From positions 1,302,001 through 1,366,000 of the forward strand of contig NZ_VAWF01000001.1 of assembly GCF_005869845.1 (NCBI RefSeq): a DNA stretch of 64,000 nt, written 5' to 3'. The notes under the pieces are model-generated. The model had not been told where the DNA came from. It saw nothing but the letters and a program-made list of their open reading frames with translations, and ran no database searches. Position 1 is the stretch's first letter, and the number at the start of each line of letters is the position of its first letter. Shown here in pieces: positions 1-64,000 of this stretch. The stretch is from Fodinibius saliphilus (GTDB lineage: Bacteria > Bacteroidota > Rhodothermia > Balneolales > Balneolaceae). Position numbers and translations under genes: made by a program.

Positions 1-79
1 TTGCCAACCGTTAATGTTCTTAACATAATCATATTCAGTTTATATGAAAGATATTATTAACAAAATACAGGGACAATCT

Positions 80-1378
80 ATGAAACGTTTTATTCAGCTT
101 AGTATACTGCTGATCTTTTGCATCCCCACTCTTCTGTTAGCACAACAACCAAAAGTATTTACAGGCGGTAAAATAATTCCAATCAGTGGCGATCCTATTG
201 ATAATGGGGTATTAGTAATCCAGAATGGTGAAATTATTGCTGTAGGTACTCAGGGGAAAGTTGACATTCCATCTGATGCTAAAACTTATGATGTTTCGGG
301 TAAAGTAATAATGCCCGGACTGGTAGATTCTCACTCTCATGTTGGCGGAGGTGATGGTGGTGATCAATCTTCGGCCCTCCATCCGGATACACGTATAATG
401 GATAGTATTGACCCCCGCAGCGACACCTTTAAAAAAGCACTGGCCGGTGGCATTACTACCGTTAATGTAATGCCGGGCTCTGGTCATTTAATGAGTGGCC
501 AAACTGTTTATCTAAAGCTACGAAAAGCTAATAAAATTGAGGATATGCTGCTTGTTGAAGACCCTCAAGAAGAAGTGGCAGGCGGTCTAAAAATGGCAAA
601 TGGTACGAATCCTATTGGTAAGGGGCCCTTTCCCGGTACACGAGCAAAATCGGCCTCAATGGTTCGCGAACTCTTTATTAAAGCCCAAAACTATAAAGGT
701 AAAGTAGAGAAAGCCGATGGCGACCCGGAAAAAATGCCGACCCGTGATATCGGTATGGAAACACTGGTAGATGTATTAAATGGAAAACGCATTGTTCATC
801 ATCATACGCATCGCCATGATGATATTTTAACAGCTATTCGCCTCGCTGAAGAGTTCGATTACCGACTAGTTCTACACCATGTAAGCGAAGCTTGGAAAGT
901 AGCTGATGAAATTGCTGAAGCTGATATCCCTGCTTCAATTATTGTACTGGATTCTCCCGGAGGTAAAATGGAGGCGGTAGATATTAAATATAAAAATGGG
1001 GCAGTCTTGGAAGACGCAGGCGTTACTGTAGGATATCATACCGATGCTTCTATTACCGACACTCGCTTATTTCTACGTTCAGGTGCCTTCGGTGTACGAG
1101 CCGGCATGAGTCGTAAAGGAGCACTCAAAGCACTTACTATTGAAAATGCGAAGATGCTGGATGCCCAAAACCGTGTAGGAACCCTTGAAAAAGGTAAGGA
1201 TGCTGATTTTATCATTCTTTCCGGTGATCCATTGAGCGTGTACACCCGTGTGCAACAAACGTGGGTTGAGGGAAAGAAAAGGTTCGATATCTCAAATCCT
1301 AAAGATCGAAAGTACGCTACCGGCGGCTATAACGTCTTTGAACGGACGACCCAAAATCACAACCACGGACGCAAGTAA
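80..1378 (+). CDS. exported metal-dependent amidohydrolase (imidazolonepropionase-like)
   Basis: Amidohydrolase-superfamily enzyme, probably periplasmic, acting on an unknown C-N bond substrate. I start it at 80 because the frame from there begins with a clean signal peptide (MKRFIQLSILLIFCIPTLLLAQQ); an in-frame ATG at 44 would add twelve residues ahead of it. The superfamily metal motifs are visible: VDSHSH around residues 83-87, a His-rich stretch VHHHTHRHDD near 240, LHHVSEAW near 265, and YHTDAS near 319, whose Asp would be the catalytic base. The C-terminal end shows the usual return to the small beta domain (GKDADFIILSGDPL). A related gene follows 70 bp downstream, so the two are probably co-transcribed. 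Substrate cannot be read from the sequence. Family sure, specificity unknown. Confidence 0.9.
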   Translation: MKRFIQLSILLIFCIPTLLLAQQPKVFTGGKIIPISGDPIDNGVLVIQNGEIIAVGTQGKVDIPSDAKTYDVSGKVIMPGLVDSHSHVGGGDGGDQSSALHPDTRIMDSIDPRSDTFKKALAGGITTVNVMPGSGHLMSGQTVYLKLRKANKIEDMLLVEDPQEEVAGGLKMANGTNPIGKGPFPGTRAKSASMVRELFIKAQNYKGKVEKADGDPEKMPTRDIGMETLVDVLNGKRIVHHHTHRHDDILTAIRLAEEFDYRLVLHHVSEAWKVADEIAEADIPASIIVLDSPGGKMEAVDIKYKNGAVLEDAGVTVGYHTDASITDTRLFLRSGAFGVRAGMSRKGALKALTIENAKMLDAQNRVGTLEKGKDADFIILSGDPLSVYTRVQQTWVEGKKRFDISNPKDRKYATGGYNVFERTTQNHNHGRK

Positions 1379-1448
1379 TGCTCTTTACTGCTGACTTTAT
1401 ACTAAAAAAGGTTAGTTCAAAGAAATTAAGACAAAAAATCATCCAACT

Positions 1449-2645
1449 ATGAAGAACCGAATTACACTATTTCTTTTTACGCTGCTTCTTGGTATTTCTA
1501 TGAGCAGTTATTCGCAAGTAGCCGTACAGGCGGATACTATTTACACTATGGACGGCGATAAAATTATTGATGGCATCGTCTTAGTAAAAGGAGAAAAAAT
1601 TGAAGCGATCGGCCCGGCAACTGATGTTCAAGTTCCTTCTGATTACCAGATGCATAAGACCTCTGTGGTAACACCGGGCTTCATTGATGCCCACACGGTG
1701 GTTGGTTTAGCTGGAATATTTAACCAAGACAGCGATCAAGACCAGCTGGAAACATCGTCTGCGATACAACCCCATTTACGTGCCTTTGATGCTTACAATG
1801 CCCGAGAAGAACTCGTGAAATTTGTACTCGACAAAGGGGTAACCACAGTTCATACCGGTCATGGTCCCGGGGCATTAGCCAGCGGACAAACGATGATCGC
1901 TAAAACAGCATATAATACTGTCAAAAAAGCAGTTTTAGACTCAAAAACTACTGTCTCCTTTACCCTCGGCTCAACAGTAGAACGTTATTTTGATAAACCC
2001 GGCACTCGTGCAAAGGGTGTTGCAATGCTTCGCCAACAGTTTATTGATGCCCAAGAATATCTTGATAAACGAAACTCTGATGAAAACCACAGCACCGATC
2101 TTAAAATGGAAGCCCTGGCCGATGTATTAAGTGGGGAACTGACCGCTATGATCACGGCCCATCGTGCGAATGATATCATGACAGCCCTTCGACTTAAAGA
2201 AGAGTTTGGTTTTAATATGATACTAGACGGAGCTTCAGAAGCTTACTTGGTAGTTGATGAGATCAAGGATGCCGGAATACCGGTTTTTATCCATCCTACC
2301 ATGACCAGAACGTATGGGGATGCCCAAAATGCCAGCTTTACTACTGCTTCAAAACTGGCCGAAGCAGAGATTCCTTTCGCCTTTCAAAGTGGTTTTGAGA
2401 GCTATGTTCCTAAAACGAGGATCATACTTTATGAAGCAGCTGTTGCCACTGCATATGGTCTGGATCGTGAAGAAGCTCTTAAAGCTTTAACTAAACAACC
2501 TGCTCAACTTCTCGGTATCTCTGACAAGGTAGGATCTCTGGCAACAGGCAAAGATGCCGACCTCGTACTTTTTGATGGTGACCCACTAGAATATACAACT
2601 CATATCAAATCCGTTATTGTTGATGGAAAGGTAGTAAAAAAGTAA
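1449..2645 (+). CDS. exported amidohydrolase-fold protein lacking metal ligands
   Basis: Second amidohydrolase-like protein (398 aa) in tandem with the preceding one. It has a signal peptide (MKNRITLFLFTLLLGISMSSYSQ), the N-terminal beta domain, the TIM-barrel region and the C-terminal GKDADLVLFDGDPL motif. When laid against its neighbour the metal sites are gone: DSHSH is DAHTV (residues 80-84), LHHVSEAW is LDGASEAY (near 259), and YHTD is FQSG (near 312). It may therefore be a non-catalytic partner or structural subunit of the upstream enzyme, or have a different chemistry. The frame is intact and long, so it is not an obvious pseudogene. Followed by a good terminator. Confidence 0.88.
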   Translation: MKNRITLFLFTLLLGISMSSYSQVAVQADTIYTMDGDKIIDGIVLVKGEKIEAIGPATDVQVPSDYQMHKTSVVTPGFIDAHTVVGLAGIFNQDSDQDQLETSSAIQPHLRAFDAYNAREELVKFVLDKGVTTVHTGHGPGALASGQTMIAKTAYNTVKKAVLDSKTTVSFTLGSTVERYFDKPGTRAKGVAMLRQQFIDAQEYLDKRNSDENHSTDLKMEALADVLSGELTAMITAHRANDIMTALRLKEEFGFNMILDGASEAYLVVDEIKDAGIPVFIHPTMTRTYGDAQNASFTTASKLAEAEIPFAFQSGFESYVPKTRIILYEAAVATAYGLDREEALKALTKQPAQLLGISDKVGSLATGKDADLVLFDGDPLEYTTHIKSVIVDGKVVKK

Positions 2646-2674
2646 CGTAGGCAACTCTAGGTTTTAATATTATT

Positions 2675-2717
2675 ATCCCCTCCCTTGCTTTATATAAAAT
2701 GGTGAGGGGATTTTTTA
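2675..2717 (+). terminator. rho-independent terminator after the amidohydrolase pair
   Basis: A CCCCTC / GAGGGG stem (2677-2682 with 2704-2709) with a long loop is followed directly by ATTTTTTATT. It lies about 30 bp after the second amidohydrolase stop codon. Confidence 0.75.
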
Positions 2718-2835
2718 TTGGAACAGCTGATACCTAACTCTCTATCCATTGCAAAAACTAAACTTTGATTGCCCTGTGCATAATTAATGCCTATCCTAGG
2801 GGTTCTTATAAGAAAAATAAACTTCGTAGGCGAAC

Positions 2836-3432
2836 ATGGATATTCCCGCATATTTAAATGCTTTGACGGGACTTTTTGTAATCATTGATCCCATAGGTGC
2901 AGCACTCATTTTCCACTCACTAGTACCACCGGGAGAAAAGCGTCATCGACGCATCATGGCATTCAAAGCAATTATTATATCCGCGGTACTACTAATTGTC
3001 TTTGGTAATTATGGTGAACCTTTGCTCGAACAGCTAGGTATAAGTATTCATGCTTTGAGAATATCGGGCGGTTTGCTTCTTTTCTATACGGCATTCAATA
3101 TGGTTACCGAAGAGATAGAATATAGTACAACAGAAAAGAAAAAAGACATCTCTGTTTTTCCTATGTCTATTCCCCTCTTAGCAGGTCCGGGCTCGTTAAC
3201 ACTCTCCATTCTTCTCTTTTCTAAATCTGGTGAAGCCAGTGCTGATATCGCAGTAACTGCAGCAATACTGTCTATATTTACACTAACGCTGGTTTTGATG
3301 CTCATATCAAATTATCTGAAGAAAATAATAGGGAAAACCGGGGATGAGATTCTACGGCGATTTTTGGGTGTTATTCTTGCAGCCCTCGCCATACAATTTG
3401 TTTACGATGGTATTGCCAATATCACCGGTTAA
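2836..3432 (+). CDS. MarC family integral membrane protein
   Basis: A 198-residue protein made almost entirely of hydrophobic segments (about six predicted membrane helices), with the MarC/YhgN features: the early FVIIDPIGAALIF segment at residues 14-26, the central IPLLAGPGSLTLSIL segment near 114-128 and the C-terminal RFLGVILAALAIQFVYDGI. MarC proteins are inner-membrane proteins; their function is not established although they are often labelled antibiotic-resistance or NAAT-type transporters. The gene converges on adenosine deaminase with only 18 bp between stop codons. Family assignment is good, function open. Confidence 0.87.
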   Translation: MDIPAYLNALTGLFVIIDPIGAALIFHSLVPPGEKRHRRIMAFKAIIISAVLLIVFGNYGEPLLEQLGISIHALRISGGLLLFYTAFNMVTEEIEYSTTEKKKDISVFPMSIPLLAGPGSLTLSILLFSKSGEASADIAVTAAILSIFTLTLVLMLISNYLKKIIGKTGDEILRRFLGVILAALAIQFVYDGIANITG

Positions 3433-3450
3433 AGCTGATAAAAAAATATA

Positions 3451-4437
3451 TTATTGATATGCTTCCGTAATCTTATTTCGCAGCTTATCTTTGGTCATAT
3501 CATCTGTAAAAGCATGCTCTATAGCATCCAAATTACTCTGTAACAGCTTTTGTTTACCCCAGTCAAATACCGAGGTTACGGTCTCATATTCCTCTTCTAA
3601 AGTTACATTTGAAATCGTCCGCGTATCCGTGTTTATGCTCAGAGAAATTCCTGAATCAAACAGACTATCAATGGAGTGATCTGAAATAGTCTCAAACACA
3701 TCCGTCTGCACATTACTGGTAGGACAAACTTCGAGATGGATATTATGCTCTTGTAAATATTCTACCAGTTCTGGATCATCATAACTACGTACCCCATGAC
3801 CTATTCGCGAGGGTCCAAACTTTTTAAGGGTTTCCCACACACTTTCAGGTCCACAAGCCTCTCCGGCATGGGCAGTACAATTAATATCTTTTTCATTGGC
3901 ATACTCAAATGCCGCAACATGGTTATCAACGGGATATCCAGCCTCATCAGCAGCAATATCAAAGCCCACAATACGGCTACCCGAAAACTCTTCTACTAAT
4001 TTCACTGTTTCCATGCTTTGCTCTTTTGAATAATGTCGTAGTGTACACAATATAATACCTGCTTCAATTCCGGTTTCTTTGATCTGGTCCTCAACCGTAT
4101 CATTCACTACCTGAACTACTTCTTCAGCTGTTAACCCTTTTTGTGTATGCTCTAATGGCGCATATCGGAGCTCTGCATATAATACATTATCAGCCTGCAG
4201 CTGTTCAAAAAGGTCTTTGGTAACCAATTTAAGAGCTTTTTTTGTTTGCATTAACTCAATCGCAGGTTGAGACCGTTTTATATAATCGGCTAAGTCTCTA
4301 CACTTTGCTGGAGCAATAAAAAACTCTCTGTACTCAGCTTTCGTAATATCAGGCCTTAACTTTTTTACAACTTTAAAACTCAATGAACAGTCTAAGTGTA
4401 AGTGAAGCTCAATTTTTGGGACCGTGGAAAAATTCAT
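3451..4437 (-). CDS. add: adenosine deaminase family enzyme
   Basis: Cytosolic purine-salvage enzyme expected to convert adenosine (or a close analogue) to inosine with a zinc-activated water. Zinc and catalytic motifs are present: HLHLD at 12-16, TAHAGE at 188-193 (His190 zinc ligand, Glu193 proton donor), IGHGVR near 212-217 and the metal-binding Asp in SINTDT at about 271. The length (328 aa) is normal. Two positions differ from the textbook enzyme: DCS replaces the usual DGS/DGA after the HxHxD motif, and TDT replaces TDD. These variants may mark a bacterial subfamily with its own substrate, so strict adenosine specificity is not certain. It is transcribed divergently from the ABC-F gene. 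Confidence 0.87.
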   Translation of the reverse strand: MNFSTVPKIELHLHLDCSLSFKVVKKLRPDITKAEYREFFIAPAKCRDLADYIKRSQPAIELMQTKKALKLVTKDLFEQLQADNVLYAELRYAPLEHTQKGLTAEEVVQVVNDTVEDQIKETGIEAGIILCTLRHYSKEQSMETVKLVEEFSGSRIVGFDIAADEAGYPVDNHVAAFEYANEKDINCTAHAGEACGPESVWETLKKFGPSRIGHGVRSYDDPELVEYLQEHNIHLEVCPTSNVQTDVFETISDHSIDSLFDSGISLSINTDTRTISNVTLEEEYETVTSVFDWGKQKLLQSNLDAIEHAFTDDMTKDKLRNKITEAYQ

Positions 4438-4609
4438 GACTGCTGTCTCTTTATATGGTTCTGCAAAAAGCCATAAAATTTAGGGCTTTATCAAGCCAAA
4501 TACCATTCCTTCTGCGTTTCTAAATTGTCCGTTGGTTCCTTATTTTAAGTATCCTATTTGGATCAATGCAATTAATTGATCACGGTTTACCGATCACTAT
4601 AAACAATTT

Positions 4610-6499
4610 ATGACATACCTTTCTACTGAAAATCTTTCTAAAAACTACGGCCATAAAACACTTTTTGAGGGACTCTCTTTTGGGATTTCCAAAGGTGATA
4701 AAACAGCATTAATTGCTGAGAATGGTACAGGGAAAACCACTTTGCTTCAAATATTAGCCGGTAATGAAACCCCGGATGAAGGCAAAGTAATGATACAAAA
4801 TGATGTAAGCATTGGTTTTTTAGAACAAGATCCAAAGCTCAATGAAGACCTGACCATACGCTCTTATATTGCCCGTAGTAACAATAAGATGGTGCAACTC
4901 ATCCAAAACTATGAACAGGCGGTACAGGCACAAGCCGAAGATTATAATGAAGAAACACAACAAGCATTTGAAGAAGCTGCTGCTAAAATGGATGCCGCCA
5001 ATGCCTGGGATTATGAACAGCGTATGGAACAGATCCTTGGCAAACTAAGTATTCATGATCTTGATCAATCTATCGCTACCCTGTCGGGAGGACAGCGCAA
5101 GCGGGTAGCACTGGCCTTTGTACTGCTAGATGACCCTGATATGCTTATACTCGATGAGCCTACCAATCACTTGGATGTTGAAATGATTGAGTGGCTTGAA
5201 GAGTATCTCAAACAAAGCAATTTAACCCTCCTGATGGTAACACACGATCGTTATTTTCTGGATCGTGTCTGTGATCATATTATCGAACTTGAAGGTGGAA
5301 ATCTCTATCACCACAAAGGCAATTATCAATATTTCTTACAAAAACGGGCCGAACGGCGTGAAGTGGAAAGAAAAAGAACCCACAAGGCAAATCAGCTCTA
5401 CAAAAAAGAGCTGCAATGGATGCGAAGGTCCCCCAAAGCACGTACCAGCAAGTCCAAATCTCGGATTGATGATTTCAAAGAACTAGAAAATGAGCTGGAT
5501 ACCGGACCTGATGGTCCCGAGCTACGCCTGCAGATGGATATGAGTAGAATGGGCGGAAAAATACTGGAATTAATAAACGTATCGAAAAGCTATGGAGAGG
5601 AAAAAATCCTCGATAGCTTTTATTACGATTTTGAAAAAGGGGAACGCATCGGCATTATCGGAGAAAATGGCGTTGGTAAAAGTACGTTTCTCAAAATACT
5701 AACGGGCGAAGAACCGATCGATTCCGGAAAGAGACGCGTTGGAAAAACAATTGTCTTTGGTCACTATCGACAAAAGGGACACGACTTTGATGAAAACCAG
5801 CGCGTTATTGATGTCATCGAAAATGCTGCCAAAGTTATAGAGCTTGCCAATGGAAAAAAGATTTCTGCCTCTCAATTTCTTAAGCATTTCATGTTCACTT
5901 CAGAGATGCAATATACTCCGGTAGAAAAGCTCAGTGGCGGTGAAAAACGACGCCTGAGTCTCATGATGGTTCTGCTTGAAAATCCGAACTTTCTCATCCT
6001 TGATGAGCCTACCAATGATCTTGATCTACTTACCCTTAACAAGCTCGAAGAGTTTTTATTGGATTTCCAAGGCTGCCTTATCCTGGTTTCTCATGACCGG
6101 TTTTTCATGGACAAGCTGGTAGAACACTACTTCGTATTTGAAGGTGAAGGTAAGATTGAGAGTCATCACGGTACCTATGAGGAATACCGCAAACTTCGTA
6201 AGAAACGACAAACGAAAAAACGAGCTCAAAAGAAAAAAGATAGCAGTTCCTCCTCCCAAAACGGCCAGAACAGTTCTTCGTACGATGAAAGGTTAAGCTA
6301 TAATGAGCGTCGGGAATATAATAAGCTCGAAGACAAAATTGCTGAACTGGAATCGAAGAAAGAAGCGTTAGAAAAACAGATTAGCAGTGGAGAGTTAGCC
6401 CATGATGAACTGCGCGAAAAATCTAATCGTTATGCCGAACTGGAATCGGAAATTGAAGATTGCACTGAACGTTGGTTTGAACTAGCAGAAAGAGCTTAA
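4610..6499 (+). CDS. uup: ABC-F family ATPase, Uup-like
   Basis: Soluble protein of 629 residues with two ABC cassettes and no membrane domain. First cassette: Walker A ENGTGKTT near 37-44, signature LSGGQ near 158, Walker B LILDEPTNHLD. Second cassette: GENGVGKST near 350, signature LSGGE, LILDEPTNDLD. Between them lies the ABC-F linker (rich in Arg/Lys, about 240-300), and the end is a Lys/Ser-rich tether followed by a charged coiled coil (about 560-629) like the DNA-binding C-terminal domain of Uup. ABC-F proteins act on ribosomes; Uup is also linked to DNA/ribosome quality control in E. coli. Uup is preferred over EttA because of the C-terminal coiled coil. Followed 18 bp later by an Smr gene. 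Confidence 0.9.
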   Translation: MTYLSTENLSKNYGHKTLFEGLSFGISKGDKTALIAENGTGKTTLLQILAGNETPDEGKVMIQNDVSIGFLEQDPKLNEDLTIRSYIARSNNKMVQLIQNYEQAVQAQAEDYNEETQQAFEEAAAKMDAANAWDYEQRMEQILGKLSIHDLDQSIATLSGGQRKRVALAFVLLDDPDMLILDEPTNHLDVEMIEWLEEYLKQSNLTLLMVTHDRYFLDRVCDHIIELEGGNLYHHKGNYQYFLQKRAERREVERKRTHKANQLYKKELQWMRRSPKARTSKSKSRIDDFKELENELDTGPDGPELRLQMDMSRMGGKILELINVSKSYGEEKILDSFYYDFEKGERIGIIGENGVGKSTFLKILTGEEPIDSGKRRVGKTIVFGHYRQKGHDFDENQRVIDVIENAAKVIELANGKKISASQFLKHFMFTSEMQYTPVEKLSGGEKRRLSLMMVLLENPNFLILDEPTNDLDLLTLNKLEEFLLDFQGCLILVSHDRFFMDKLVEHYFVFEGEGKIESHHGTYEEYRKLRKKRQTKKRAQKKKDSSSSSQNGQNSSSYDERLSYNERREYNKLEDKIAELESKKEALEKQISSGELAHDELREKSNRYAELESEIEDCTERWFELAERA

Positions 6500-6517
6500 T
6501 TTCAAAACAAATCACTT

Positions 6518-6796
6518 ATGGATCCAAAAGAGCTGCCTATTGACGGAACACTGGATCTACATACCTTTCGCCCTGATGAATTGGGATCTTTAATACCCAA
6601 CTTTATTTCCGAATGCCTAAAAAAAGAGATCTATGAAATTAGAATTATACATGGAAAAGGCACAGGAAATCTTCGTCGCTCGGTACATGCGCTTCTCGAC
6701 CGCAATCCCAATGTCCAAACTTATTCATTAGCCAACGACCGTAGCGGGTGGGGGGCGACTATTGCATCACTAAAAAGAAAGCAGCCTGCTAATTAA
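6518..6796 (+). CDS. small stand-alone Smr domain protein
   Basis: A 92-residue protein that is essentially one Smr (small MutS-related) domain. It has the opening DLHTFRPDE (DLHG-type motif near residues 10-18), the central IRIIHGKGTGNLR signature near 42-54 and the closing GWGATIASLK. Smr domains bind or cut nucleic acids: MutS2 Smr is a nuclease, and MutS2/SmrB act on collided ribosomes. The gene is 18 bp after the uup-like gene and very likely co-transcribed, which gives a suggestive pairing of two ribosome-related factors. Role in this organism is inference. Confidence 0.85.
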   Translation: MDPKELPIDGTLDLHTFRPDELGSLIPNFISECLKKEIYEIRIIHGKGTGNLRRSVHALLDRNPNVQTYSLANDRSGWGATIASLKRKQPAN

Positions 6797-6836
6797 AAAA
6801 GGCCTCCCTGCTTCCCTAAAAACAGATAGGCCTTTA
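6797..6836. terminator. bidirectional terminator between smr and fasciclin genes
   Basis: Inverted repeat AAAGGCCT ... AGGCCTTT flanked by A-rich and T-rich runs; it can serve both convergent transcripts. Confidence 0.7.
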
Positions 6837-6857
6837 TCCATAAAGAGATTCAATTTT

Positions 6858-7430
6858 CTAGTTTTCAACAAGGAAAACTTTATCTACCACATGAACAACA
6901 CCGTTAGACGCATCAACTGTGCCTAAAATTTTTGCACCGTTTACATAAACTTCACCATCTTTCTCCTCGGACTTAACATACTGCCCTGTCGCAAGATATA
7001 CATTCATACCATCTGCAAGCTGCTCTTTGCTCAAAGAAGCGGGAGAAGCATGAGAAGTGAGTATCTTAGCCAGTTTAGATTTGTTTTCCGGTTTCAACAA
7101 ATTCTCTACCGTACCTTCTGGCAGAGCTTCAAAAGCTTCATTTGTAGGAGCGAAAACAGTTAATGGCCCTGCATTAACCAAGACATTTTGAATTTCGGCA
7201 GCTTCTACTGCTTTAGCTAAAGTTGTATGATCTGGAGAATTTTTAGCAATTTTCAAAATATTAGCTTTTGATTCATCATCTACTACCCCGGCCTGTCCTG
7301 TATTAGAAGCAGATATGTTTGTTGTTTTTGATGAAGAACTTGAATTCTTATCAGTGTTACCACAAGAAATTAGCACCCCTGAAATAGTTAACACCAAGGC
7401 GATATTTATTATTTTATTTATCGTAGTCAT
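6858..7430 (-). CDS. fasciclin (FAS1) domain lipoprotein
   Basis: A 190-residue lipoprotein with one FAS1 domain. The N-terminus has a membrane segment ending in lipobox LISC (Cys23), then a Ser/Asn-rich tether. The FAS1 domain runs from about residue 60 to the end, with the typical H1 box LTVFAPTNEAFEALP near 101-115 and the closing H2-like NGVVHVVDKVFL. FAS1 domains in bacteria are extracytoplasmic adhesion or binding modules; the ligand is unknown. Monocistronic, convergent with smr and divergent from the MutS-like gene 222 bp away. Confidence 0.88.
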   Translation of the reverse strand: MTTINKIINIALVLTISGVLISCGNTDKNSSSSSKTTNISASNTGQAGVVDDESKANILKIAKNSPDHTTLAKAVEAAEIQNVLVNAGPLTVFAPTNEAFEALPEGTVENLLKPENKSKLAKILTSHASPASLSKEQLADGMNVYLATGQYVKSEEKDGEVYVNGAKILGTVDASNGVVHVVDKVFLVEN

Positions 7431-7652
7431 AGCATTTATTGTTTTTTGGTTTACCGTAAAAGCATTTTATATAAGATATAAAGACCTTTTTGTCTTTTTT
7501 AAAATACAAAAAAGCTGATAATCCCCCAACAGAACTTTAACAAAATCATATTTACATTTACTATAATATCGATCATAAATGTAGTTCAAATGTTGTTTTC
7601 ACCTGCATTTTTACTATCCTTCGGCTGATACTTTTTTCAATAACTGACCTTT

Positions 7653-9485
7653 ATGCACAACCATACCCAACAATCACTACGGCAAGCATTACAAAACCAA
7701 CTCCGTCGCTTGCAATCGAAAATTCAGGATCTTGACCAATTAAGTAGTCGGTTATCTATGGGGCGGCTTATTTGTTTCATTGGCGGATTAGCCCTTGTTT
7801 ACCTAATTGGACAAATGGGGCCCGAGTGGTTGTTCTGGGCTAGTCTTCTTGCATTCTTTGGTGGATTCTGGAAGCTAGTAAGGGTACACAAACAGGTTGA
7901 CAGAATTAAGAAAAAACTATCTGTTTGGCAGCAAATACGATCAACTCATTTGGCCCGACTCTCTTTAGATTGGACAAATATCCCTCAAAAGTCACCATCT
8001 AAAAGCTATGAAGACCATCCTTTTGCCACCGACCTGGATCTTATTGGACAACATTCATTACTACAACTCATTGATACCTCAAACTACCAGGGAAGTACAG
8101 ACCAACTCACAAATTTTTTGTTAACTCGAGAACCTTTTCCTGAAGAAGTCAATGCAAGACAGCAAATAGTTCAAGAGCTTGCTAACAAACCCAAATTCCG
8201 AGATCAACTTCATCTACTAGCTGAACTCAATAAAAAGCAAGAAACCGATAATGACTGGTCACTGGAAGAACTCTTGGAATATCTCGAAAAATCAGATGAG
8301 GTTAACTACACCGTTCCCCTTCTTGTTTTGGGTGGGTTAGCCGTCCTCAACATCGTTCTTGGCGGGTTATATCTTGCGGGGGTAATAAATCCCTATGTGA
8401 TTTTTTCCTTTATCCTTTATTTAGTCATATACAATTTTAACAGTGAGAAAATAGCTGGACTCTATACAGAATCATACCAAATTGAGAAGCTGCTCAGCCG
8501 ATTTAATGCTATACTACATTTTCTAGAAACGTACAATTATGAATCGAGTTCTAAGCTAAAAGAATATTGTCGCCCCTTTTGGGATAGCAAATATTCCCCA
8601 TCGAAATATGTTAAACGTATTATTCGTATTGCCGGGGCCGCTTCCTCTCAACAAAGTGAAATAGTCTGGATACTGCTAAACTTTTTAATGCCCTGGGACC
8701 TCTATTTTTCTCAGAAGCTGAGCTCATATAAAAAAGAATTAGCCCCCCACCTTTCGGAATGGATAGATCATTTTTATAAGCTTGAAGCATTTTCGGGAAT
8801 GGCTAATTTCTCTTGGTTACATCCCCATTACATTTTTTCTTCTCCCAATACTCAAACGGATACCCCTTTTAAGGCTACTGATCTTGGTCATCCACTACTC
8901 CCCGAGGATCAAAAAGTGACCAATGATATTACTATAAAGGAGAAAGGAGATCTTTTACTTATTACCGGCTCTAATATGGCTGGAAAGAGCACCTTCTTAC
9001 GTACTATGGGGGTCAACCTCGCTATCTGTTTTGCCGGTGCGCCGGTCAATGCCTCTAGCCTTTCTACTATTCCATTTCGCATATATAGCAGTATCAATGT
9101 CAGTGATTCTCTTGACGACGGTCTTTCTCACTTTTATGCCGAAGTAAAACGACTTCGCGGACTTCTTGAGTTGCTCAGAGATGATCATCATACTCCTGTC
9201 TTTTTTATGGTTGATGAAATATACCGGGGCACCAATAACAGGGAACGGCTGCGTGGCAGTGAAGCCTTTTTGCAAAATGTAGCCGGTAAAAATGGAGTTG
9301 GGCTTGTTTCTACCCACGATTTGGAGCTGGCTCAGCTCGAAAAAACCATACCTGAATTAACAAACTGGCATTTTGAAGAAACGATAGAGGATGGAAAAAT
9401 GAGCTTTGAATATAAACTCAAGCCAGGTCCCTGCCCTACTACCAACGCCCTCAAAATCATGGAGATGGAAGGCCTGCCTACTTGA
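7653..9485 (+). CDS. membrane-anchored MutS-family ATPase
   Basis: A 610-residue protein ending in a MutS-type ATPase domain: Walker A TGSNMAGKSTFLR near 436-448, Walker B FFMVDEIYRGT near 514-524, and the STHDLEL switch near 550. The N-terminal half is unlike MutS1. It has a hydrophobic pair near residues 39-75 and another near 222-260, each consistent with membrane helices, joined by a region resembling the MutS core and clamp (about 130-400). There is no mismatch-recognition domain and no Smr domain. Proteins of this layout are usually annotated simply as MutS-related in Bacteroidota. A role in ordinary mismatch repair is doubtful given the predicted membrane anchoring. Confidence 0.85.
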   Translation: MHNHTQQSLRQALQNQLRRLQSKIQDLDQLSSRLSMGRLICFIGGLALVYLIGQMGPEWLFWASLLAFFGGFWKLVRVHKQVDRIKKKLSVWQQIRSTHLARLSLDWTNIPQKSPSKSYEDHPFATDLDLIGQHSLLQLIDTSNYQGSTDQLTNFLLTREPFPEEVNARQQIVQELANKPKFRDQLHLLAELNKKQETDNDWSLEELLEYLEKSDEVNYTVPLLVLGGLAVLNIVLGGLYLAGVINPYVIFSFILYLVIYNFNSEKIAGLYTESYQIEKLLSRFNAILHFLETYNYESSSKLKEYCRPFWDSKYSPSKYVKRIIRIAGAASSQQSEIVWILLNFLMPWDLYFSQKLSSYKKELAPHLSEWIDHFYKLEAFSGMANFSWLHPHYIFSSPNTQTDTPFKATDLGHPLLPEDQKVTNDITIKEKGDLLLITGSNMAGKSTFLRTMGVNLAICFAGAPVNASSLSTIPFRIYSSINVSDSLDDGLSHFYAEVKRLRGLLELLRDDHHTPVFFMVDEIYRGTNNRERLRGSEAFLQNVAGKNGVGLVSTHDLELAQLEKTIPELTNWHFEETIEDGKMSFEYKLKPGPCPTTNALKIMEMEGLPT

Positions 9486-9894
9486 AAATCAGGAATTAAT
9501 CGTAATAAATATATATGCCACTTTAAGTGATAGGAAGAGTACATGTTTCATTACAATTTGCTTACTCTTCCCGAGTTTTTGGACGGACCACCGCCCCTCT
9601 AAAGAGGAGGTTTTTAGTACAATTCTAATTCTATCTAACACCATTTGTTAAAAAGAGTTTGTCCTTAAAGCATAGCCTTAAGCCCACCAGCGGAAAATCA
9701 TGAGGGCTCGCGGTATCATTATCGCGTAAGCGTGCTTGTGCAATAATCTTGTTTAGTGTCAGCCAAAGAAGTGTAAGATCTTATTTTTCAGTCCGGCATC
9801 CCCCAATTCTTCTAATCCTAATTCATTTGTAACCTTTCTTAATTTCATCAGTGTACTATAGTGGATAAAGCAAAAGAAAAACCTAACCACACTG
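9486..9894. other. intergenic stretch with weak hairpin and a short open reading stretch
   Basis: Non-genic gap between the MutS-like gene and the ECF sigma gene. A small CCTC-TAAA-GAGG hairpin followed by a T run (9594-9616) may end the upstream transcript. On the minus strand a frame without stop (about 9631-9783, 51 codons) reads like protein (for example ARLRDNDTASPHDFPLVGL) but has no convincing start, and I do not recognise it. It could be a decayed or repetitive element. Confidence 0.4.
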
Positions 9895-10461
9895 GTGTTG
9901 AATTCAATCTCCGACAATGAATTGATGTTAAAAGTGAAGGAAGGCGACCTTGATAAATTGGGGTTACTCTTTGAACGCTACAACAAGCGTCTTTATCACT
10001 TTTTTTACCGGCTGACAGATCGCAGCGATCTCAGTGAAGATCTAGTGCAAGGTGTCTTCGAACGCATATTAAAATATCGAAATACGTATACCAACGATGG
10101 TTCTTTTTCTACGTGGATATTCCAAATTGCTCGAAACCTACAGGCCGATCACTATCGCAAGAATCAATACAGTGGTACCCCTGAAGAGTTTATCAACTGG
10201 GAGCAACTGGAAGACGACACCTTTGCTTACAAAGAAAAGTACCGGAGAAAAAATGAACTCAAACTTTTGCAACAAGCCATCAACAAACTGGATGACATCA
10301 AAAAAGAAACACTCATCCTGAGCCGGTTTGAAGGCTTTAAATACAAAGAAATTGCTAACATCATGGAGTGCTCGGAAAGTGCTGTTAAGGTTCGAATATT
10401 CCGTGCGCTACAAGAAATCGAAGTACATATAAAAGAATTCAACCGTAACGATTATGATTAA
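9895..10461 (+). CDS. ECF RNA polymerase sigma factor
   Basis: A 188-residue sigma-70 factor of the extracytoplasmic-function type. Region 2 spans about 25-95 (LFERYNKRLYHFFYRLTDRSDLSEDLVQGVFERI, then STWIFQIARN). Region 4 lies near 125-180, with the helix-turn-helix EGFKYKEIANIMECSESAVKVRIFRALQEI. No ATG is available near the expected start; GTG at 9895 or TTG at 9898 are the candidates after an in-frame stop at 9859. The next gene overlaps its end by 8 bp and encodes a membrane-anchored protein in the anti-sigma position, so this factor probably controls the following envelope operon. Confidence 0.92.
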   Translation: MLNSISDNELMLKVKEGDLDKLGLLFERYNKRLYHFFYRLTDRSDLSEDLVQGVFERILKYRNTYTNDGSFSTWIFQIARNLQADHYRKNQYSGTPEEFINWEQLEDDTFAYKEKYRRKNELKLLQQAINKLDDIKKETLILSRFEGFKYKEIANIMECSESAVKVRIFRALQEIEVHIKEFNRNDYD

Positions 10462-11272
10462 CGAAAAACATATCGATCTGGTTATTGCCTATATCGATGA
10501 TTCCATCACCACAGAGCAACGAGCCCGGCTAAACAACCTTATTGATCAAGGCAAAATAGATATCCTTGAGATCAAGCAGATGGAGGCTACTTACCAGAAG
10601 ATGGACAAACTACCTGCTTCGGAACCCACGGAGAAGATGCATAACACCTTTTATACTATGCTCGAAGAGGAGAAAAAACAACAGGCTCCCCAGCGATTAA
10701 CAATATTATTGAACCGCCTTAAAGCACTATTTCGCCCAATAGGAATTCGACGCATAGCCGTTGCATCAGTGATCTTCTTGGTTGGTATTTTTGCCGGCAA
10801 TCTTCTTACCCCTTTCCAGGATTACCGCCAGCAGATGAATCAACTATCTGAGGAAGTATCAAAGATGCGCCAAGTTATGATGATGAGTCTGCTGGATAAC
10901 CAGTCCTCTTCGGAACGCCTAAAAGCTGTAAATATAAGCACCAATATACAATCAGCCGATAGTCGAATGATTTCGGCACTACTTAAAACCTTAAATAATG
11001 ATCCCAATGTAAATGTTCGGCTAGCTACAGTCGAAGCTTTGGTTCGACATGCCAGCAACCCAGATGTTCGGCAAGGTCTTGTACAGTCAATTTCTAAACA
11101 ACAATCGCCGCAGGTTCAAGTAGCCTTGGCCGATGCAATGCTGGCAATGCAAGAACCCCGCTCTGTTGATGAACTTCAGAAGCTACTGCAACAAAACGGA
11201 TTAAATGGTGCAGTACGTGATAAACTTGAAAATACTATTGCTGCCTTAGACAAAAACCCACAATCATTATGA
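10454..11272 (+). CDS. membrane-anchored HEAT-repeat protein, candidate anti-sigma factor
   Basis: A 272-residue protein starting inside the sigma gene. Residues 1-90 are charged and cytosolic-looking, and include an N-terminal stretch like those of anti-sigma proteins (DLVIAYIDDSITTEQRARLNNLI). A single membrane helix follows at about 96-116 (IRRIAVASVIFLVGIFAGNLL). The outer part has a short coiled coil (about 122-145) and HEAT-like repeats from about 175 (DPNVNVRLATVEALVRHAS, SPQVQVALADAMLAM). Position and topology suggest it holds the sigma factor at the membrane and senses an envelope signal through the HEAT region; this is inference. There is no zinc-finger (ZAS) motif. Confidence 0.75.
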   Translation: MINEKHIDLVIAYIDDSITTEQRARLNNLIDQGKIDILEIKQMEATYQKMDKLPASEPTEKMHNTFYTMLEEEKKQQAPQRLTILLNRLKALFRPIGIRRIAVASVIFLVGIFAGNLLTPFQDYRQQMNQLSEEVSKMRQVMMMSLLDNQSSSERLKAVNISTNIQSADSRMISALLKTLNNDPNVNVRLATVEALVRHASNPDVRQGLVQSISKQQSPQVQVALADAMLAMQEPRSVDELQKLLQQNGLNGAVRDKLENTIAALDKNPQSL

Positions 11273-12162
11273 AATACCCTAGCTTTATATTTCGTCCAAC
11301 CATCACCATCGCCGTGCTTGCTACACTACTGGTACTAAACAAACCCTTCACGGCCTTGGGCCAAGGTGAAAGAGATACTATAAAAAAGGAGATAACATTT
11401 TCCGATATATCAGATACAGACAACATGCTTAAAATCATGAATCTAAATGGTTCTGTAACGGTTGAATCATACAACGGAAAAAGAATTTCCTTTACCATCA
11501 ATGAAGAACTTTATGGCAGTAGTAAGAATATTAAACAAGCTAAAAACGAATTAAAATATAAATTTGAACAACGTGGAAACGTGGTTCTGGCCTATCTGGA
11601 CGCCCCCTTTATCAAAGTTCGATTTGAAGATGGAGAAGTATATTACTCGGTCAATCGTAAGAATGATGATTATAAATTTGTTCACAATGTAGAGGTTAAA
11701 GTGCCGCAGGATGTACACCTTAAAACCTCTACTATCAACAAAGGAGATATAAAAATTGATGGTCATTTTAAAACGGTAGAGGCTCGTAATGTAAATGGGG
11801 CACTCAAGCTTTCACACCTGGTATCAAAAACAAAAGCCCATACCGTAAACGGTGATATTACACTTTCATATGATAAAGCGCCCAAGAATAACTCTTCCTT
11901 TAAAACTGTAAACGGAACAATCGACATCACTCTACCCGAGGACCTCTCTGCTGATATCTATTTTAAAAGTTTACACGGCGACCTATATACCGACTTCAAG
12001 GATGTGAAGCGTCTGAAGTCCCACACAGATATACAAACAAACTCGCACGGCTCCAAAGGCAAGTATTACTTGAGTAAACAGAGCCCTTTCCGAATCGGAG
12101 AAGGTGGTACTGAACTTAGCTTTAACGTTTTAAATGGCGATGTCTACATTCGAAAAAAATAA
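11269..12162 (+). CDS. exported DUF4097-type beta-strand repeat protein
   Basis: A 297-residue exported protein whose start overlaps the previous stop by 4 bp (ATGA). After an N-terminal membrane segment (about 10-32) it is made of short beta-strand repeats carrying NG-type turns: MNLNGSVTVESYNG near 52, NVNGALKLSHL near 169, TVNGDITLSY near 188, TVNGTIDITLP near 213. This is the pattern of the DUF4097 family, which is predicted to form a beta-helix/solenoid-like sheet; its function is not known. The last residues are GDVYIRKK, almost identical to the end of the next protein. The region is likely a target of the sigma factor encoded two genes upstream. Confidence 0.78.
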   Translation: MKYPSFIFRPTITIAVLATLLVLNKPFTALGQGERDTIKKEITFSDISDTDNMLKIMNLNGSVTVESYNGKRISFTINEELYGSSKNIKQAKNELKYKFEQRGNVVLAYLDAPFIKVRFEDGEVYYSVNRKNDDYKFVHNVEVKVPQDVHLKTSTINKGDIKIDGHFKTVEARNVNGALKLSHLVSKTKAHTVNGDITLSYDKAPKNNSSFKTVNGTIDITLPEDLSADIYFKSLHGDLYTDFKDVKRLKSHTDIQTNSHGSKGKYYLSKQSPFRIGEGGTELSFNVLNGDVYIRKK

Positions 12163-12248
12163 CACGGCGATTAACCACAGACTATCTAAAAACCATTTGG
12201 GACAACATTTGAACACTAATAATTATAACAATCTAAAAACAAATAGTT

Positions 12249-13049
12249 ATGAGAGCACTTAAATATATAACACTTCTTCTCTTTGCTAGCCTGTTTCCAA
12301 TGCAAATTATGGCCCAAGAACAGATAGCTGTGCCCCTTTCTAAACCCGGAGAAGCGGGGATACTTGATATCGGCATTGTACGAGGTTCTATTACCGTAAC
12401 TGGCTATGATGGTGAAGAAGTATTGGTAAGATACCAAGGAGATCGCAAGAAAGAACATGAAGTTACTAAGAATGGTCTGCGCAAAATTTCAACTAACTCC
12501 TCAGGCTTTGAAGTCAGCGAAGAAAATAATAAGGTGGAAATTAGCGGGGCTTCTCCCATGCAATCCATCGATTTTGAGGTCACCGTACCTCGCAACTTCT
12601 CACTCAACCTCTCAACTGTGAATGGTGGAGGAATTCATGTTGAAAATGTTCAGGGAGAAATGGACATCAGTAATGTTAATGGAGAAGTAAGCTTGACAAA
12701 TGTTGGCGGGGCAGCGCTTGTAAATACAGTAAATGGAGATATCAAAGCCATTTTCCAAAACGTTTCTCCCAATAGCCCTATGGCTTTCAGTAATCTAAAT
12801 GGAGATATCGATATAACTCTTCCGGCAAAAGCAAAAATAACAGCTAAAATGAAATCGGAATGGGGGGAAGTATTTACTGACTTTGAAATTGATATTAACC
12901 GAAACAAGCAAAAGAAGGTCAAATCTTCTGCTGATGACGGTGTCTATAAAGTTTCTGTCAATAACTGGATCTATGGAGACATCAACGGCGGCGGACCCGA
13001 ATATCATTTCAAAAGTATGCGGGGCAATATTTATATCCGAAAAAAATAA
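12249..13049 (+). CDS. second exported DUF4097-type protein
   Basis: A 266-residue paralogue of the preceding gene, with a clear signal peptide (MRALKYITLLLFASLFPMQIMAQ). It shows the same NG-turn strand repeats (LSTVNGGGIHVENV, ISNVNGEVSLTNV, VNTVNGDIKAIF, SNLNGDIDITLP) between about residues 120 and 200. Both proteins then have a fold-ending stretch with (V/L)(F/Y)TDF and finish on G(D/N)(V/I)YIRKK. It sits 86 bp after the first paralogue, so it may share the transcript. Cellular role unknown; likely envelope. Confidence 0.78.
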   Translation: MRALKYITLLLFASLFPMQIMAQEQIAVPLSKPGEAGILDIGIVRGSITVTGYDGEEVLVRYQGDRKKEHEVTKNGLRKISTNSSGFEVSEENNKVEISGASPMQSIDFEVTVPRNFSLNLSTVNGGGIHVENVQGEMDISNVNGEVSLTNVGGAALVNTVNGDIKAIFQNVSPNSPMAFSNLNGDIDITLPAKAKITAKMKSEWGEVFTDFEIDINRNKQKKVKSSADDGVYKVSVNNWIYGDINGGGPEYHFKSMRGNIYIRKK

Positions 13050-13113
13050 AAATGCAACCTAATAAGCAGCTCCATGTCTACTAAAAAGAAGCATTCTAAC
13101 CGATGAAAATATA

Positions 13114-13702
13114 ATGACACACCTCCTGCATAAAAATTTAACAGCTGTACTTTTTTTCTGTTCTGCATTTCTATTTTAGCCTATGGTCAGGAAACCACAG
13201 TAACAGAAAAGAGAAAGCAAGATGATAGCCCCATGATCCATCGCTAAAACCCATAAAGCTACCAGCCGAATATGAAATAAAACTGGATGGAAAGCTAATT
13301 GAACAGGTCTGGACTACTGCCCAAGTAACCAGCAAATTTACGCAACGCATACCTGATGATGGGCAACCGGCTACAGAAAAACCGAAGTTCGTATAGTTTA
13401 TTCCAATAATACTTTATATGTAGGAATTCCTGCTTATGACACTGCTAAGGATTCTAAAGCAGCTACCCTTTTCAGTGGATTCCAATAAAACCACTCTATC
13501 GGGTTATGCAGGCGAGCTTTCTTTTGGTAAGCTTGCTGGTAACCATTGGCGGGGCTCCCTCAGCTATTCCGTAGTTAGTCCGGGTTATGAAGTTAACGAA
13601 ATCGGTCCACATGCTCTCTCCTATTTTCTTGCCTATAGAGAAACCTCACCCAAACTATTCCGCATTTATAACATGTGGGTTTTAGATGGTTATGGATGAA
13701 AT
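13114..13702 (+). pseudogene. decayed DUF5916 / carbohydrate-binding family 9-like outer membrane protein gene
   Basis: Fragments of one gene can be followed through several frames. It starts with a signal peptide (from ATG 13114, MTHLLHKNLTAVLFFCSAFLF), then a frameshift into AYGQETTVTEKRKQDD, a stop, then another frame reading PAEYEIKLDGKLIEQVWTTA and TQRIPDDGQPATEK. A further frameshift near 13380 gives TEVRIVYSNNTLYVGIPAYD. The next piece jumps to the late barrel region (GYAGELSFGKLAGNHWRG, SVVSPGYEVNEIG), so several hundred codons are missing. IDGKLDE-W and PDDGQPATE-TEVR are hallmarks of the N-terminal domain of DUF5916 proteins. Dead gene, remnants only. Confidence 0.8.
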
Positions 13703-13854
13703 TACGGTAGTGACTTGATTGGACATTTACGCCTTCTAAGCATACATAGCATAAAACGGCCTCATGTTTTCATGATCTGGGGACATTTTTATTGCGAAAA
13801 ATCCTTCGTATTATTTTATCACACAACTATCAATTTATCTCTTATTTTTGACTG

Positions 13855-14814
13855 ATGGATTTAAGCAACGAAATTGAACAGGCCCACCGACGTATTCGTG
13901 ATGAAATTTTAAAAACTCCGCTACTTTATTCGAATTGGCTTAGCAATGTATGTGATGGTGATGTGTACCTTAAAATGGAAAGTGAGCAACTAACCGGATC
14001 ATTTAAAGCACGAGGGAGCCTCAATAAATTGAAGTGGATGCAGGAGAATAACATAAAAAAAATGCCCGTTACAGCTTCCACAGGGAATCACGGACTTGGA
14101 TTCGCCCGGGCATGTTCTCTTCTGGATATTAAAGGAAAGATTTTTCTTCCCCACAATGCTGTGTCCTCTAAAGTTGAAGCTATCAGAGGCTATGATACAG
14201 ATATTGAATTTCACGGTGATGATCCCTATACCACAGAAAAGTATGCCCGCCAAACAGCAGACGATCAGGGATGGGTTTATGTTTCTCCTTATAACGATCC
14301 GCAAATCGTAGCTGGGCAAGGTACTATCGGAGTAGAAATGTTAAACCAACTCTCTGAAAAACCAGATAATATTCTAGCCACGGTTGGTGGAGGTGGACTA
14401 ATTTCAGGTATTGGAACTTATATAAATGCAGAAGCTTCAACGACAAACATTATTGGCTGCCAACCAGAAAATTCGCCTGAAATGGGTATTAGCGTACGAG
14501 CCGGTGTATATAAAGAGTTTGAGTCAAAACCAACGCTTTCTGACGGTTCGGCAGGGGGTTTTGAACCCGACTCCATAACCTTTGACCTGTGTAAAAAATT
14601 AGTTGACGAATTTATCTTCATTTCTGAAGACGAAATCGCCGGGGCTATTCGTTCTATGATCGAACAACACAGTAAATTAGTGGAAGGATCGGCCGGCGTT
14701 GCAATTGCAAGCTTGCTTAAACATCCTAAGCAATTTACTAATCAAACAACTGTAATAGTCATTTGTGGCGCAAACATATCAACCGATAAATTACAATCGG
14801 TACTATGTAATTAA
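13855..14814 (+). CDS. PLP-dependent threonine/serine ammonia-lyase or racemase
   Basis: Fold-type II PLP enzyme (319 aa). The PLP lysine is in GSFKARGS (Lys51), the substrate loop is TASTGNHG near 73-80, and the phosphate-binding glycine loop is VGGGGLISG near 177. The sequence agrees with the short threonine dehydratase/serine racemase family. It lacks the C-terminal ACT regulatory domain of biosynthetic IlvA, which fits a catabolic dehydratase or serine racemase. Which activity dominates cannot be told from sequence. It stands alone, followed 32 bp later by the SIMPL gene. Confidence 0.85.
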   Translation: MDLSNEIEQAHRRIRDEILKTPLLYSNWLSNVCDGDVYLKMESEQLTGSFKARGSLNKLKWMQENNIKKMPVTASTGNHGLGFARACSLLDIKGKIFLPHNAVSSKVEAIRGYDTDIEFHGDDPYTTEKYARQTADDQGWVYVSPYNDPQIVAGQGTIGVEMLNQLSEKPDNILATVGGGGLISGIGTYINAEASTTNIIGCQPENSPEMGISVRAGVYKEFESKPTLSDGSAGGFEPDSITFDLCKKLVDEFIFISEDEIAGAIRSMIEQHSKLVEGSAGVAIASLLKHPKQFTNQTTVIVICGANISTDKLQSVLCN

Positions 14815-14846
14815 ATCTTATATAATTAATTATTAATCTATTCCCT

Positions 14847-15533
14847 ATGAGAGTAATAACAATACTATTTTCGTTACTTGTCTTCATTGGAACAGCTCAT
14901 GCTCAAAATCAGGGTCAAATTTCTGTAAATGCTTCGGCACAGGTACTTTTACCAGCTGATATAATCTCTTTTCGCATAAACGTAAATGCAGAAGCCGATA
15001 CCCCACAAGAAGTATATAAGCTGCACAAAGAGCGCGAAAGGGTGCTAGTCGAATTGCTCAAAAAACATGATATCAAAGATAAAAATATTAATTTTGACCC
15101 TATATCTATCCACTCACAATATGATCGATCTTATCAAAACAGGAAAAAAAAGCGAATTAGAACCCAACAAGCAGTAATACTCTCGCTGGGTAGTTTTGAC
15201 ATTTATGAAGAAATCCAATTAACCCTTATTAAAAATAACTTTGACGAGTTTAGTGGCAGCTTTTCATCCAGTAAAAAAGAGAAAGGTGAAGATAACGCTT
15301 TAAAAAAGGCACTGAAGTTAGCCCGTGAAAAAGCAGATACTATAGCTGATGAAACAGGACTTACTATATCTGGTATTGCCAACATCAACTATTCCTATAA
15401 CCAGCATCCGCCCCGACCGGTAAAAATGATGGAACAAGCTGCTATGCCTTCTTCCGGCAGTTTATTGCAATTTGACCAAACGGTTAGCGTTTCGGCTCGT
15501 GTTTCTATCAATTATGACGTTGAAGAAAAGTAA
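14847..15533 (+). CDS. SIMPL (DUF541) domain periplasmic protein
   Basis: A 228-residue exported protein with signal peptide MRVITILFSLLVFIGTAHAQ and one SIMPL/DUF541 domain. The family opening is visible (ISVNASAQVLLPADIISFRINVNAEA), as is the later stretch LKLAREKADTIADETGLTISGIANINY near 155-180. SIMPL proteins such as BP26 and YggE are periplasmic oligomers of uncertain function, sometimes linked to oxidative stress. Transcription converges on the PIG-L gene. Confidence 0.85.
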   Translation: MRVITILFSLLVFIGTAHAQNQGQISVNASAQVLLPADIISFRINVNAEADTPQEVYKLHKERERVLVELLKKHDIKDKNINFDPISIHSQYDRSYQNRKKKRIRTQQAVILSLGSFDIYEEIQLTLIKNNFDEFSGSFSSSKKEKGEDNALKKALKLAREKADTIADETGLTISGIANINYSYNQHPPRPVKMMEQAAMPSSGSLLQFDQTVSVSARVSINYDVEEK

Positions 15534-15564
15534 ATTTCACCAGAAAGCGTTATTATCCTTTTCC

Positions 15565-15592
15565 GATGATAATGCTTTATATGTTTATCATC
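15565..15592. terminator. bidirectional terminator
   Basis: GATGATAA and TTATCATC form a perfect 8-bp stem (15565-15572 with 15585-15592) between the convergent SIMPL and PIG-L genes. Confidence 0.5.
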
Positions 15593-15597
15593 ATTTA

Positions 15598-16530
15598 CTA
15601 TTCATTATCAAAATCGATCTCAGGATTCCTATAAATAGGTATTTCATTCACTGCCTTAAAATAATCTCTGGCTTTCTGAATCTGTTGTGCATTGTTAAAT
15701 GAATATGGCCAATACTGCTCCACATTACCCCGGCCCATATACATCTGCATCGTTCCTTGCGACTTATGTGCTGCTATTACCCAATTGCCGATAATTTTAT
15801 AACTAAGGCGATCATTGTGGCCAAAGGTTTGTGTGCGATCAAACAGAAAGGGACCTTGATCTTTATTTATCTCTGAAATCGGATAGCCTTCTAGGGCACT
15901 ATAACCAGTAGTATCATCCACAGAAGAAACAATATCAGTTGTAAGCACAACCGGTCTATCATCTTCTGGCAATTTGTTAATAGCTTGCAGTGTAAGTATA
16001 GCCGAAGCTTTATGATGGGCGTGGGTATCTTTCGATGGCATCATGGTAAATACAAAGTCATAATGTTGGTCCGAAAGGATTTTATGAAGTCGCTGTTTAA
16101 TCCAGCTAATATTCCAGCTGTTTAAAGGATTTAATATATCTTTTGAGAATTTATCATCCACCTGGTCAAAAAAGAAATAGTTACGTATTCCCACAATCTC
16201 ACCTCCTTTCATCAGCTCTCGCTTTCTGATCGCCGGCAGATATTCGCGGCCCACCTCTTCTTTATCCAGCTCGCGATCATAAATATAGTTTCCCAGCGTT
16301 GAGTACTTATATCCACCTTCGCCATTGGTCATAAGAGCTAAATCAACTTTCCCATCCAAAAGATGGGTTGTTTTGAAAACCGTGGCAGCAAAAAGCGCAT
16401 CATCATCAGGATGTGCCGTCACTAACAAAATCTTTGGTTGATACTCAAGGTGTTGAGCTTCTATGTGCTGCTGTAACCCTACAAAACAGATTAAAAATAC
16501 TATTAGAATCGATAAATTAAGCTTTCGCAT
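15598..16530 (-). CDS. exported PIG-L (LmbE-like) family deacetylase
   Basis: A 310-residue protein with an N-terminal signal peptide (cleavage likely after VGLQQHIEAQ). The PIG-L zinc motif AHPDDDALF is at 39-47, and a second ligand region DTHAHHKAS sits near 165. The family removes N-acetyl groups from GlcNAc-containing or related substrates using zinc. Export suggests a periplasmic or surface glycan or glycoside substrate, but none can be named. It follows the esterase gene by 17 bp on the same strand and is probably co-transcribed with it. Confidence 0.85.
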   Translation of the reverse strand: MRKLNLSILIVFLICFVGLQQHIEAQHLEYQPKILLVTAHPDDDALFAATVFKTTHLLDGKVDLALMTNGEGGYKYSTLGNYIYDRELDKEEVGREYLPAIRKRELMKGGEIVGIRNYFFFDQVDDKFSKDILNPLNSWNISWIKQRLHKILSDQHYDFVFTMMPSKDTHAHHKASAILTLQAINKLPEDDRPVVLTTDIVSSVDDTTGYSALEGYPISEINKDQGPFLFDRTQTFGHNDRLSYKIIGNWVIAAHKSQGTMQMYMGRGNVEQYWPYSFNNAQQIQKARDYFKAVNEIPIYRNPEIDFDNE

Positions 16531-16547
16531 AACAAGAATATTTTCAA

Positions 16548-17198
16548 CTATTTAGAGTATGTCTCTTCTTTTCTTTTTTTCTTCAATATGGGTTTTAAGG
16601 TATCCCAAACCGTCTCTGCTATTATTTCATGTCCCTTTGCCGTTGGATGAATACCATCAGCTTGATTAAGCTCTGGATCTCCGGCCACCCCTTTCAGTAA
16701 GAAAGGGAGCAAGATAATATCATTCTTTCTTGCCAATTCAGGGTACATTTCTTTAAACTTTTCTGTGTATTCGGGTCCCAGGTTAGGAGGCACCTGCATA
16801 CCGGTAATAATAATTTCAGCTTTGGGATACTGCTGTTCCACTTTATCAATAATCTTTTGCAGATTCTTTTTAGTGGCATCAAGATCAATACCCCGAAGCC
16901 CATCATTCCCTCCTAATTCAAGTACAAAAACAGAGACCGGTTGTCTTAGCATCCAATCTACCCGGCGAACCCCTCCTGCAGAAGTTTCCCCACTTAATCC
17001 AGCATTCACTGCTTGAAAATTCCATCCCAGCGAATCAATTCTTTGTTGTATCAGAGCCGGAAAAGCCTTTTTTGTATTAATCCCATAACCTGCCGTGATA
17101 CTATCTCCAAAAAAGAGGATCCGTTGTTCCGAATCTTGAGCAGCAAGCAACAGTGGAAATAAGAGAAGTATAACAAATACTAATAAAAATCGTCTCAT
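16548..17198 (-). CDS. tesA: periplasmic GDSL arylesterase / thioesterase I (TesA)
   Basis: SGNH hydrolase with all four blocks: GDSITAGYG (block I, catalytic Ser), the Gly in GLSGETSAGG (block II), GGND (block III) and DGIHPTAKGH (block V, catalytic Asp and His). I start at 17198, because the protein then opens with a normal signal peptide (MRRFLLVFVILLLFPLLLAAQ); an ATG at 17237 would extend it by 13 residues. TesA hydrolyses acyl-CoA and aryl esters and lysophospholipids in E. coli. It is divergent from an ABC transporter pair like ybbA-ybbP, the same neighbourhood as in E. coli, which strengthens the call. Confidence 0.9.
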   Translation of the reverse strand: MRRFLLVFVILLLFPLLLAAQDSEQRILFFGDSITAGYGINTKKAFPALIQQRIDSLGWNFQAVNAGLSGETSAGGVRRVDWMLRQPVSVFVLELGGNDGLRGIDLDATKKNLQKIIDKVEQQYPKAEIIITGMQVPPNLGPEYTEKFKEMYPELARKNDIILLPFLLKGVAGDPELNQADGIHPTAKGHEIIAETVWDTLKPILKKKRKEETYSK

Positions 17199-17322
17199 TA
17201 AGAAGAAAAAAGTTAAAGATTGTTTTAGCATTTTCATTAAAACTTAGGAACGCTTTTCTTAACGGAATGATTCAACCGTTTGAAGTTGTTTCAAACCATA
17301 ATCTAACTATGATATTATTTTT

Positions 17323-18042
17323 ATGGGTTCAAATCCAATTTTGGAAGTTACAAATCTTACACAACAATTTACGAATGGTGATCATAAGCTTACCGTACTT
17401 GATCATGTCGATTTTTCGATACAGGAAGGAACAATTTGTTCTGTAGTCGGTCCTTCGGGTAGTGGCAAAACCACTTTACTGGGATTATGTGCCGGACTTG
17501 ACCGACCAACAACGGGGCAGGTAACACTTAACGAGGTACCACTGGGACCACTCGATGAAGATGAACGAGCAGAGGTCCGTAATAAGCATGTAGGCTTTGT
17601 TTTTCAAACCTTTCAACTTGTTCCTACGTTGACGGCTTTGGAAAATGTGATGGTTCCCCTGGAACTGCGGGGAATAAAATCATCTGAAGTACAAGAAGAA
17701 GCCGAAGAACTACTGACAAAGGTTGGTCTTGGAGATCGGTTTCAACACTACCCTACCCAACTCTCAGGAGGTGAGCAGCAGCGCGTAGCTATTGCCCGGG
17801 CTTTTATTAATAAGCCTAAAATACTATTTGCTGATGAACCTACGGGAAACCTTGATGCCGAAACAGGTTCAAAAATTGAAAACCTACTCTTTGATCTCAA
17901 CAAATCACTCGGTACTACCCTTATTCTTGTAACACACGACCTTTCCCTGGCTAAACAATGTCAGCGTATAATCAGGTTAAAAAATGGGAAAATATTTAAG
18001 GATGAGTGGGTTACCTCTCCTGAAGCAGAACAGTTAAAATAA
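17323..18042 (+). CDS. ybbA: ABC transporter ATP-binding protein, YbbA-like
   Basis: A 239-residue ATPase of the MacB/LolD group. Walker A is GPSGSGKTT near 46-54, the Q-loop lies in FVFQTFQLVPTLTALENV, the signature is LSGGEQQRVAIARA near 146-159, and Walker B is ILFADEPTGNLD near 167-178. It is followed 21 bp later by a large FtsX-type permease. The pair next to tesA matches YbbA-YbbP, an ABC system of the mechanotransmission type suspected to extract hydrophobic molecules from the inner membrane. Its substrate is unproven. Confidence 0.9.
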   Translation: MGSNPILEVTNLTQQFTNGDHKLTVLDHVDFSIQEGTICSVVGPSGSGKTTLLGLCAGLDRPTTGQVTLNEVPLGPLDEDERAEVRNKHVGFVFQTFQLVPTLTALENVMVPLELRGIKSSEVQEEAEELLTKVGLGDRFQHYPTQLSGGEQQRVAIARAFINKPKILFADEPTGNLDAETGSKIENLLFDLNKSLGTTLILVTHDLSLAKQCQRIIRLKNGKIFKDEWVTSPEAEQLK

Positions 18043-18063
18043 CGCAGATCTTACTTTACTTAT

Positions 18064-20610
18064 ATGTCTTCTTTTTTTTCTGGTTGGTCATGGAAAATGG
18101 CTTGGCGCGATGCTCGGTCTAATAAAAAACGGCTTTTTGTTTATATATCAGCCATTATCATAGGTGTGGCTGCACAAGTTGCCATTACCTCATTTCGCGA
18201 CAGCTTAAATACCACGATCAATAATCAATCAAAAGAACTTTTGGGTGCCGATCTCGAGATTGAGACTGAACAGCTTCCACCTGATACCCTCACAGCATAT
18301 TTCAATAAACTTGGCGGTGAACAGGCTCAAATAACGGAATTCCCTTCTATGGTTCTTTTCCCAAAAGGAGGAAATTCTCGTCTCTCCAATATCCGCGCGC
18401 TAAAGGGTGCCTTCCCTTTTTATGGCACACTGGAAACGATACCCAGTGCTGCAGCCTCACAATTCAAATCTGACACTACAGCGCTGGTTGACCAAGCTCT
18501 TATGACCCAGTTTGGCATTGAAGTTGGCGACTCGGTTAAGGTGGGTAGCGTAACCTTTGCAATAAGTGGTGCAATTACCAAAGTACCCGGTGAAGCTGCT
18601 GCGGCATCGATGATTGGCCCCCGTATTTTTATCCCCCATTCAATGTTGGATTCAACAAAACTTGTTCAACGCGGGAGCCGAATAGAGTATAAACAGTACT
18701 TTAAATTTTCTGACGGCAGAGACCTAGCACCTATTGAGGCTAAACTGGACTCACTTGAAGAGAGTTTAGCTATGGATATTGACTATGAAACCGTAGAAGA
18801 ACGACGCGAAGAGATTGGGGAAGCCATTGGGAATCTCGGAAAGTTTTTAAATCTCGTCGGCTTTATTGCCCTTCTTCTTGGTGGTATAGGGGTTGCAAGT
18901 TCTATTCATGTATATATTAATCAAAAAATTGAAACCGCATCCGTCCTGCGCTGCTTTGGGGCCTCATCAAATCAAACGATGAGTATCTTTCTCATACAAG
19001 CTATCGTGCTGGGATTTTTAGGTGCTTTGGCAGGTACTATTTTGGGGATTGGGATACAATATTTGCTTCCCGGTTTGGTAAGTGATTTCCTGCCTGTTAA
19101 TGTGGAACTAACTATTTCATGGTTAGCTATTGGGTTGGGGTTGTTTACCGGCACTGGTGTGGCCCTGGCCTTTGCTTTATTACCACTGCTAGCCCTACGT
19201 AAAAGCTCTCCTTTGTATGCACTACGTAAAGTTGAAGGTACGATAACTTCACTGCTGCCTCGCAAAACAAAAGGTATCATCTATCTGACAATCACGCTTA
19301 CTGTGATGGGGTATGCCAGCTTGCTTACAGAAAGTTGGCAAGTCGGTGGCATCTTTACCATTGGAATGGTTGTTTCTTTCGGATTACTATTTCTAGTGGC
19401 AAAGGGATTGATGTTATTAGTTCGACGTTTTTTTCCTTCGAACTGGACATACGTTTGGCGCCAGGGATTAGCAAATTTGTATCGTCCTCATAACCAGACC
19501 ACTACTCTGATGCTCTCTCTGGGATTGGGAATGTTACTGGTAAGTACGCTCTATTTTAGCCAGGATATGCTGATGGAAGAACTAGATTTCGCAACTCGCG
19601 AAGATGCCCCTAACCTTATCTTCTTTGATATTCAACCTGATCAAAATGAGGGAATAAATACAATTCTAAACGAACAGAACGTTCCGGTTGTCCAAAATGT
19701 ACCGATGGTCACGATGCGGCTGGACTCTCTGCGCGGCCGCGGCGTTCAAGAAATTACCAAAGATACTACCACTAAAGTTCGAGGCTGGGCGCTGCGGCGA
19801 GAATACCGATCTACCTATCGAGATTCATTAATAGGGTCAGAAACACTACTTAAAGGAGAATGGATTGGACAGGCTCCCGACACTGGCCGGGTCCCCGTTT
19901 CTGCAGCCAAACAAATTGTTGAAGATTTAAATCTATCTATTGGAGATTCCCTTACTTTTGATGTACAGGGCGTACCTATTGAAGCTTATGTAGGTAGTAT
20001 TCGGGAAGTTGATTTTCAACGTGTTCAACCCAACTTCTTTATGCTCTTTCCAACCGGCGTGTTGGAACCGGCTCCGCAGATCTACGTCACTGTTACACGC
20101 ACCCCTAATCAGGAAGCCTCTGCCCAGCTACAACAAACGGTGGTTCGTAAGTATCCCAATGTATCGGCAATAAATGTGAGTCGCATATTGGAAACGATTA
20201 ATCAATTTATTGATAAAATCTCATTTGCCGTACAATTTATGGCACTCTTTAGCATTATCACGGGGCTTATTGTGTTGGGTAGTTCTGTAGCTACCAGTCG
20301 CTTTCAACGTATTAAAGAAAGTGTGTTATTGCGGACAATCGGGGCTAGCAAAAAGCAGATATTGAAAATATTATCCGTTGAGTACCTGTTTCTGGGTATT
20401 CTCTCTTCTTTAACGGGCCTTATATTATCATTAGGTGCCACCAGTTTATTAGGGTACTTCTATTTCGATATTACATTCACACCAAATCTATGGGTGATTT
20501 CTGTTGGTACTGTGGTGTTAACAGGACTCACTATTCTCATTGGGATGTTTAACAGTCGTAGCATCTACAAAAAAACGCCTCTCGAAGTACTACGACAAGA
20601 AGCAACCTAG
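18064..20610 (+). CDS. ybbP: large FtsX-type ABC permease, YbbP-like
   Basis: An 848-residue permease with one N-terminal membrane helix (about 25-45), a first periplasmic domain, three helices around 260-375, two further helices near 400-450, one near 480-500, a second periplasmic domain (about 510-700) and three C-terminal helices (about 715-835). The duplicated FtsX layout, with cores reading GIGVASSIHVYINQKIETAS and SSVATSRFQRIKESVLLRTI, is that of YbbP. It works with the adjacent ATPase. This architecture is longer than MacB and has ten predicted helices. Confidence 0.88.
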   Translation: MSSFFSGWSWKMAWRDARSNKKRLFVYISAIIIGVAAQVAITSFRDSLNTTINNQSKELLGADLEIETEQLPPDTLTAYFNKLGGEQAQITEFPSMVLFPKGGNSRLSNIRALKGAFPFYGTLETIPSAAASQFKSDTTALVDQALMTQFGIEVGDSVKVGSVTFAISGAITKVPGEAAAASMIGPRIFIPHSMLDSTKLVQRGSRIEYKQYFKFSDGRDLAPIEAKLDSLEESLAMDIDYETVEERREEIGEAIGNLGKFLNLVGFIALLLGGIGVASSIHVYINQKIETASVLRCFGASSNQTMSIFLIQAIVLGFLGALAGTILGIGIQYLLPGLVSDFLPVNVELTISWLAIGLGLFTGTGVALAFALLPLLALRKSSPLYALRKVEGTITSLLPRKTKGIIYLTITLTVMGYASLLTESWQVGGIFTIGMVVSFGLLFLVAKGLMLLVRRFFPSNWTYVWRQGLANLYRPHNQTTTLMLSLGLGMLLVSTLYFSQDMLMEELDFATREDAPNLIFFDIQPDQNEGINTILNEQNVPVVQNVPMVTMRLDSLRGRGVQEITKDTTTKVRGWALRREYRSTYRDSLIGSETLLKGEWIGQAPDTGRVPVSAAKQIVEDLNLSIGDSLTFDVQGVPIEAYVGSIREVDFQRVQPNFFMLFPTGVLEPAPQIYVTVTRTPNQEASAQLQQTVVRKYPNVSAINVSRILETINQFIDKISFAVQFMALFSIITGLIVLGSSVATSRFQRIKESVLLRTIGASKKQILKILSVEYLFLGILSSLTGLILSLGATSLLGYFYFDITFTPNLWVISVGTVVLTGLTILIGMFNSRSIYKKTPLEVLRQEAT

Positions 20611-20685
20611 TTTTATGGGTAACAATATCTGTCATATTGGATTTAATATTCATGAGATGAATGAATCACAACAGATATTACAGGT

Positions 20686-21372
20686 ATGAAACTATCAAAA
20701 CAGCTACTAACATTTATACTTTGTCTAGGAATATTATCACTTACCGCCAGAAACTGTAAAAACTGGAGTAAAACAGCCAAAGGCGGCACAGTTGGAGCAG
20801 GAGCTGGAGCCTTGGCAGGAGCTTTTATTGGAAAAGCCACAGGAGATAATACTGTCAAAGGTGCTATTATAGGAGCCGCAGTAGGCGGTACTGCCGGTGC
20901 TGCTATCGGGAACTATATGGATCGCCAAGCTCGTGAAATGCGAGAAGATCTCGAAAATGCTAAAGTGGAACGCGTTGGAGAAGGGATTAAAATCACCTTT
21001 GACTCTGGTATCTTATTTGATGTTGACTCATATACCCTCCGAGAACAGTCAAAGGAGAATATTGCAGAGCTCGCCGAAACGCTTAAAAAATATGATGACA
21101 CCAATATCCTTTTCACTGGTCATACCGATAATACCGGTTCAAAAAGCTATAACAAAGAACTATCTGAGAAACGAGCAAAATCTGTGGCCAAATATACTGC
21201 CTTTGTAAATGTAAATTCTGGGCGCATGAAGATTATTGGCTACGGCGAAAACGATCCTATCGCTTCTAATAATACAGAGGCCGGGCGTCAACAGAATCGT
21301 CGGGTTGAAGTTGCTATTTATGCAAACGAAAAGCTCAAAAAAGCTGCCAAAAATGGCACCCTCAGTGACTAG
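20686..21372 (+). CDS. OmpA-family peptidoglycan-binding protein with glycine zipper (YiaD-like)
   Basis: A 228-residue envelope protein. The N-terminal hydrophobic segment ends at Cys25 in LTARNC, an atypical lipobox because Asn precedes the Cys. A glycine-zipper segment follows at about 38-80 (repeated GAGAGALAGAFIG, GAAVGGTAGAAIG). The OmpA-like domain covers about 105-215, with TGHTDNTGS near 145 and the closing NRRVEVAIYAN, which bind peptidoglycan. YiaD is the best-known relative. It probably sits in the outer membrane facing the periplasm. Confidence 0.87.
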   Translation: MKLSKQLLTFILCLGILSLTARNCKNWSKTAKGGTVGAGAGALAGAFIGKATGDNTVKGAIIGAAVGGTAGAAIGNYMDRQAREMREDLENAKVERVGEGIKITFDSGILFDVDSYTLREQSKENIAELAETLKKYDDTNILFTGHTDNTGSKSYNKELSEKRAKSVAKYTAFVNVNSGRMKIIGYGENDPIASNNTEAGRQQNRRVEVAIYANEKLKKAAKNGTLSD

Positions 21373-21401
21373 TACCCTAATCATTTAGTTCTTGCGTATT
21401 A

Positions 21402-21437
21402 GAGAAGTCCCGTTAAGAGTGCGGGACTTCTCATTTT
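21402..21437 (+). terminator. strong rho-independent terminator
   Basis: Perfect 11-bp stem GAGAAGTCCCG / CGGGACTTCTC with a nine-base loop, followed by ATTTTGATT, just after the OmpA-like gene. Confidence 0.85.
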
Positions 21438-21493
21438 GATTACATTGATCTTGCCTGTAGTTTCAGTATGTTCAACTCAATTAACAAGCCGTT

Positions 21494-21664
21494 ATGGACG
21501 CAAAGCAAAAAACCTACCTGGTCTCATTTATTATCCTGTTAATCTGCCTGCTTATAGCAGCAATCATCTATATCTATACCGGAAATATTATCATTGCCAT
21601 CTTTTTTGCTCCTCCCATTATTCACTGGATTTTACAAAAGCGTAACCGTGATAAAAACCGTTAG
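21494..21664 (+). CDS. small membrane protein, 56 aa
   Basis: A short open frame that starts at ATG 21494 and ends with TAG. The protein opens with a charged stretch (MDAKQKTYLV). Two hydrophobic segments follow at about 8-27 and 31-47, and the end is a basic tail (LQKRNRDKNR), as expected for a small inner-membrane hairpin with both ends inside. No known family recognised. It is isolated between the OmpA terminator and corA. A longer frame overlapping it (21436-21645) makes a less protein-like product. Confidence 0.6.
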   Translation: MDAKQKTYLVSFIILLICLLIAAIIYIYTGNIIIAIFFAPPIIHWILQKRNRDKNR

Positions 21665-21754
21665 CATATTTAATGAAATGTTAAAGAATCCAGTTTGTTT
21701 AATCTTCTAAGCTTAGACACATTAGAGGTATCATGTTAACCAAATTGCTGAAAT

Positions 21755-22876
21755 ATGGCTTCTCAAAATAAGTTCCATCATCTGTTGCCCTCCATCCGAT
21801 TTCGTCAAAGTAAAAAGCAGTTAACTCCCGGAACAGCCCCCGGTACGGTAGAGCATATCGGTGAACGGCATATGGAAGAGATTAAAATTACAGTTGAAGA
21901 CTATGATGCCGATCATTACGAAGAATTTATCATTGACAATATAGAAAATGCCCTTCCATATCTCGACAGTTCTACCAAAACATGGATACGGACCCAGGGA
22001 CTTCACGATATTGAAAAGCTAAAATCCATATGGAATTTCTTTGGTCTTCATCCCTTAATCCAAGAAGATATTGTCAATACCTCTCAACGTCCTAAATTTG
22101 AGATTTATGATAATTGCATCTTCTTTGTTTTACGATTACTAACCTATTCTGAAGACCATCAAAATATTCAAACAGAGCAAATAAGTATTGTATTGGGTTC
22201 AGACTTTATTCTCTCTTTTCAAGAAACAGATACCAATCACTTTAAACCGGTACGAAAACGGATGGCTGAGAAAAAATCACGTATTCGTAGCCACAATGTC
22301 GATTATCTCGCATATGCCCTTATTGATACAGTAGTTGATAATTACTTCAATGTCATAGAAAATATTGCTAGCGAAATTGAGACCTTAGAAGAACAGCTAT
22401 TAGAAGAGCCTGAAGATCAGTTGCTTGAAGATATTCACAAAAAAAGAAGAGAAATTATACACATTCGAAAAACAGTATGGCCTTTGCGTGATGCTATAAA
22501 TTCGATCATTCGAGATGACTCAAAATTCATAGAAGATAATACAAAGTTATATCTTCGTGATGTCTATGATCATACAATCCAGGTTATTGATACTATCGAG
22601 AATTATCGAGATATGATACTTGGATTGCATGATATGTATATGTCTTATACAAGTAATAAGATGAACGAAGTAATGAAAGTTCTCACCGTAATCGCTACCA
22701 TTTTTATTCCCTTAACATTTATCGCGGGTATTTACGGAATGAACTTTGATCCGCAAGTTAGCCCTTACAATATGCCAGAACTTAGTTGGTACTGGGGCTA
22801 TCCGGCCTCATTATCACTTATGGTTGCTTCAGCCGTAGTTATGATTTTCTACTTTAAACATAAAGGATGGTTCTAA
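21755..22876 (+). CDS. corA: CorA family magnesium/cobalt channel
   Basis: A 373-residue CorA protein. It has a large cytoplasmic N-terminal domain (to about 310) with the long helix rich in Glu (about 195-300), then two membrane helices: the first carries the signature GIYGMNF near 326-332, and the second ends close to the C-terminus before the basic FKHKGWF tail. The GMN motif is the ion-selectivity filter of CorA pentamers for Mg2+ and Co2+. The following stress-protein gene is 54 bp away. Confidence 0.93.
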   Translation: MASQNKFHHLLPSIRFRQSKKQLTPGTAPGTVEHIGERHMEEIKITVEDYDADHYEEFIIDNIENALPYLDSSTKTWIRTQGLHDIEKLKSIWNFFGLHPLIQEDIVNTSQRPKFEIYDNCIFFVLRLLTYSEDHQNIQTEQISIVLGSDFILSFQETDTNHFKPVRKRMAEKKSRIRSHNVDYLAYALIDTVVDNYFNVIENIASEIETLEEQLLEEPEDQLLEDIHKKRREIIHIRKTVWPLRDAINSIIRDDSKFIEDNTKLYLRDVYDHTIQVIDTIENYRDMILGLHDMYMSYTSNKMNEVMKVLTVIATIFIPLTFIAGIYGMNFDPQVSPYNMPELSWYWGYPASLSLMVASAVVMIFYFKHKGWF

Positions 22877-22930
22877 AAATCTAGTTAAATTCGTATTTTA
22901 ACGTTTCAAATTTAACTTACTTCTATCATC

Positions 22931-23812
22931 ATGGAAAACATCAAAATACTTGTCCCCCTTGACTTTTCAGATTTAGGAGCTCGAGCTCTTCATTCGGCAC
23001 AAAAATTAGCTGACTTATTTGATGGAACAATTACTCCCTTCCACTCATACCTCCCCTTAAATGAAGTAGACGGCGGCCCCTATATGTTTGGTATGGGAAC
23101 TACCTCAATAGAGAGCTATGATGAGATTGAAGATGCCCTTCATGAACGACTATCAAACCTAGCAATAGAAGCAATTGATGAAAGTCTAGTAACAGAACCC
23201 CTTATTTCCATTGGTAACCCTGCCCAATCCATTGTCGAAGACGCTAAAGATTTCGACATGATCGTAATGACTACCCACGGGCGTACCGGGTTCTCTCGTT
23301 TTTTCCTCGGTTCGGTCTCAGAAAAAGTACTTCGCCTTTCACATGTCCCGGTACTTATTGTAAACGAAGAAAGAGAACTTTCAAACCTAGACCGACTGAT
23401 GGTTACCACCGACTTTTCGGATCATTCAAAAGCAGCTTTTCCTGTTGCTATGGAGATTGCCCAAAAAGCGAATGCCAAACTCGAGCTCGTCAATGTTATG
23501 GCCTACGACCCACAGCATGAAGACGAACCTGATGAATCCCAAACAGAGCTTCGCAAACAACGTCTTCGAGTATTGGCAAAAGAAGGAATGCATGAACTGG
23601 GAGATCAACTTGAAACCAAAGTTATTGTCTCCCCAGAAACACCTCATGAGGCGATACTAAATTACAATCTGAAAAATCCTCATGACCTTATCGTAATGTC
23701 TACTGTTGGACGTACTGGAATCGATTATCTTATGATGGGAAGTACTACAACAAATGTCGTTCGTCACGTTAAAAGCCCTGTATTAAGTATTAACCCTAAG
23801 ACCAATAAATAA
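22931..23812 (+). CDS. universal stress protein with two UspA domains
   Basis: A 293-residue cytosolic protein built of two UspA domains in tandem (about 1-145 and 150-293). Each carries the ATP-binding pattern G-x2-G-x9-G-(S/T): THGRTGFSRFFLGSVSEKV near 117-135 and VGRTGIDYLMMGSTT near 264-278. Tandem UspA proteins bind ATP and accompany stress or growth-arrest responses. It sits between corA and an exported endonuclease-like gene, only 7 bp from the latter, so translation may be coupled. Confidence 0.9.
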   Translation: MENIKILVPLDFSDLGARALHSAQKLADLFDGTITPFHSYLPLNEVDGGPYMFGMGTTSIESYDEIEDALHERLSNLAIEAIDESLVTEPLISIGNPAQSIVEDAKDFDMIVMTTHGRTGFSRFFLGSVSEKVLRLSHVPVLIVNEERELSNLDRLMVTTDFSDHSKAAFPVAMEIAQKANAKLELVNVMAYDPQHEDEPDESQTELRKQRLRVLAKEGMHELGDQLETKVIVSPETPHEAILNYNLKNPHDLIVMSTVGRTGIDYLMMGSTTTNVVRHVKSPVLSINPKTNK

Positions 23813-23819
23813 CTTACAT

Positions 23820-24824
23820 TTGCAGCATTTGAAACAACTTAAACTTACCCTTATTCCCGTTTCACTACTCCTAATTTTTTTTAATGCATGCGGTACGGAA
23901 TATGAGCCTCCGCCTGAGGATAAAGAAGATCCAAAAGCACAAATAACACCTAACGATCCGGTAGCAGCAGACGACACACTCGAAACGGTGACTTGGAATA
24001 TTGAATGGTACGGAGACGGTGACGAAGGAAACGGTCCGTCCGATGAACTACAGCAAACCAAAAACATCCTCAGTGTTACCGATTCTCTAAAGGCCGACCT
24101 GTATGCTTTCCAAGAAGTCTATAGCCAGAAAGCAATTGAAGATATTGCCTCAAACATGAAAGGCTATCAAGGTTTTGTTGCAAATCATATCGACTGGATC
24201 CAAAAAACAGGCTTTGTTTACAATACCAATACCATCGACTCTATTTCTACCGGGCCTATTACGCAGGGACAAAGTGAATATGCCTGGGCCGGTCGATTAC
24301 CGCTATATTTCCAATTCAGCTATAAGAATTCAGGCAAAGAGTTTTATGCTATTGTAATACATGCCAAAGCTAATACGGGAGATAATGCCGAAGAATATGA
24401 AGAGGCATATAATCGCAGAAAACAAGCAGCGCAGGACCTTTATGATTATTTGCAAAATGAAAAACCGGATGCTAATATTATCCTGTTAGGTGACTATAAT
24501 GATGATGTTGATGAATCTATTTTCTATTATAGCGAAGGAGATTATGCCGAAACTCCATACGAACCATTTGTCGCGAACACAACTTTTCAGGTTATCACAA
24601 ATACATTAACACAGGCAGGAAAGTCATCAACTGTTCGCTATGATGATATGATTGATCATATTAGTATGAGTGATGAGCTATATAGTTTTTATATCGATAA
24701 AAGCACGAATGTTTTCCAGTTTGACGATTCTTTTATTACCAACTACGGCACCGCAACCAGTGATCACTATCCCGTTTGGGCTAAATTTAATGTAGGTACT
24801 TCCAAGACCTTAACTAGGAATTAA
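23820..24824 (+). CDS. endonuclease/exonuclease/phosphatase-fold lipoprotein
   Basis: A 334-residue protein of the EEP (DNase I-like) superfamily. There is no ATG near the start; TTG at 23820 gives a short signal with lipobox FNAC (Cys24), so it is likely a lipoprotein. Superfamily motifs: TWNIEWYG near 58-65 (metal-binding Asn), the Glu in FQEVYS near 97-102, LGDYNDD near 222-228 and the closing SDHYPVWAKF with the catalytic Asp-His. Could be an extracellular nuclease or a phosphodiesterase. The 7-bp gap to the upstream stress protein suggests one transcript. Confidence 0.85.
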   Translation: MQHLKQLKLTLIPVSLLLIFFNACGTEYEPPPEDKEDPKAQITPNDPVAADDTLETVTWNIEWYGDGDEGNGPSDELQQTKNILSVTDSLKADLYAFQEVYSQKAIEDIASNMKGYQGFVANHIDWIQKTGFVYNTNTIDSISTGPITQGQSEYAWAGRLPLYFQFSYKNSGKEFYAIVIHAKANTGDNAEEYEEAYNRRKQAAQDLYDYLQNEKPDANIILLGDYNDDVDESIFYYSEGDYAETPYEPFVANTTFQVITNTLTQAGKSSTVRYDDMIDHISMSDELYSFYIDKSTNVFQFDDSFITNYGTATSDHYPVWAKFNVGTSKTLTRN

Positions 24825-24837
24825 ACTATATAGAAAA

Positions 24838-24866
24838 GGGAGATCGTTATCAACGATCTCCCTTTC
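24838..24866. terminator. bidirectional terminator
   Basis: Near-perfect stem GGGAGATCGTT / AACGATCTCCC with a three-base loop, flanked by AAAA and TTT, between two convergent genes. Confidence 0.8.
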
Positions 24867-24897
24867 GAGGGGTATTGCCATGGTTAGGATACATATT

Positions 24898-26406
24898 TTA
24901 TAAGGTCATTCTAATACTTGCCATAACATGTAATCGTGAAACGTTTTCTGCTATCCTCGCTTGAACCCGAGACGTTTTATAGAGTACATTCTCTTCTTCC
25001 CAAAAGCTAAACTGTACTCCTAAGTCAAATAACAGTCCTTCTGTTAATTCCGCTGTAAAACCTCCATTTATAAACTGTTTTTCCTTTCCTATCCCACTCC
25101 TTGGACCCGACATATAAGCATAACCTAAACGGGGAGTCAATTGCTCATTAATGGCATATTCTAACCCCATACGCAGATTAATAATATTTTCAAAGCTAGA
25201 ACTAATAAGTCTATTAATTCTAGTCTCCGTTATGCTTTGATCTGGTTCTTCAAAATCTATTTCTGTTTTAGAATACCTAGTATATTCTGCAGCAATGGAG
25301 ATGCTAAAATTATCCATAGCTGCTACCATCATTCCCCCTTTTACTTTTGCAGGCTTATATATTTTACTCAGACTTGCAGCTTCCTTTACCTCAGAAGGGG
25401 TATCATAATAATAGTTCCCGCTTGCTTTTACCGTTTCAGACTTTGTCCCATCATCAAAAGAGGTCGTAATTGATGTAGTAAAACGTTCATCAATATATAC
25501 AACCGATGGAAACTTATAACTTATTCCCACATTTATGCTTTCAATTGGTTTATAAACTATGCCCACACGTGCCTGAAATGCTTGCAACTCCGTTTCAATG
25601 GTCTGAATACTCAGTATGTTATCAATATCCGTTTCAAACTGCCCATCACCATCTACATCTATAAATTGGCCATCGTAGTTATTTCGCTGGTCGGATTCCA
25701 GAAATTCTCTTTCCGAAGTATAGGTACCTCGCGAATACCCTATAGCCCCTCCCAAAAACATATCTTTTAATACTTCTGTTGCAAGAAAGAGGGAATACTC
25801 TCCCTGAACTCCTTTTTCAACAAGCTCAATATGTTGATTTATTCCAGGATAATTGGAAAAGCTATCACCGAATCTAAGAATGGATACGGAACTGTCGTTA
25901 TTTACATCTTCAATAGCAAAAGTATTATAAGCGGCTTCATTTAAACTAACACTCTTGGGAAACTTCGCATATAAGTCTGTAATAGTAGAACTACTATTAT
26001 AGCCGCTATTTCTAAAAACCTTGTTAAAATCCGTTGATTGACTATATCCGCCCCCAACGACCATACTACCCCGTACGGTTGGTACTTTATAAATAAAGCC
26101 CAGATCTCCGATATTTGTTTCGCTACTTGAAAAAGTACTTTTATTATCGAGATATGTACTAGTATCATCGATATAACGGTTACTAAGACCCACTGAGAAG
26201 TAACTTTTATCAACAAGCGCCATCGATGCCGGGTTATCCTGGTATCCCCCGAACCCTGATGATTGACTTACCGCAGGTACAACAAGGCTTACAGCATCAT
26301 ATGAGGGATACTCGAGACTATATTGTAAAATTTGATCTAAATTCTGTGCTTGTAATAATGAAGGATAAACTATAAATAATACAAGGATGACTATTTTTTT
26401 TGACAT
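24898..26406 (-). CDS. OmpP1/FadL-like outer membrane beta-barrel protein
   Basis: A 502-residue protein with signal peptide MSKKIVILVLFIVYPSLLQAQ. Alternating aromatic and polar strands run through most of its length (for example SYFSVGLSNRYID, ALVDKS near the start), and it ends in an outer-membrane-like strand (SRLHVMASIRMTL). The N-terminal NPASMALVDKSYFSVG resembles the plug/hatch segment of FadL/OmpP1 transporters. A Ca-binding-like DVDGDGQFETD stretch occurs mid-protein. Probable passage of hydrophobic compounds, by family analogy only. Confidence 0.75.
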   Translation of the reverse strand: MSKKIVILVLFIVYPSLLQAQNLDQILQYSLEYPSYDAVSLVVPAVSQSSGFGGYQDNPASMALVDKSYFSVGLSNRYIDDTSTYLDNKSTFSSSETNIGDLGFIYKVPTVRGSMVVGGGYSQSTDFNKVFRNSGYNSSSTITDLYAKFPKSVSLNEAAYNTFAIEDVNNDSSVSILRFGDSFSNYPGINQHIELVEKGVQGEYSLFLATEVLKDMFLGGAIGYSRGTYTSEREFLESDQRNNYDGQFIDVDGDGQFETDIDNILSIQTIETELQAFQARVGIVYKPIESINVGISYKFPSVVYIDERFTTSITTSFDDGTKSETVKASGNYYYDTPSEVKEAASLSKIYKPAKVKGGMMVAAMDNFSISIAAEYTRYSKTEIDFEEPDQSITETRINRLISSSFENIINLRMGLEYAINEQLTPRLGYAYMSGPRSGIGKEKQFINGGFTAELTEGLLFDLGVQFSFWEEENVLYKTSRVQARIAENVSRLHVMASIRMTL

Positions 26407-26462
26407 ACTTTCGGTACTGCATATTGGTATTTAGAAAGATAAAAGTCTTTTACTAAAAGATG

Positions 26463-27752
26463 TTAGTTGTTTCGACTTCGTCCGTTATCAGAATCTCCAC
26501 CAGATGATCCCCTACTTCTGCTTCGACTACCAGATCGGGATCTTGATTTAGTAGTGGTAGTAGATGATCCGCGCCTACCTACTGATGAACGATTACTACT
26601 AGTATTACGATCGAAAACAGAATGACTTGAACGGCTTTTATTTCGAATCCTTCGTGGCCAGTTATTATCCCTTAAAGCCTTACGATTACTTACCCCTTGT
26701 TCAAAAAAGTTTTTGAGCCTGTTAAAGAATGTAGTTTGGGTTCTACTATTACGATTATTAGAACGCTGCACCTTCACTGCTTTCAGTTGTCTTTGTATTT
26801 CTTGTGCTCTCTTCGAACTACGAAAGGTGCGACCATTATCTAGGCTTTGAACCCTTACCCTTGGCAGACGACCGTCTTTATTGGTACGTACAGACTCCTT
26901 ATTGTCATCGGTACGTTTTCTAACTACCCTGCTACTGCTGCCATCATTATTACCTCGGCTCCTTGTATTACTACTCCTATCTCTCACTCTAGTTCTAACT
27001 CCATTTCGGCTACGAGTTACCGTACTATTTGATGAAGATCTATCTAATGTTCTACTACGAGAACTGTTACCTCTTGATCGTATATCAGATCTTGAACGGC
27101 TACGAACCTTTCTTTCTCTTACCCAGTTGCCATTCATATCCCTAGTTCGATAACGACGATTTATGCCGGTATTATTTCCTCTGTTTCCATAATAATAAGA
27201 ACGGCTAGCACCTTGGTAAAAATATCGGTTGTAATAAGCATATGAATGGTATCGATGCCAATAAAAGTCATAAAAATAGGGACTATAAAAAATAGAAGGA
27301 TGGTAAAATGAACCCCAAGAGAGCGTCAAGCGGAATCCAAACCGACTCCCATAAAATGGAGCCCTATGATAGTGCCGCATATGCCAAGCTAAATGTGGAC
27401 TCATCCAAAAACTATGACGCCGATTAAAGCTATAATAATCAAACCATGGTAAATAACCAGGATAACTATCAAATGCATAATACTTTGTATAGGGGCTACA
27501 CAGGCAGTCGAGATATTTTTCAGCGTACTCGTAATCTTTATAGTAAACGGGAATATATTCCTTTCCCTCCTCGTATTGCTCTTCTGCGGACTGATTTTCG
27601 ATATGAGTATTTTGCTCAACATCGCTAGTCCGTGTAGACTGTTGACTCCGATCCGTAACCTTCTTCACCGTTTGTCCATACTGTAGCTGGGTATAACAAC
27701 CCGTTACAAAAAGCGAAAAGAATAGGAGTACTAAAGTTTTTACTAACTTCAT
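26463..27752 (-). CDS. lipoprotein with aromatic-rich middle and Arg/Ser-rich C-terminal half
   Basis: About 429 residues from ATG 27752, which gives a proper lipoprotein signal with lipobox VTGC; an ATG at 27782 would add ten residues. Residues 70-200 are extraordinarily rich in Tyr, His, Phe and Trp (for example YFYDFYWHRYHSYAYYNRYF). From about 200 the chain is low-complexity Arg/Ser/Asn (RSRSRSDIRSRGNSSRSR and, at the end, SRSRSGSRSRSRGSSGG). No catalytic motif and no family recognised. The basic tail might bind nucleic acid, polyanionic surface polymer or heparin-like matrix, which is guesswork. Confidence 0.7.
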   Translation of the reverse strand: MKLVKTLVLLFFSLFVTGCYTQLQYGQTVKKVTDRSQQSTRTSDVEQNTHIENQSAEEQYEEGKEYIPVYYKDYEYAEKYLDCLCSPYTKYYAFDSYPGYLPWFDYYSFNRRHSFWMSPHLAWHMRHYHRAPFYGSRFGFRLTLSWGSFYHPSIFYSPYFYDFYWHRYHSYAYYNRYFYQGASRSYYYGNRGNNTGINRRYRTRDMNGNWVRERKVRSRSRSDIRSRGNSSRSRTLDRSSSNSTVTRSRNGVRTRVRDRSSNTRSRGNNDGSSSRVVRKRTDDNKESVRTNKDGRLPRVRVQSLDNGRTFRSSKRAQEIQRQLKAVKVQRSNNRNSRTQTTFFNRLKNFFEQGVSNRKALRDNNWPRRIRNKSRSSHSVFDRNTSSNRSSVGRRGSSTTTTKSRSRSGSRSRSRGSSGGDSDNGRSRNN

Positions 27753-27884
27753 AATAAGCCCCGCTATAAGCTTGAGGTTCACATCAGAAACGTTCTACCT
27801 GACTGACATTTTTTAAAATCCACTTTAATATTAACGGAGTTAAAGCAAGTCGACAATCACATGTCCATGTTATATAAGAAAAGT

Positions 27885-27912
27885 GCTAAATCTCTCCCTT
27901 TAGGGATTTAGC
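27885..27912 (-). terminator. terminator overlapping the response-regulator stop codon
   Basis: On the minus strand GCTAAATC ... GATTTAGC pairs around the last codons of the response-regulator gene, followed by ACTTTTCTT. The stem uses coding sequence. Confidence 0.55.
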
Positions 27913-28521
27913 AATAACTTCTGCTTTAGAATTAACATGCAATTTCTTATAAATATTTCGGATATGAGCCCGTACCGTATCAATAGAAATGTCATAACGA
28001 TCTGCAATCATTTTATAACTCAATCCATCAACAAGACCATTTACAATATCATGTTCACGGGGGGTAAGATCGGAATCGGTATTTTTCTTTGGCGCATTTT
28101 CCTGGAAATGGTTAATCACTTTACGAGCTATCTGCGGCGACATTGGGGCACCACCATCCAATAATTTTAGAATAGACTCTTTTATTTCCGGTAAAGAAGT
28201 ATGTTTTAATAAATAGCCGGAAGCCCCTGCTCGTAGTGCATTAAAAATTTTATGAGAGTCATGGTATACAGTAAGCATAATGATATCTATATCCGAGTAT
28301 TTTTCTTTAATGATTCCCATCCCTTTAATACCCGACATCCCCGGCAACTGGATATCCATAAGCAATACATCCGGAGCAGGATGGTCTTCCAGATACTCCA
28401 TCATCTCTTCTACCGAATCTACAGCAACTGGACATGAGAGTTCATCCTGCATATCCAAATAACGCTGTATTAATCCTCGGATTTTTTTATTGTCTTCTAC
28501 AATTCCTATAACTGAACTCAT
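27886..28521 (-). CDS. NarL/FixJ-type response regulator
   Basis: A 211-residue two-component response regulator. The receiver domain (about 4-120) has the acidic pair Glu9-Asp10, the phospho-acceptor Asp56 in LLMDIQLPGMSG, and the conserved Lys in YLLKHTS near 106. A LuxR-type helix-turn-helix spans about 145-208 (LTPREHDIVNGLVDGLSYKMIADRYDISIDTVRAHI). It lies 39 bp after the sensor kinase gene on the same strand and is surely its partner. Targets unknown; the adjacent lipoprotein gene downstream is a candidate. Confidence 0.93.
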   Translation of the reverse strand: MSSVIGIVEDNKKIRGLIQRYLDMQDELSCPVAVDSVEEMMEYLEDHPAPDVLLMDIQLPGMSGIKGMGIIKEKYSDIDIIMLTVYHDSHKIFNALRAGASGYLLKHTSLPEIKESILKLLDGGAPMSPQIARKVINHFQENAPKKNTDSDLTPREHDIVNGLVDGLSYKMIADRYDISIDTVRAHIRNIYKKLHVNSKAEVIAKSLKGEI

Positions 28522-28560
28522 ATAACTACCTATTTAACTACAATCAATAACATTTTTCAC

Positions 28561-31416
28561 CTAATCGAATTTCTCTACTCGTACTTCAAATCCATTTTCA
28601 GATTCAAATATAATATCTGCATCAATACGGTTCGCTCGCATTTCCATGTTACGAAGTCCCTGTCCGCTTTTACGATCATTGGTACTGCTTGTACCGTTAT
28701 CCTTTACACTTAACATAAAACCTTGATCTTCCATTGCAAGGGAAATACTAACGGTATCGGCATTAGAATGCTTAGCAATATTATTAATAGCCTCTTTAAA
28801 AATAAGATATAGATTTTCTTTGTGAGATACTTCTAATTTTGCCTGCATATCTCCATCAAAATGATAATGAACATTTAGTTTCGAAAGTACATTATTTACA
28901 TAATCCTGCATTCTATCAGTAAGGTCTCCCATAGTGTCATTACGGGCGTCAATTGACCAGACAATATCATCAAGACTAGAAACAATTTTACGACTCTGCG
29001 CACCAATCTGTTGAAGTGATTCTTCTAATCCATCAGAAACATCCATGGTCTGTAAAAAGTCAGACTGTAATGCTATTTCGGTAAGAGAAGATCCCACATC
29101 GTCGTGCAAATCACTAGCAATTCGTACACGCATTCGTTCAATATCAACCATTTTCCGAACACGATAATAATTATAGATAAACGCGACTATTGCCAGTATA
29201 GTGAGAATCACAATACCGATAAACCACCATTGTTGCCAGAATGGGGCTAATACCGTAAACCGTATCTTTGCAGTTTCTCTACTCCACTTTCCATTATAAT
29301 TTTGTGCTTTCACCTCAAAAGTATAGTCTCCCGCCATTAATGCAGAATAGCGTACCGAAGGTTGTTTCGTTTTTTGCCATCCCTCACCTGAATTTTTAAG
29401 GCGATATTCATACATGACTTGCTCAGGAGCCGAAAAGCTAATACCTATAAACTCAAAGGTGATATTATGATTGTCACTCCCTATCTCTAAATTCTGCTCC
29501 AAAGGAATCGCTTTACCAGAAACCTCTATGTTTTCAATATGCACATGAGGCGGGGTATCATCATTCTTTTCAAAGTTGGGGTTAAATTCAGTCACCCCTC
29601 CTACCGTTCCAAACCAAAGATGCCCATCACGATCCTTAAACACGGCCCCTGCATTCATTTCATTTGCTACCAATCCTTGGTCCTGGGTAAACAATTTAAA
29701 GCTCTGTGTAGTATTTTCTACGTTAGACGAATACTCCTCATAATCAAAACGTATGACCCCTTTATTTGTACCGATCCAAAAGAATCCTCGATCATCCCGT
29801 TCAATGAAATAGCAAACCTCGTTTGGCAGACCATTAGCTGTGGTAATAGTCTCAATACGCCCATCTTTAAGCCGTGCAAGTCCTCCAAATGTAGCAATCC
29901 ATACTGCCTCAGAACTATCTGTGTATAGGTCTAAAACGCCATTATTGGGTAAGCCATCTGCAATTGAATAGTTAGTAAATGTATCATTTTTCAGCTTGCT
30001 AATGCCGCCATATGTAGCTACCCAAAGCGTTCCGTCAGGGGTTTCTTCAAGCGCCAGTACTGTATTATTTGCTAACCCATCATCCTCAGTATACTGTTTA
30101 AATTTACCATCTACATAGTGAATAATTCCTTCTCCATATGTGCCTAACCATATTCCATCACTCCCTTTAGCAGCAATTACCGTTCTTATTTTCCTATAGG
30201 GCAGTTTTACTTCATCATAGTTGTAAAACTCGCCATTTTCATAAATACTAAAGCCCCAGCGTGTTCCAATTAAAAGCCGATTCTCTTGATCTATACTAAG
30301 AGTATACACTTTGTTATCGACCAACCCATTATCAACATCCAAAACTGAAAGTTCATTATCTCTAATTCTGACAACCCCTCCCCCATACGTACTCACCCAG
30401 TACTGACCATCTTGATCTTGGGTAATTGAAGTAACCACATTATTGGGCAACCCATGCTCTACCGTATAGCTTCTAAATTGGTTCCCCAGGAATATGGTAA
30501 TACCACCACCGAACGTTCCAAACCAAATATTCCCTTCATGATCGTAATGGGTTGCATAAATAATATTATTCGCCAACCCTTCCTCAACCGAATAGTTTGT
30601 AAAATTTCCGTTTTCAAAAAGGCTAGCCCCATCTTCGGTACCTAACCATAAGTTCCCATCATTATCTTTGGATATTGACTGGATTCGATTGTTTACCAAT
30701 CCATCTTGTTCTGTAAAACAGCGAAAGGCATTATTGGTAAAATGACACAATCCACCCCTGCTGGCTACCCACAAGGTATCTTTTGAAATTTCTACATCTC
30801 TTAACCGATCATCAGCCAACCCATGGCGCCTCGTAAATGTTCGGAAATTCCCATTTTCCAACTTTGTCAATCCATCTCGAGTAGCAAACCAAAGAACGCC
30901 ATTAGCATCTTGGATAATATCACGAATACGGTCTGACCCCATTCCATGAATCTGACGATATTGACTAACTTTCTTTTCACTATCTAAATGCCAAACTCCC
31001 TCCCCATCTGTTGCAAACCAAAAATCACCTATATCATCTTGATATATTGAAAGAATAGTACTTGCATTCAGAGACTTTAAATAGGGAGGAGTATAAATAC
31101 TATCCTTTCTAATTATATTTACCCCCTTGCTAGTACCTACCCATACCAGTCCATTATTAGCCTCATATAGAGAAAATATTTTATTACTTGACAATCCATC
31201 CTCACTGTAGAAATTGTCAAAAGAGATCCCATCAAAGCGATTAAGACCATAGCTTGTTCCTATCCACAAGTGGCCATCATCATCTTGTATCATATCATTC
31301 ACAACCGATTCACTAAGCCCTCGTTCAATTGAATAGGTGCGGAAAGGCAAGGTTTGTGCTGATATCTCGATAGATACCCCTGCAATAAATATTATTATTA
31401 ATACTAAGCGTTTCAT
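28561..31416 (-). CDS. hybrid-free sensor kinase with Reg_prop propeller and Y_Y_Y domain
   Basis: A 951-residue membrane sensor. After a signal peptide come about fourteen Reg_prop blades (about 30-620; recurring motifs such as DGHLWIGTSYGL, GNIWFGTFGGGI, GTLWVATYGGI) forming the large periplasmic propeller. Then follow a Y_Y_Y domain (about 640-720), one membrane helix (FIGIVILTILAIVAFIY, about 733-750), a HisKA_3-type dimerisation domain with the phospho-His in SDLHDDVGSSL near 768, and a HATPase domain (NNIAKHSNA near 880; GQGLRNMEMRA near 925). Unlike Bacteroides hybrid sensors it lacks a fused receiver and AraC domain; it signals to the separate NarL-type regulator. Ligand unknown. Confidence 0.92.
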   Translation of the reverse strand: MKRLVLIIIFIAGVSIEISAQTLPFRTYSIERGLSESVVNDMIQDDDGHLWIGTSYGLNRFDGISFDNFYSEDGLSSNKIFSLYEANNGLVWVGTSKGVNIIRKDSIYTPPYLKSLNASTILSIYQDDIGDFWFATDGEGVWHLDSEKKVSQYRQIHGMGSDRIRDIIQDANGVLWFATRDGLTKLENGNFRTFTRRHGLADDRLRDVEISKDTLWVASRGGLCHFTNNAFRCFTEQDGLVNNRIQSISKDNDGNLWLGTEDGASLFENGNFTNYSVEEGLANNIIYATHYDHEGNIWFGTFGGGITIFLGNQFRSYTVEHGLPNNVVTSITQDQDGQYWVSTYGGGVVRIRDNELSVLDVDNGLVDNKVYTLSIDQENRLLIGTRWGFSIYENGEFYNYDEVKLPYRKIRTVIAAKGSDGIWLGTYGEGIIHYVDGKFKQYTEDDGLANNTVLALEETPDGTLWVATYGGISKLKNDTFTNYSIADGLPNNGVLDLYTDSSEAVWIATFGGLARLKDGRIETITTANGLPNEVCYFIERDDRGFFWIGTNKGVIRFDYEEYSSNVENTTQSFKLFTQDQGLVANEMNAGAVFKDRDGHLWFGTVGGVTEFNPNFEKNDDTPPHVHIENIEVSGKAIPLEQNLEIGSDNHNITFEFIGISFSAPEQVMYEYRLKNSGEGWQKTKQPSVRYSALMAGDYTFEVKAQNYNGKWSRETAKIRFTVLAPFWQQWWFIGIVILTILAIVAFIYNYYRVRKMVDIERMRVRIASDLHDDVGSSLTEIALQSDFLQTMDVSDGLEESLQQIGAQSRKIVSSLDDIVWSIDARNDTMGDLTDRMQDYVNNVLSKLNVHYHFDGDMQAKLEVSHKENLYLIFKEAINNIAKHSNADTVSISLAMEDQGFMLSVKDNGTSSTNDRKSGQGLRNMEMRANRIDADIIFESENGFEVRVEKFD

Positions 31417-31488
31417 AGATATATCAACGAGTGAGATCTATATATTAGTCTTATAGCAATGCAGTCTATCAAAAAGTGTCGGAAATAA

Positions 31489-31515
31489 AAAAAGCCCCGT
31501 AAAAACGGGGCTTTT
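31489..31515 (-). terminator. rho-independent terminator of rpoD
   Basis: Stem AAAAGCCCCGT / ACGGGGCTTTT with a four-base A loop; on the minus strand it is followed by a T-rich run, 21 bp after the rpoD stop. Confidence 0.85.
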
Positions 31516-31536
31516 GAAATAAACACGTAGAATATA

Positions 31537-32391
31537 CTATCCGAGATATGCTCTCAGCGCTGCACTGCGGTTGTGATGGCGCAATTTACGTAACGCTTTT
31601 TCCTTAATTTGCCGTACACGTTCGCGTGTAAGATCAAAACGTTCACCAATTTCTTCGAGTGTAAGAGAATGTTCACGCCCAATACCAAAATAGAGACGAA
31701 TTACTTCTGCTTCTCTATTGGTAAGCTTTGAGAGTGCACGTTCAATTTCTACTTTGAGCGACTCACCCATCAAATCCGTATCCGGATCGGGTGTTTCCTC
31801 GTTTTCGAGTACATCTAATAGTCGGTTATCTTCGCCCTGTGCAAAGGGAGCATCCACTGAAAGGTGGCGCCCTGATATTTTAAGCGTATCAGCAACTTCA
31901 GAAACCGTCATGTCCAAACTCTCGGCCAATTCTGCTGCCGACGGAACACGTTCGTACTCTTGTTCTAGTTTTGAGAGCTCTTTGCCGATCTTATTCAGTG
32001 CTCCAACACGGTTCAGTGGTAGACGTACAATTCTACTTTGCTCGGCTAAAGCCTGCAAAATAGACTGACGAATCCACCAAACGGCGTATGAAATAAATTT
32101 AAAACCACGAGTTTCATCAAATCGCTTAGCTGCTTTAATCAAACCGAGGTTCCCTTCATTGATAAGGTCACCGAGAGAAAGCCCCTGGTTTTGATATTGT
32201 TTTGCCACCGAAACAACAAAGCGGAGATTAGCTTTTGTAAGATCCTCAAGAGCTTTTTGGCTACCTTTTTGAATCTCTTTTGCCAATCTAACCTCGTCTT
32301 CGGGGGTAATCAGCTTTTCTTTTCCAATCTCTTGTAGGTAGCGATCGAGCGATTCCGATTCTCGAGTAGAAATACCTGAACTTCTAGCCAC
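31537..32391 (-). CDS. rpoD: primary RNA polymerase sigma factor, short form (RpoD/SigA)
   Basis: A 284-residue sigma-70 factor with region 1.2 ([26 protein letters not shown]), region 2 ([30 protein letters not shown], then [16 protein letters not shown]), region 3 and region 4 ([28 protein letters not shown] near 240-267). Region 1.1 is absent, as in primary sigma factors of Bacteroidota and relatives. The complete set of primary-type residues in regions 2.3-2.4 argues for the housekeeping factor rather than an alternative one. It has its own terminator. Confidence 0.94.
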
Positions 32392-32590
32392 TGGGTTTGA
32401 GGGATTAAATTAGGGTTTATTGTGTAAGAAGCATTATTTGATCATACCAAATTTTTCTTTCAAAAATGATCAAACTATACTGGGATGAGATAATATTTTT
32501 GCACTGGATTAAATCCACTTATCAATCTCTACAATATAAGGGTTATAAACGTAACATTCTAGCTATTATTCTATTTCTGTTTAAAGAATA

Positions 32591-33751
32591 TTATAATAAC
32601 GAAGTTCCCGGATATTCAGCATCTACCTCAAAGAAGTCAGCTGCCGTTGTAGCAACATCACTAAAGGTGTCGCGCGTTCCAAGATTTACTGCCTTTCCTT
32701 TTTTAGCGGGAAACAATAGTACGGGCACAAATTCCCTGCTGTGATCAGTACTTTCGGAGGTCGGGTCATTACCATGGTCGCCAGTAATGATCAAAATATC
32801 ATCTTCATTAAGTTTACTTACTATAGCAGGTATAGCCCTATCAATCTCTTGCAAACACTCGGCATATCCCGCAGGGTCAAGGCGATGTCCATATTTTTGA
32901 TCGGTATCAATCAGATTTACAAATACAAAGCTATCAGAAGCCGCCGACATCAAACTTAAAAGCTGAGAAATTCCTTCAGCATTACTCTTGGTACGCCGAA
33001 ATTGAGTAAATCCGTTACCTCCAAAAAGATCGACGACTTTACCAATAGAGTAAGTTTTAATGCCTTCCTGCTTCAGCCTATTTACAATATTATAATCAGG
33101 CGGGCTCATCGAATAATCATGACGCTGATTAGAGAGTCTTTTGAAATTACCCGGTTCGCCTTCAAACGGTCGTGCAATAACACGCCCAACCCCATGCTCA
33201 TCCTGCAATACCTCTTTCCGAGCAAATTCACACCATTCATATAATGTTTTTACCGGGGTAACATCTATATGTGCAGCTACCTGAAAAACACTGTCGGCAG
33301 AAGTATAAACGATGGGATATCCTGTTTCAAGGTGTTCCTCTCCATAATCGTCTATCACTTCAGTACCGGAATATGGTTTATTAACCAACACCTTATCCTC
33401 ACCAATACCTTCACAGAATTGTTGAATAACTTCATCAGGGAACCCGTCGGGATAGGTAGGGAAGGCACGATTAAGCTGTACACCTGCCAGTTCCCAGTGC
33501 CCCGTCGTTGAGTCTTTCCCTGCCGAAACTTCTCGCATTTTTCCGTAAGCACAAAGCGGTTCCGATTCCATAGGCACTGACTTAAGGGGTATTATATTTC
33601 CCAGCCCCATCCGCTGTAAGTTGGGTAATTTACAACCCGTCTCTTCACAAAGATGGCCGAGTGTATTTTCATTTTCGTCGCCATACTCATCGGCATCTTC
33701 TTGAGCTCCTACGCCTAATCCATCAATAACAACCACATAGCAATTTCCCAT
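32591..33751 (-). CDS. deoB: phosphopentomutase
   Basis: A 386-residue member of the alkaline-phosphatase-like metalloenzymes. Motifs typical of DeoB are present: VVIDGLGVGAQEDADEYGD at 7-25 (first metal Asp), GKDSTTGHWELAG near 88-100 (phospho-Thr), NLIDTDQKYGHRLDP near 285-299, and TGDHGNDPTSESTDHSREFVPVL near 325-347. It interconverts ribose-1- and ribose-5-phosphate (and the deoxy forms), linking nucleoside breakdown to central metabolism; the adenosine deaminase in this window belongs to the same salvage theme. Last gene of a tight three-gene operon. Confidence 0.95.
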   Translation of the reverse strand: MGNCYVVVIDGLGVGAQEDADEYGDENENTLGHLCEETGCKLPNLQRMGLGNIIPLKSVPMESEPLCAYGKMREVSAGKDSTTGHWELAGVQLNRAFPTYPDGFPDEVIQQFCEGIGEDKVLVNKPYSGTEVIDDYGEEHLETGYPIVYTSADSVFQVAAHIDVTPVKTLYEWCEFARKEVLQDEHGVGRVIARPFEGEPGNFKRLSNQRHDYSMSPPDYNIVNRLKQEGIKTYSIGKVVDLFGGNGFTQFRRTKSNAEGISQLLSLMSAASDSFVFVNLIDTDQKYGHRLDPAGYAECLQEIDRAIPAIVSKLNEDDILIITGDHGNDPTSESTDHSREFVPVLLFPAKKGKAVNLGTRDTFSDVATTAADFFEVDAEYPGTSLL

Positions 33752-33754
33752 AAA

Positions 33755-35266
33755 TTAAATCGCCTCATTTTTATTGGATTTCAATGCTTGTGAAAGCGCT
33801 GTTTTTGCGTTAGACAACAATTGGTAGGAATCATCATAGCTTTCGTCGATACGAACATATCCTACTTTAATACCTGTTTCAATATGTATACCATTTTTAA
33901 GCTCAAATGATTCCGAAAACTTCCTCTTGAGGGCAGATGTCCAATCTTTGACTGTTTGCTCATCCTTATTTTGCAGGAAAAAAGTATAAACGTAATCAGA
34001 ATGATAACCCAGAATCCCCGGATACCCGAATTGACTGGGGTTAAAAGCAGAAATAAGATCACATTGCATCTGGTTAAGCTGCTCTAGTCGCAATTTTGTT
34101 CGAAGTTCTGGCACATTAGAGATCGTAACCAACCCAAACCATGAATGATACTTATGCGAACCATTGGTCAATCGATGTAATTCCGAATTCACGGTTTTCT
34201 CCCATAAATCAGGCAGAAATGCATTATAGTTGTTGGTAAAAACAGAAGCATCAAGATCCATTTTAGGATTATTGGCCTGCATTTGCAAGGCTGCAACACG
34301 AACTAAATTAATAAGTTTATGCTTGGTAGATTCTTTAAAGATCAGTGGATTCTTATCATACACCAGTACCACCCCCTGTCGACGATCTTTCATCATCAAT
34401 GGAATAGCCATTGATGCACCCTCGGAATGTAGTTCACGGGGGGAAAGTCGCTTGGGATTGTTATTGAAATGTATGGCAAATTCAGCTTCGCCTTGTTCGG
34501 CAGCCTCATAAGCAAGAGACCGCTCTTCCACCTGCATACCGATAGGAGGCGCATACTTAGCTTCATCAGCATTCATAACATTGCACCAACTATCCATACC
34601 CCGCGTGATAAACGAGACTCCACCGTCATGTAAAAACGTTTGGATTGTATTTAGTAACCGCTTTACCATTTCTGAACGATGACAACGGACTTCAATATTT
34701 GCCAGTAATTCTTCATAATCAATCCATTCATCCTGCTGCTCATACAAATCACTAATTTCCAGGTAGGTATTCAATACATTCCGCAGTGCATTGATATAGG
34801 AATAGATTACATCACTTTTATCTTCCGTGAAAATGTGATCCTTAGACTCAAGAACGGTAATAGCCACTGTCTCTCCATTATTAACAAATGGAAGCAGTGT
34901 CACATAACGTACTGGTACCTCACTGTAATAGTGTGAAAACTGAGAAGCGGGCAAATCACCACCTATTTCAATAGCTGTAGGCTCGTCCAGATCTTTAAAA
35001 TCCTTTAAAAAATGATTTTCAAAGCCAATACGATCTTTAAACATCACATTATCTAGCACGGTAGATTTTGTTTCCATCACAAACTGCTCGCGCGACCGGT
35101 TTACCCAATACATATAGGCTGTTTCCATATCAGAGGCGCTTCGCAACAGAAACATTAAATCTTCGAGTACCTGTTTAAACTCTCGCAGTGCTTTTTCTTG
35201 GCGTTTTTGCCCCATAATTTCTGCATTCGACCGATCTTTTTCACGTGCCGTAGCGTAATTTTCCAT
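33755..35266 (-). CDS. GAF-domain protein with degenerate GGDEF-like C-terminus
   Basis: A 503-residue cytosolic protein between pepF and deoB (gaps 2 and 3 bp). Two GAF-like regions lie at about 40-165 and 185-330, and a third domain at about 355-495 follows the GGDEF fold. Where the active loop RxGGDEF should be, it reads GYHSD (GILGYHSDYVYTFFL), and the later block is GIKVGYVRIDESYDDSYQLL before an AKTALSQAL helix. Diguanylate cyclase activity is therefore unlikely; it may sense a ligand or nucleotide. The GAF assignment rests on pattern only. No signal peptide or membrane segment. Confidence 0.65.
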   Translation of the reverse strand: MENYATAREKDRSNAEIMGQKRQEKALREFKQVLEDLMFLLRSASDMETAYMYWVNRSREQFVMETKSTVLDNVMFKDRIGFENHFLKDFKDLDEPTAIEIGGDLPASQFSHYYSEVPVRYVTLLPFVNNGETVAITVLESKDHIFTEDKSDVIYSYINALRNVLNTYLEISDLYEQQDEWIDYEELLANIEVRCHRSEMVKRLLNTIQTFLHDGGVSFITRGMDSWCNVMNADEAKYAPPIGMQVEERSLAYEAAEQGEAEFAIHFNNNPKRLSPRELHSEGASMAIPLMMKDRRQGVVLVYDKNPLIFKESTKHKLINLVRVAALQMQANNPKMDLDASVFTNNYNAFLPDLWEKTVNSELHRLTNGSHKYHSWFGLVTISNVPELRTKLRLEQLNQMQCDLISAFNPSQFGYPGILGYHSDYVYTFFLQNKDEQTVKDWTSALKRKFSESFELKNGIHIETGIKVGYVRIDESYDDSYQLLSNAKTALSQALKSNKNEAI

Positions 35267-35268
35267 TC

Positions 35269-37068
35269 CTAGTTATTTATCTTATTAGCCAATTCTTCTG
35301 CTTCTTCTACCATCCGTGCTATCGCATTCAGACCTTTAGTCCAAAAATCCGGCTTCGTGATATCGAGTCCCATTTTCCCTACGATATTCTCAGGCCAGTC
35401 TGAGCCTCCGGTACGGAGCATATCCATATAGTTTTCGGCAAAACCGTCTTGTGAGCGCGTGTACTCATCGTAAAGAGCCAGTACCAATAACTCTCCAAAG
35501 GCATAGGCATATACATAACCGGGGGTATGCAGAAAGTGGGGTATATAACTCCACCAGATATCATAGCCTTCGGTTAAAGTTACCGCATCTCCATAAATAT
35601 CTTCTTGCGTTTCGCGCCAAAGCCGTGAAAAGTCATCCGTTGTGAGCTCGCCTTGTTCTCGCCGATGGGTATGCATGGCATGCTCAAATCGGTTCATGGA
35701 AACCTGCCGGAAAACAGTGGCAATACTATCATCAATCTTGCCGATGAGCAGTGCCAGTTTTTCTTTGGGGTCGTCAAGCTTACTCATCAATCGCTGAAAA
35801 ACCAACATCTCTCCAAATACAGAAGCGGTTTCCGCAGTCGTTAGTGGCGTACTGGCTTGTAACATGCCCTGTTCTCGAGACAAGAACTGGTGGACTCCAT
35901 GCCCCAGCTCATGGGCCAATGTTTGTACATCTCTAACCTTTCCGTCATAGTTCATAAACACATAAGGATGCACAGATGGAACGGTACTGGCAGAATAGGC
36001 CCCGCCGCGTTTGCCCGGTTTCATGGCCGCATCAATCCAGTTGTGTTCAAAGAATTCTCCGGCCACTGTTCCCATATGGGGATGGAAGTCGGAATAGGAA
36101 TCCAATACCATATCACGGGCTTCATCCCATTGTACTTCTTTTTCATTTTTTAGCAGCGGTGCATACCGATCGTAATCATAGAGCTCATCATAGCCCAGCA
36201 GCTCTCGCTTCAAATCATAGAAACGGTGAACGATATCGTAGTTATCCGTCACCGAGCTGACCAAGATATCAACGGTTTCGTCATCGATCTCATTGGAAAG
36301 ATTGCGTGACGATATCCAGCTGTCGTAATTGCGCAGCTTGTCATCGGTATGTTTGTCGGCCAGCAGGGTATTAAAAATAAAGGTAAGCGTACGGCTGTGC
36401 TCCTTAAAAGTGTTGGTGAGCGAAGCATGGGCCTTTTTGCGCAGCTCACGATCCGGCTCATGCAGTTTACTTAGCACCTCTTGCTGGGTCAGTGTTTCAC
36501 CGTCCAGTTCAAATCGCGCCGCCCCCATAGTCTCGTCAAAATAACGATTCCAGGCACTGCTACCCGTCACCTTCTTTGCAGAGAGCACCTGCTCCTCTTT
36601 TTCACTGAGGATGTGAGGCTTGTATCGCCTTGATGTTTCCAGGTAATGCTGGTAGTGTTCCAGTTCTTCGCTATCAATGAGCGCCTGTGCCCGTTCATCA
36701 TCCACATCCAGCCATTCGACATCAAAGAATACCAGTTTCTGCTGAACCTCTGAGGAAAGCTCTTTCGCTTCCTGCATCAACTTTCCGTATTCCGGATTAT
36801 TGGTATCGGTAGACCAGATAAGATGAGCATAAGAGCCAATCTTGCTTATTATTTCCAGCAACTGTTCGTACTTTTCCAAGGCCTTTTTAAGCTCATTGGC
36901 TTCGAGATCGGCTATACTCCCTTTATAATCATCAATAAAGGCATCGGCCAGCTCTATTACTTTTTCTTTATCATCCTGTAGTGCGGGGTCATCAATAGAT
37001 TCATAGAGATCAGAAAGGTCCCACCGGATCTCCTCAGCCCCTGTTTGTTCGTTCACCTTGTTGGTCAT
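35269..37068 (-). CDS. pepF: M3-family oligoendopeptidase F
   Basis: A 599-residue zinc metallopeptidase. The gluzincin motif is LAHELGHGVHQF near 386-397 (HELGH), with the second-ligand Glu in the TAETASVFGEM stretch about 28 residues later. The product-binding Tyr/His-rich region HFLHTPGYVYAYAFGELLV follows near 530-550, matching PepF. PepF cleaves cytosolic peptides of about 7-17 residues. First gene of the pepF-GAF-deoB operon. By eye the stretch is somewhat richer in G+C than its neighbours. Confidence 0.93.
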   Translation of the reverse strand: MTNKVNEQTGAEEIRWDLSDLYESIDDPALQDDKEKVIELADAFIDDYKGSIADLEANELKKALEKYEQLLEIISKIGSYAHLIWSTDTNNPEYGKLMQEAKELSSEVQQKLVFFDVEWLDVDDERAQALIDSEELEHYQHYLETSRRYKPHILSEKEEQVLSAKKVTGSSAWNRYFDETMGAARFELDGETLTQQEVLSKLHEPDRELRKKAHASLTNTFKEHSRTLTFIFNTLLADKHTDDKLRNYDSWISSRNLSNEIDDETVDILVSSVTDNYDIVHRFYDLKRELLGYDELYDYDRYAPLLKNEKEVQWDEARDMVLDSYSDFHPHMGTVAGEFFEHNWIDAAMKPGKRGGAYSASTVPSVHPYVFMNYDGKVRDVQTLAHELGHGVHQFLSREQGMLQASTPLTTAETASVFGEMLVFQRLMSKLDDPKEKLALLIGKIDDSIATVFRQVSMNRFEHAMHTHRREQGELTTDDFSRLWRETQEDIYGDAVTLTEGYDIWWSYIPHFLHTPGYVYAYAFGELLVLALYDEYTRSQDGFAENYMDMLRTGGSDWPENIVGKMGLDITKPDFWTKGLNAIARMVEEAEELANKINN

Positions 37069-37360
37069 AAATACTTTCTAAATCACGTTATTAAATCACT
37101 ATTACTGCTCAATAATAAGTAGAGTTGTAACTGTAGTCTCTACTTTATAATCGTGATCTAATATAAGAATGATTCGATAAGACTCATACCAGTGAAAGGA
37201 ATTAACTTGTGTGGAATTTTGCCTTCTAAATATTCCACAAAACTATTGGATTAGAAAAATCCATATAATTTCGAAAGTAAACAACCAAAAGGGGCAAGCT
37301 TTCTAATGAGCAGATTTTTGTTTGGCGTAAAAAACGGTTGAAGATTACAACAGGAAATCA

Positions 37361-37540
37361 TTACAAGACGATTTGTTCAACAAAGTGCTCTATATTCCCC
37401 CCACTTCCCATATGGTCCATCGACTGAATTTCTCCCTCATCATCGAAATACAATTTGACGGGAGTTGTCGGTACCAGATCATGCTCAAACAAAATACCTA
37501 CAGAATCCTGATAGGCCTGCAACTGGATATCGTTGCTTTA
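37361..37540 (-). pseudogene. unidentified gene fragment
   Basis: About 57 codons without a start, ending with TAA at 37361. The reading (AYQDSVGILFEHDLVPTTP, then VKLYFDDEGEIQSMDHMG and IEHFVEQIVL) looks like the C-terminal end of a globular protein; the PTTP...FDDEGEI...FVEQI spacing vaguely recalls a thioredoxin-like fold, but this is weak. It lies directly downstream of the dead RND gene and belongs to the decayed block. The 290 bp between it and pepF hold nothing I can recognise. Confidence 0.4.
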
Positions 37541-37547
37541 TATATAT

Positions 37548-39889
37548 TATCTCCATACATCCAAAGCAATTGCGGATAAGACCTCACGTCTGTTTAATCC
37601 ATGCAGTGCCAATTGTTGATCATTTAACTGTAAATAGTACTGATACAGGTCATCGCGACTTCACCAGCTTCCCGTGCCATGGATATCCACTTCTTTGACC
37701 CGCCGGTTACGTTCAAGACGACTGCGTAGATCTTTGGCCAGCTGAAGAAGTTCATCATAGGAATAGCCGGTAAGTGAAATTCTGTGCATAGAAGAGCCTC
37801 CCAAAACCGGTACTGATACCATCCCCCAACCCACTTACTGAAATAGCTGAATTGCCTGTTTTTGCTGCCAAAAACATTGCCTCGGCATAAAATATATACG
37901 GTTCGGTACGTCTGAGGTATTCATCTTTGATATAAAATAACAGGGGTGCCCCGCTATATTCAGAAATGGATGTTTCATAGAATGAAAAAGCTTCTTCGTA
38001 GGGTTTGACTATTTTTTCATAATTACGTGCCATCTTATCAATCTCTTCCAACGGTGTTCCCTGCGGAGTTCGAATGCTTACATAGATACGCTGTTGCCGG
38101 TCGCGTCCGCCCCACGGGCTTCCAAAATAGGTCTCATTAAAAAACTGGTAACTAATACCCCCTATCCAGGGATCGATGTCATCACGGTTATCAAAATAGG
38201 CCTGCGTAAATTCTGGCCAGGCTGTCTCCTTTTCCCAGTCCGGGGTTTCGATGGCAAAAAGTGGAATTCCAATTGCAAATATCAATGCTGCATAAAAGAA
38301 CCATCGCAAGCGGTGACGCCACACAAAAAGCCCCAGTAAAAAGCGTCTTACTTTACCAAACAAGCCGTTTTTCAGGCGATACCATCCGGTTGTTTTCTGT
38401 TCTGGCTGAGCGGGAATAATCCAAATCAGGGCATAGGGAATCCAGCTTAAGGCGATAAGAACAGATGAGATCAGTGTTAACGAAAGTGCTACCGCCAGCG
38501 GTACCAGGAATAGCTGCAGCTCTTCCATTGCAAAGAAAAGGGGGATAAAAATGCCTACCGTAGTAAAGGTACTGCCCAATATAGGTACGAGGGCACGAGG
38601 CAGCTGCTTTTGGATATGACTCAAGCGCTCCTCACGAGCATCAGGTAAGCCGGGGTTGACCTGCTCAAAGACCACCACGGCATTGTCGATAATCATCCCC
38701 AACGAAACCGTAAGTCCCGCCAGCGTAATAATATTGAGCGTATATCCTATAAAGTAGAGCATCCCTACACTCATCAATAGTGAAAAAACAATACTTCCCA
38801 GGATCACAAAAGGAGCACGCAATCGCCGAATAAACACCAGCAGAATACAGAATACCAACAATAAGCTGATAAGAGCCTGGTATTGAAGATTTACAAACTG
38901 ATCACGCAGCCGTTCGGTTGCATCCTCCTCCAGCTGAATCGTCATGTCAGAAGCGATCTCCTGAGAAATACGATCCATTCGACTACGAATCTCTTCTGCC
39001 ACCCCTATGGCATCAGCGCCACTTTCCTTAACAAAACTCATGCTCAGCGCCGGACTCCCGTTAATTCTTTTCAATCTTTTGGCAGGATAGTCCCTGATAT
39101 TTACATCAGCTATAGATGACAACGTTACTGTGCGCTCTGTCTTCGGTAGACTCAACCGAAGGCTTCGTACATCCTCAATTTTATCGAACTGTGGTTCTAT
39201 CAACATACTAATCCGACGACCAGAAGATTCAATATATCCAGAAGAACGCCACTTCATTTTCTTGCGAATACTCCTCATAACTTGACTCGTATTGATGTTG
39301 TATCGTTCGAGCAAGTCGGTATCAAACTCCACCATCAGTGCCGGGTCACGAGCACCGTTAATCTCGATATCTGCGATACCTTCGATCCCGAGTAACGGGA
39401 GACGTATTTTTTTCCGAACGAAGTCAAGGAGTTGACGCACCGGGCGATCTCCACTCAGCGAATACACAACAAAAGTCTGCATATCTTGCAACTCTTCGGG
39501 TACCCGTCGACTAATAGATGGCTGCCGCACATTGGGGGGAGTTTTTCTTGCAAGGCAAACAGGTATTCCTGCAGCTCTACTTTGCGATACTTAATGGGGG
39601 CATTACGGTTAAATGTTATTGTTATATTAGCACGCCCTTCCCGAGAAATTGATTCTATCCGCTTTACATCACGCAACCTGTTTGCAGCTTGCTCTACCGG
39701 CCTGGAAACCTCCTTCTCCATTACTTCAGGGGAAGTGCTGCCCCAGCTATAGTTAACGGTAATTGAAGGCAAGCTTAAGTCAGGCGACATCTCCAAGGCA
39801 ATATTCTGCCAAGCGATTATGCCTATTACTACTACCAATAAATAGCTAAGAGAAATAAAGTAACGTCTATGGAATAGTCTTGATACCAT
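37548..39889 (-). pseudogene. RND efflux permease gene, frameshifted and truncated (second of two)
   Basis: The gene opens at 39889 with the RND N-terminal helix (MVSRLFHRRYFISLSYLLVVVIG) and porter-domain motifs. Near 39535, in a run of six G (plus strand), the frame shifts; the next frame carries on (ISRRVPEELQDMQTFVVYSL) through TM2-TM6, including TM4 AGLTVSLGMIIDNAVVV with the proton-relay Asp. A second frameshift near 37801 leads into SSMHRISLTGYSYDELLQLA, and a stop at 37661 interrupts this; traces continue to 37548. The second half of the second porter domain and TM7-TM12 are missing. Non-functional. Confidence 0.88.
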
Positions 39890-40494
39890 GTCAGTAAAAA
39901 ATTGGGCTGTATCAAAATATCAAAAAACAGATTAAAGGCGACCAACCCAAGTTAGTACACATTTATATTATTTCTAAAGTCAAATTACTTCCATCCAACC
40001 TTCCCGAAATCATTTCACCCCACATTAAAAAAGGTTATTCAGGTAATACCTTAGTTACCACCTGAAATAACTTCTCTAAAGCTTTCGGAAAATCCCGAAA
40101 GCATGTTCTAATAGGTATATGTTATGTCTTTGGTGAGACAAACATGCTATTTAAATAGCTACAACGATATGTCAATATGGTCGTTAAACAAATCGTTTTT
40201 ATTACTCTCTTTGCAATGGATAAATAGCCAGGGCCAAGTACGATCTTACTCTTTTAAAAGACTCACGTAATATTACAAGAGTAGTATGGAAGGGGTTTGT
40301 TACATTAGAAGTTGTTAATGAATAAGCAATAACCTATTGAACTACATAAGCAGCAAATCATTATAAAAATCGTTATTACCCCCCCCAATGTAGTAATCAA
40401 CTCACCTCGTGGGCCATTGGGCACTGAAGATCCTCTACTGGTATGACGACCACAAAAGCACAAGAAAGAACACTAAGAAGAATAATTTTTTCTG
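39890..40494. other. non-coding remnant DNA in the decayed block
   Basis: No convincing reading frame. It contains two inverted repeats close together: TTATTCAGGT/ACCTGAAATAA around 40036-40070 and the perfect GCTTTCGG/CCGAAAGC at 40081-40102. Both might be old terminators or element ends. Confidence 0.4.
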
Positions 40495-40646
40495 CTACTC
40501 CACACACGGAATGAGAGGTTTTATTTCATCAATATCTGCTGGTAGTGGTATAACTTCTCCTTCCTTGCCCACCCACACAGAAATACCGCTTTCAAAGCAG
40601 TTGTCACAATCATCCTCAAAACGTACCTGCCCACAAATACCATTTA
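40495..40646 (-). pseudogene. short unidentified cysteine-containing fragment
   Basis: A roughly 50-codon stretch ending with TAG at 40495, reading NGICGQVRFEDDCDNC, then FESGISVWVGKEGEVIPLPA and ending in PLIPCVE. A frameshift joins it to an upstream piece that starts MVNSDYAQALLQL behind an AAGG sequence. The combined product would be a small protein of about 60 residues. Not recognised. The 395 bp between it and the AraC remnant show nothing further. Confidence 0.35.
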
Positions 40647-41041
40647 GTTAATTGCAGTAATGCCTGCGCATAATCGCTATTCACCATTTTGCCTTACCTT
40701 CTCTTTCATAGTATTTTTTATCTTACTCTTTACATATTAGAACCTCTCCGAAAGGGTTTGTTGCAACAAAAAGCTAAAAAAAGAAATAAAAAAAATAAAT
40801 TTCATTACATTCCGATATAATATTCAAGGCCTACATTTGATTGTCCCATTAGAATAAACATGATCTTGAGCCCCTCCCCATTTATGTACCAGCCAAAAGT
40901 AGAGAGTCTGACGTTATTGAGTTAACAGTTCCATTGATATTCTGTACCCCAGTGATTTGTGGGGCTAGTTATGGTTATAGTCGTATTTCCATTAGGTAAC
41001 TCTCTGGCCCACTTCACCCAGCATTTCAAATATGTAAGTGT

Positions 41042-41464
41042 TCAGCAGCTCCGTCCGGGTGCTACCGTTGAAGGGCTTCTATACCCTACATGCATGGCAA
41101 TACATTGAATCGTCAGTCCTTCCAAATCACTATCTTGTAATAGTTTTACAGAGGCCTCAGCCCGTAATAAATTGATAAACTTCTTTGGCGGTACCCCCAA
41201 TAAAACTTAAACTTTCCGGCCCAGTTGTTGCCATTTATATCACACTTCTTTTTTACAAATGCCACTGTTAGGTGATGGTTAAATACATTCCGATAAATAC
41301 ATATCAGTGATCGTTCAACAATTGCCGGCAGCTGGCCATTTTCTAATCCATGAGCATAAATTATTTTCAATGACAACAGATTGTGGGACGTATGGCTTTT
41401 TAAGCAATTTTTCTTGGAATGCCTGTAACTTATTTTTGACCTGCTTATATTGATTAGGCTGCAT
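41042..41464 (-). pseudogene. AraC-family transcription regulator gene in pieces
   Basis: Starts at ATG 41464 with a strong ribosome-binding site (AGGAGG at 41469-41474): MQPNQYKQVKNKLQAFQEKL, then VVIENNLCSWIRKWPAAGNC and a stop. Two other frames continue the same protein: FNHHLTVAFVKKKCDINGNN and, after another shift, LLGVPPKKFINLLRAEASVK followed by LTIQCIAMHVGYRSPSTV. The latter is the AraC helix-turn-helix (GV-P-KF-N--R---A--LL, then I-----IA--VGY-SPSTF) with the usual Glu before IA changed to Cys. At least two frameshifts and a premature end. It lies between two dead RND genes, so it may once have controlled them. Confidence 0.75.
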
Positions 41465-41543
41465 GATCGACCTCCTGATTCTTTAAAATCATTGCCTCTC
41501 TATTTACAAAGAGAACATGGCATCCCTCCTGTTACGAATTACG

Positions 41544-43787
41544 TCAATAGAGTTTATTGATCATAGACAGTATGAGATTCCCCGCAATCCCCACTAGAAC
41601 CACTACAACCTCTTCGTGAACATGGACCTGCAAATACTTTTTGTGTACCGACCAGTGATACCACTGAAGCATTTACATTTGACGTATCTTTTGTAATGTT
41701 ACTCCCCAGCTCTTGTAGGTCTTTCTCCAGTCTGGCCGCTAACTGCTCACTTTTATGCCGGTCCTCATTCACCAGCCGAAATAGAATAGGCGGCTCATTA
41801 GCCGAAGGTAATACGTTTAATGCATTTTGGGCTGCCAGCTGCTGGCCGGTCCACCCAGGCTGATCAGCCAGAAATTGTGTTACTTCCTTATCGATTTCAT
41901 CAGCCATATCATAGCCTTGTACGGGAATACTGATAGTAAATTTATTGGGTCCCTCCTCGGAAAGGTTTGAGAGATTCGTCTGATCGGTATATCCCCCTAA
42001 GATCCGTGTAGATCTGCCCTCTGCTTTTTTAGCTGCTACTTTTCTAATCAGACTTTCTGCAACTTCGCGGGTTGTGTGCAACGAAGTATTCCCCGGCAGC
42101 CGTACTTGGTAGCGTACTTCCCGGGGCTCGGTCTCGGGCAACACTCGCTTGGTTACAGATGTAAACAAAAATCCGGCTCCTATCAGAAGTAGCATCATTC
42201 CACTAAAAAACAACCCTTTACGGCGCAATGCCCACTGTAGGCTATCTTCATATCGGTTCCGCAACCGGTTAAAAAATTGGTTAAAGCCTAATACCGTTGA
42301 GTAATCCCCTTCTTTTTTTCGGAATTGTGTGACCAACACCGGTAAAATAAGCAGGGCTACTCCCAGTGAGGCCAATAGGCTAATAGAGAGAGTCCAGGCC
42401 TGATCCTGGAAAAAGGCTCCTTCAAATCCCCCTATAAAAACAAGTGGCAGAAATACCGAAATAGTGGTAAAGGTAGATGCAGTTACGGCCAGTGAAATTT
42501 CGCTTGTTCCTTTGTAGGCTGCTTCCATAATGGAACCAGTTGTGGCCCGGTGCCTGTTGATATTCTCGAGCACAATAATGGCATTATCTACCAAGAGCCC
42601 GATGGCAAGGGTCAGACCACTGAGTGATACGATATTCAATTGGATATCGGAAATGAACATCACAAAAAAGGTGAGGAAAATACTTACGGGAATAGCTATC
42701 CCTATAGTAAAAGGAGTCCGCCAATTATCCAGAAACAGGAATAGTATAATGAATGCTAACAAGGCTCCATACAACAAGGTCTGTAATATGTTATTTATGG
42801 CATTGCGAATAAAAGTCGCATTTTCCTGAAGAACAGTAATACCAATATCTTTGTTTTTGGCTCTTAATTCGTCGAGCAGGGGCAGCATGGTATCGTAGGC
42901 CTCAACGGTGTTGGCCCCGTACTCTTTTTTTACCAGTATACTGAGTACTTCTTTGCCATCAACCAATGAAAATGAGGTGGGATCTGCTTCTCCCAGGGTT
43001 ATATCCGCAACATCACTGAGCCTAAACACCCGCCCCGTGCCCAAGGTTTTAAGCGGTACCTCCTTGACATCTTCAATAGACTGAATACGACTCTGTATTT
43101 TAATGAGTATCGATACCAGCCATCTCGCATTTCACCGGTAGACGTAAACAGGTTTGCCCCAGACACCAGGCTTTCAACTTTACCAAGAGAAATATCATAT
43201 CGATTTAAGGCTTTGGGCCGGTATCGTATTTTAACCTCAGGTTTTACTTCACCCACTAACACAGTTTGGGCAATACCCTCGGCTTGCTCTAATCTTCTGG
43301 ATAGTACCTGTTCGGCCCACCGTTTCAGATTAAGGCGTGTGTTAAAATCGGGATTCGAGTTATCTGCACTTGTGATCCCCAGTATGGCTATGGGTTTATC
43401 AGAAGCGGTATTCTGGACCAGCTGTGGGCGTTTGGCTTGCTCGGACAAAGCAAAACGAATCTGATCAAGTTTTTCTCGCACATTAAGAAAAGAAAGATCC
43501 ATATTTTGTCCCCATTTAAACCTCAGGGAAATAATACTTTGCCCCTGTCGGGCAAATCCGAGGATGCTATCAAGCCCTTGGACCGTGCTCAATACTTCTT
43601 CCATCGGTTCATTAATCTGCTGTTCTATTTCCCGGGGAGCAGCTCCGCTCCAATCGGTCTGTACTAATAAAGTAGGCGAATCAACCTCAGGCAGCAGGTT
43701 AACAGAGAGTTCGGTGAGTGCGATCGTCCCAAAAATAAACGTCGCTAATATTAGCATGAATGCTGCTATCGGACGTTTTAGTAGCAA
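41544..43787 (-). pseudogene. RND efflux permease gene, frameshifted and with internal deletion (first of two)
   Basis: Opens at 43787 with MLLKRPIAAFMLILATFIFG and the first porter domain. Near 43108 one base is missing in the stretch coding YRYS-IKIQSR, so the frame shifts; the second frame resumes at SIEDVKEVPLKTLGTGRVFR and runs through TM2-TM6, with TM4 SGLTLAIGLLVDNAIIVLEN, and into the second porter domain. After KVFAG the frame shifts again to EEVVVVLVGIAGNLILSMIN, which resembles a late helix of RND pumps (GI-VNNAILLVDYIN). A large part of the second half is thus deleted. No membrane-fusion gene precedes it. Confidence 0.87.
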
Positions 43788-44247
43788 TAGTCTATGATGA
43801 AGTTATAATTTAGTACGATAATTATAGTATAACAGAGCTGAACATACAAAGCTCAAAAAGCAACTGTTATTATTACGATAACCATTTATCTTATTAACAA
43901 GAGTACCCAAACCCCCTTCTATTACATTAGAATGCTATAATGGAGTATTTCTTTCTCGATTCCCGTCGAAGACATAGTTATCGCCTTCCTTTGGCAGTAC
44001 GATGGCTTCCTTCGAAACTCTCTTAAAATATCTATGGAATATTGTCGGAAATTATCACCCGAAAATAACTATACCCTTGGGTTTATTTGGTATGATATTT
44101 AAAAAATGAAAAGTTCCAATTTAATATTACAATACTTAACTTTAGGCTTAATTGTTTTAGGGATTTTGAAGCCCTACAAAATAAGCAAATATAACTCGTA
44201 TAGGCTTTTGTTAGCCAAAAATTTAAATTAGTCAATAAGACCACATT
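43788..44247. other. intergenic stretch upstream of the 2-oxoglutarate dehydrogenase gene
   Basis: AT-rich 460 bp with no recognisable gene remnant or repeat; it should contain the promoter of the following gene, but I cannot point to it. Confidence 0.5.
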
Positions 44248-47200
44248 TTGAAGTCGCTCGAATCTATATTCGGACCCAATTCCGCACTCGTTGAAGAACT
44301 GTTTAACCAATACAAATCTGATCCCTCTTCGGTACCAAATCACTGGAGACAATATTTTGATGAAATTGAAGGGGTTGAAAGTGCTGAGGAGATAAAATCT
44401 GAGCCTCAACAGGCTGGTAATGGTGCACCTGCATCACCCTCGGCTCCTGTTAAGGAAAAACCTACTACTAAAAAAGACACTAAGAAAAAAAAGAAGGAGG
44501 ATAAACAGCTCCCTTCCGGTGCAAAGCTAGAAAAGATTAAAGGGGTTTCCAGTAAGATTGTAGAAAATATGGATGAGAGTCTGGAAGTGCCTACAGCTAC
44601 TTCTGTTCGTGCCCTCCCCATGAAGATGCTTATCGAAGACCGTGCTATTATTAACCGGCATCTGAAGCAACGCAATGAACCGAAGTCGTCATTTACCCAC
44701 TATATTGCTTGGGCTATTATAAAAGCCCTGGAAGAATTCCCCAACATGAACAACTCTTTTATGTATAAAGATGGGGAACCTTATAAAGTAATTCCCGACC
44801 AAGTTAATTTGGGGCTTGCAATTGATGTCCAAAATAAGGACGGATCACGTAACTTGCTGGTTCCCAACATCAAGGGCGTAGACAAGATGAACTTTAAAGA
44901 GTTTCTCTACGCCTATGCTGACCTTGTTGATAAGGCGCGAAATGGAAACCTTGAGATCTCTGATTTTCAGGGTACTACGCTTACGCTTACCAATCCCGGG
45001 ATGATCGGGACTGTTCAATCGGTACCCCGACTGATGAAAACTCAGGGAACAATTATTGCGACCGGTGCTATTGACTACCCTGCCGAGTACCAGTCTATGT
45101 CTCAGGAAGTACTGAACAAGCTGGGCATTAGCAAGGTGATGAACATTACTTCTACTTATGACCACCGGGTTATACAGGGAGCCGAATCCGGATCTTTCCT
45201 AAAGAAAGTGCACAGTCTATTAAATGGAGAAGAAGATTTTTACAGTAATATCTTTGAGGATCTGGAAATTCCATATGATCCCCTCCCCTATGGTGAAGAT
45301 AACTACGTAGGCCAACTTGATGGACAAGGAGCTACGCTTGAACAAAACAAGCGTGCTATTGCTGTAATGCGTTTAATTAATATGTATCGAACACGCGGTC
45401 ATGTACTTGCTGATCTGGATCCACTTAGTGATGAGCCCGGGCACAATCCCGAGCTGGATCTGGAATACTATGATCTTACCCTTTGGGACCTGGACCGAGA
45501 GTTTTATTGCGGCGGCTTGGGCGGTAATGAGAAAGCAACGCTCCGCGAGATCATCAACTTGCTTCGCCAAACCTACTGTGGAAAGATGGGAGCAGAATAT
45601 ATGCACCTTCTTGACCTGGAAGAGCGAAAGTGGTTACGTGAGCGTATGGAGTCTACCACTAATACACCAGAGCTCAACAAAGATCAGAAAGAAGATATTC
45701 TACACAAGCTCAATCAGGCGATGGCCTTTGAGCAGTTTCTGCATAAAAAATATATTGGCCATAAGCGTTTCTCTCTAGAAGGGGCCGATACCCTAATTCC
45801 GATGATGCATCACATGTTGGAAAAAGCGGGTGAAGATAAGGTTGAAAAAATATTTATGGGCATGGCTCACCGGGGACGATTGAATATCCTCGTAAATATT
45901 ATGAACAAACCATACCGAAAGGTTTTTGCGGATTTTGAAGGCAACCTTGATCCCGACAGTATACAAGGATCGGGAGATGTAAAATATCACCTTGGTTCGA
46001 AAGGAACGTATGAGACAACAACGGGCGAAGAGGTTGAAATTGAACTTATGCCTAATCCCAGTCACCTGGAATCGGTAAATCCCGTAGTAGAAGGAGCAAC
46101 TCGTGCTACTCAGGATCATGATGGAGAAGAGGCCGAGAAGAAAAATGTACCGGTGCTCATTCACGGTGATGCTGCTTTTGCCGGACAAGGTGTAGTAGCT
46201 GAAACGCTGAATATGTCGCAGTTAGATGCCTACAAAACGGGCGGTACTGTTCATATTATTATTAACAACCAAATTGGCTTTACTACCTTACCTAAAGATG
46301 GCCGTTCTACGGAATATGCCTCTGACTTGGCAAAAATGATTCTGGCACCCATCTTTCATGTCAACGGTGATAACCCGGAAGAAGCGGTACATGCTATACA
46401 GATGGCTTTTGAATATCGCCAGAAGTTTGGTAAAGATGTTGTTATTGATCTTATCGGCTTCCGTAAGCACGGACATAATGAAGGTGATGAACCCGCCTTT
46501 ACACAACCCGGTATGTATAAAGAAATAGAAAATCATCCAACGGTTCGCGATATCTATACCGAGCGACTGCTTGAAAAAGGCGAATTTACCGAAGATGAGA
46601 TGCAGGAGATCTTTGATGAGTTTGATGAACTTCTGCGTGATGCATTTGAAGATGCAAAAAATGCTTCTCCCCTTAAAGTCACTGAGGATATGATTGATCG
46701 TCACGAGACGGAACAAGAGGAGCGGCCGGAATATCCTGATACTACCTTCCCTGAAGAAGAGCTTAAAGATATTGCCGTTAAGTTAAATACAGTACCAAAA
46801 GACTTTGACGCGAATCCCAAGCTGTTAAAGCAGCTGGCTAAGCGGGCTGAAATTGTTGATAAAAATGAAAAGAAAATTGACTGGGGATTTGCAGAAGCCC
46901 TGGCATTTGGCTCTCTGCTAAAGAAAGGAACCACTGTTCGTTTAACCGGACAGGATGCTGAACGCGGTACTTTCTCTCACCGCCATGCCATTTTACATGG
47001 TACTGAAACCGACCAAGAATTTATTCCGCTTAATAATCTTGAAGAAGATCAAGCACCCTTCTTCCCCTATAACAGTCTGCTCAGTGAATTTGCCTGTGTA
47101 GGTTTTGAATTTGGATACAGTGCTGCCAAACTAGATGCCCTGGTTATCTGGGAAGCACAGTTTGGTGATTTTGCCAACGGAGCCCAAGTACAAATTGATC

Positions 47201-47901
47201 AATTCATTTCTGCAAGTGAAGCCAAATGGGGACAAAAATCAGCGCTGGTAATGACGCTTCCCCATGGTTACGAGGGTCAGGGCCCGGAACACTCTTCGGC
47301 CCGATTAGAACGGTACCTGCAGCTTTGTGCTGAAGATAATATGCAGGTTGCCAACCTTACTACTCCGGCTCAGTATTTCCACATACTGCGTAAACAAGCA
47401 AAGCAAGATGATAAGAAACCTCTTATTATCATGTCACCAAAAAGCTTATTACGTCATCCATTGGCAACCTCTAAGGCTTCTGATCTTGCGGAAGGTGTAT
47501 TTCAACCTTTTATCGCTGATCAGGAAGTAGAAGATAAAAACGACATTGATCGCTTGGTCATCTGCTCTGGTAAAGTCTATTACGACCTCTATAAACAGCG
47601 TCAAGAGGATGAGATCGATAATGTCGCTATTGTACGCTTAGAGCAATATTATCCATTCCCTGATGCAGATATTAATGATATTCTCTCTGAGTATGATCAT
47701 GTTGATGATATTGTCTGGTGCCAGGAAGAACCCAAGAATATGGGGGCTTGGACCTTTGTAGCTCCGCGTATTTCACAAGAGTTGCAAAAGGGCCAGAACC
47801 TGCGTTACGCTGGTCGACAAGCTTCGGCATCCCCGGCAGCAGGACATAAGAAAGTCCATAAAGCTGAACAAGAAAAACTGGTCAGCGAAGCTCTACATTA
47901 A
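44248..47901 (+). CDS. kgd: fused E2-E1 2-oxoglutarate dehydrogenase (Kgd/SucA type)
   Basis: A 1217-residue TCA-cycle enzyme. TTG at 44248 is the start, giving the usual E1 N-terminal binding segment (ALVEELFNQYKSDPSSVPNHW). After a Lys/Ala/Pro-rich linker (about 45-95) comes an E2 succinyltransferase catalytic domain (about 105-345) with active-site TYDHRVIQGAESG near 300-312. The TPP-dependent E1 part (about 360-1217) has AHRGRLNILVNIMNKPY near 540, GDAAFAGQGVVAETLN near 640 and NNQIGFTT near 672. No lipoyl domain is visible; as in mycobacteria it would use a separate E2. Three terminators follow. Confidence 0.93.
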   Translation: MKSLESIFGPNSALVEELFNQYKSDPSSVPNHWRQYFDEIEGVESAEEIKSEPQQAGNGAPASPSAPVKEKPTTKKDTKKKKKEDKQLPSGAKLEKIKGVSSKIVENMDESLEVPTATSVRALPMKMLIEDRAIINRHLKQRNEPKSSFTHYIAWAIIKALEEFPNMNNSFMYKDGEPYKVIPDQVNLGLAIDVQNKDGSRNLLVPNIKGVDKMNFKEFLYAYADLVDKARNGNLEISDFQGTTLTLTNPGMIGTVQSVPRLMKTQGTIIATGAIDYPAEYQSMSQEVLNKLGISKVMNITSTYDHRVIQGAESGSFLKKVHSLLNGEEDFYSNIFEDLEIPYDPLPYGEDNYVGQLDGQGATLEQNKRAIAVMRLINMYRTRGHVLADLDPLSDEPGHNPELDLEYYDLTLWDLDREFYCGGLGGNEKATLREIINLLRQTYCGKMGAEYMHLLDLEERKWLRERMESTTNTPELNKDQKEDILHKLNQAMAFEQFLHKKYIGHKRFSLEGADTLIPMMHHMLEKAGEDKVEKIFMGMAHRGRLNILVNIMNKPYRKVFADFEGNLDPDSIQGSGDVKYHLGSKGTYETTTGEEVEIELMPNPSHLESVNPVVEGATRATQDHDGEEAEKKNVPVLIHGDAAFAGQGVVAETLNMSQLDAYKTGGTVHIIINNQIGFTTLPKDGRSTEYASDLAKMILAPIFHVNGDNPEEAVHAIQMAFEYRQKFGKDVVIDLIGFRKHGHNEGDEPAFTQPGMYKEIENHPTVRDIYTERLLEKGEFTEDEMQEIFDEFDELLRDAFEDAKNASPLKVTEDMIDRHETEQEERPEYPDTTFPEEELKDIAVKLNTVPKDFDANPKLLKQLAKRAEIVDKNEKKIDWGFAEALAFGSLLKKGTTVRLTGQDAERGTFSHRHAILHGTETDQEFIPLNNLEEDQAPFFPYNSLLSEFACVGFEFGYSAAKLDALVIWEAQFGDFANGAQVQIDQFISASEAKWGQKSALVMTLPHGYEGQGPEHSSARLERYLQLCAEDNMQVANLTTPAQYFHILRKQAKQDDKKPLIIMSPKSLLRHPLATSKASDLAEGVFQPFIADQEVEDKNDIDRLVICSGKVYYDLYKQRQEDEIDNVAIVRLEQYYPFPDADINDILSEYDHVDDIVWCQEEPKNMGAWTFVAPRISQELQKGQNLRYAGRQASASPAAGHKKVHKAEQEKLVSEALH

Positions 47902-47916
47902 ATATGTGATCATATA

Positions 47917-47947
47917 ACCATAGCAAGTTTCCAAAATTTGCTATGGT
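47917..47947 (+). terminator. hairpin after the kgd gene
   Basis: ACCATAGCAA / TTGCTATGGT stem (10 bp) followed by a weakly T-rich stretch. Confidence 0.6.
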
Positions 47948-47977
47948 TGATTGGTTCTTTTCTTAAAATATAGAATT

Positions 47978-48010
47978 GGCATCGTAGTCTTGCTACGATG
48001 CCTTTTTTAT
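47978..48010 (+). terminator. strong rho-independent terminator
   Basis: Perfect 10-bp stem GGCATCGTAG / CTACGATGCC with a five-base loop, then TTTTTTATTT. Confidence 0.9.
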
Positions 48011-48036
48011 TTCTAAATAAATAGGTTATAACAAAA

Positions 48037-48064
48037 AAAGGGACACTATATATTGTGTCCCTTT
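48037..48064 (-). terminator. terminator of the folE2 transcript
   Basis: Stem AAAGGGACAC / GTGTCCCTTT with an eight-base loop; on the minus strand it is followed by a T run, about 75 bp after folE2. Confidence 0.8.
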
Positions 48065-48138
48065 AGACCATTTATAACAACATCGGAGTTTCAGAAAATT
48101 TCCTTTACTTAAAAAAGTAGGAGTATAACTAAGTACTT

Positions 48139-49053
48139 TTAACGCAAGCCGTTCTTAACTCCTTTACAGATACGGCTTACTGCATCATGGCTATGTAGAC
48201 TTTCCATATGCACACAACGAATTACGAAATCCTTAATCTGCTGCTCCTCATTTAGCTCTTCGTAGAGAAGGCGTGCAGCATCTTCCACAAATTTTTGGTA
48301 CGCTCCATTCATCTCAGCAAAAGCTTGCTCATCTTCTCGTTTTACCATAACCTGTGTTTCCGTCATCAGGGCATCCTGGCAATGCTGTACCAAATTTTCA
48401 ATAAATATCTCTTCATTAAGTTCCACCGTGAGGTTGGCTACACTACGTTGACTGTGTGGAATACTCACCACTTCACGCTCTTCACGAGCATGTTCAGAAA
48501 GCTCGTATGAGCAGGGGCAAGCACTGCTATATTCAAAATCAAGATGGATAAAACTGCGAAAATCACCATTCGTATTCATTGTTCCTTCAATAGCCACAGT
48601 ATAATACTGGTACCCTTCTAAGCCGGAACGTAAACTTTCCTGCGAAACAGGATAGTTAAAGGATAACCGCAAGTAGGCCGACTGAGAATCAAGATCTTCG
48701 CGATACTTTTCCAGTACCTCCTCTAATTTGTCGGGATGAAAAACATCATCTTTAAACTCATAAAATGAGCGTATGATGCGACTCATATTTATGCCCTTTT
48801 TGCCGGCCTCTAACCCCACATAGCCATCTACAGAGGTTTCAAGAGTAATAAGCTCACCATCGGGTCTTGGATACTTTAGCGGTAGCTTAAAATCCGAAAT
48901 ACCGACCTGCTGAATGGGAACATCGGCACCTTCAATAAGTGAGGCCGGTCCGTTCTGTAAATCGGGCAAGCTTTTTTTATAGTCGTCAGATACTGTAAAA
49001 GTTGGATCGTAGTAACGTTTCAATTTTGTAGAAATCATTCGTTTATACTGCAA
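48139..49053 (-). CDS. folE2: GTP cyclohydrolase I type 2 (FolE2)
   Basis: A 304-residue enzyme converting GTP to dihydroneopterin triphosphate, the entry to folate, queuosine and biopterin pathways. The FolE2 hallmark is seen: [16 protein letters not shown] near 178-193 with the catalytic Cys, followed by [15 protein letters not shown] near 201-215. FolE2 differs from the zinc enzyme FolE1 and works with other divalent metals. It follows 15 bp after a pyruvoyltetrahydropterin synthase-like gene on the same strand, which together make a two-step pterin module. Confidence 0.95.
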
Positions 49054-49068
49054 TTCTATAGTTGTTAA

Positions 49069-49518
49069 TCAAAGAACAGGAACCTCTTTATTCAAAAGGT
49101 ATGGACAATATTTTGCTGAATTTCGTTCGGTTTCTTCCAGTTCAACTTCATACAGAAAGCCGTTTCCGTTAGTTCCTTCTTTTATAGGATCTTCTAGTTG
49201 ATGATAAAAAACTTTTACCAAATTTTCTGTAGATGGTAATACACCATCTAAAAAGTCTACATCAATATTTAAATTTTTGTGATCACACTTTTCAACAATC
49301 GTTTTCTCAATTATTGATTTCAAGACTGAGAGATCAATTACATATCCTGTTTCATCATCTGGTGTTCCTGCAACGGTTACCCGTATGGTATAATTATGTC
49401 CATGCCAATTTTCATGATTACATTTCCCAAATGTTTCTTTATTCCACTTTTTAGATTTTTCAGGGTTATGTAATCGATGAGCGGCATTAAAATGTGCCTT
49501 TCTTGTAACAAAAACCAA
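49069..49518 (-). CDS. 6-pyruvoyltetrahydropterin synthase / QueD family enzyme
   Basis: A 149-residue enzyme. Zinc ligands are His14 (FNAAHRL), His39 and His41 (WHGHNY); the catalytic Cys33 is in FGKCNHENWHGHNY, spaced as in animal PTPS. DHKNLNID near 95-102 and the C-terminal EVELEETE complete the family pattern. It would act on dihydroneopterin triphosphate made by the next gene, giving either pyruvoyltetrahydropterin (for tetrahydrobiopterin-like cofactors) or 6-carboxy-tetrahydropterin (for queuosine). No other queuosine gene is here, so the branch is undecided. Confidence 0.88.
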   Translation of the reverse strand: MVFVTRKAHFNAAHRLHNPEKSKKWNKETFGKCNHENWHGHNYTIRVTVAGTPDDETGYVIDLSVLKSIIEKTIVEKCDHKNLNIDVDFLDGVLPSTENLVKVFYHQLEDPIKEGTNGNGFLYEVELEETERNSAKYCPYLLNKEVPVL

Positions 49519-49656
49519 AGCTGTATCTATTTTTCTGAATTTAAAATATCAAACACTTACAACGATTCTCTAAAATATAGGGTTCCCGCTTTTTTTATAA
49601 TTATCAGATAAAATTATCACTAAAGGGCATCTATATCAAATAAAACCCAAAATAAA

Positions 49657-49688
49657 GAAGGAGGTCCCGGATCAACGGAACCCCCTTG
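49657..49688 (-). terminator. probable terminator after the TonB receptor gene
   Basis: Imperfect GC-rich hairpin (AGGAGGTCCCG with CGGAACCCCCTT) followed on the minus strand by TTCTTTATTTTGGG, about 55 bp after the receptor gene. Confidence 0.5.
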
Positions 49689-49742
49689 TGATCAGCACAC
49701 CTCACACATTACATGTGAGATAATCAAAAAGAGTGGTTAAGG

Positions 49743-52655
49743 CTAAAAAGAATATTTTAAGCTAAGGCTTACCGAGCGATGAGGTTCATACCGACTGTAG
49801 ATTTGATCTATTGATTGATAACCTTGATATAACTCTTGTCGCGCTTCATTTAGAATATTAGATACATTCAGGCTTAAAGAATACCGATCGTTTTGCCCGA
49901 ATGACTTATTTAAATTGAATTTAAGGCTGTGAAAGGGATCAGAGTATACATCCAGGAATATACCTCCACCAACCAACACCAAGGTCTTGCCCTTCACATT
50001 ATAGAATAGCCCTGCATCTAAACTGATATTGGGATTTTTATAAGTGAATCCGGCATTAATGATATATGGTGCTTGTCCTGCCATTTGTCGCTGGTCATTA
50101 ATATTCTGCCCCTCTCTTTTATAGTTTTTACGAGCCTCATATTCATTTGGGGTCATATCGATGATCGATTCAACGATGGTCACATTACTGCTAAATCCGA
50201 CATTGCTTAAGGATGACGATATAAAATTGAGTGATTTTCGAATTTCTAACTCAGCCCCCAACACTTGTCCTTTTCCTACGTTTCGTGGCTGGTATTCACT
50301 GGTTGTGGTAGAGTTTCGAAGGCGCACTAACTCAATTGGATCATCAAAAGACTTATAGAACAAACTGAGTGATAACAATTGATCACGTTTATAAAATTTC
50401 TCCCACCTTAAGTCAAAATTATGGATTCGTGTTTCCCCTAAGTTACCATCCCAACTGCAGTTACCTCCATCCTTGTCGCACCCAAAAGGAAATAACCCAC
50501 CATTGAACCTTCGACTTGAAACAGGATCCAATATCTGGGCAAAAGATAACTCCCGAAAAGATGGGCGAGCAATTGTCTTCGAGTATGAGAATCGCAAATT
50601 CATGTCCTCAGCTAACTGGTACGTAATATTTGCTGAAGGAAAGAAATCAAGTGCATCCAACACTTTTTCATCTGCCAGATTCTGGGCACTGTTATCCCCT
50701 TGCGCAAAACGAACAGAACGTCCAGTGTGGCGTTGTATATAGTTTTCAATCCGTAATCCAAAGGTTGTTTTTAAACCGGGAAACAAACTAAACTCATTGG
50801 ACACGAAAAATGATGTTTTATGTACATTAGAACTATACGCATTGGGATTCGGATCAGAGTTACCGCTTTGATAGTAGATGACTCCATTTTCACGGCCATA
50901 TATATTATCATCTCTTAAAATTTCTGCAGGGTCACCTGTCCAATCAGGCTGGGCACCAAAAAACTGCATATCAAATGATAAAATTTCATAGTCGCGTTGT
51001 TTATAGATCTGGCTTCCTCCGAATTTAAGTTTTGCAGGCTCCCCAAAGAGTTCATAATCTTTGGTAATATTAAACCGTCCAACCAAGTTAACCTCATCCA
51101 TATCTCGCCATAATCGACTTGGAAATCCTCCGGCTCCGGCATTAAAAATATGGTTATCACCACGCATGGTATAGGTGGTTTTTCTAATGTCAGGAGCCGA
51201 CATTTTTGAAAAGGTTGGTGAGAGTCGCCAATCTAAAGTCCAGTTGCTATTACTAAAATAATGTGTCCCATTGAGTAACGCATTCGAAATACTTCGTTCA
51301 CTGTATTCCAAATTATAAGATTCGCCCAGATAACCTGATTGCCCGGGGGCTGTTTGACTGTTATCAACATCCATTACCGCTGCTTTATTTACTCCATTCT
51401 GCAAATGCATTGCCGTTAACTTGAATTTAGAGCGGCTCGTTTTAAATGATAGTCCTGCCAGCCCCCCTGCCAGGATATTTCGTTCTGAAACAACACCTGA
51501 CTGCGTATTGGCACGTACCAGTTCATAAGTAGCAGGGTCAGCAGAAATTTGATACTCTCCATACTCTCTGTTATTAAAATGAGTCGTAGCGTTTTTATAA
51601 GTACCGGAAAAGATGTACCCCAACTTATTTCCCGTTCCTACACCAAACTGATCCCCCAGTGATACACTGAAACTATAGTCCATCAAATTTGATTCTTTTT
51701 GGGGACCAAGGGTTGAGCTAAACTTATTTACAAAATTATAAACTTCATTTTCACTACCGTTAAAAGGAGTTGGAATGTCACCTTTTCCCGCCCCTTCTGG
51801 CAGGTCACGTGCTCCTCCGTCAAAACCAAGATAATCGGAATTACTGCCTTGGTAGTTCAAGAATTGATTATTAAAATGCATCTGCGGCTTAAACGAAGTA
51901 CTTATAGATATATCAAAAATGGGCTTTTCCGGGAAATCTATAGTTTCAATATTCACGATCCCCCCCGTGAAATCAGCCGGAAGTTCTGCAATAGCTGTTT
52001 TATTGATTACCATATTCTCGATAAGATTGGTTGGGAAAATATCTATCTGCAAACTATTCCGCGTAGGATCGAGACTGGGAATTTCAACTGAATTTAACAT
52101 CGTATTTGTATATCGATCCCCCAACCCACGCACGTAAACATACTTGCCCTCTTGTATAGAAACTCCTGTTACTTTTTTTAGTGCCGAGGCTGCATCGGAA
52201 GCACCTGTTCGGGTGATTTTTTCTGCAGATATACCGTCAAGAACGTGAGCAGAAGTTTTCTTTTTTGTCATTAAGGCCGCTTCAGAGATATTAATAGACT
52301 CTGCTGTTACTACCACCTCTTCCATCTCTTCCACCGATTTCTGAATTCGAATATTATCAAGCAAGGTAACGTCACCCGGTGATACTTTTACTGACTCTAT
52401 GGTAATAGGCTTATAAGAAACATATGAAATACGAACATCATACATTCCGGCGGGCAGCTTAATATCAAATTCTCCATCAAAATCAGTTGCTGCACCTTTC
52501 GATGTACCTTTTACTACTACTGTTACTCCATATACCGGTTCTCCATTGGTGTTCTCGATAACTGTACCTCTAATGGTACCTTCTTCCTGGGCATAAGAGA
52601 CATTGATAATCCCAAAAAAGAAAATGAGTAATGTAAGTTTAAATAGATTATTCAT
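49743..52655 (-). CDS. TonB-dependent outer membrane receptor
   Basis: About 970 residues. ATG 52655 gives a signal peptide (MNNLFKLTLLIFFFGIINVS); an ATG at 52667 is also possible. A carboxypeptidase-regulatory-like domain follows at about 28-105 (IRGTVIENTNGEPVYGVTVV, SKGAATDFDGEFDIKLPAG). The plug domain (about 125-260) has YVRGLGDRYTNTMLNSVEIP, and a 22-strand barrel runs to the terminal LKYSF. Such receptors import large or scarce nutrients with energy from TonB-ExbB-ExbD; ExbB/ExbD-type genes are 6-8 kb away. No SusD-like partner; instead the upstream gene encodes a beta-helix lipoprotein, 127 bp before it on the same strand. Confidence 0.92.
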   Translation of the reverse strand: MNNLFKLTLLIFFFGIINVSYAQEEGTIRGTVIENTNGEPVYGVTVVVKGTSKGAATDFDGEFDIKLPAGMYDVRISYVSYKPITIESVKVSPGDVTLLDNIRIQKSVEEMEEVVVTAESINISEAALMTKKKTSAHVLDGISAEKITRTGASDAASALKKVTGVSIQEGKYVYVRGLGDRYTNTMLNSVEIPSLDPTRNSLQIDIFPTNLIENMVINKTAIAELPADFTGGIVNIETIDFPEKPIFDISISTSFKPQMHFNNQFLNYQGSNSDYLGFDGGARDLPEGAGKGDIPTPFNGSENEVYNFVNKFSSTLGPQKESNLMDYSFSVSLGDQFGVGTGNKLGYIFSGTYKNATTHFNNREYGEYQISADPATYELVRANTQSGVVSERNILAGGLAGLSFKTSRSKFKLTAMHLQNGVNKAAVMDVDNSQTAPGQSGYLGESYNLEYSERSISNALLNGTHYFSNSNWTLDWRLSPTFSKMSAPDIRKTTYTMRGDNHIFNAGAGGFPSRLWRDMDEVNLVGRFNITKDYELFGEPAKLKFGGSQIYKQRDYEILSFDMQFFGAQPDWTGDPAEILRDDNIYGRENGVIYYQSGNSDPNPNAYSSNVHKTSFFVSNEFSLFPGLKTTFGLRIENYIQRHTGRSVRFAQGDNSAQNLADEKVLDALDFFPSANITYQLAEDMNLRFSYSKTIARPSFRELSFAQILDPVSSRRFNGGLFPFGCDKDGGNCSWDGNLGETRIHNFDLRWEKFYKRDQLLSLSLFYKSFDDPIELVRLRNSTTTSEYQPRNVGKGQVLGAELEIRKSLNFISSSLSNVGFSSNVTIVESIIDMTPNEYEARKNYKREGQNINDQRQMAGQAPYIINAGFTYKNPNISLDAGLFYNVKGKTLVLVGGGIFLDVYSDPFHSLKFNLNKSFGQNDRYSLSLNVSNILNEARQELYQGYQSIDQIYSRYEPHRSVSLSLKYSF

Positions 52656-52782
52656 TGGACTGATCACTAAGCCTAAAAATAAAATTGTGTGCTGTTTAAA
52701 AATGTGTGCTGACTTTTAAAAGGAGTTTGCCTTTAGGTTCGCTAAAGGCAAACTCATAGAATAGCTTACTTAATAGATGGTT

Positions 52783-54297
52783 TTATTCAAGTCCGAGATC
52801 ACTGAGCGTACCAGACTGGCTGGCCCAAGTAAATCCAAACTTGCTAACATCGGCTCCAACCGTTGCACTATTAAGATCTGCAACTTCTGATACTTCGTTA
52901 TTATCAACTAGAGCATCGGGGAAGTATCCTTTCAGTGTTGTATTAGAAGGGAGTACCGCTTGAATAGAGGTGATAGCATAACCATTTTGGTTAGCAGCAT
53001 AGTCATCGTAATCACTGGAGAACATGTTATCAGCGGCCCCATTATCATCCGTAGCCAAACCGAAGAACAGTACATTCTGAACGTTAGAATCAGTATTGGC
53101 ATCCACATCAATCAGCTCCGAACCGTTGGTTTCAACATAGGCTGTTACATTTTTAATAGTATGCCCACTGCCTGTATATGAACCTTCGGGACCGTCAAGC
53201 TCCATAGTAGAGCCTGAAGGACTGATAGTAACCACATTGTCGATTGTGCCTGCCCAAGCCTGATCGGTATCTATAGCATCATCGCCGTTGTTCCAGACTA
53301 ATACATTCGTAACATTTACTGTACCACCGAAGAATTCAACACCGTCATCCTGGTTAGCAACAATTTCAACATTTTCGATGGTAGTTCCAGAACCAACGCC
53401 ACCGAGTGAGAGTCCATTAATTTCGTTCCCTGAACCGATGTTTGTTCCACCGTGTCGAATTGTAATGTAGCTTATAGAACCAGAACTATCCCCGGCATCA
53501 TCACCGCCATAGAGTCCATTATCATCGGTGCTTGGTATACCTTCAATTGATGCAGGATCGTTGGATGCTGAGATGGGAGCATTTCCAAGGACTATAACAC
53601 CGCCCCAGAGACCTCGTTGCTCAGAATTGAGATTTGGGCTGGCAAAGTTACCTTTGTCTACCATCTCGGGAGTAATTTCATCTGCTACAGACGTAAAAAT
53701 AATGGGCGCACTTGCAGTACCATTAGCATTTAAAGTAGCATCACGGGCAACAAGAAGAGCAGTCGAATTGGTACCAGAACCAGCTTCTCCTTTTACTACA
53801 GCTCCGCCCTCAATAGTAAGTGTAGCGCCGGCTTCTACGGCAATACGTCCTGCCAGTATATACGTTTTACCGTCTTCCCAAGTGATATCATCCGTAATGT
53901 TATCTGTTACGATAATTTCTTTTTCTTCATCATTCACTTCCACTACAGCTGTTGCTTTACTACTCAGTCCTTCTGTATCAGAAACAGAAAGATCAACCGA
54001 ACCTGCCCCTGCATTAGTAGCAGAAAAGCTAACTACAATATCTCCGTTAGTTGCTTCTTTTTTAGGTTCTGAAGAAATGGTGGCATCACCATTAGATGCA
54101 GAAACAGTTGCCGAAGAGTATCCAGCATCAGAAGAAAAACTAAAAGTAAGATCTACTGAGCTACCTACCAAGGCAGTTTGTTTTCCCGGAGCATCTACCG
54201 AAGGTGCAGATGGATTGGAAGAGGTTGAATCGTTATCACATGAAACAAAGAGTGCTAGCATGAGTAGCACGCCAACAATATTAGTTAGTATCTTCAT
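52783..54297 (-). CDS. surface lipoprotein with predicted parallel beta-helix
   Basis: A 504-residue lipoprotein (lipobox FVSC, Cys20) followed by a Ser/Asn tether and an Ig-like or cadherin-like stretch (about 35-125). From about 130 the pattern is of a right-handed parallel beta-helix: short strands with repeated Asn/Asp/Gly turns, for example AGRIAVEAGATLTIEGGAVV, EQRGLWGGVIVLGNAPIS, YITIRHGGTNIG, ENVEIVANQDDGVEFFGGTV and VTNVLVWNNGDDAIDTDQ. The chain is very acidic and contains many Asp-Gly/Asp-Asn pairs that could bind Ca2+. It precedes the TonB receptor and may be its surface-exposed partner. No enzymatic residues identified. Confidence 0.8.
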   Translation of the reverse strand: MKILTNIVGVLLMLALFVSCDNDSTSSNPSAPSVDAPGKQTALVGSSVDLTFSFSSDAGYSSATVSASNGDATISSEPKKEATNGDIVVSFSATNAGAGSVDLSVSDTEGLSSKATAVVEVNDEEKEIIVTDNITDDITWEDGKTYILAGRIAVEAGATLTIEGGAVVKGEAGSGTNSTALLVARDATLNANGTASAPIIFTSVADEITPEMVDKGNFASPNLNSEQRGLWGGVIVLGNAPISASNDPASIEGIPSTDDNGLYGGDDAGDSSGSISYITIRHGGTNIGSGNEINGLSLGGVGSGTTIENVEIVANQDDGVEFFGGTVNVTNVLVWNNGDDAIDTDQAWAGTIDNVVTISPSGSTMELDGPEGSYTGSGHTIKNVTAYVETNGSELIDVDANTDSNVQNVLFFGLATDDNGAADNMFSSDYDDYAANQNGYAITSIQAVLPSNTTLKGYFPDALVDNNEVSEVADLNSATVGADVSKFGFTWASQSGTLSDLGLE

Positions 54298-54647
54298 GAT
54301 ATATTATCTATGGATTAGTTTGTGGATTAGATTGAGATCGCAAACTTATAGTTTGAATATTAGCATCGATTTAAATCAGTATTACCAAATCATTATTATG
54401 CTGATTTGAAATCGACTTAGAAGGGAGGAAAAGAACCCACGGTAAAGAATATGCCGTTGATCTTATATAAACAGTACATTCCATTCTAAGTGTGCTTATT
54501 TTTTGCATGCCTAGTTGTTCCTTAGCATTACATGCCTATGATAGCACACTCAGATTGTATCAGTATTACGTTGGGGTTATGACTCTATTATTCTAACTTT
54601 AAGGCAATGTTAAGAAGGGCAGTAACAGTGTTGTAAGACAGGTCCAA
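54298..54647. other. leader/intergenic stretch with a structured segment
   Basis: Between ftsH and the lipoprotein gene. Apart from the ftsH terminator it holds a perfect 8-bp inverted repeat AGTGTGCT (54489-54496) / AGCACACT (54543-54550) enclosing two copies of CATGCCTA. It could be a structured leader of the lipoprotein transcript. Confidence 0.4.
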
Positions 54648-54654
54648 AAAATAA

Positions 54655-54681
54655 TGCACAACACTTTTAAAGTATTGTGCA
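54655..54681 (-). terminator. terminator of ftsH
   Basis: Stem TGCACAAcACTT / AAGTaTTGTGCA (one mismatch), followed on the minus strand by TTATTTTTT. Confidence 0.8.
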
Positions 54682-54717
54682 CTAACAAAAAGTAACTAAA
54701 TAAGTACGCTTTACCTG

Positions 54718-56736
54718 TTATTCCTCCTCATCTGTAGTCTCTTCTTCGCTTTCATCTGCTACAGCGATCCCATTATTAAGTTCGGAATCAAAAATTCCTT
54801 CTGGGTATTTACCTTCGGGATGGTCACCAAGCAACGCCTTTAAGTCATTGTGATCAATAACTTCTTTATCAAGCAATGTCTCAGCCATTTTTTCAAGTTG
54901 ATTTTTATGTTTGGTAAGCAGTTTTTTGGTCCGTTCATAATTTTGGCGAATAATCTCTTTTACTGCTTTATCTATATTCTCAGATGTCTTTTCAGAATAT
55001 TTCTTATTGAATCCATAACTGTTATCCGGATTCTGAGAATCTTTTAAAGAGATATATCCCAGCTCTTCACTCATTCCATATTCAGCAACCATAGCAAAGG
55101 CCATATTGGTAATGCGCTCCAGATCATTTTGCGCCCCGGTTGAAATACGATCAAAAATAATCTCTTCTGCTATCCGGCCCCCAAGTAGTGCACAAATCTT
55201 ATCATTAAGCTCTTCCGTTGTCATTAGGAAGCGATCTTCCAGCGGTGTTTGCAGGGTATACCCCAAAGCTGCCAGTCCGCGTGGAACAATACTTACTTTC
55301 AACACCGGATCGGTATGCTGCAGATACCATCCCACAATTGCGTGTCCGGCCTCATGGTAAGCAACAATTTCACGTTCTTTGGGACTAATAAGCTTATTCT
55401 TTTTCTCAAGGCCGGCAATAACGCGCTCGATAGAATCCTGGAAATCTTCCATCTCTACCGCTTCTTTACCACGTCGAGCAGCCATCAGTGCTGCCTCATT
55501 ACAAAGGTTGGCCAATTCCGCTCCGGCAAAACCTGGAGTTTGCGAAGCCAATAGCTTGAGCTCGATATCATCAGACAAAATTAGATTTCGAGTATGAACT
55601 TTAAGCACTTCAACTCGTCCCCTCAGATCCGGTTTATCAATCACAATCTGCCTATCGAAGCGACCGGGGCGTAATAATGCTGAGTCCAACACATCAGGGC
55701 GATTGGTTGCAGCCATAATAATGACCCCGTTGTCACTATTAAAACCATCCATTTCACTTAATAACTGATTCAAGGTATTCTCTCGCTCATCATTTGAGCC
55801 CATTGACATCCCTTTACCCCGTGTACGCCCAATAGCATCAATTTCATCGATAAAAATTATACATGGGGCCGTTTCTTTGGCTTTTTTGAACAGGTCACGA
55901 ACACGTGCAGCCCCTACCCCAACAAACATTTCCACGAAATCAGATCCGCTCAAACTATAAAAAGGGACATCGGCTTCACCTGCAGTCGCCTTAGCCATCA
56001 ACGTTTTACCGGTACCCGGAGGGCCTACCAATAGAGCCCCTTTGGGGAGTGTACCACCCAGTTTTGTAAATTTTTTAGGATTCTTGAGGAACTCCACAAT
56101 TTCTTCAACCTCAGCTTTTGCTTCCTCCAATCCTGCCACATCTTTAAACGATACCTTATTTTCTTTCTGTTTGTCATATAGTGAGGCTTTATTTTTACCA
56201 ATATTCAAAACCTGCTGTCCTGGATTCATCCGGCGGAAAATAAAGACCCAAAAGGCTACCGCTATTGCAATAAAGATTATCCAAACAAAGAGACTACTAA
56301 ACCAGTCCTCTTCAATTTTGACATCGTACGTAACATTATTTTTATCTAGAACAGGCCGGATTTCATCTCCATCCAGCATAGTGGTACTGAATCTATTGGG
56401 TACCTCTGCACCTATTAAGGGAAGTGGTTCTTCCTTTTCTTTAGAACCTTTCACGATACCTTCCTCTACGGCTTTATTATTATACTCACCGGTAATCCTT
56501 GAACCGTTGGTAATAACAATATTGTCCACATAGCCTTTTTCTACATATTCCAGGAAGGTGCTATATTTTATCCGGCTGCCATCAGTTGTATTGAAGAAAT
56601 AAAATTGTATTCCCAACAAAACCAGCAAAAGAATGACATAAATCCATATAGGAAATTTAGGGATTAAGTTATTGTCTTCTTTAGACTTCCTTTGCCCACT
56701 ATCGTTGTTATCTGATGGCTTTTTTTTGTTCGACAT
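54718..56736 (-). CDS. ftsH: ATP-dependent zinc metalloprotease FtsH
   Basis: About 672 residues from ATG 56736 ([10 protein letters not shown]); an upstream ATG at 56754 adds six. Two membrane helices (about 27-47 and 145-165) flank a periplasmic domain. The AAA+ domain has Walker A GPPGTGKT near 240, Walker [12 protein letters not shown], and the second-region-of-homology stretch [19 protein letters not shown]. The protease motif HEAGH is near 461, with the third zinc-ligand Asp in the following helical region ([13 protein letters not shown]). FtsH degrades misfolded membrane proteins and regulators. The C-terminal tail is acidic ([11 protein letters not shown]). Confidence 0.96.
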
Positions 56737-56893
56737 TGAGTCACTTATTAACAATTAAATCTTATCTCAGTAAAGATACGGCAAATTTAATAATTCTGCG
56801 TAGCCAATCTGCCACTTTCCTAAATCAATATTTGATAGGCATACCGGCTTACAGAAAATCATTCCCATCTCCTATCATTTAATAGTATAAGAG

Positions 56894-57937
56894 TTATGAG
56901 TCTGACTCATTCTCTTCTCCAAATGTTACTACGCCGCCTTCAGCCTGTTGCATACACAGCCCTTCTTCTTTTTCAGTAATTTTACCAATAACAACAAAGT
57001 CCTGAAACTCCTCAGCTAAATCCTCTACTTTTTCTTCAGGAAGGGTAAACATCAGCTCATAGTCTTCTCCACCATACAAAGCATAACGATCAACCTCTTC
57101 TCGCATTTCATCGGCAACAGTTCTAGTATCTAATGCAATAGGAAAAGCGGCCTGATAAACATATGCACCGATATCGGAAGCAGCAGTAAGATGCTGTAAT
57201 TCATTCACCAATCCTTGCGTAATATCAATCATGGAAGTAGGTTTCATATCCAATTCATTAATCTTTTCTATGAAGTCGTTTCGGGCAGCCGGTACAAGCT
57301 GTCGTTTAACAACGTATTCATAGTCATCCAGATCAGGCTGAAAAGATGTTTGTTCTTCCTGTTCTTGCCAAAACTTTTTTTCCCGCATCAATATGCGCAG
57401 GCCGGCAATTGCACCGCCAAGATCTCCGGTAACACAGATCGCATCGCCTACCTGTGCGCCTTTGCGATAAATAATATTTTCTTTCGATACAGAGCCATAA
57501 CAGCTAACACTTGTAGACAGTATGTTATGTGATGCTGTAAGGTCTCCACCCACTATTTGAAATTCGTATTCTTTTGATGCCGCACCAATACCTCGATAGA
57601 TCTCTTTAAGCATATCAACAGATAGCTTATTTGGTACAGCCAGATCTACAAGAACTACTTCAGGAGTACCATTCATAGCATAGATATCACTTACTGCTGC
57701 TGTAGCAATCTTATACCCTAAGTGATGAAGAGGCACATAGGTTAAGTCAAAATTAACGCCCTCCAAAAAAGTCTCAGAAGTAGTAAGTTTATATTCAGAT
57801 TCCCCGTGCAATACGGCAGCATCATCGCCATATCCCATTTTTACCGACGGATGTTCAAAGTCAGCATACTCCATCAGTTCATCAATGAGTTCGGTTCGTC
57901 CTAATGATTGTATTGTTCTAAATGAGTCGTCTTTCAT
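56894..57937 (-). CDS. thiL: thiamine-monophosphate kinase
   Basis: A 347-residue enzyme that phosphorylates thiamine phosphate to thiamine pyrophosphate using ATP. The family's metal/ATP motifs are visible: GYGDDAAVL near 35-43, HHLGYKIATAAVSDIYAMNGTPE near 76-98, GGDLTASHN near 129-137 and a C-terminal GGEDYELMFTLPEE near 290-303. TPP is the cofactor of the 2-oxoglutarate dehydrogenase in this window. It lies upstream of ftsH on the same strand with about 140 bp in between, which includes leader sequence. Confidence 0.93.
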   Translation of the reverse strand: MKDDSFRTIQSLGRTELIDELMEYADFEHPSVKMGYGDDAAVLHGESEYKLTTSETFLEGVNFDLTYVPLHHLGYKIATAAVSDIYAMNGTPEVVLVDLAVPNKLSVDMLKEIYRGIGAASKEYEFQIVGGDLTASHNILSTSVSCYGSVSKENIIYRKGAQVGDAICVTGDLGGAIAGLRILMREKKFWQEQEEQTSFQPDLDDYEYVVKRQLVPAARNDFIEKINELDMKPTSMIDITQGLVNELQHLTAASDIGAYVYQAAFPIALDTRTVADEMREEVDRYALYGGEDYELMFTLPEEKVEDLAEEFQDFVVIGKITEKEEGLCMQQAEGGVVTFGEENESDS

Positions 57938-57954
57938 AATACTTTTTAATAATA

Positions 57955-57989
57955 AAAAAGGCAGGCACAGTAACTGTGCTTGCCTTTTA
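57955..57989 (-). terminator. strong terminator ending the rpsF-exbD transcript
   Basis: Stem AAAAGGCAgGCACAG / CTGTGCtTGCCTTTT with a three-base loop, followed on the minus strand by TTTTATT, 28 bp after the last exbD gene. Confidence 0.88.
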
Positions 57990-58016
57990 AAAATTTAAGT
58001 GAACAAAAATTAAAAA

Positions 58017-58475
58017 TTAGCCACCGCCAGGTTGTTCCTGCTTCGTAGAATAATTTACCCGAAGGGTACCTGCTTCACGGAGCTCTTCCTGAATATCGGT
58101 TACTTTACCGAATTCAGCCTCATCGTGTACACGTAGCGACACAATAAGTCTCGGTTCTTCTTTCAACTTATCGTACATTATGTTACGAACAGCAGAAACG
58201 TCATCGATAATCGAATCATCGATCTGGATTTTAACTGGTCCCAGTTTATTTCCAGATAACTTCTGCGGTCCTACATAGATGTAGCTAACAAGTCGTTTCT
58301 GTTCAATTTTTTCAATGTTTTCTGCTTCAGTAAAGTCTACCTTTACCTGTAATGTAACCTCACGAAGTACCGTTGTCACCATAAAGAAGATGAGCAACAT
58401 AAATACTACATCAGGCATTGCGGATGTAGGTACATCCTGACTTGTTTTGGCAGACTTTTTCTCAAAATGTCCCAT
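58017..58475 (-). CDS. exbD: ExbD/TolR-family protein (second copy)
   Basis: A 152-residue protein with one N-terminal membrane helix (about 22-42, PDVVFMLLIFFMVTTVLREV) whose Asp is in the proton-path position SAMPDVVFMLL, and a periplasmic domain. ExbD proteins form the moving shaft of the ExbB-ExbD motor that drives TonB receptors. The motif for an Asp at the start of the helix is retained. It is 12 bp after the other exbD; the two probably form hetero-oligomers or serve different partners. Confidence 0.9.
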   Translation of the reverse strand: MGHFEKKSAKTSQDVPTSAMPDVVFMLLIFFMVTTVLREVTLQVKVDFTEAENIEKIEQKRLVSYIYVGPQKLSGNKLGPVKIQIDDSIIDDVSAVRNIMYDKLKEEPRLIVSLRVHDEAEFGKVTDIQEELREAGTLRVNYSTKQEQPGGG

Positions 58476-58487
58476 AATTAAATACTC

Positions 58488-59039
58488 TTATTGATTGGGC
58501 TCTGCGATTGAAATTTTCTTAGGATACATGTCTTGTATCTTTTTCTGCTTCTCACTGCCTTCATCCAGCCTTTTATATGGAACCCCATAATTAGACTGTG
58601 AAGCTTGGTTTCGAAGCTCGGCATAAGCGCCCATCACTTCATCAAGCATATTGATATAAACATTGTAGGGCGTTGCCCGTTGTGTTTTAATCGATACAAT
58701 TGCTTTATCGGGTGAATCCGATAAACTAGGATCTTGTCCCCTGTTGGTTACAAAATCCTTCAATTTCTGCTTGACCTGTGTAACAGGCGTTGGTTCTGTT
58801 TCCTCTGTCCCCATCAATACTTGCCCTTGCTCGTTCACAAGGATTTTCATCATGTTTCTCTTTTTAATTGGTGGGGGTTCCTGTTCTTCTTCAGGAGCCG
58901 GAGGTAACTGTAAACCAATACCCGTATCAACATCAATAGTTGTTACAAGCAGGAAGAAGATAAGTAACAGGAAGGCAATATCTGCCATTCCCGCACCACC
59001 GACTTCCGGGTCTTCTCGTTCTCTATCTCTTCCAAACAT
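58488..59039 (-). CDS. exbD: ExbD/TolR-family protein (first copy)
   Basis: A 183-residue relative of the next gene, with N-terminal basic segment (MFGRDREREDPEVGG), one membrane helix with the proton-path Asp (GMADIAFLLLIFFLLVTTID, about 17-36), then a Pro/Glu-rich linker and a periplasmic domain that ends in a helical region (KKIQDMYPKKISIAEPNQ). It is longer than a normal ExbD (about 140 aa). It is the third gene of the exbB-small protein-exbD-exbD run. Confidence 0.9.
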   Translation of the reverse strand: MFGRDREREDPEVGGAGMADIAFLLLIFFLLVTTIDVDTGIGLQLPPAPEEEQEPPPIKKRNMMKILVNEQGQVLMGTEETEPTPVTQVKQKLKDFVTNRGQDPSLSDSPDKAIVSIKTQRATPYNVYINMLDEVMGAYAELRNQASQSNYGVPYKRLDEGSEKQKKIQDMYPKKISIAEPNQ

Positions 59040-59056
59040 GGTTAAGTCCTAAATGG

Positions 59057-59326
59057 TTATAGATTAAAAGTACCGCGAAGGCCGGTAAGTAGCATAAACA
59101 AAAACATTACAGCCATCATAAATAACATGGTACCAACTGCTGCTTCAGTGACGGTTCCAGCGATTCCAAAAGCGGCACCGAAAACGACAAAAGGAACAAG
59201 CATAGAAATTATCTTTTTCCGGTCCTGCTTGCCTTTAATCATGCTTTGGATCCCGGAAACAACCATTCCTATCACGCCAAGCGCAATCAATCCCAAGCCT
59301 AAACCTAGTGCTATAGATACAATCAT
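59057..59326 (-). CDS. small membrane protein between exbB and exbD
   Basis: An 89-residue, very hydrophobic protein with three likely helices (about 3-28, 41-61, 65-85) separated by a basic loop (MIKGKQDRKKII). Glycine-rich first helix. No family recognised from sequence. It lies 48 bp after exbB and 17 bp before exbD on the same strand, so it is probably an accessory of this motor complex; this is inferred from position only. Confidence 0.7.
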   Translation of the reverse strand: MIVSIALGLGLGLIALGVIGMVVSGIQSMIKGKQDRKKIISMLVPFVVFGAAFGIAGTVTEAAVGTMLFMMAVMFLFMLLTGLRGTFNL

Positions 59327-59374
59327 AATATTAGGTAAGAATTCGTTAAAAAGGTAGTAATTGTCAGACTTATT

Positions 59375-60091
59375 TTATTCTTCTGCTTCTCCAGAAGTAT
59401 CTACAATCTGCTCACCTTCTTTGAGCATAACAATAGAGTCAATAAGCGTGATAGAACTTTCTTCCATCTCAGAAATCAGACGATCAATTTTAGAAACACA
59501 GTAATTATAACCAATCTGGAGAATAATACCTGCGAGAAGTCCACCTGCAGTTGTCAAAAGTGCTACCTTAATACCACCGGCAACAAGAGTAGGTGAAATA
59601 TCACCAGCTTCTTCAATTGCATCAAAAGCCTGAATCATTCCTACTACAGTACCGAGGAATCCAAGCAGCGGTGCAATGGCAATAAAGAGAGATAGCCAAA
59701 CAAGACCTCGCTCAAGGAAACTCATTTCGATAGAGCCATAAGCGGATATTGCTTTTTCAGCAGCTTCGATACCTTCGTCAACACGCATCAACCCCGCTTG
59801 GAATACAGAAGCAACAGGCCCTCGTGTTTCAGCACAAAGTTCTTTTGCAGCAGAAACTCCACCTTCTTGGAGAGCTTCTTGCACATCAACAATAAACTTT
59901 CGTGTATCAATATCAGCTAGATTTAAGGTGATAATACGCTCCAGGAAAATGGCCAAACCTAAAATCAAGGCGACAAGGACCGGCCACATAAAACCACCCT
60001 CATTACCTTCATTAAATTTTTCAACTAGTAAATTAAAAAATCCTTGGTCCACTCCTGCTTGAAGGAAGAAGAGAGTTATAGACGTTGTCAT
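59375..60091 (-). CDS. exbB: MotA/TolQ/ExbB proton channel family protein
   Basis: A 238-residue protein with three membrane helices: about 35-52 (MWPVLVALILGLAIFLERII), 130-155 (LVWLSLFIAIAPLLGFLGTVVGMIQAFD, the family signature GLLGTV-GMI) and 165-190 (VALLTTAGGLLAGIILQIGYN). The conserved region near 140-190 identifies the family. The gene order with two exbD copies makes it the ExbB subunit of a proton-driven motor that energises TonB-dependent import or a Tol-like function. 160 bp separate it from dsbD. Confidence 0.92.
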   Translation of the reverse strand: MTTSITLFFLQAGVDQGFFNLLVEKFNEGNEGGFMWPVLVALILGLAIFLERIITLNLADIDTRKFIVDVQEALQEGGVSAAKELCAETRGPVASVFQAGLMRVDEGIEAAEKAISAYGSIEMSFLERGLVWLSLFIAIAPLLGFLGTVVGMIQAFDAIEEAGDISPTLVAGGIKVALLTTAGGLLAGIILQIGYNYCVSKIDRLISEMEESSITLIDSIVMLKEGEQIVDTSGEAEE

Positions 60092-60250
60092 ACGATTACT
60101 CCGATTAAATTATATTAGTTATCTGTTAATAAGGGCTCACAAAGATGCAAAATGATAGATCATTTTCGCTAAAATGTCAAAGAAGGGAGATCCTTTTTTA
60201 AAATAAACTTTTTGTATTAAAAACTTTAACAAATTAGGTGTATTCAGAAC

Positions 60251-62251
60251 TTAATTAATTCCGGTTTGAAACCCACTATTTCTTTTCCCGTACTGTTGCA
60301 GTCCAGCATCTAGAAATTGCTGAAACTCATCTTTATCAGCATAACCTATTAGCTGTTCCAGAATTGTTTCATTTTCTGGGTCCAAAACCACATACGTAGG
60401 TAATGCAACTGTACCTGTAAGTTCAAACTGAAATCGTTGATTCGCTGGTCCTTCAGATCCATCATCCGTATATAAACGCACCTGCTGCATTTTTGCAAAT
60501 CGTTTTTTTATTGATTCTCGAGGAAACACATTGGTTTCCATTGCCCGGCAATTGGTGCAAGTATAGCCTGTAAAGTCAATGAATAAAGGTTTATTTTCTT
60601 TAACTGCCTTTTCACGTGATTCTTCATAGTTACTCGACCACATTTCAGATTCCGAAGAATTGGCAGAACCGCCTCCAACCTGTGCGAAAGAACGTACTAC
60701 ACTCACATCTGTTGCTTGTTTTGGAGGTAACCAAGCATCCCAGATACCCAGGGATGCCCCCATCAATCCGGGGATCAAATAAAAGCTGAATAATATAAAA
60801 GGCATAGCCAACATCAGGCGCCCGGTTCCGATCTGTTTCGGTTTGGTATCGTGATTAATAGAATACATTCCGAGAACATATAATCCTGCTAATAGGAAAA
60901 TAGCAATCCATGCTGCAATAGCAAATGGTCGTGAAACCAACCCCCACTCCCAAACTAAGTCAGCATTGGATAAAAACTTAATTGCTGCAGCTAACTCTAT
61001 GAAACCTAAAAGAACTTTTACAATATTCATCCACGATCCACTCTGGGGTAACGATTCCAGCCATCGGGGAAAGAGTGCAAAAATAACGAAGGGACTCGCA
61101 AATGCCGCCGAGAAGCCCGCCATACCTATAATGGGATAAAACCACTCTCCTCCCGTAGTAGCAGCTAATACTCCCCCTACAAAAGGTGCTGTACATGAAA
61201 ATGACACGGCACTAATAGTTAATGCCATAAAGAGAATTCCAATAAGCCCTGAACTTTCATTACTTTTTTGGTTTAGCCAATTGGTCAATTGGTGAGGAAG
61301 GCGTAATTCAAAGGCTCCCAACAAACTGACAGCAAAAACTACCAATACGAATGCAATAAAGAGATTAACCCACGGGTTTGCAGCAAACTGGTTAGCCCCT
61401 GAAGCCCCTAAAATCAAAGCTAATAAAGCCCCCAAAATAGTAAAGGTCAGAACAATAGCTAGTCCAAAGCCAAGAGCCTGCCATACTGCCTTCCCACTCC
61501 CCCCCTCTCCTTCTTTCTGTTTCGAAAAGAAAGAAACCGTTAATGGGATCATTGGAAACACACAAGGAGTTAAAAGTGCTGCAAAACCGGCTGTTAATGC
61601 GATCCAAAGAAATGAAAACACACCACTACTTCCTAACCCACTGCTTGAAGCAGTACTACTACCTATTGATCCATCGCTTTTGGAGGAAGAACCTGTAGCT
61701 GTTAAAGATTCTTCGCCTTGATCTTCCGTTCCTGCTTGTTCAAAATCCTGGTATGGTTTATCAGAAACCCCTTCAATAGTTATTGAATGGGTAATAGATT
61801 TTGTTTTAGGAGGCAGGCAGACCTTATCATCACAAACCTGATAAAGAACTTCAAGATCGATCATTGCCGAACCGGAAACATCTTCTCGAAATGCTACTGG
61901 AACAGTAAAGGTAGCCTTACTTGTGTGCCATCCCAGCTCGGTATTAAAGTTCGGGTCCATTTCTATTACTGGTTCCGATTCTGTAACAGTCCCGGCTACA
62001 GCCATCTTTTTGTTGGCGGAAGAAAACTGGGTGGGATAGGGCCCTGCGTCAGGGTCATTGGCTACAGAGTAGAGGTGCCACTTTCCATCAATAGAAGCTT
62101 TAATGGTCAGGTCAAACACCTCCCCCGCCTTCACTGTTTCAGGAGCATCTGTTACCGAATATGAGACAGGATCTAACATCTGTCCTTGAACAAAAAATGG
62201 GGATAACACCATTACGATGATCCCCATTATCTTACTAATCGAATTTTTCAT
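60251..62251 (-). CDS. dsbD: thiol:disulfide interchange protein DsbD
   Basis: About 666 residues from ATG 62251, which begins a signal peptide (MKNSISKIMGIIVMVLSPFF); the frame reaches back to 62326, but that would overlap rplI. Domain order as in DsbD: N-terminal alpha domain (about 25-165; CDDKVCLPP), an eight-helix membrane domain (about 210-500; LTPCVFPMIPLTVSFFS with the first redox Cys, and FSCTAPFVGG with the second), and a C-terminal thioredoxin domain with YTCTNCRAM near 565-573. It passes electrons from cytosolic thioredoxin to periplasmic proteins and cytochrome biogenesis. It is 31 bp after rplI. Confidence 0.95.
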   Translation of the reverse strand: MKNSISKIMGIIVMVLSPFFVQGQMLDPVSYSVTDAPETVKAGEVFDLTIKASIDGKWHLYSVANDPDAGPYPTQFSSANKKMAVAGTVTESEPVIEMDPNFNTELGWHTSKATFTVPVAFREDVSGSAMIDLEVLYQVCDDKVCLPPKTKSITHSITIEGVSDKPYQDFEQAGTEDQGEESLTATGSSSKSDGSIGSSTASSSGLGSSGVFSFLWIALTAGFAALLTPCVFPMIPLTVSFFSKQKEGEGGSGKAVWQALGFGLAIVLTFTILGALLALILGASGANQFAANPWVNLFIAFVLVVFAVSLLGAFELRLPHQLTNWLNQKSNESSGLIGILFMALTISAVSFSCTAPFVGGVLAATTGGEWFYPIIGMAGFSAAFASPFVIFALFPRWLESLPQSGSWMNIVKVLLGFIELAAAIKFLSNADLVWEWGLVSRPFAIAAWIAIFLLAGLYVLGMYSINHDTKPKQIGTGRLMLAMPFILFSFYLIPGLMGASLGIWDAWLPPKQATDVSVVRSFAQVGGGSANSSESEMWSSNYEESREKAVKENKPLFIDFTGYTCTNCRAMETNVFPRESIKKRFAKMQQVRLYTDDGSEGPANQRFQFELTGTVALPTYVVLDPENETILEQLIGYADKDEFQQFLDAGLQQYGKRNSGFQTGIN

Positions 62252-62282
62252 TACCAAGAGGTTAAATTGAACGCAAAGCGCT

Positions 62283-62726
62283 TTATTTTTTAACCACCCA
62301 AACTTTAATCTGTGCTTTAATCTCACTAATTAAAGTAACAGTGGCGGTGTATTCACCTAATGTTTTGATGTCTTGGTCTAGTTCAATCTTACGCTTATCG
62401 ACGTTAATATCTCGTTCTTCCAGTGCATCTGCAACGTCTTGATTGGTTACTGAACCGTGAATCCGTTCATCTTCTCCTACAGCAACAGGAATTGTTACCG
62501 AAGTAGTTTCCAGACGCTCTGCCAATTCCTGAGCATTTTCTACTGTAACTTCAGCACGACGTTCTGCTTGTTCTTTCATTGTTTCAACCTGCTTGAGAGC
62601 ACCGTCGGTGGCCATAATTGCCTTTCCTTGGGGTATCAAGTAGTTGCGGCCGTATCCGGCTTTTACTTCTACGATGTCGCCGGCATCACCGAGCTTATTA
62701 ACATCTTCTCTTAAAATTAACTTCAT
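62283..62726 (-). CDS. rplI: 50S ribosomal protein L9
   Basis: About 147 residues. The N-terminal RNA-binding domain reads MKLILREDVNKLGDAGDIVE with the family's GYGRNYLIPQGKA near 24-36, then a long helix and the C-terminal domain. The frame extends five residues upstream (MANKY, ATG at 62741); 62726 fits the family start better (MKVILLEDV in relatives), but I cannot exclude the longer form. Third gene of the rpsF-rpsR-rplI operon, and the first to be followed by dsbD. Confidence 0.95.
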   Translation of the reverse strand: MKLILREDVNKLGDAGDIVEVKAGYGRNYLIPQGKAIMATDGALKQVETMKEQAERRAEVTVENAQELAERLETTSVTIPVAVGEDERIHGSVTNQDVADALEERDINVDKRKIELDQDIKTLGEYTATVTLISEIKAQIKVWVVKK

Positions 62727-62759
62727 GTATTTATTAGCCATGGGAATAGAAAATCTTTG

Positions 62760-63011
62760 TTATCGAAGGTTATCTGCTACATATGGAATCAAACCGAGGA
62801 ATCGTGCTCGCTTAATAGCTCGCGACAACTGGCGCTGATATTTAGCACTCGTTCCGGTTACACGACGGGGAAGAATCTTTCCCTGATCATTCATAAAACG
62901 CTGTAGCAAATCAGTGTTTTTATAGTCGATATATTCAATGCCCGCTTTCGAAAACTTGCACTCACGGGTCTTAATATGCCCTTTCTTTGGGTGTGATGGA
63001 TTCTTAATCAT
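62760..63011 (-). CDS. rpsR: 30S ribosomal protein S18
   Basis: An 83-residue basic protein with the S18 pattern: [22 protein letters not shown] near 17-40, [34 protein letters not shown] near 45-78. S18 binds S6 in the platform of the small subunit; its gene follows rpsF by 31 bp. No ssb gene lies between them, unlike in many Proteobacteria and Firmicutes. Confidence 0.96.
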
Positions 63012-63042
63012 AATAGAAAATTGTTGTATTTATTGAGATAAA

Positions 63043-63426
63043 TTAATCTTCGTCGTTTTCTTCTTCATCTTGCTCTTCGACAAAGACCGGAGGTACTTCA
63101 TTTTTACGCTGCATTTCACGATGACGCAACATTTTAGCATCATACTTCAACGTTAGATAACGCATAATATGATCATCAATGCGAAGTGCTCGTTCTAACT
63201 TCTCAATAAGTTCTCCGGGCGCAGTAAAATAAGCGTTTACGTAATAGCCGCTGGACTTATTATCCATTTCAAACTCAAACTTGCGGATTCCCCATTCATC
63301 AACTTCATCAATCTCACCATCATTATCTCTGATAAACTTGGTGAATTTTTCGACGATACCTTCATACTCATCGTCTTCTAGAACGGGACTTATTATATAT
63401 GTTAATTCGTAATAGTTTCTACTCAT
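63043..63426 (-). CDS. rpsF: 30S ribosomal protein S6
   Basis: A 127-residue S6 protein: YELTYIISPVL at 6-16, the WGIRKFEFEMDNKSSGYYVN stretch near 45-64, and DDHIMRYLTLKYD near 82-94. The C-terminal tail is acidic (EEQDEEENDED), as S6 often is before modification in some bacteria. First gene of the ribosomal operon. Confidence 0.96.
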   Translation of the reverse strand: MSRNYYELTYIISPVLEDDEYEGIVEKFTKFIRDNDGEIDEVDEWGIRKFEFEMDNKSSGYYVNAYFTAPGELIEKLERALRIDDHIMRYLTLKYDAKMLRHREMQRKNEVPPVFVEEQDEEENDED

Positions 63427-63924
63427 AGGATATGTTTTCCTTTGGTTGTTCCTTAATTGAAACAGCCGACGTGGTGACTTTCACTCGTCAGCAGGCACGC
63501 AAAAATAAGCTTTTTTAATGCTAATTCCAATCCCTAAAATTCAATAACCATCGCTATTCTAAGGGTCGTAATGTCAGTATCGCCTGCAGGGTACTTTTTA
63601 GAAAAAAGCATTTTTTGACTTTAAACTTCATTTCCAGTTTAATTAGTATGATGTTATTGAAAGTTTTTTTCTAGAACTTGCTCTTTATACCCCGATTATT
63701 TTGATTCACAGGTAGGATCAAAGCATCATAAATAATACGTTGGCTAACTATTTTTACAATCCCTGTAATGGGATTTAAAAACTTTTAAGTATCATGGGCA
63801 GCCATTCCCTGTTTGAACAGGGTGCTACTCTATTTTCGCTGGATATTATTGGAGGTCTCACCAAAGTTAAATCTACGTCCTTAAAAATAGATATAAGAGA
63901 ATTTCCAAACACAAAATATTTTCA
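63427..63924. other. divergent intergenic region with promoters of rpsF and the next sigma gene
   Basis: About 500 bp. Close to rpsF is the hairpin described separately; the middle has a CCCTG/CAGGG hairpin at 63807-63822. A 50-codon frame at 63794-63946 overlaps the sigma start and is probably chance. No other gene seen. Confidence 0.5.
63465..63493 (-). promoter_or_regulatory. possible leader hairpin upstream of rpsF
   Basis: In the 5' leader of rpsF, minus strand, TGACGaGTGA pairs with TCACcACGTCGG around an AAG loop. S6:S18 leaders in other bacteria are autoregulatory RNA elements; whether this is one is inference, because the specific CCG-bulge motif is not certain here. Confidence 0.35.
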
Positions 63925-64000
63925 ATGGCAGACTCCTCTCAAATAACTCAGCTTTTAAATGACATTGAAGAAGGTTCTGAAGAAACATATAACGAACTTT
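63925..64000 (+). CDS. N-terminal part of an ECF sigma factor (cut by window end)
   Basis: ATG 63925 opens MADSSQITQLLNDIEEG, continuing EETYNEL to the window edge. The (I-LL--I--G---ay--L) pattern matches the beginning of a sigma-70 ECF subfamily (TIGR02999-like), whose members usually neighbour Ser/Thr protein kinases in Rhodothermota and related groups. Only 25 residues visible, so this is a probable call. Confidence 0.6.
   Translation, partial: MADSSQITQLLNDIEEGSEETYNEL

Follow-up and report, generated by a model that had tools for sequence, protein, structure and literature searches.

A beta-helix lipoprotein and TonB-dependent receptor gene pair resembling a phosphate-starvation operon in Fodinibius saliphilus

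The gene pair between ftsH and queD

The window analyzed here is a stretch of 64,000 nucleotides from the genome of Fodinibius saliphilus (contig NZ_VAWF01000001.1, positions 1,302,001 to 1,366,000), and all coordinates below are counted from its first letter. A lipoprotein gene and a TonB-dependent receptor gene lie together in this window, bordered by ftsH and a queD-like gene. The features of the locus are as follows:

49069–49518, minus strand: QueD/6-pyruvoyl-tetrahydropterin-synthase-like gene, one border of the locus (context)
49658–49687, minus strand: terminator-like hairpin 3' of the receptor gene
49743–52667, minus strand: TonB-dependent receptor gene, second of the pair (CarboxypepD_reg-like domain, plug and barrel)
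52723–52755, minus strand: intercistronic hairpin with a 14-bp stem
52783–54297, minus strand: beta-helix lipoprotein gene, first of the pair (504 aa)
52867–53928, minus strand: predicted right-handed parallel beta-helix, residues about 124–477 (AlphaFold model, VIA-align)
53194–53349, minus strand: putative acidic ladder D317/D339, D318/D340, E321/D343/E366 and D345/D368 (spacing read from positions)
53926–54216, minus strand: predicted Ig/PKD-like domain, residues about 28–124 (AlphaFold model, VIA-align)
54238–54297, minus strand: signal peptide and lipobox with Cys20, followed by acidic residues (sequence)
54586–54614, minus strand: three Pho-box-like repeats, CTTAACA-N4-CTTAAAG-N4-AATAATA, with an 11-bp period and about 317 bp upstream of the lipoprotein start
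54652–54684, minus strand: terminator-like hairpin 3' of ftsH, separating ftsH from the pair
54718–56754, minus strand: ftsH, bordering the locus on the opposite side (context)
58017–60091, minus strand: ExbB-like (59375–60091) and ExbD-like (58488–59039 and 58017–58475) genes of a TonB-type energizer, upstream of thiL and ftsH

Both open reading frames of the pair were confirmed as the first-pass annotation had described them. Its remark that both genes are terminated is likewise borne out by the hairpins behind the receptor gene and behind ftsH and by the stem in the 115-bp gap between the two genes. Counted from a GTG codon, the receptor comprises 974 aa; an ATG at 52655, five codons further in, is the likelier start. 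The receptor carries a CarboxypepD_reg-like domain (residues 32–120), a plug (138–235, PF07715) and a barrel (462–938, PF00593), all above the Pfam cut-offs, and is thus a TonB-dependent receptor. Among solved structures, the top match was XusA (9GBC), with 43.5 bits over residues 10–257 only. Membership of the SusCD class was rejected, as the receptor's score with the SusC/RagA model TIGR04056 was 65 bits, far below the 368-bit cut-off, and neither Pfam nor NCBIfam gave a SusD-family match to the window lipoprotein, SusD being likewise absent from the families listed for 27 homologues.

The lipoprotein begins with a signal peptide and the lipobox FVSC, in which Cys20 is followed by DNDSTSSN. 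An AlphaFold model built from 27 sequences (mean pLDDT 88.0, pTM 0.79) predicts an Ig-like domain followed by a right-handed beta-helix, in agreement with the architecture that had been proposed from the letters alone. In VIA-align comparisons, residues 124–492 matched right-handed beta-helix proteins (Z 18.1–21.1 for the top 11 rows, rmsd 2.9–4.1 over 235–285 residues), and residues 23–124 matched PKD/Ig-like domains (Z 9.4–10.4). The latter domain is missing or different in most of the 26 other aligned homologues. On its own, Foldseek returned weak matches for the whole-length lipoprotein, and a search of solved structures by lipoprotein sequence or profile yielded no relative at E 0.1 and one match, at 0.27, of chance level.

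The structural matches of the helix part include tailspikes, alginate lyases, AlgE epimerases and polygalacturonases. The lipoprotein could alternatively be a surface enzyme, i.e., a glycan lyase or hydrolase, or a phosphoesterase, that cuts a phosphorus-bearing polymer whose product the receptor imports. This reading draws on the likeness of the beta-helix to polysaccharide lyases, GH28 and C-5 epimerases, on the abundance of conserved acids, which an active site based on acids would need, and on the binding or hydrolysis of plant glycans proposed in part of a study of related Flavobacterium proteins (PMC8115612). However, a common fold gives no proof of function, and pectate lyase was rejected as a family name, the match to PF03211 scoring 19.4 bits, below the Pfam cut-off of 25. 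The lack of a highly conserved basic residue also speaks against it: of the 49 positions conserved to 90% or more across 112 single-module sequences, 12 are Asp or Glu and none is Lys, Arg or His, the most conserved Lys/Arg position being 281, at 84%. Moreover, according to the portion consulted of the Caulobacter crescentus study, the related protein ElpS, refolded or immunoprecipitated, had no phosphatase activity (PMC2996285). We consider an enzymatic role unlikely, albeit worth weighing.

The same conserved acids would also suit a binding protein. Those of the ladder recur every 22–23 residues, which corresponds to one helix turn in the strand pattern of the AlphaFold model; they should therefore stack along one face. 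Conserved acids without conserved basic residues would be odd for direct phosphate binding, and we infer that the ladder may bind a metal that bridges to phosphate. That the conserved positions of the beta-helix are acidic, with no basic counterpart, is a new observation of this study.

Pairing, surface exposure and exchange at the locus

The first-pass annotation had called for a co-occurrence analysis of the two genes, and the result shows that the pairing is genuine. Queries with the lipoprotein (E up to 1e-6) and the receptor (E up to 1e-60) found 37 and 36 of 58 related genomes, respectively; 35 held both genes, one the receptor alone, two the lipoprotein alone and 20 neither. For all 34 receptor genes listed, the lipoprotein gene lies on the same strand, at a gap of at most 130 bp in 29 and of 720–832 bp in five, four of which hold an ORF of 206–237 aa between the genes. 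Of 38 fetched stretches, 33 contained the receptor; it was absent from two in which a contig end truncates the lipoprotein and from three with weak or fragment matches. A scan with the lipoprotein alignment gave 505 confirmed places in named genomes, the best 80 of which are termed named loci here. The receptor follows the lipoprotein directly and on the same strand in 77 of these 80 best-scoring loci, with −36 to 458 bp between the genes; the remaining three have the lipoprotein at, or running into, a contig end. Across Bacteroidota, 130 of 198 sampled genomes matched the lipoprotein profile (E up to 1e-20). Three of 18 plasmid records were opened, from Alteromonas macleodii, Marinobacter and Indioceanicola; in the Marinobacter record, no receptor is annotated within 8 kb of the homologue.

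The hairpin between the genes recurs as well. A stem of at least 10 bp is present in 50 of 74 lipoprotein–receptor gaps of 40–200 bp, compared with 56 of 1480 shuffles, and the five closest pairs have intercistronic stems of 11–14 bp that differ in sequence. This pattern fits a partial terminator through which the lipoprotein would be made in excess of the receptor. In partial accounts of other systems, a related FI lipoprotein constitutes 18.7% of the Flavobacterium exoproteome (PMC8115612), and XusB is more abundant than XusA (PMC13142918).

The lipoprotein is likely exposed on the cell surface, as had been supposed at first reading. A lipobox was recognized by pattern in 22 of the 27 aligned homologues and by eye in one more, and the other four combine an ordinary signal peptide with a C-terminal T9SS sorting domain and have no lipobox. 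Two alternative routes of surface anchoring within one family thus support surface exposure, and the exchange of a lipobox for a T9SS tail among homologues is a new observation of this study.

The locus itself was surveyed in 40 stretches, comprising the window, the 38 fetched stretches and one named locus. In 23 of them the pair sits between ftsH and queD: five are of the window type, in which the lipoprotein gene comes first, and seven and 11 belong to two other types, in which the receptor gene comes first. In a tree of 61 receptors, computed by a quick method with SH-aLRT supports only, the window type (six rows, including Gracilimonas amylolytica) falls within a 31-row clade of support 100 that also contains 24 Bacteroidota rows and one from Verrucomicrobiota, with the other 27 related receptors outside. 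Lipoprotein identity is 54–72% within the window type and 26–39% to the other 21 aligned sequences. Taken together, the receptor tree and the lipoprotein identities suggest that the window-type pair was acquired from a donor within Bacteroidota and took the place of a different pair at this site. Alternatively, old paralogues may have been lost differentially, which could also account for the distribution at ftsH–queD.

Five of seven family members without a lipoprotein match were opened at this locus. In two, ftsH and queD are adjacent; a relative of the same genus keeps a receptor remnant of 121 aa; one has two unrelated ORFs; and in another, a 182-aa ORF looks by eye like the end of a lipoprotein. 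Arsenic genes (ArsR, ArsM, ArsC-like and ACR3) lie between the pair and queD in eight of the 23 loci, one of which lacks ArsR, and they are also found at the locus with the 121-aa remnant. Because arsenate mimics phosphate, these neighbors fit phosphate traffic at the locus. What is new here is that the window pair groups with Bacteroidota pairs, as judged from sequence comparison, yet occupies a locus where relatives hold unlike pairs, remnants or nothing.

Relation to known systems

The first-pass annotation had proposed an uptake system unlike the SusCD type. The part of this claim that stands is a receptor paired with a lipoprotein other than SusD; the system is not a new kind, since ElpS–CC0171 of Caulobacter crescentus and two Flavobacterium pairs are of the same kind. 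SusCD and PusCD resemble the window pair in combining a partner lipoprotein with a receptor that has an N-terminal carboxypeptidase-regulatory-like domain, and differ from it in the SusC/RagA score and the SusD families noted above. XusAB and BtuBG of Bacteroides likewise join a non-SusD surface lipoprotein lid to a TonB-dependent receptor; however, XusB is a beta-propeller that binds siderophores, whereas the window protein has a predicted beta-helix and Ig-like domain and a phosphate context.

The closest likeness is to ElpS–CC0171, in which a beta-helix (pectin-lyase-like) lipoprotein gene also lies beside a TonB-dependent receptor gene. The likeness is one of description, and the tie by sequence runs through an Indioceanicola relative that scores 526 bits with the family profile. 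In Indioceanicola, this two-module homologue and a receptor (468 bits) stand ahead of T2SS genes, reproducing the order elpS–cc0171–gsp. In Caulobacter, too, T2SS genes adjoin the pair, whereas none lie beside the window pair, and the Ig-like domain is a feature of the window protein. From the available portion of the Caulobacter study, ElpS is a surface lipoprotein produced in phosphate starvation, its gene adjoins that of a receptor, and the co-occurrence of the two was noted; cc0171 is reported to be constitutive, its deletion left ElpS production unchanged, and intracellular phosphate was unchanged (PMC2996285). PhoB regulon data for Caulobacter, as excerpted, include the T2SS and several receptors (PMC11208175).

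In Flavobacterium johnsoniae, FI and FII with their TonB-dependent receptors (Fjoh_3856/3857 and Fjoh_0546/0545) are likewise lipoprotein–receptor pairs by description. As far as the consulted part of that work goes, both pairs were induced by phosphate depletion only, and not by N or Fe limitation, the lipoproteins have modest homology to the Caulobacter lipoprotein, and FII carries the pectin-lyase-fold annotation IPR011050 (PMC8115612). One of these pairs lies beside phoBR, whereas the window pair lies at ftsH–queD. Deletion of Fjoh_3856 or Fjoh_0546 left colony expansion unaffected in the part seen of another study (PMC7807042). A search of open-licence PubMed Central found no further literature following up the elpS–cc0171 or Fjoh pairs, and literature searches yielded nothing on the window pair itself. 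Thus, the window pair is an added member of a known, poorly understood type.

The Caulobacter data also bear on a role outside import, in which the lipoprotein would activate or scaffold secreted phosphatases and the receptor would be a sensor or a separate importer. In the portion consulted, elpS overexpression raised extracellular alkaline phosphatase activity and ElpS was released, but elpS loss left phosphatase activity as before (PMC2996285). The intercistronic hairpin would permit unequal amounts of the two products, but the near-exclusive pairing with one receptor subfamily speaks for joint work. We regard this role as quite improbable.

Phosphate context and a model of uptake

Several computed features connect the family of the window pair with phosphate. 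Within about 10 kb of the 80 named loci, a response-regulator/kinase cluster that includes PhoB/PhoR-like members occurs in 24, PitA (PF01384) in 16, a phosphate porin (PF07396) in 10 and a Na/Pi cotransporter in eight; one representative of each neighbor cluster was checked by Pfam, and the regulator cluster was taken as one unsorted class. As a raw count, at least one of these is present in 44 of the 80. The Alteromonas macleodii plasmid carries, in this order, phoB, phoR, genes for a phosphate-binding protein and an oxygenase, and those for a lipoprotein homologue, a receptor, ExbB/ExbD and TonB; this homologue (1356 aa, 749 bits) consists of three modules of the lipoprotein family, and its receptor scores 581 bits.

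For the repeats upstream of the pair, three CTTAACA units with an 11-bp period were scored (maximum 21) within 400 nt before the first gene, with a consensus picked after the window's site was known and with the cyanobacterial Pho box in mind. Across 28 related pairs, the mean best score was 16.04 of 21, compared with 11.92 (sd 0.14) for dinucleotide-shuffled sequence, 13.04 for the antisense strand and 12.0–12.5 for other periods; 20 of the 28 reached at least 16, and none did on the opposite strand. In the 76 named loci with at least 200 nt upstream, the mean was 14.82 versus 12.27, and 24 versus four on the opposite strand reached 16. Under a uniform 300-nt rule, 16 of 43 pair-gene promoters and none of the 170 other promoters from these stretches reached this score.

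As an outside check, two units were scored at the 14 best of 22 pstS-family matches, and 11 of these loci reached at least 12 of 14 (shuffles 8.97). Among the 11 is the window's own genome, in which CTTAATATTGAGTTAACA lies about 104 bp upstream of pstS–pstC. The repeats stand farther from the gene in the window and its close kin, at about 317 bp, than at pstS, at about 100 bp, and promoter-like sites showed no excess (14 versus 15.8 in shuffles). Genome-wide, the pattern was not enriched in F. saliphilus for either three units (17 matches versus 15 in a reversed control) or two (nine versus 12); therefore, the motif is not enough by itself to delimit a regulon. In the part consulted of a study on Riemerella, TTTAACA is the most conserved portion of the direct-binding motif of PhoP, a flavobacterial Pho regulator (PMC9603813). 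Taken together, the window pair looks like a phosphate-starvation (Pho) operon, and PhoB-type control of it in F. saliphilus is inferred from these sequence features.

OmpR-family regulators in general bind direct repeats, and the repeats could thus belong to a different member of that family, with the pair serving another nutrient, such as iron, a metal or a carbohydrate. The conserved face is acidic, as in metal binding, and the Riemerella motif was, in the same partial source, likened to that of ArcA (PMC9603813). Against this, pstS is preceded by the same repeats, phosphate genes lie near more than half of the named loci, and in the Flavobacterium kin the response is to depletion of phosphate and not to a limited supply of N or Fe, at least in the part of the study at hand (PMC8115612). 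A different nutrient is thus very improbable indeed, and iron uptake as the main role was set aside, as no support for it was found and the neighborhood is one of phosphate genes instead. Of the three limitations suggested at the outset as conditions for expression, i.e., phosphate, iron and polysaccharide, the first is the one favored by the shared repeats, the neighboring genes and the Flavobacterium kin.

On balance, the window pair probably serves uptake across the outer membrane in phosphate starvation, as a pair of the same kind as ElpS/CC0171. Under phosphate shortage, a regulator of the PhoB type would bind the 11-bp repeats and switch on the lipoprotein–receptor operon, with the intercistronic hairpin raising lipoprotein output above that of the receptor. 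Sited at the cell surface, the lipoprotein would capture a phosphorus-containing ligand on the acidic ladder along the beta-helix, probably via a bound metal, and hand it to the receptor, whereupon energy from ExbB/ExbD/TonB would pull the ligand into the periplasm and phosphatases and Pst would take over. Capture and hand-over of a phosphorus ligand is plausible by analogy with XusAB, and this idea, already put forward in the first-pass annotation as a surface capture device, is still the best mechanism, if an unproven one. More speculatively, the lipoprotein could represent a third class of receptor lid, beside SusD and the beta-propellers, with a metal-loaded acidic ladder feeding a phosphorus ligand to the receptor, and the pair a widespread importer swapped as a cassette at ftsH–queD, where one of three deeply divergent pairs, a remnant or an empty site may be found; we hold this extension tentatively and would sooner doubt than accept it.

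Phosphorus is often the limiting nutrient, and the pair bears on the passage of large phosphorus compounds across the outer membrane of Bacteroidota. This kind of pair was flagged in 2010 and in 2020, in both cases without a ligand or mechanism in the parts consulted. The present data yield a testable operon model, comprising Pho boxes common with pstS, an intercistronic hairpin, an acidic ladder and two anchoring routes. Moreover, the pair appears to be swapped between lineages at a fixed locus, which would allow ligand specificity to be compared between close relatives.

Genes within or beside the pair

In four loci from another family of Balneolales (L052-L055), an ORF of 206-237 aa lies between the gene for the beta-helix lipoprotein and that for the TonB-dependent receptor. 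Among the named loci, the best 80 of 505 confirmed places in the lipoprotein-alignment scan, the pair is adjoined by a MORN-repeat gene in 19 and by a dGTPase-like HD-domain gene in 18; L115, L122, L147 and L150 serve as examples of such neighbours. Several lipoprotein homologues carry two to four beta-helix modules in tandem within one protein (L037:7428-13031, L044:7816-10728 and L207:6423-10493).

Arsenic genes at the place of the pair

An arsenic operon is inserted at the place where the pair lies, in L032, L033, L044, L049, L050, L060, L062, L088 and L215. It comprises ArsR, ArsM, an ArsC-like protein and ACR3, with ArsR missing from L033.

Other genes in the window

AcrB-family RND transporter sequence is spread over separate ORFs (37755-39530, 41554-43044 and 42999-43787), perhaps representing a broken or split pump gene. 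The window also encodes a 2-oxoglutarate dehydrogenase E1 of 1217 aa (44248-47901); from its translation, judged by eye, an E2 (succinyltransferase) catalytic domain seems to lie close to the N-terminus. The actinobacterial fusion of E1 with an E2 catalytic domain would be a parallel to such an arrangement.
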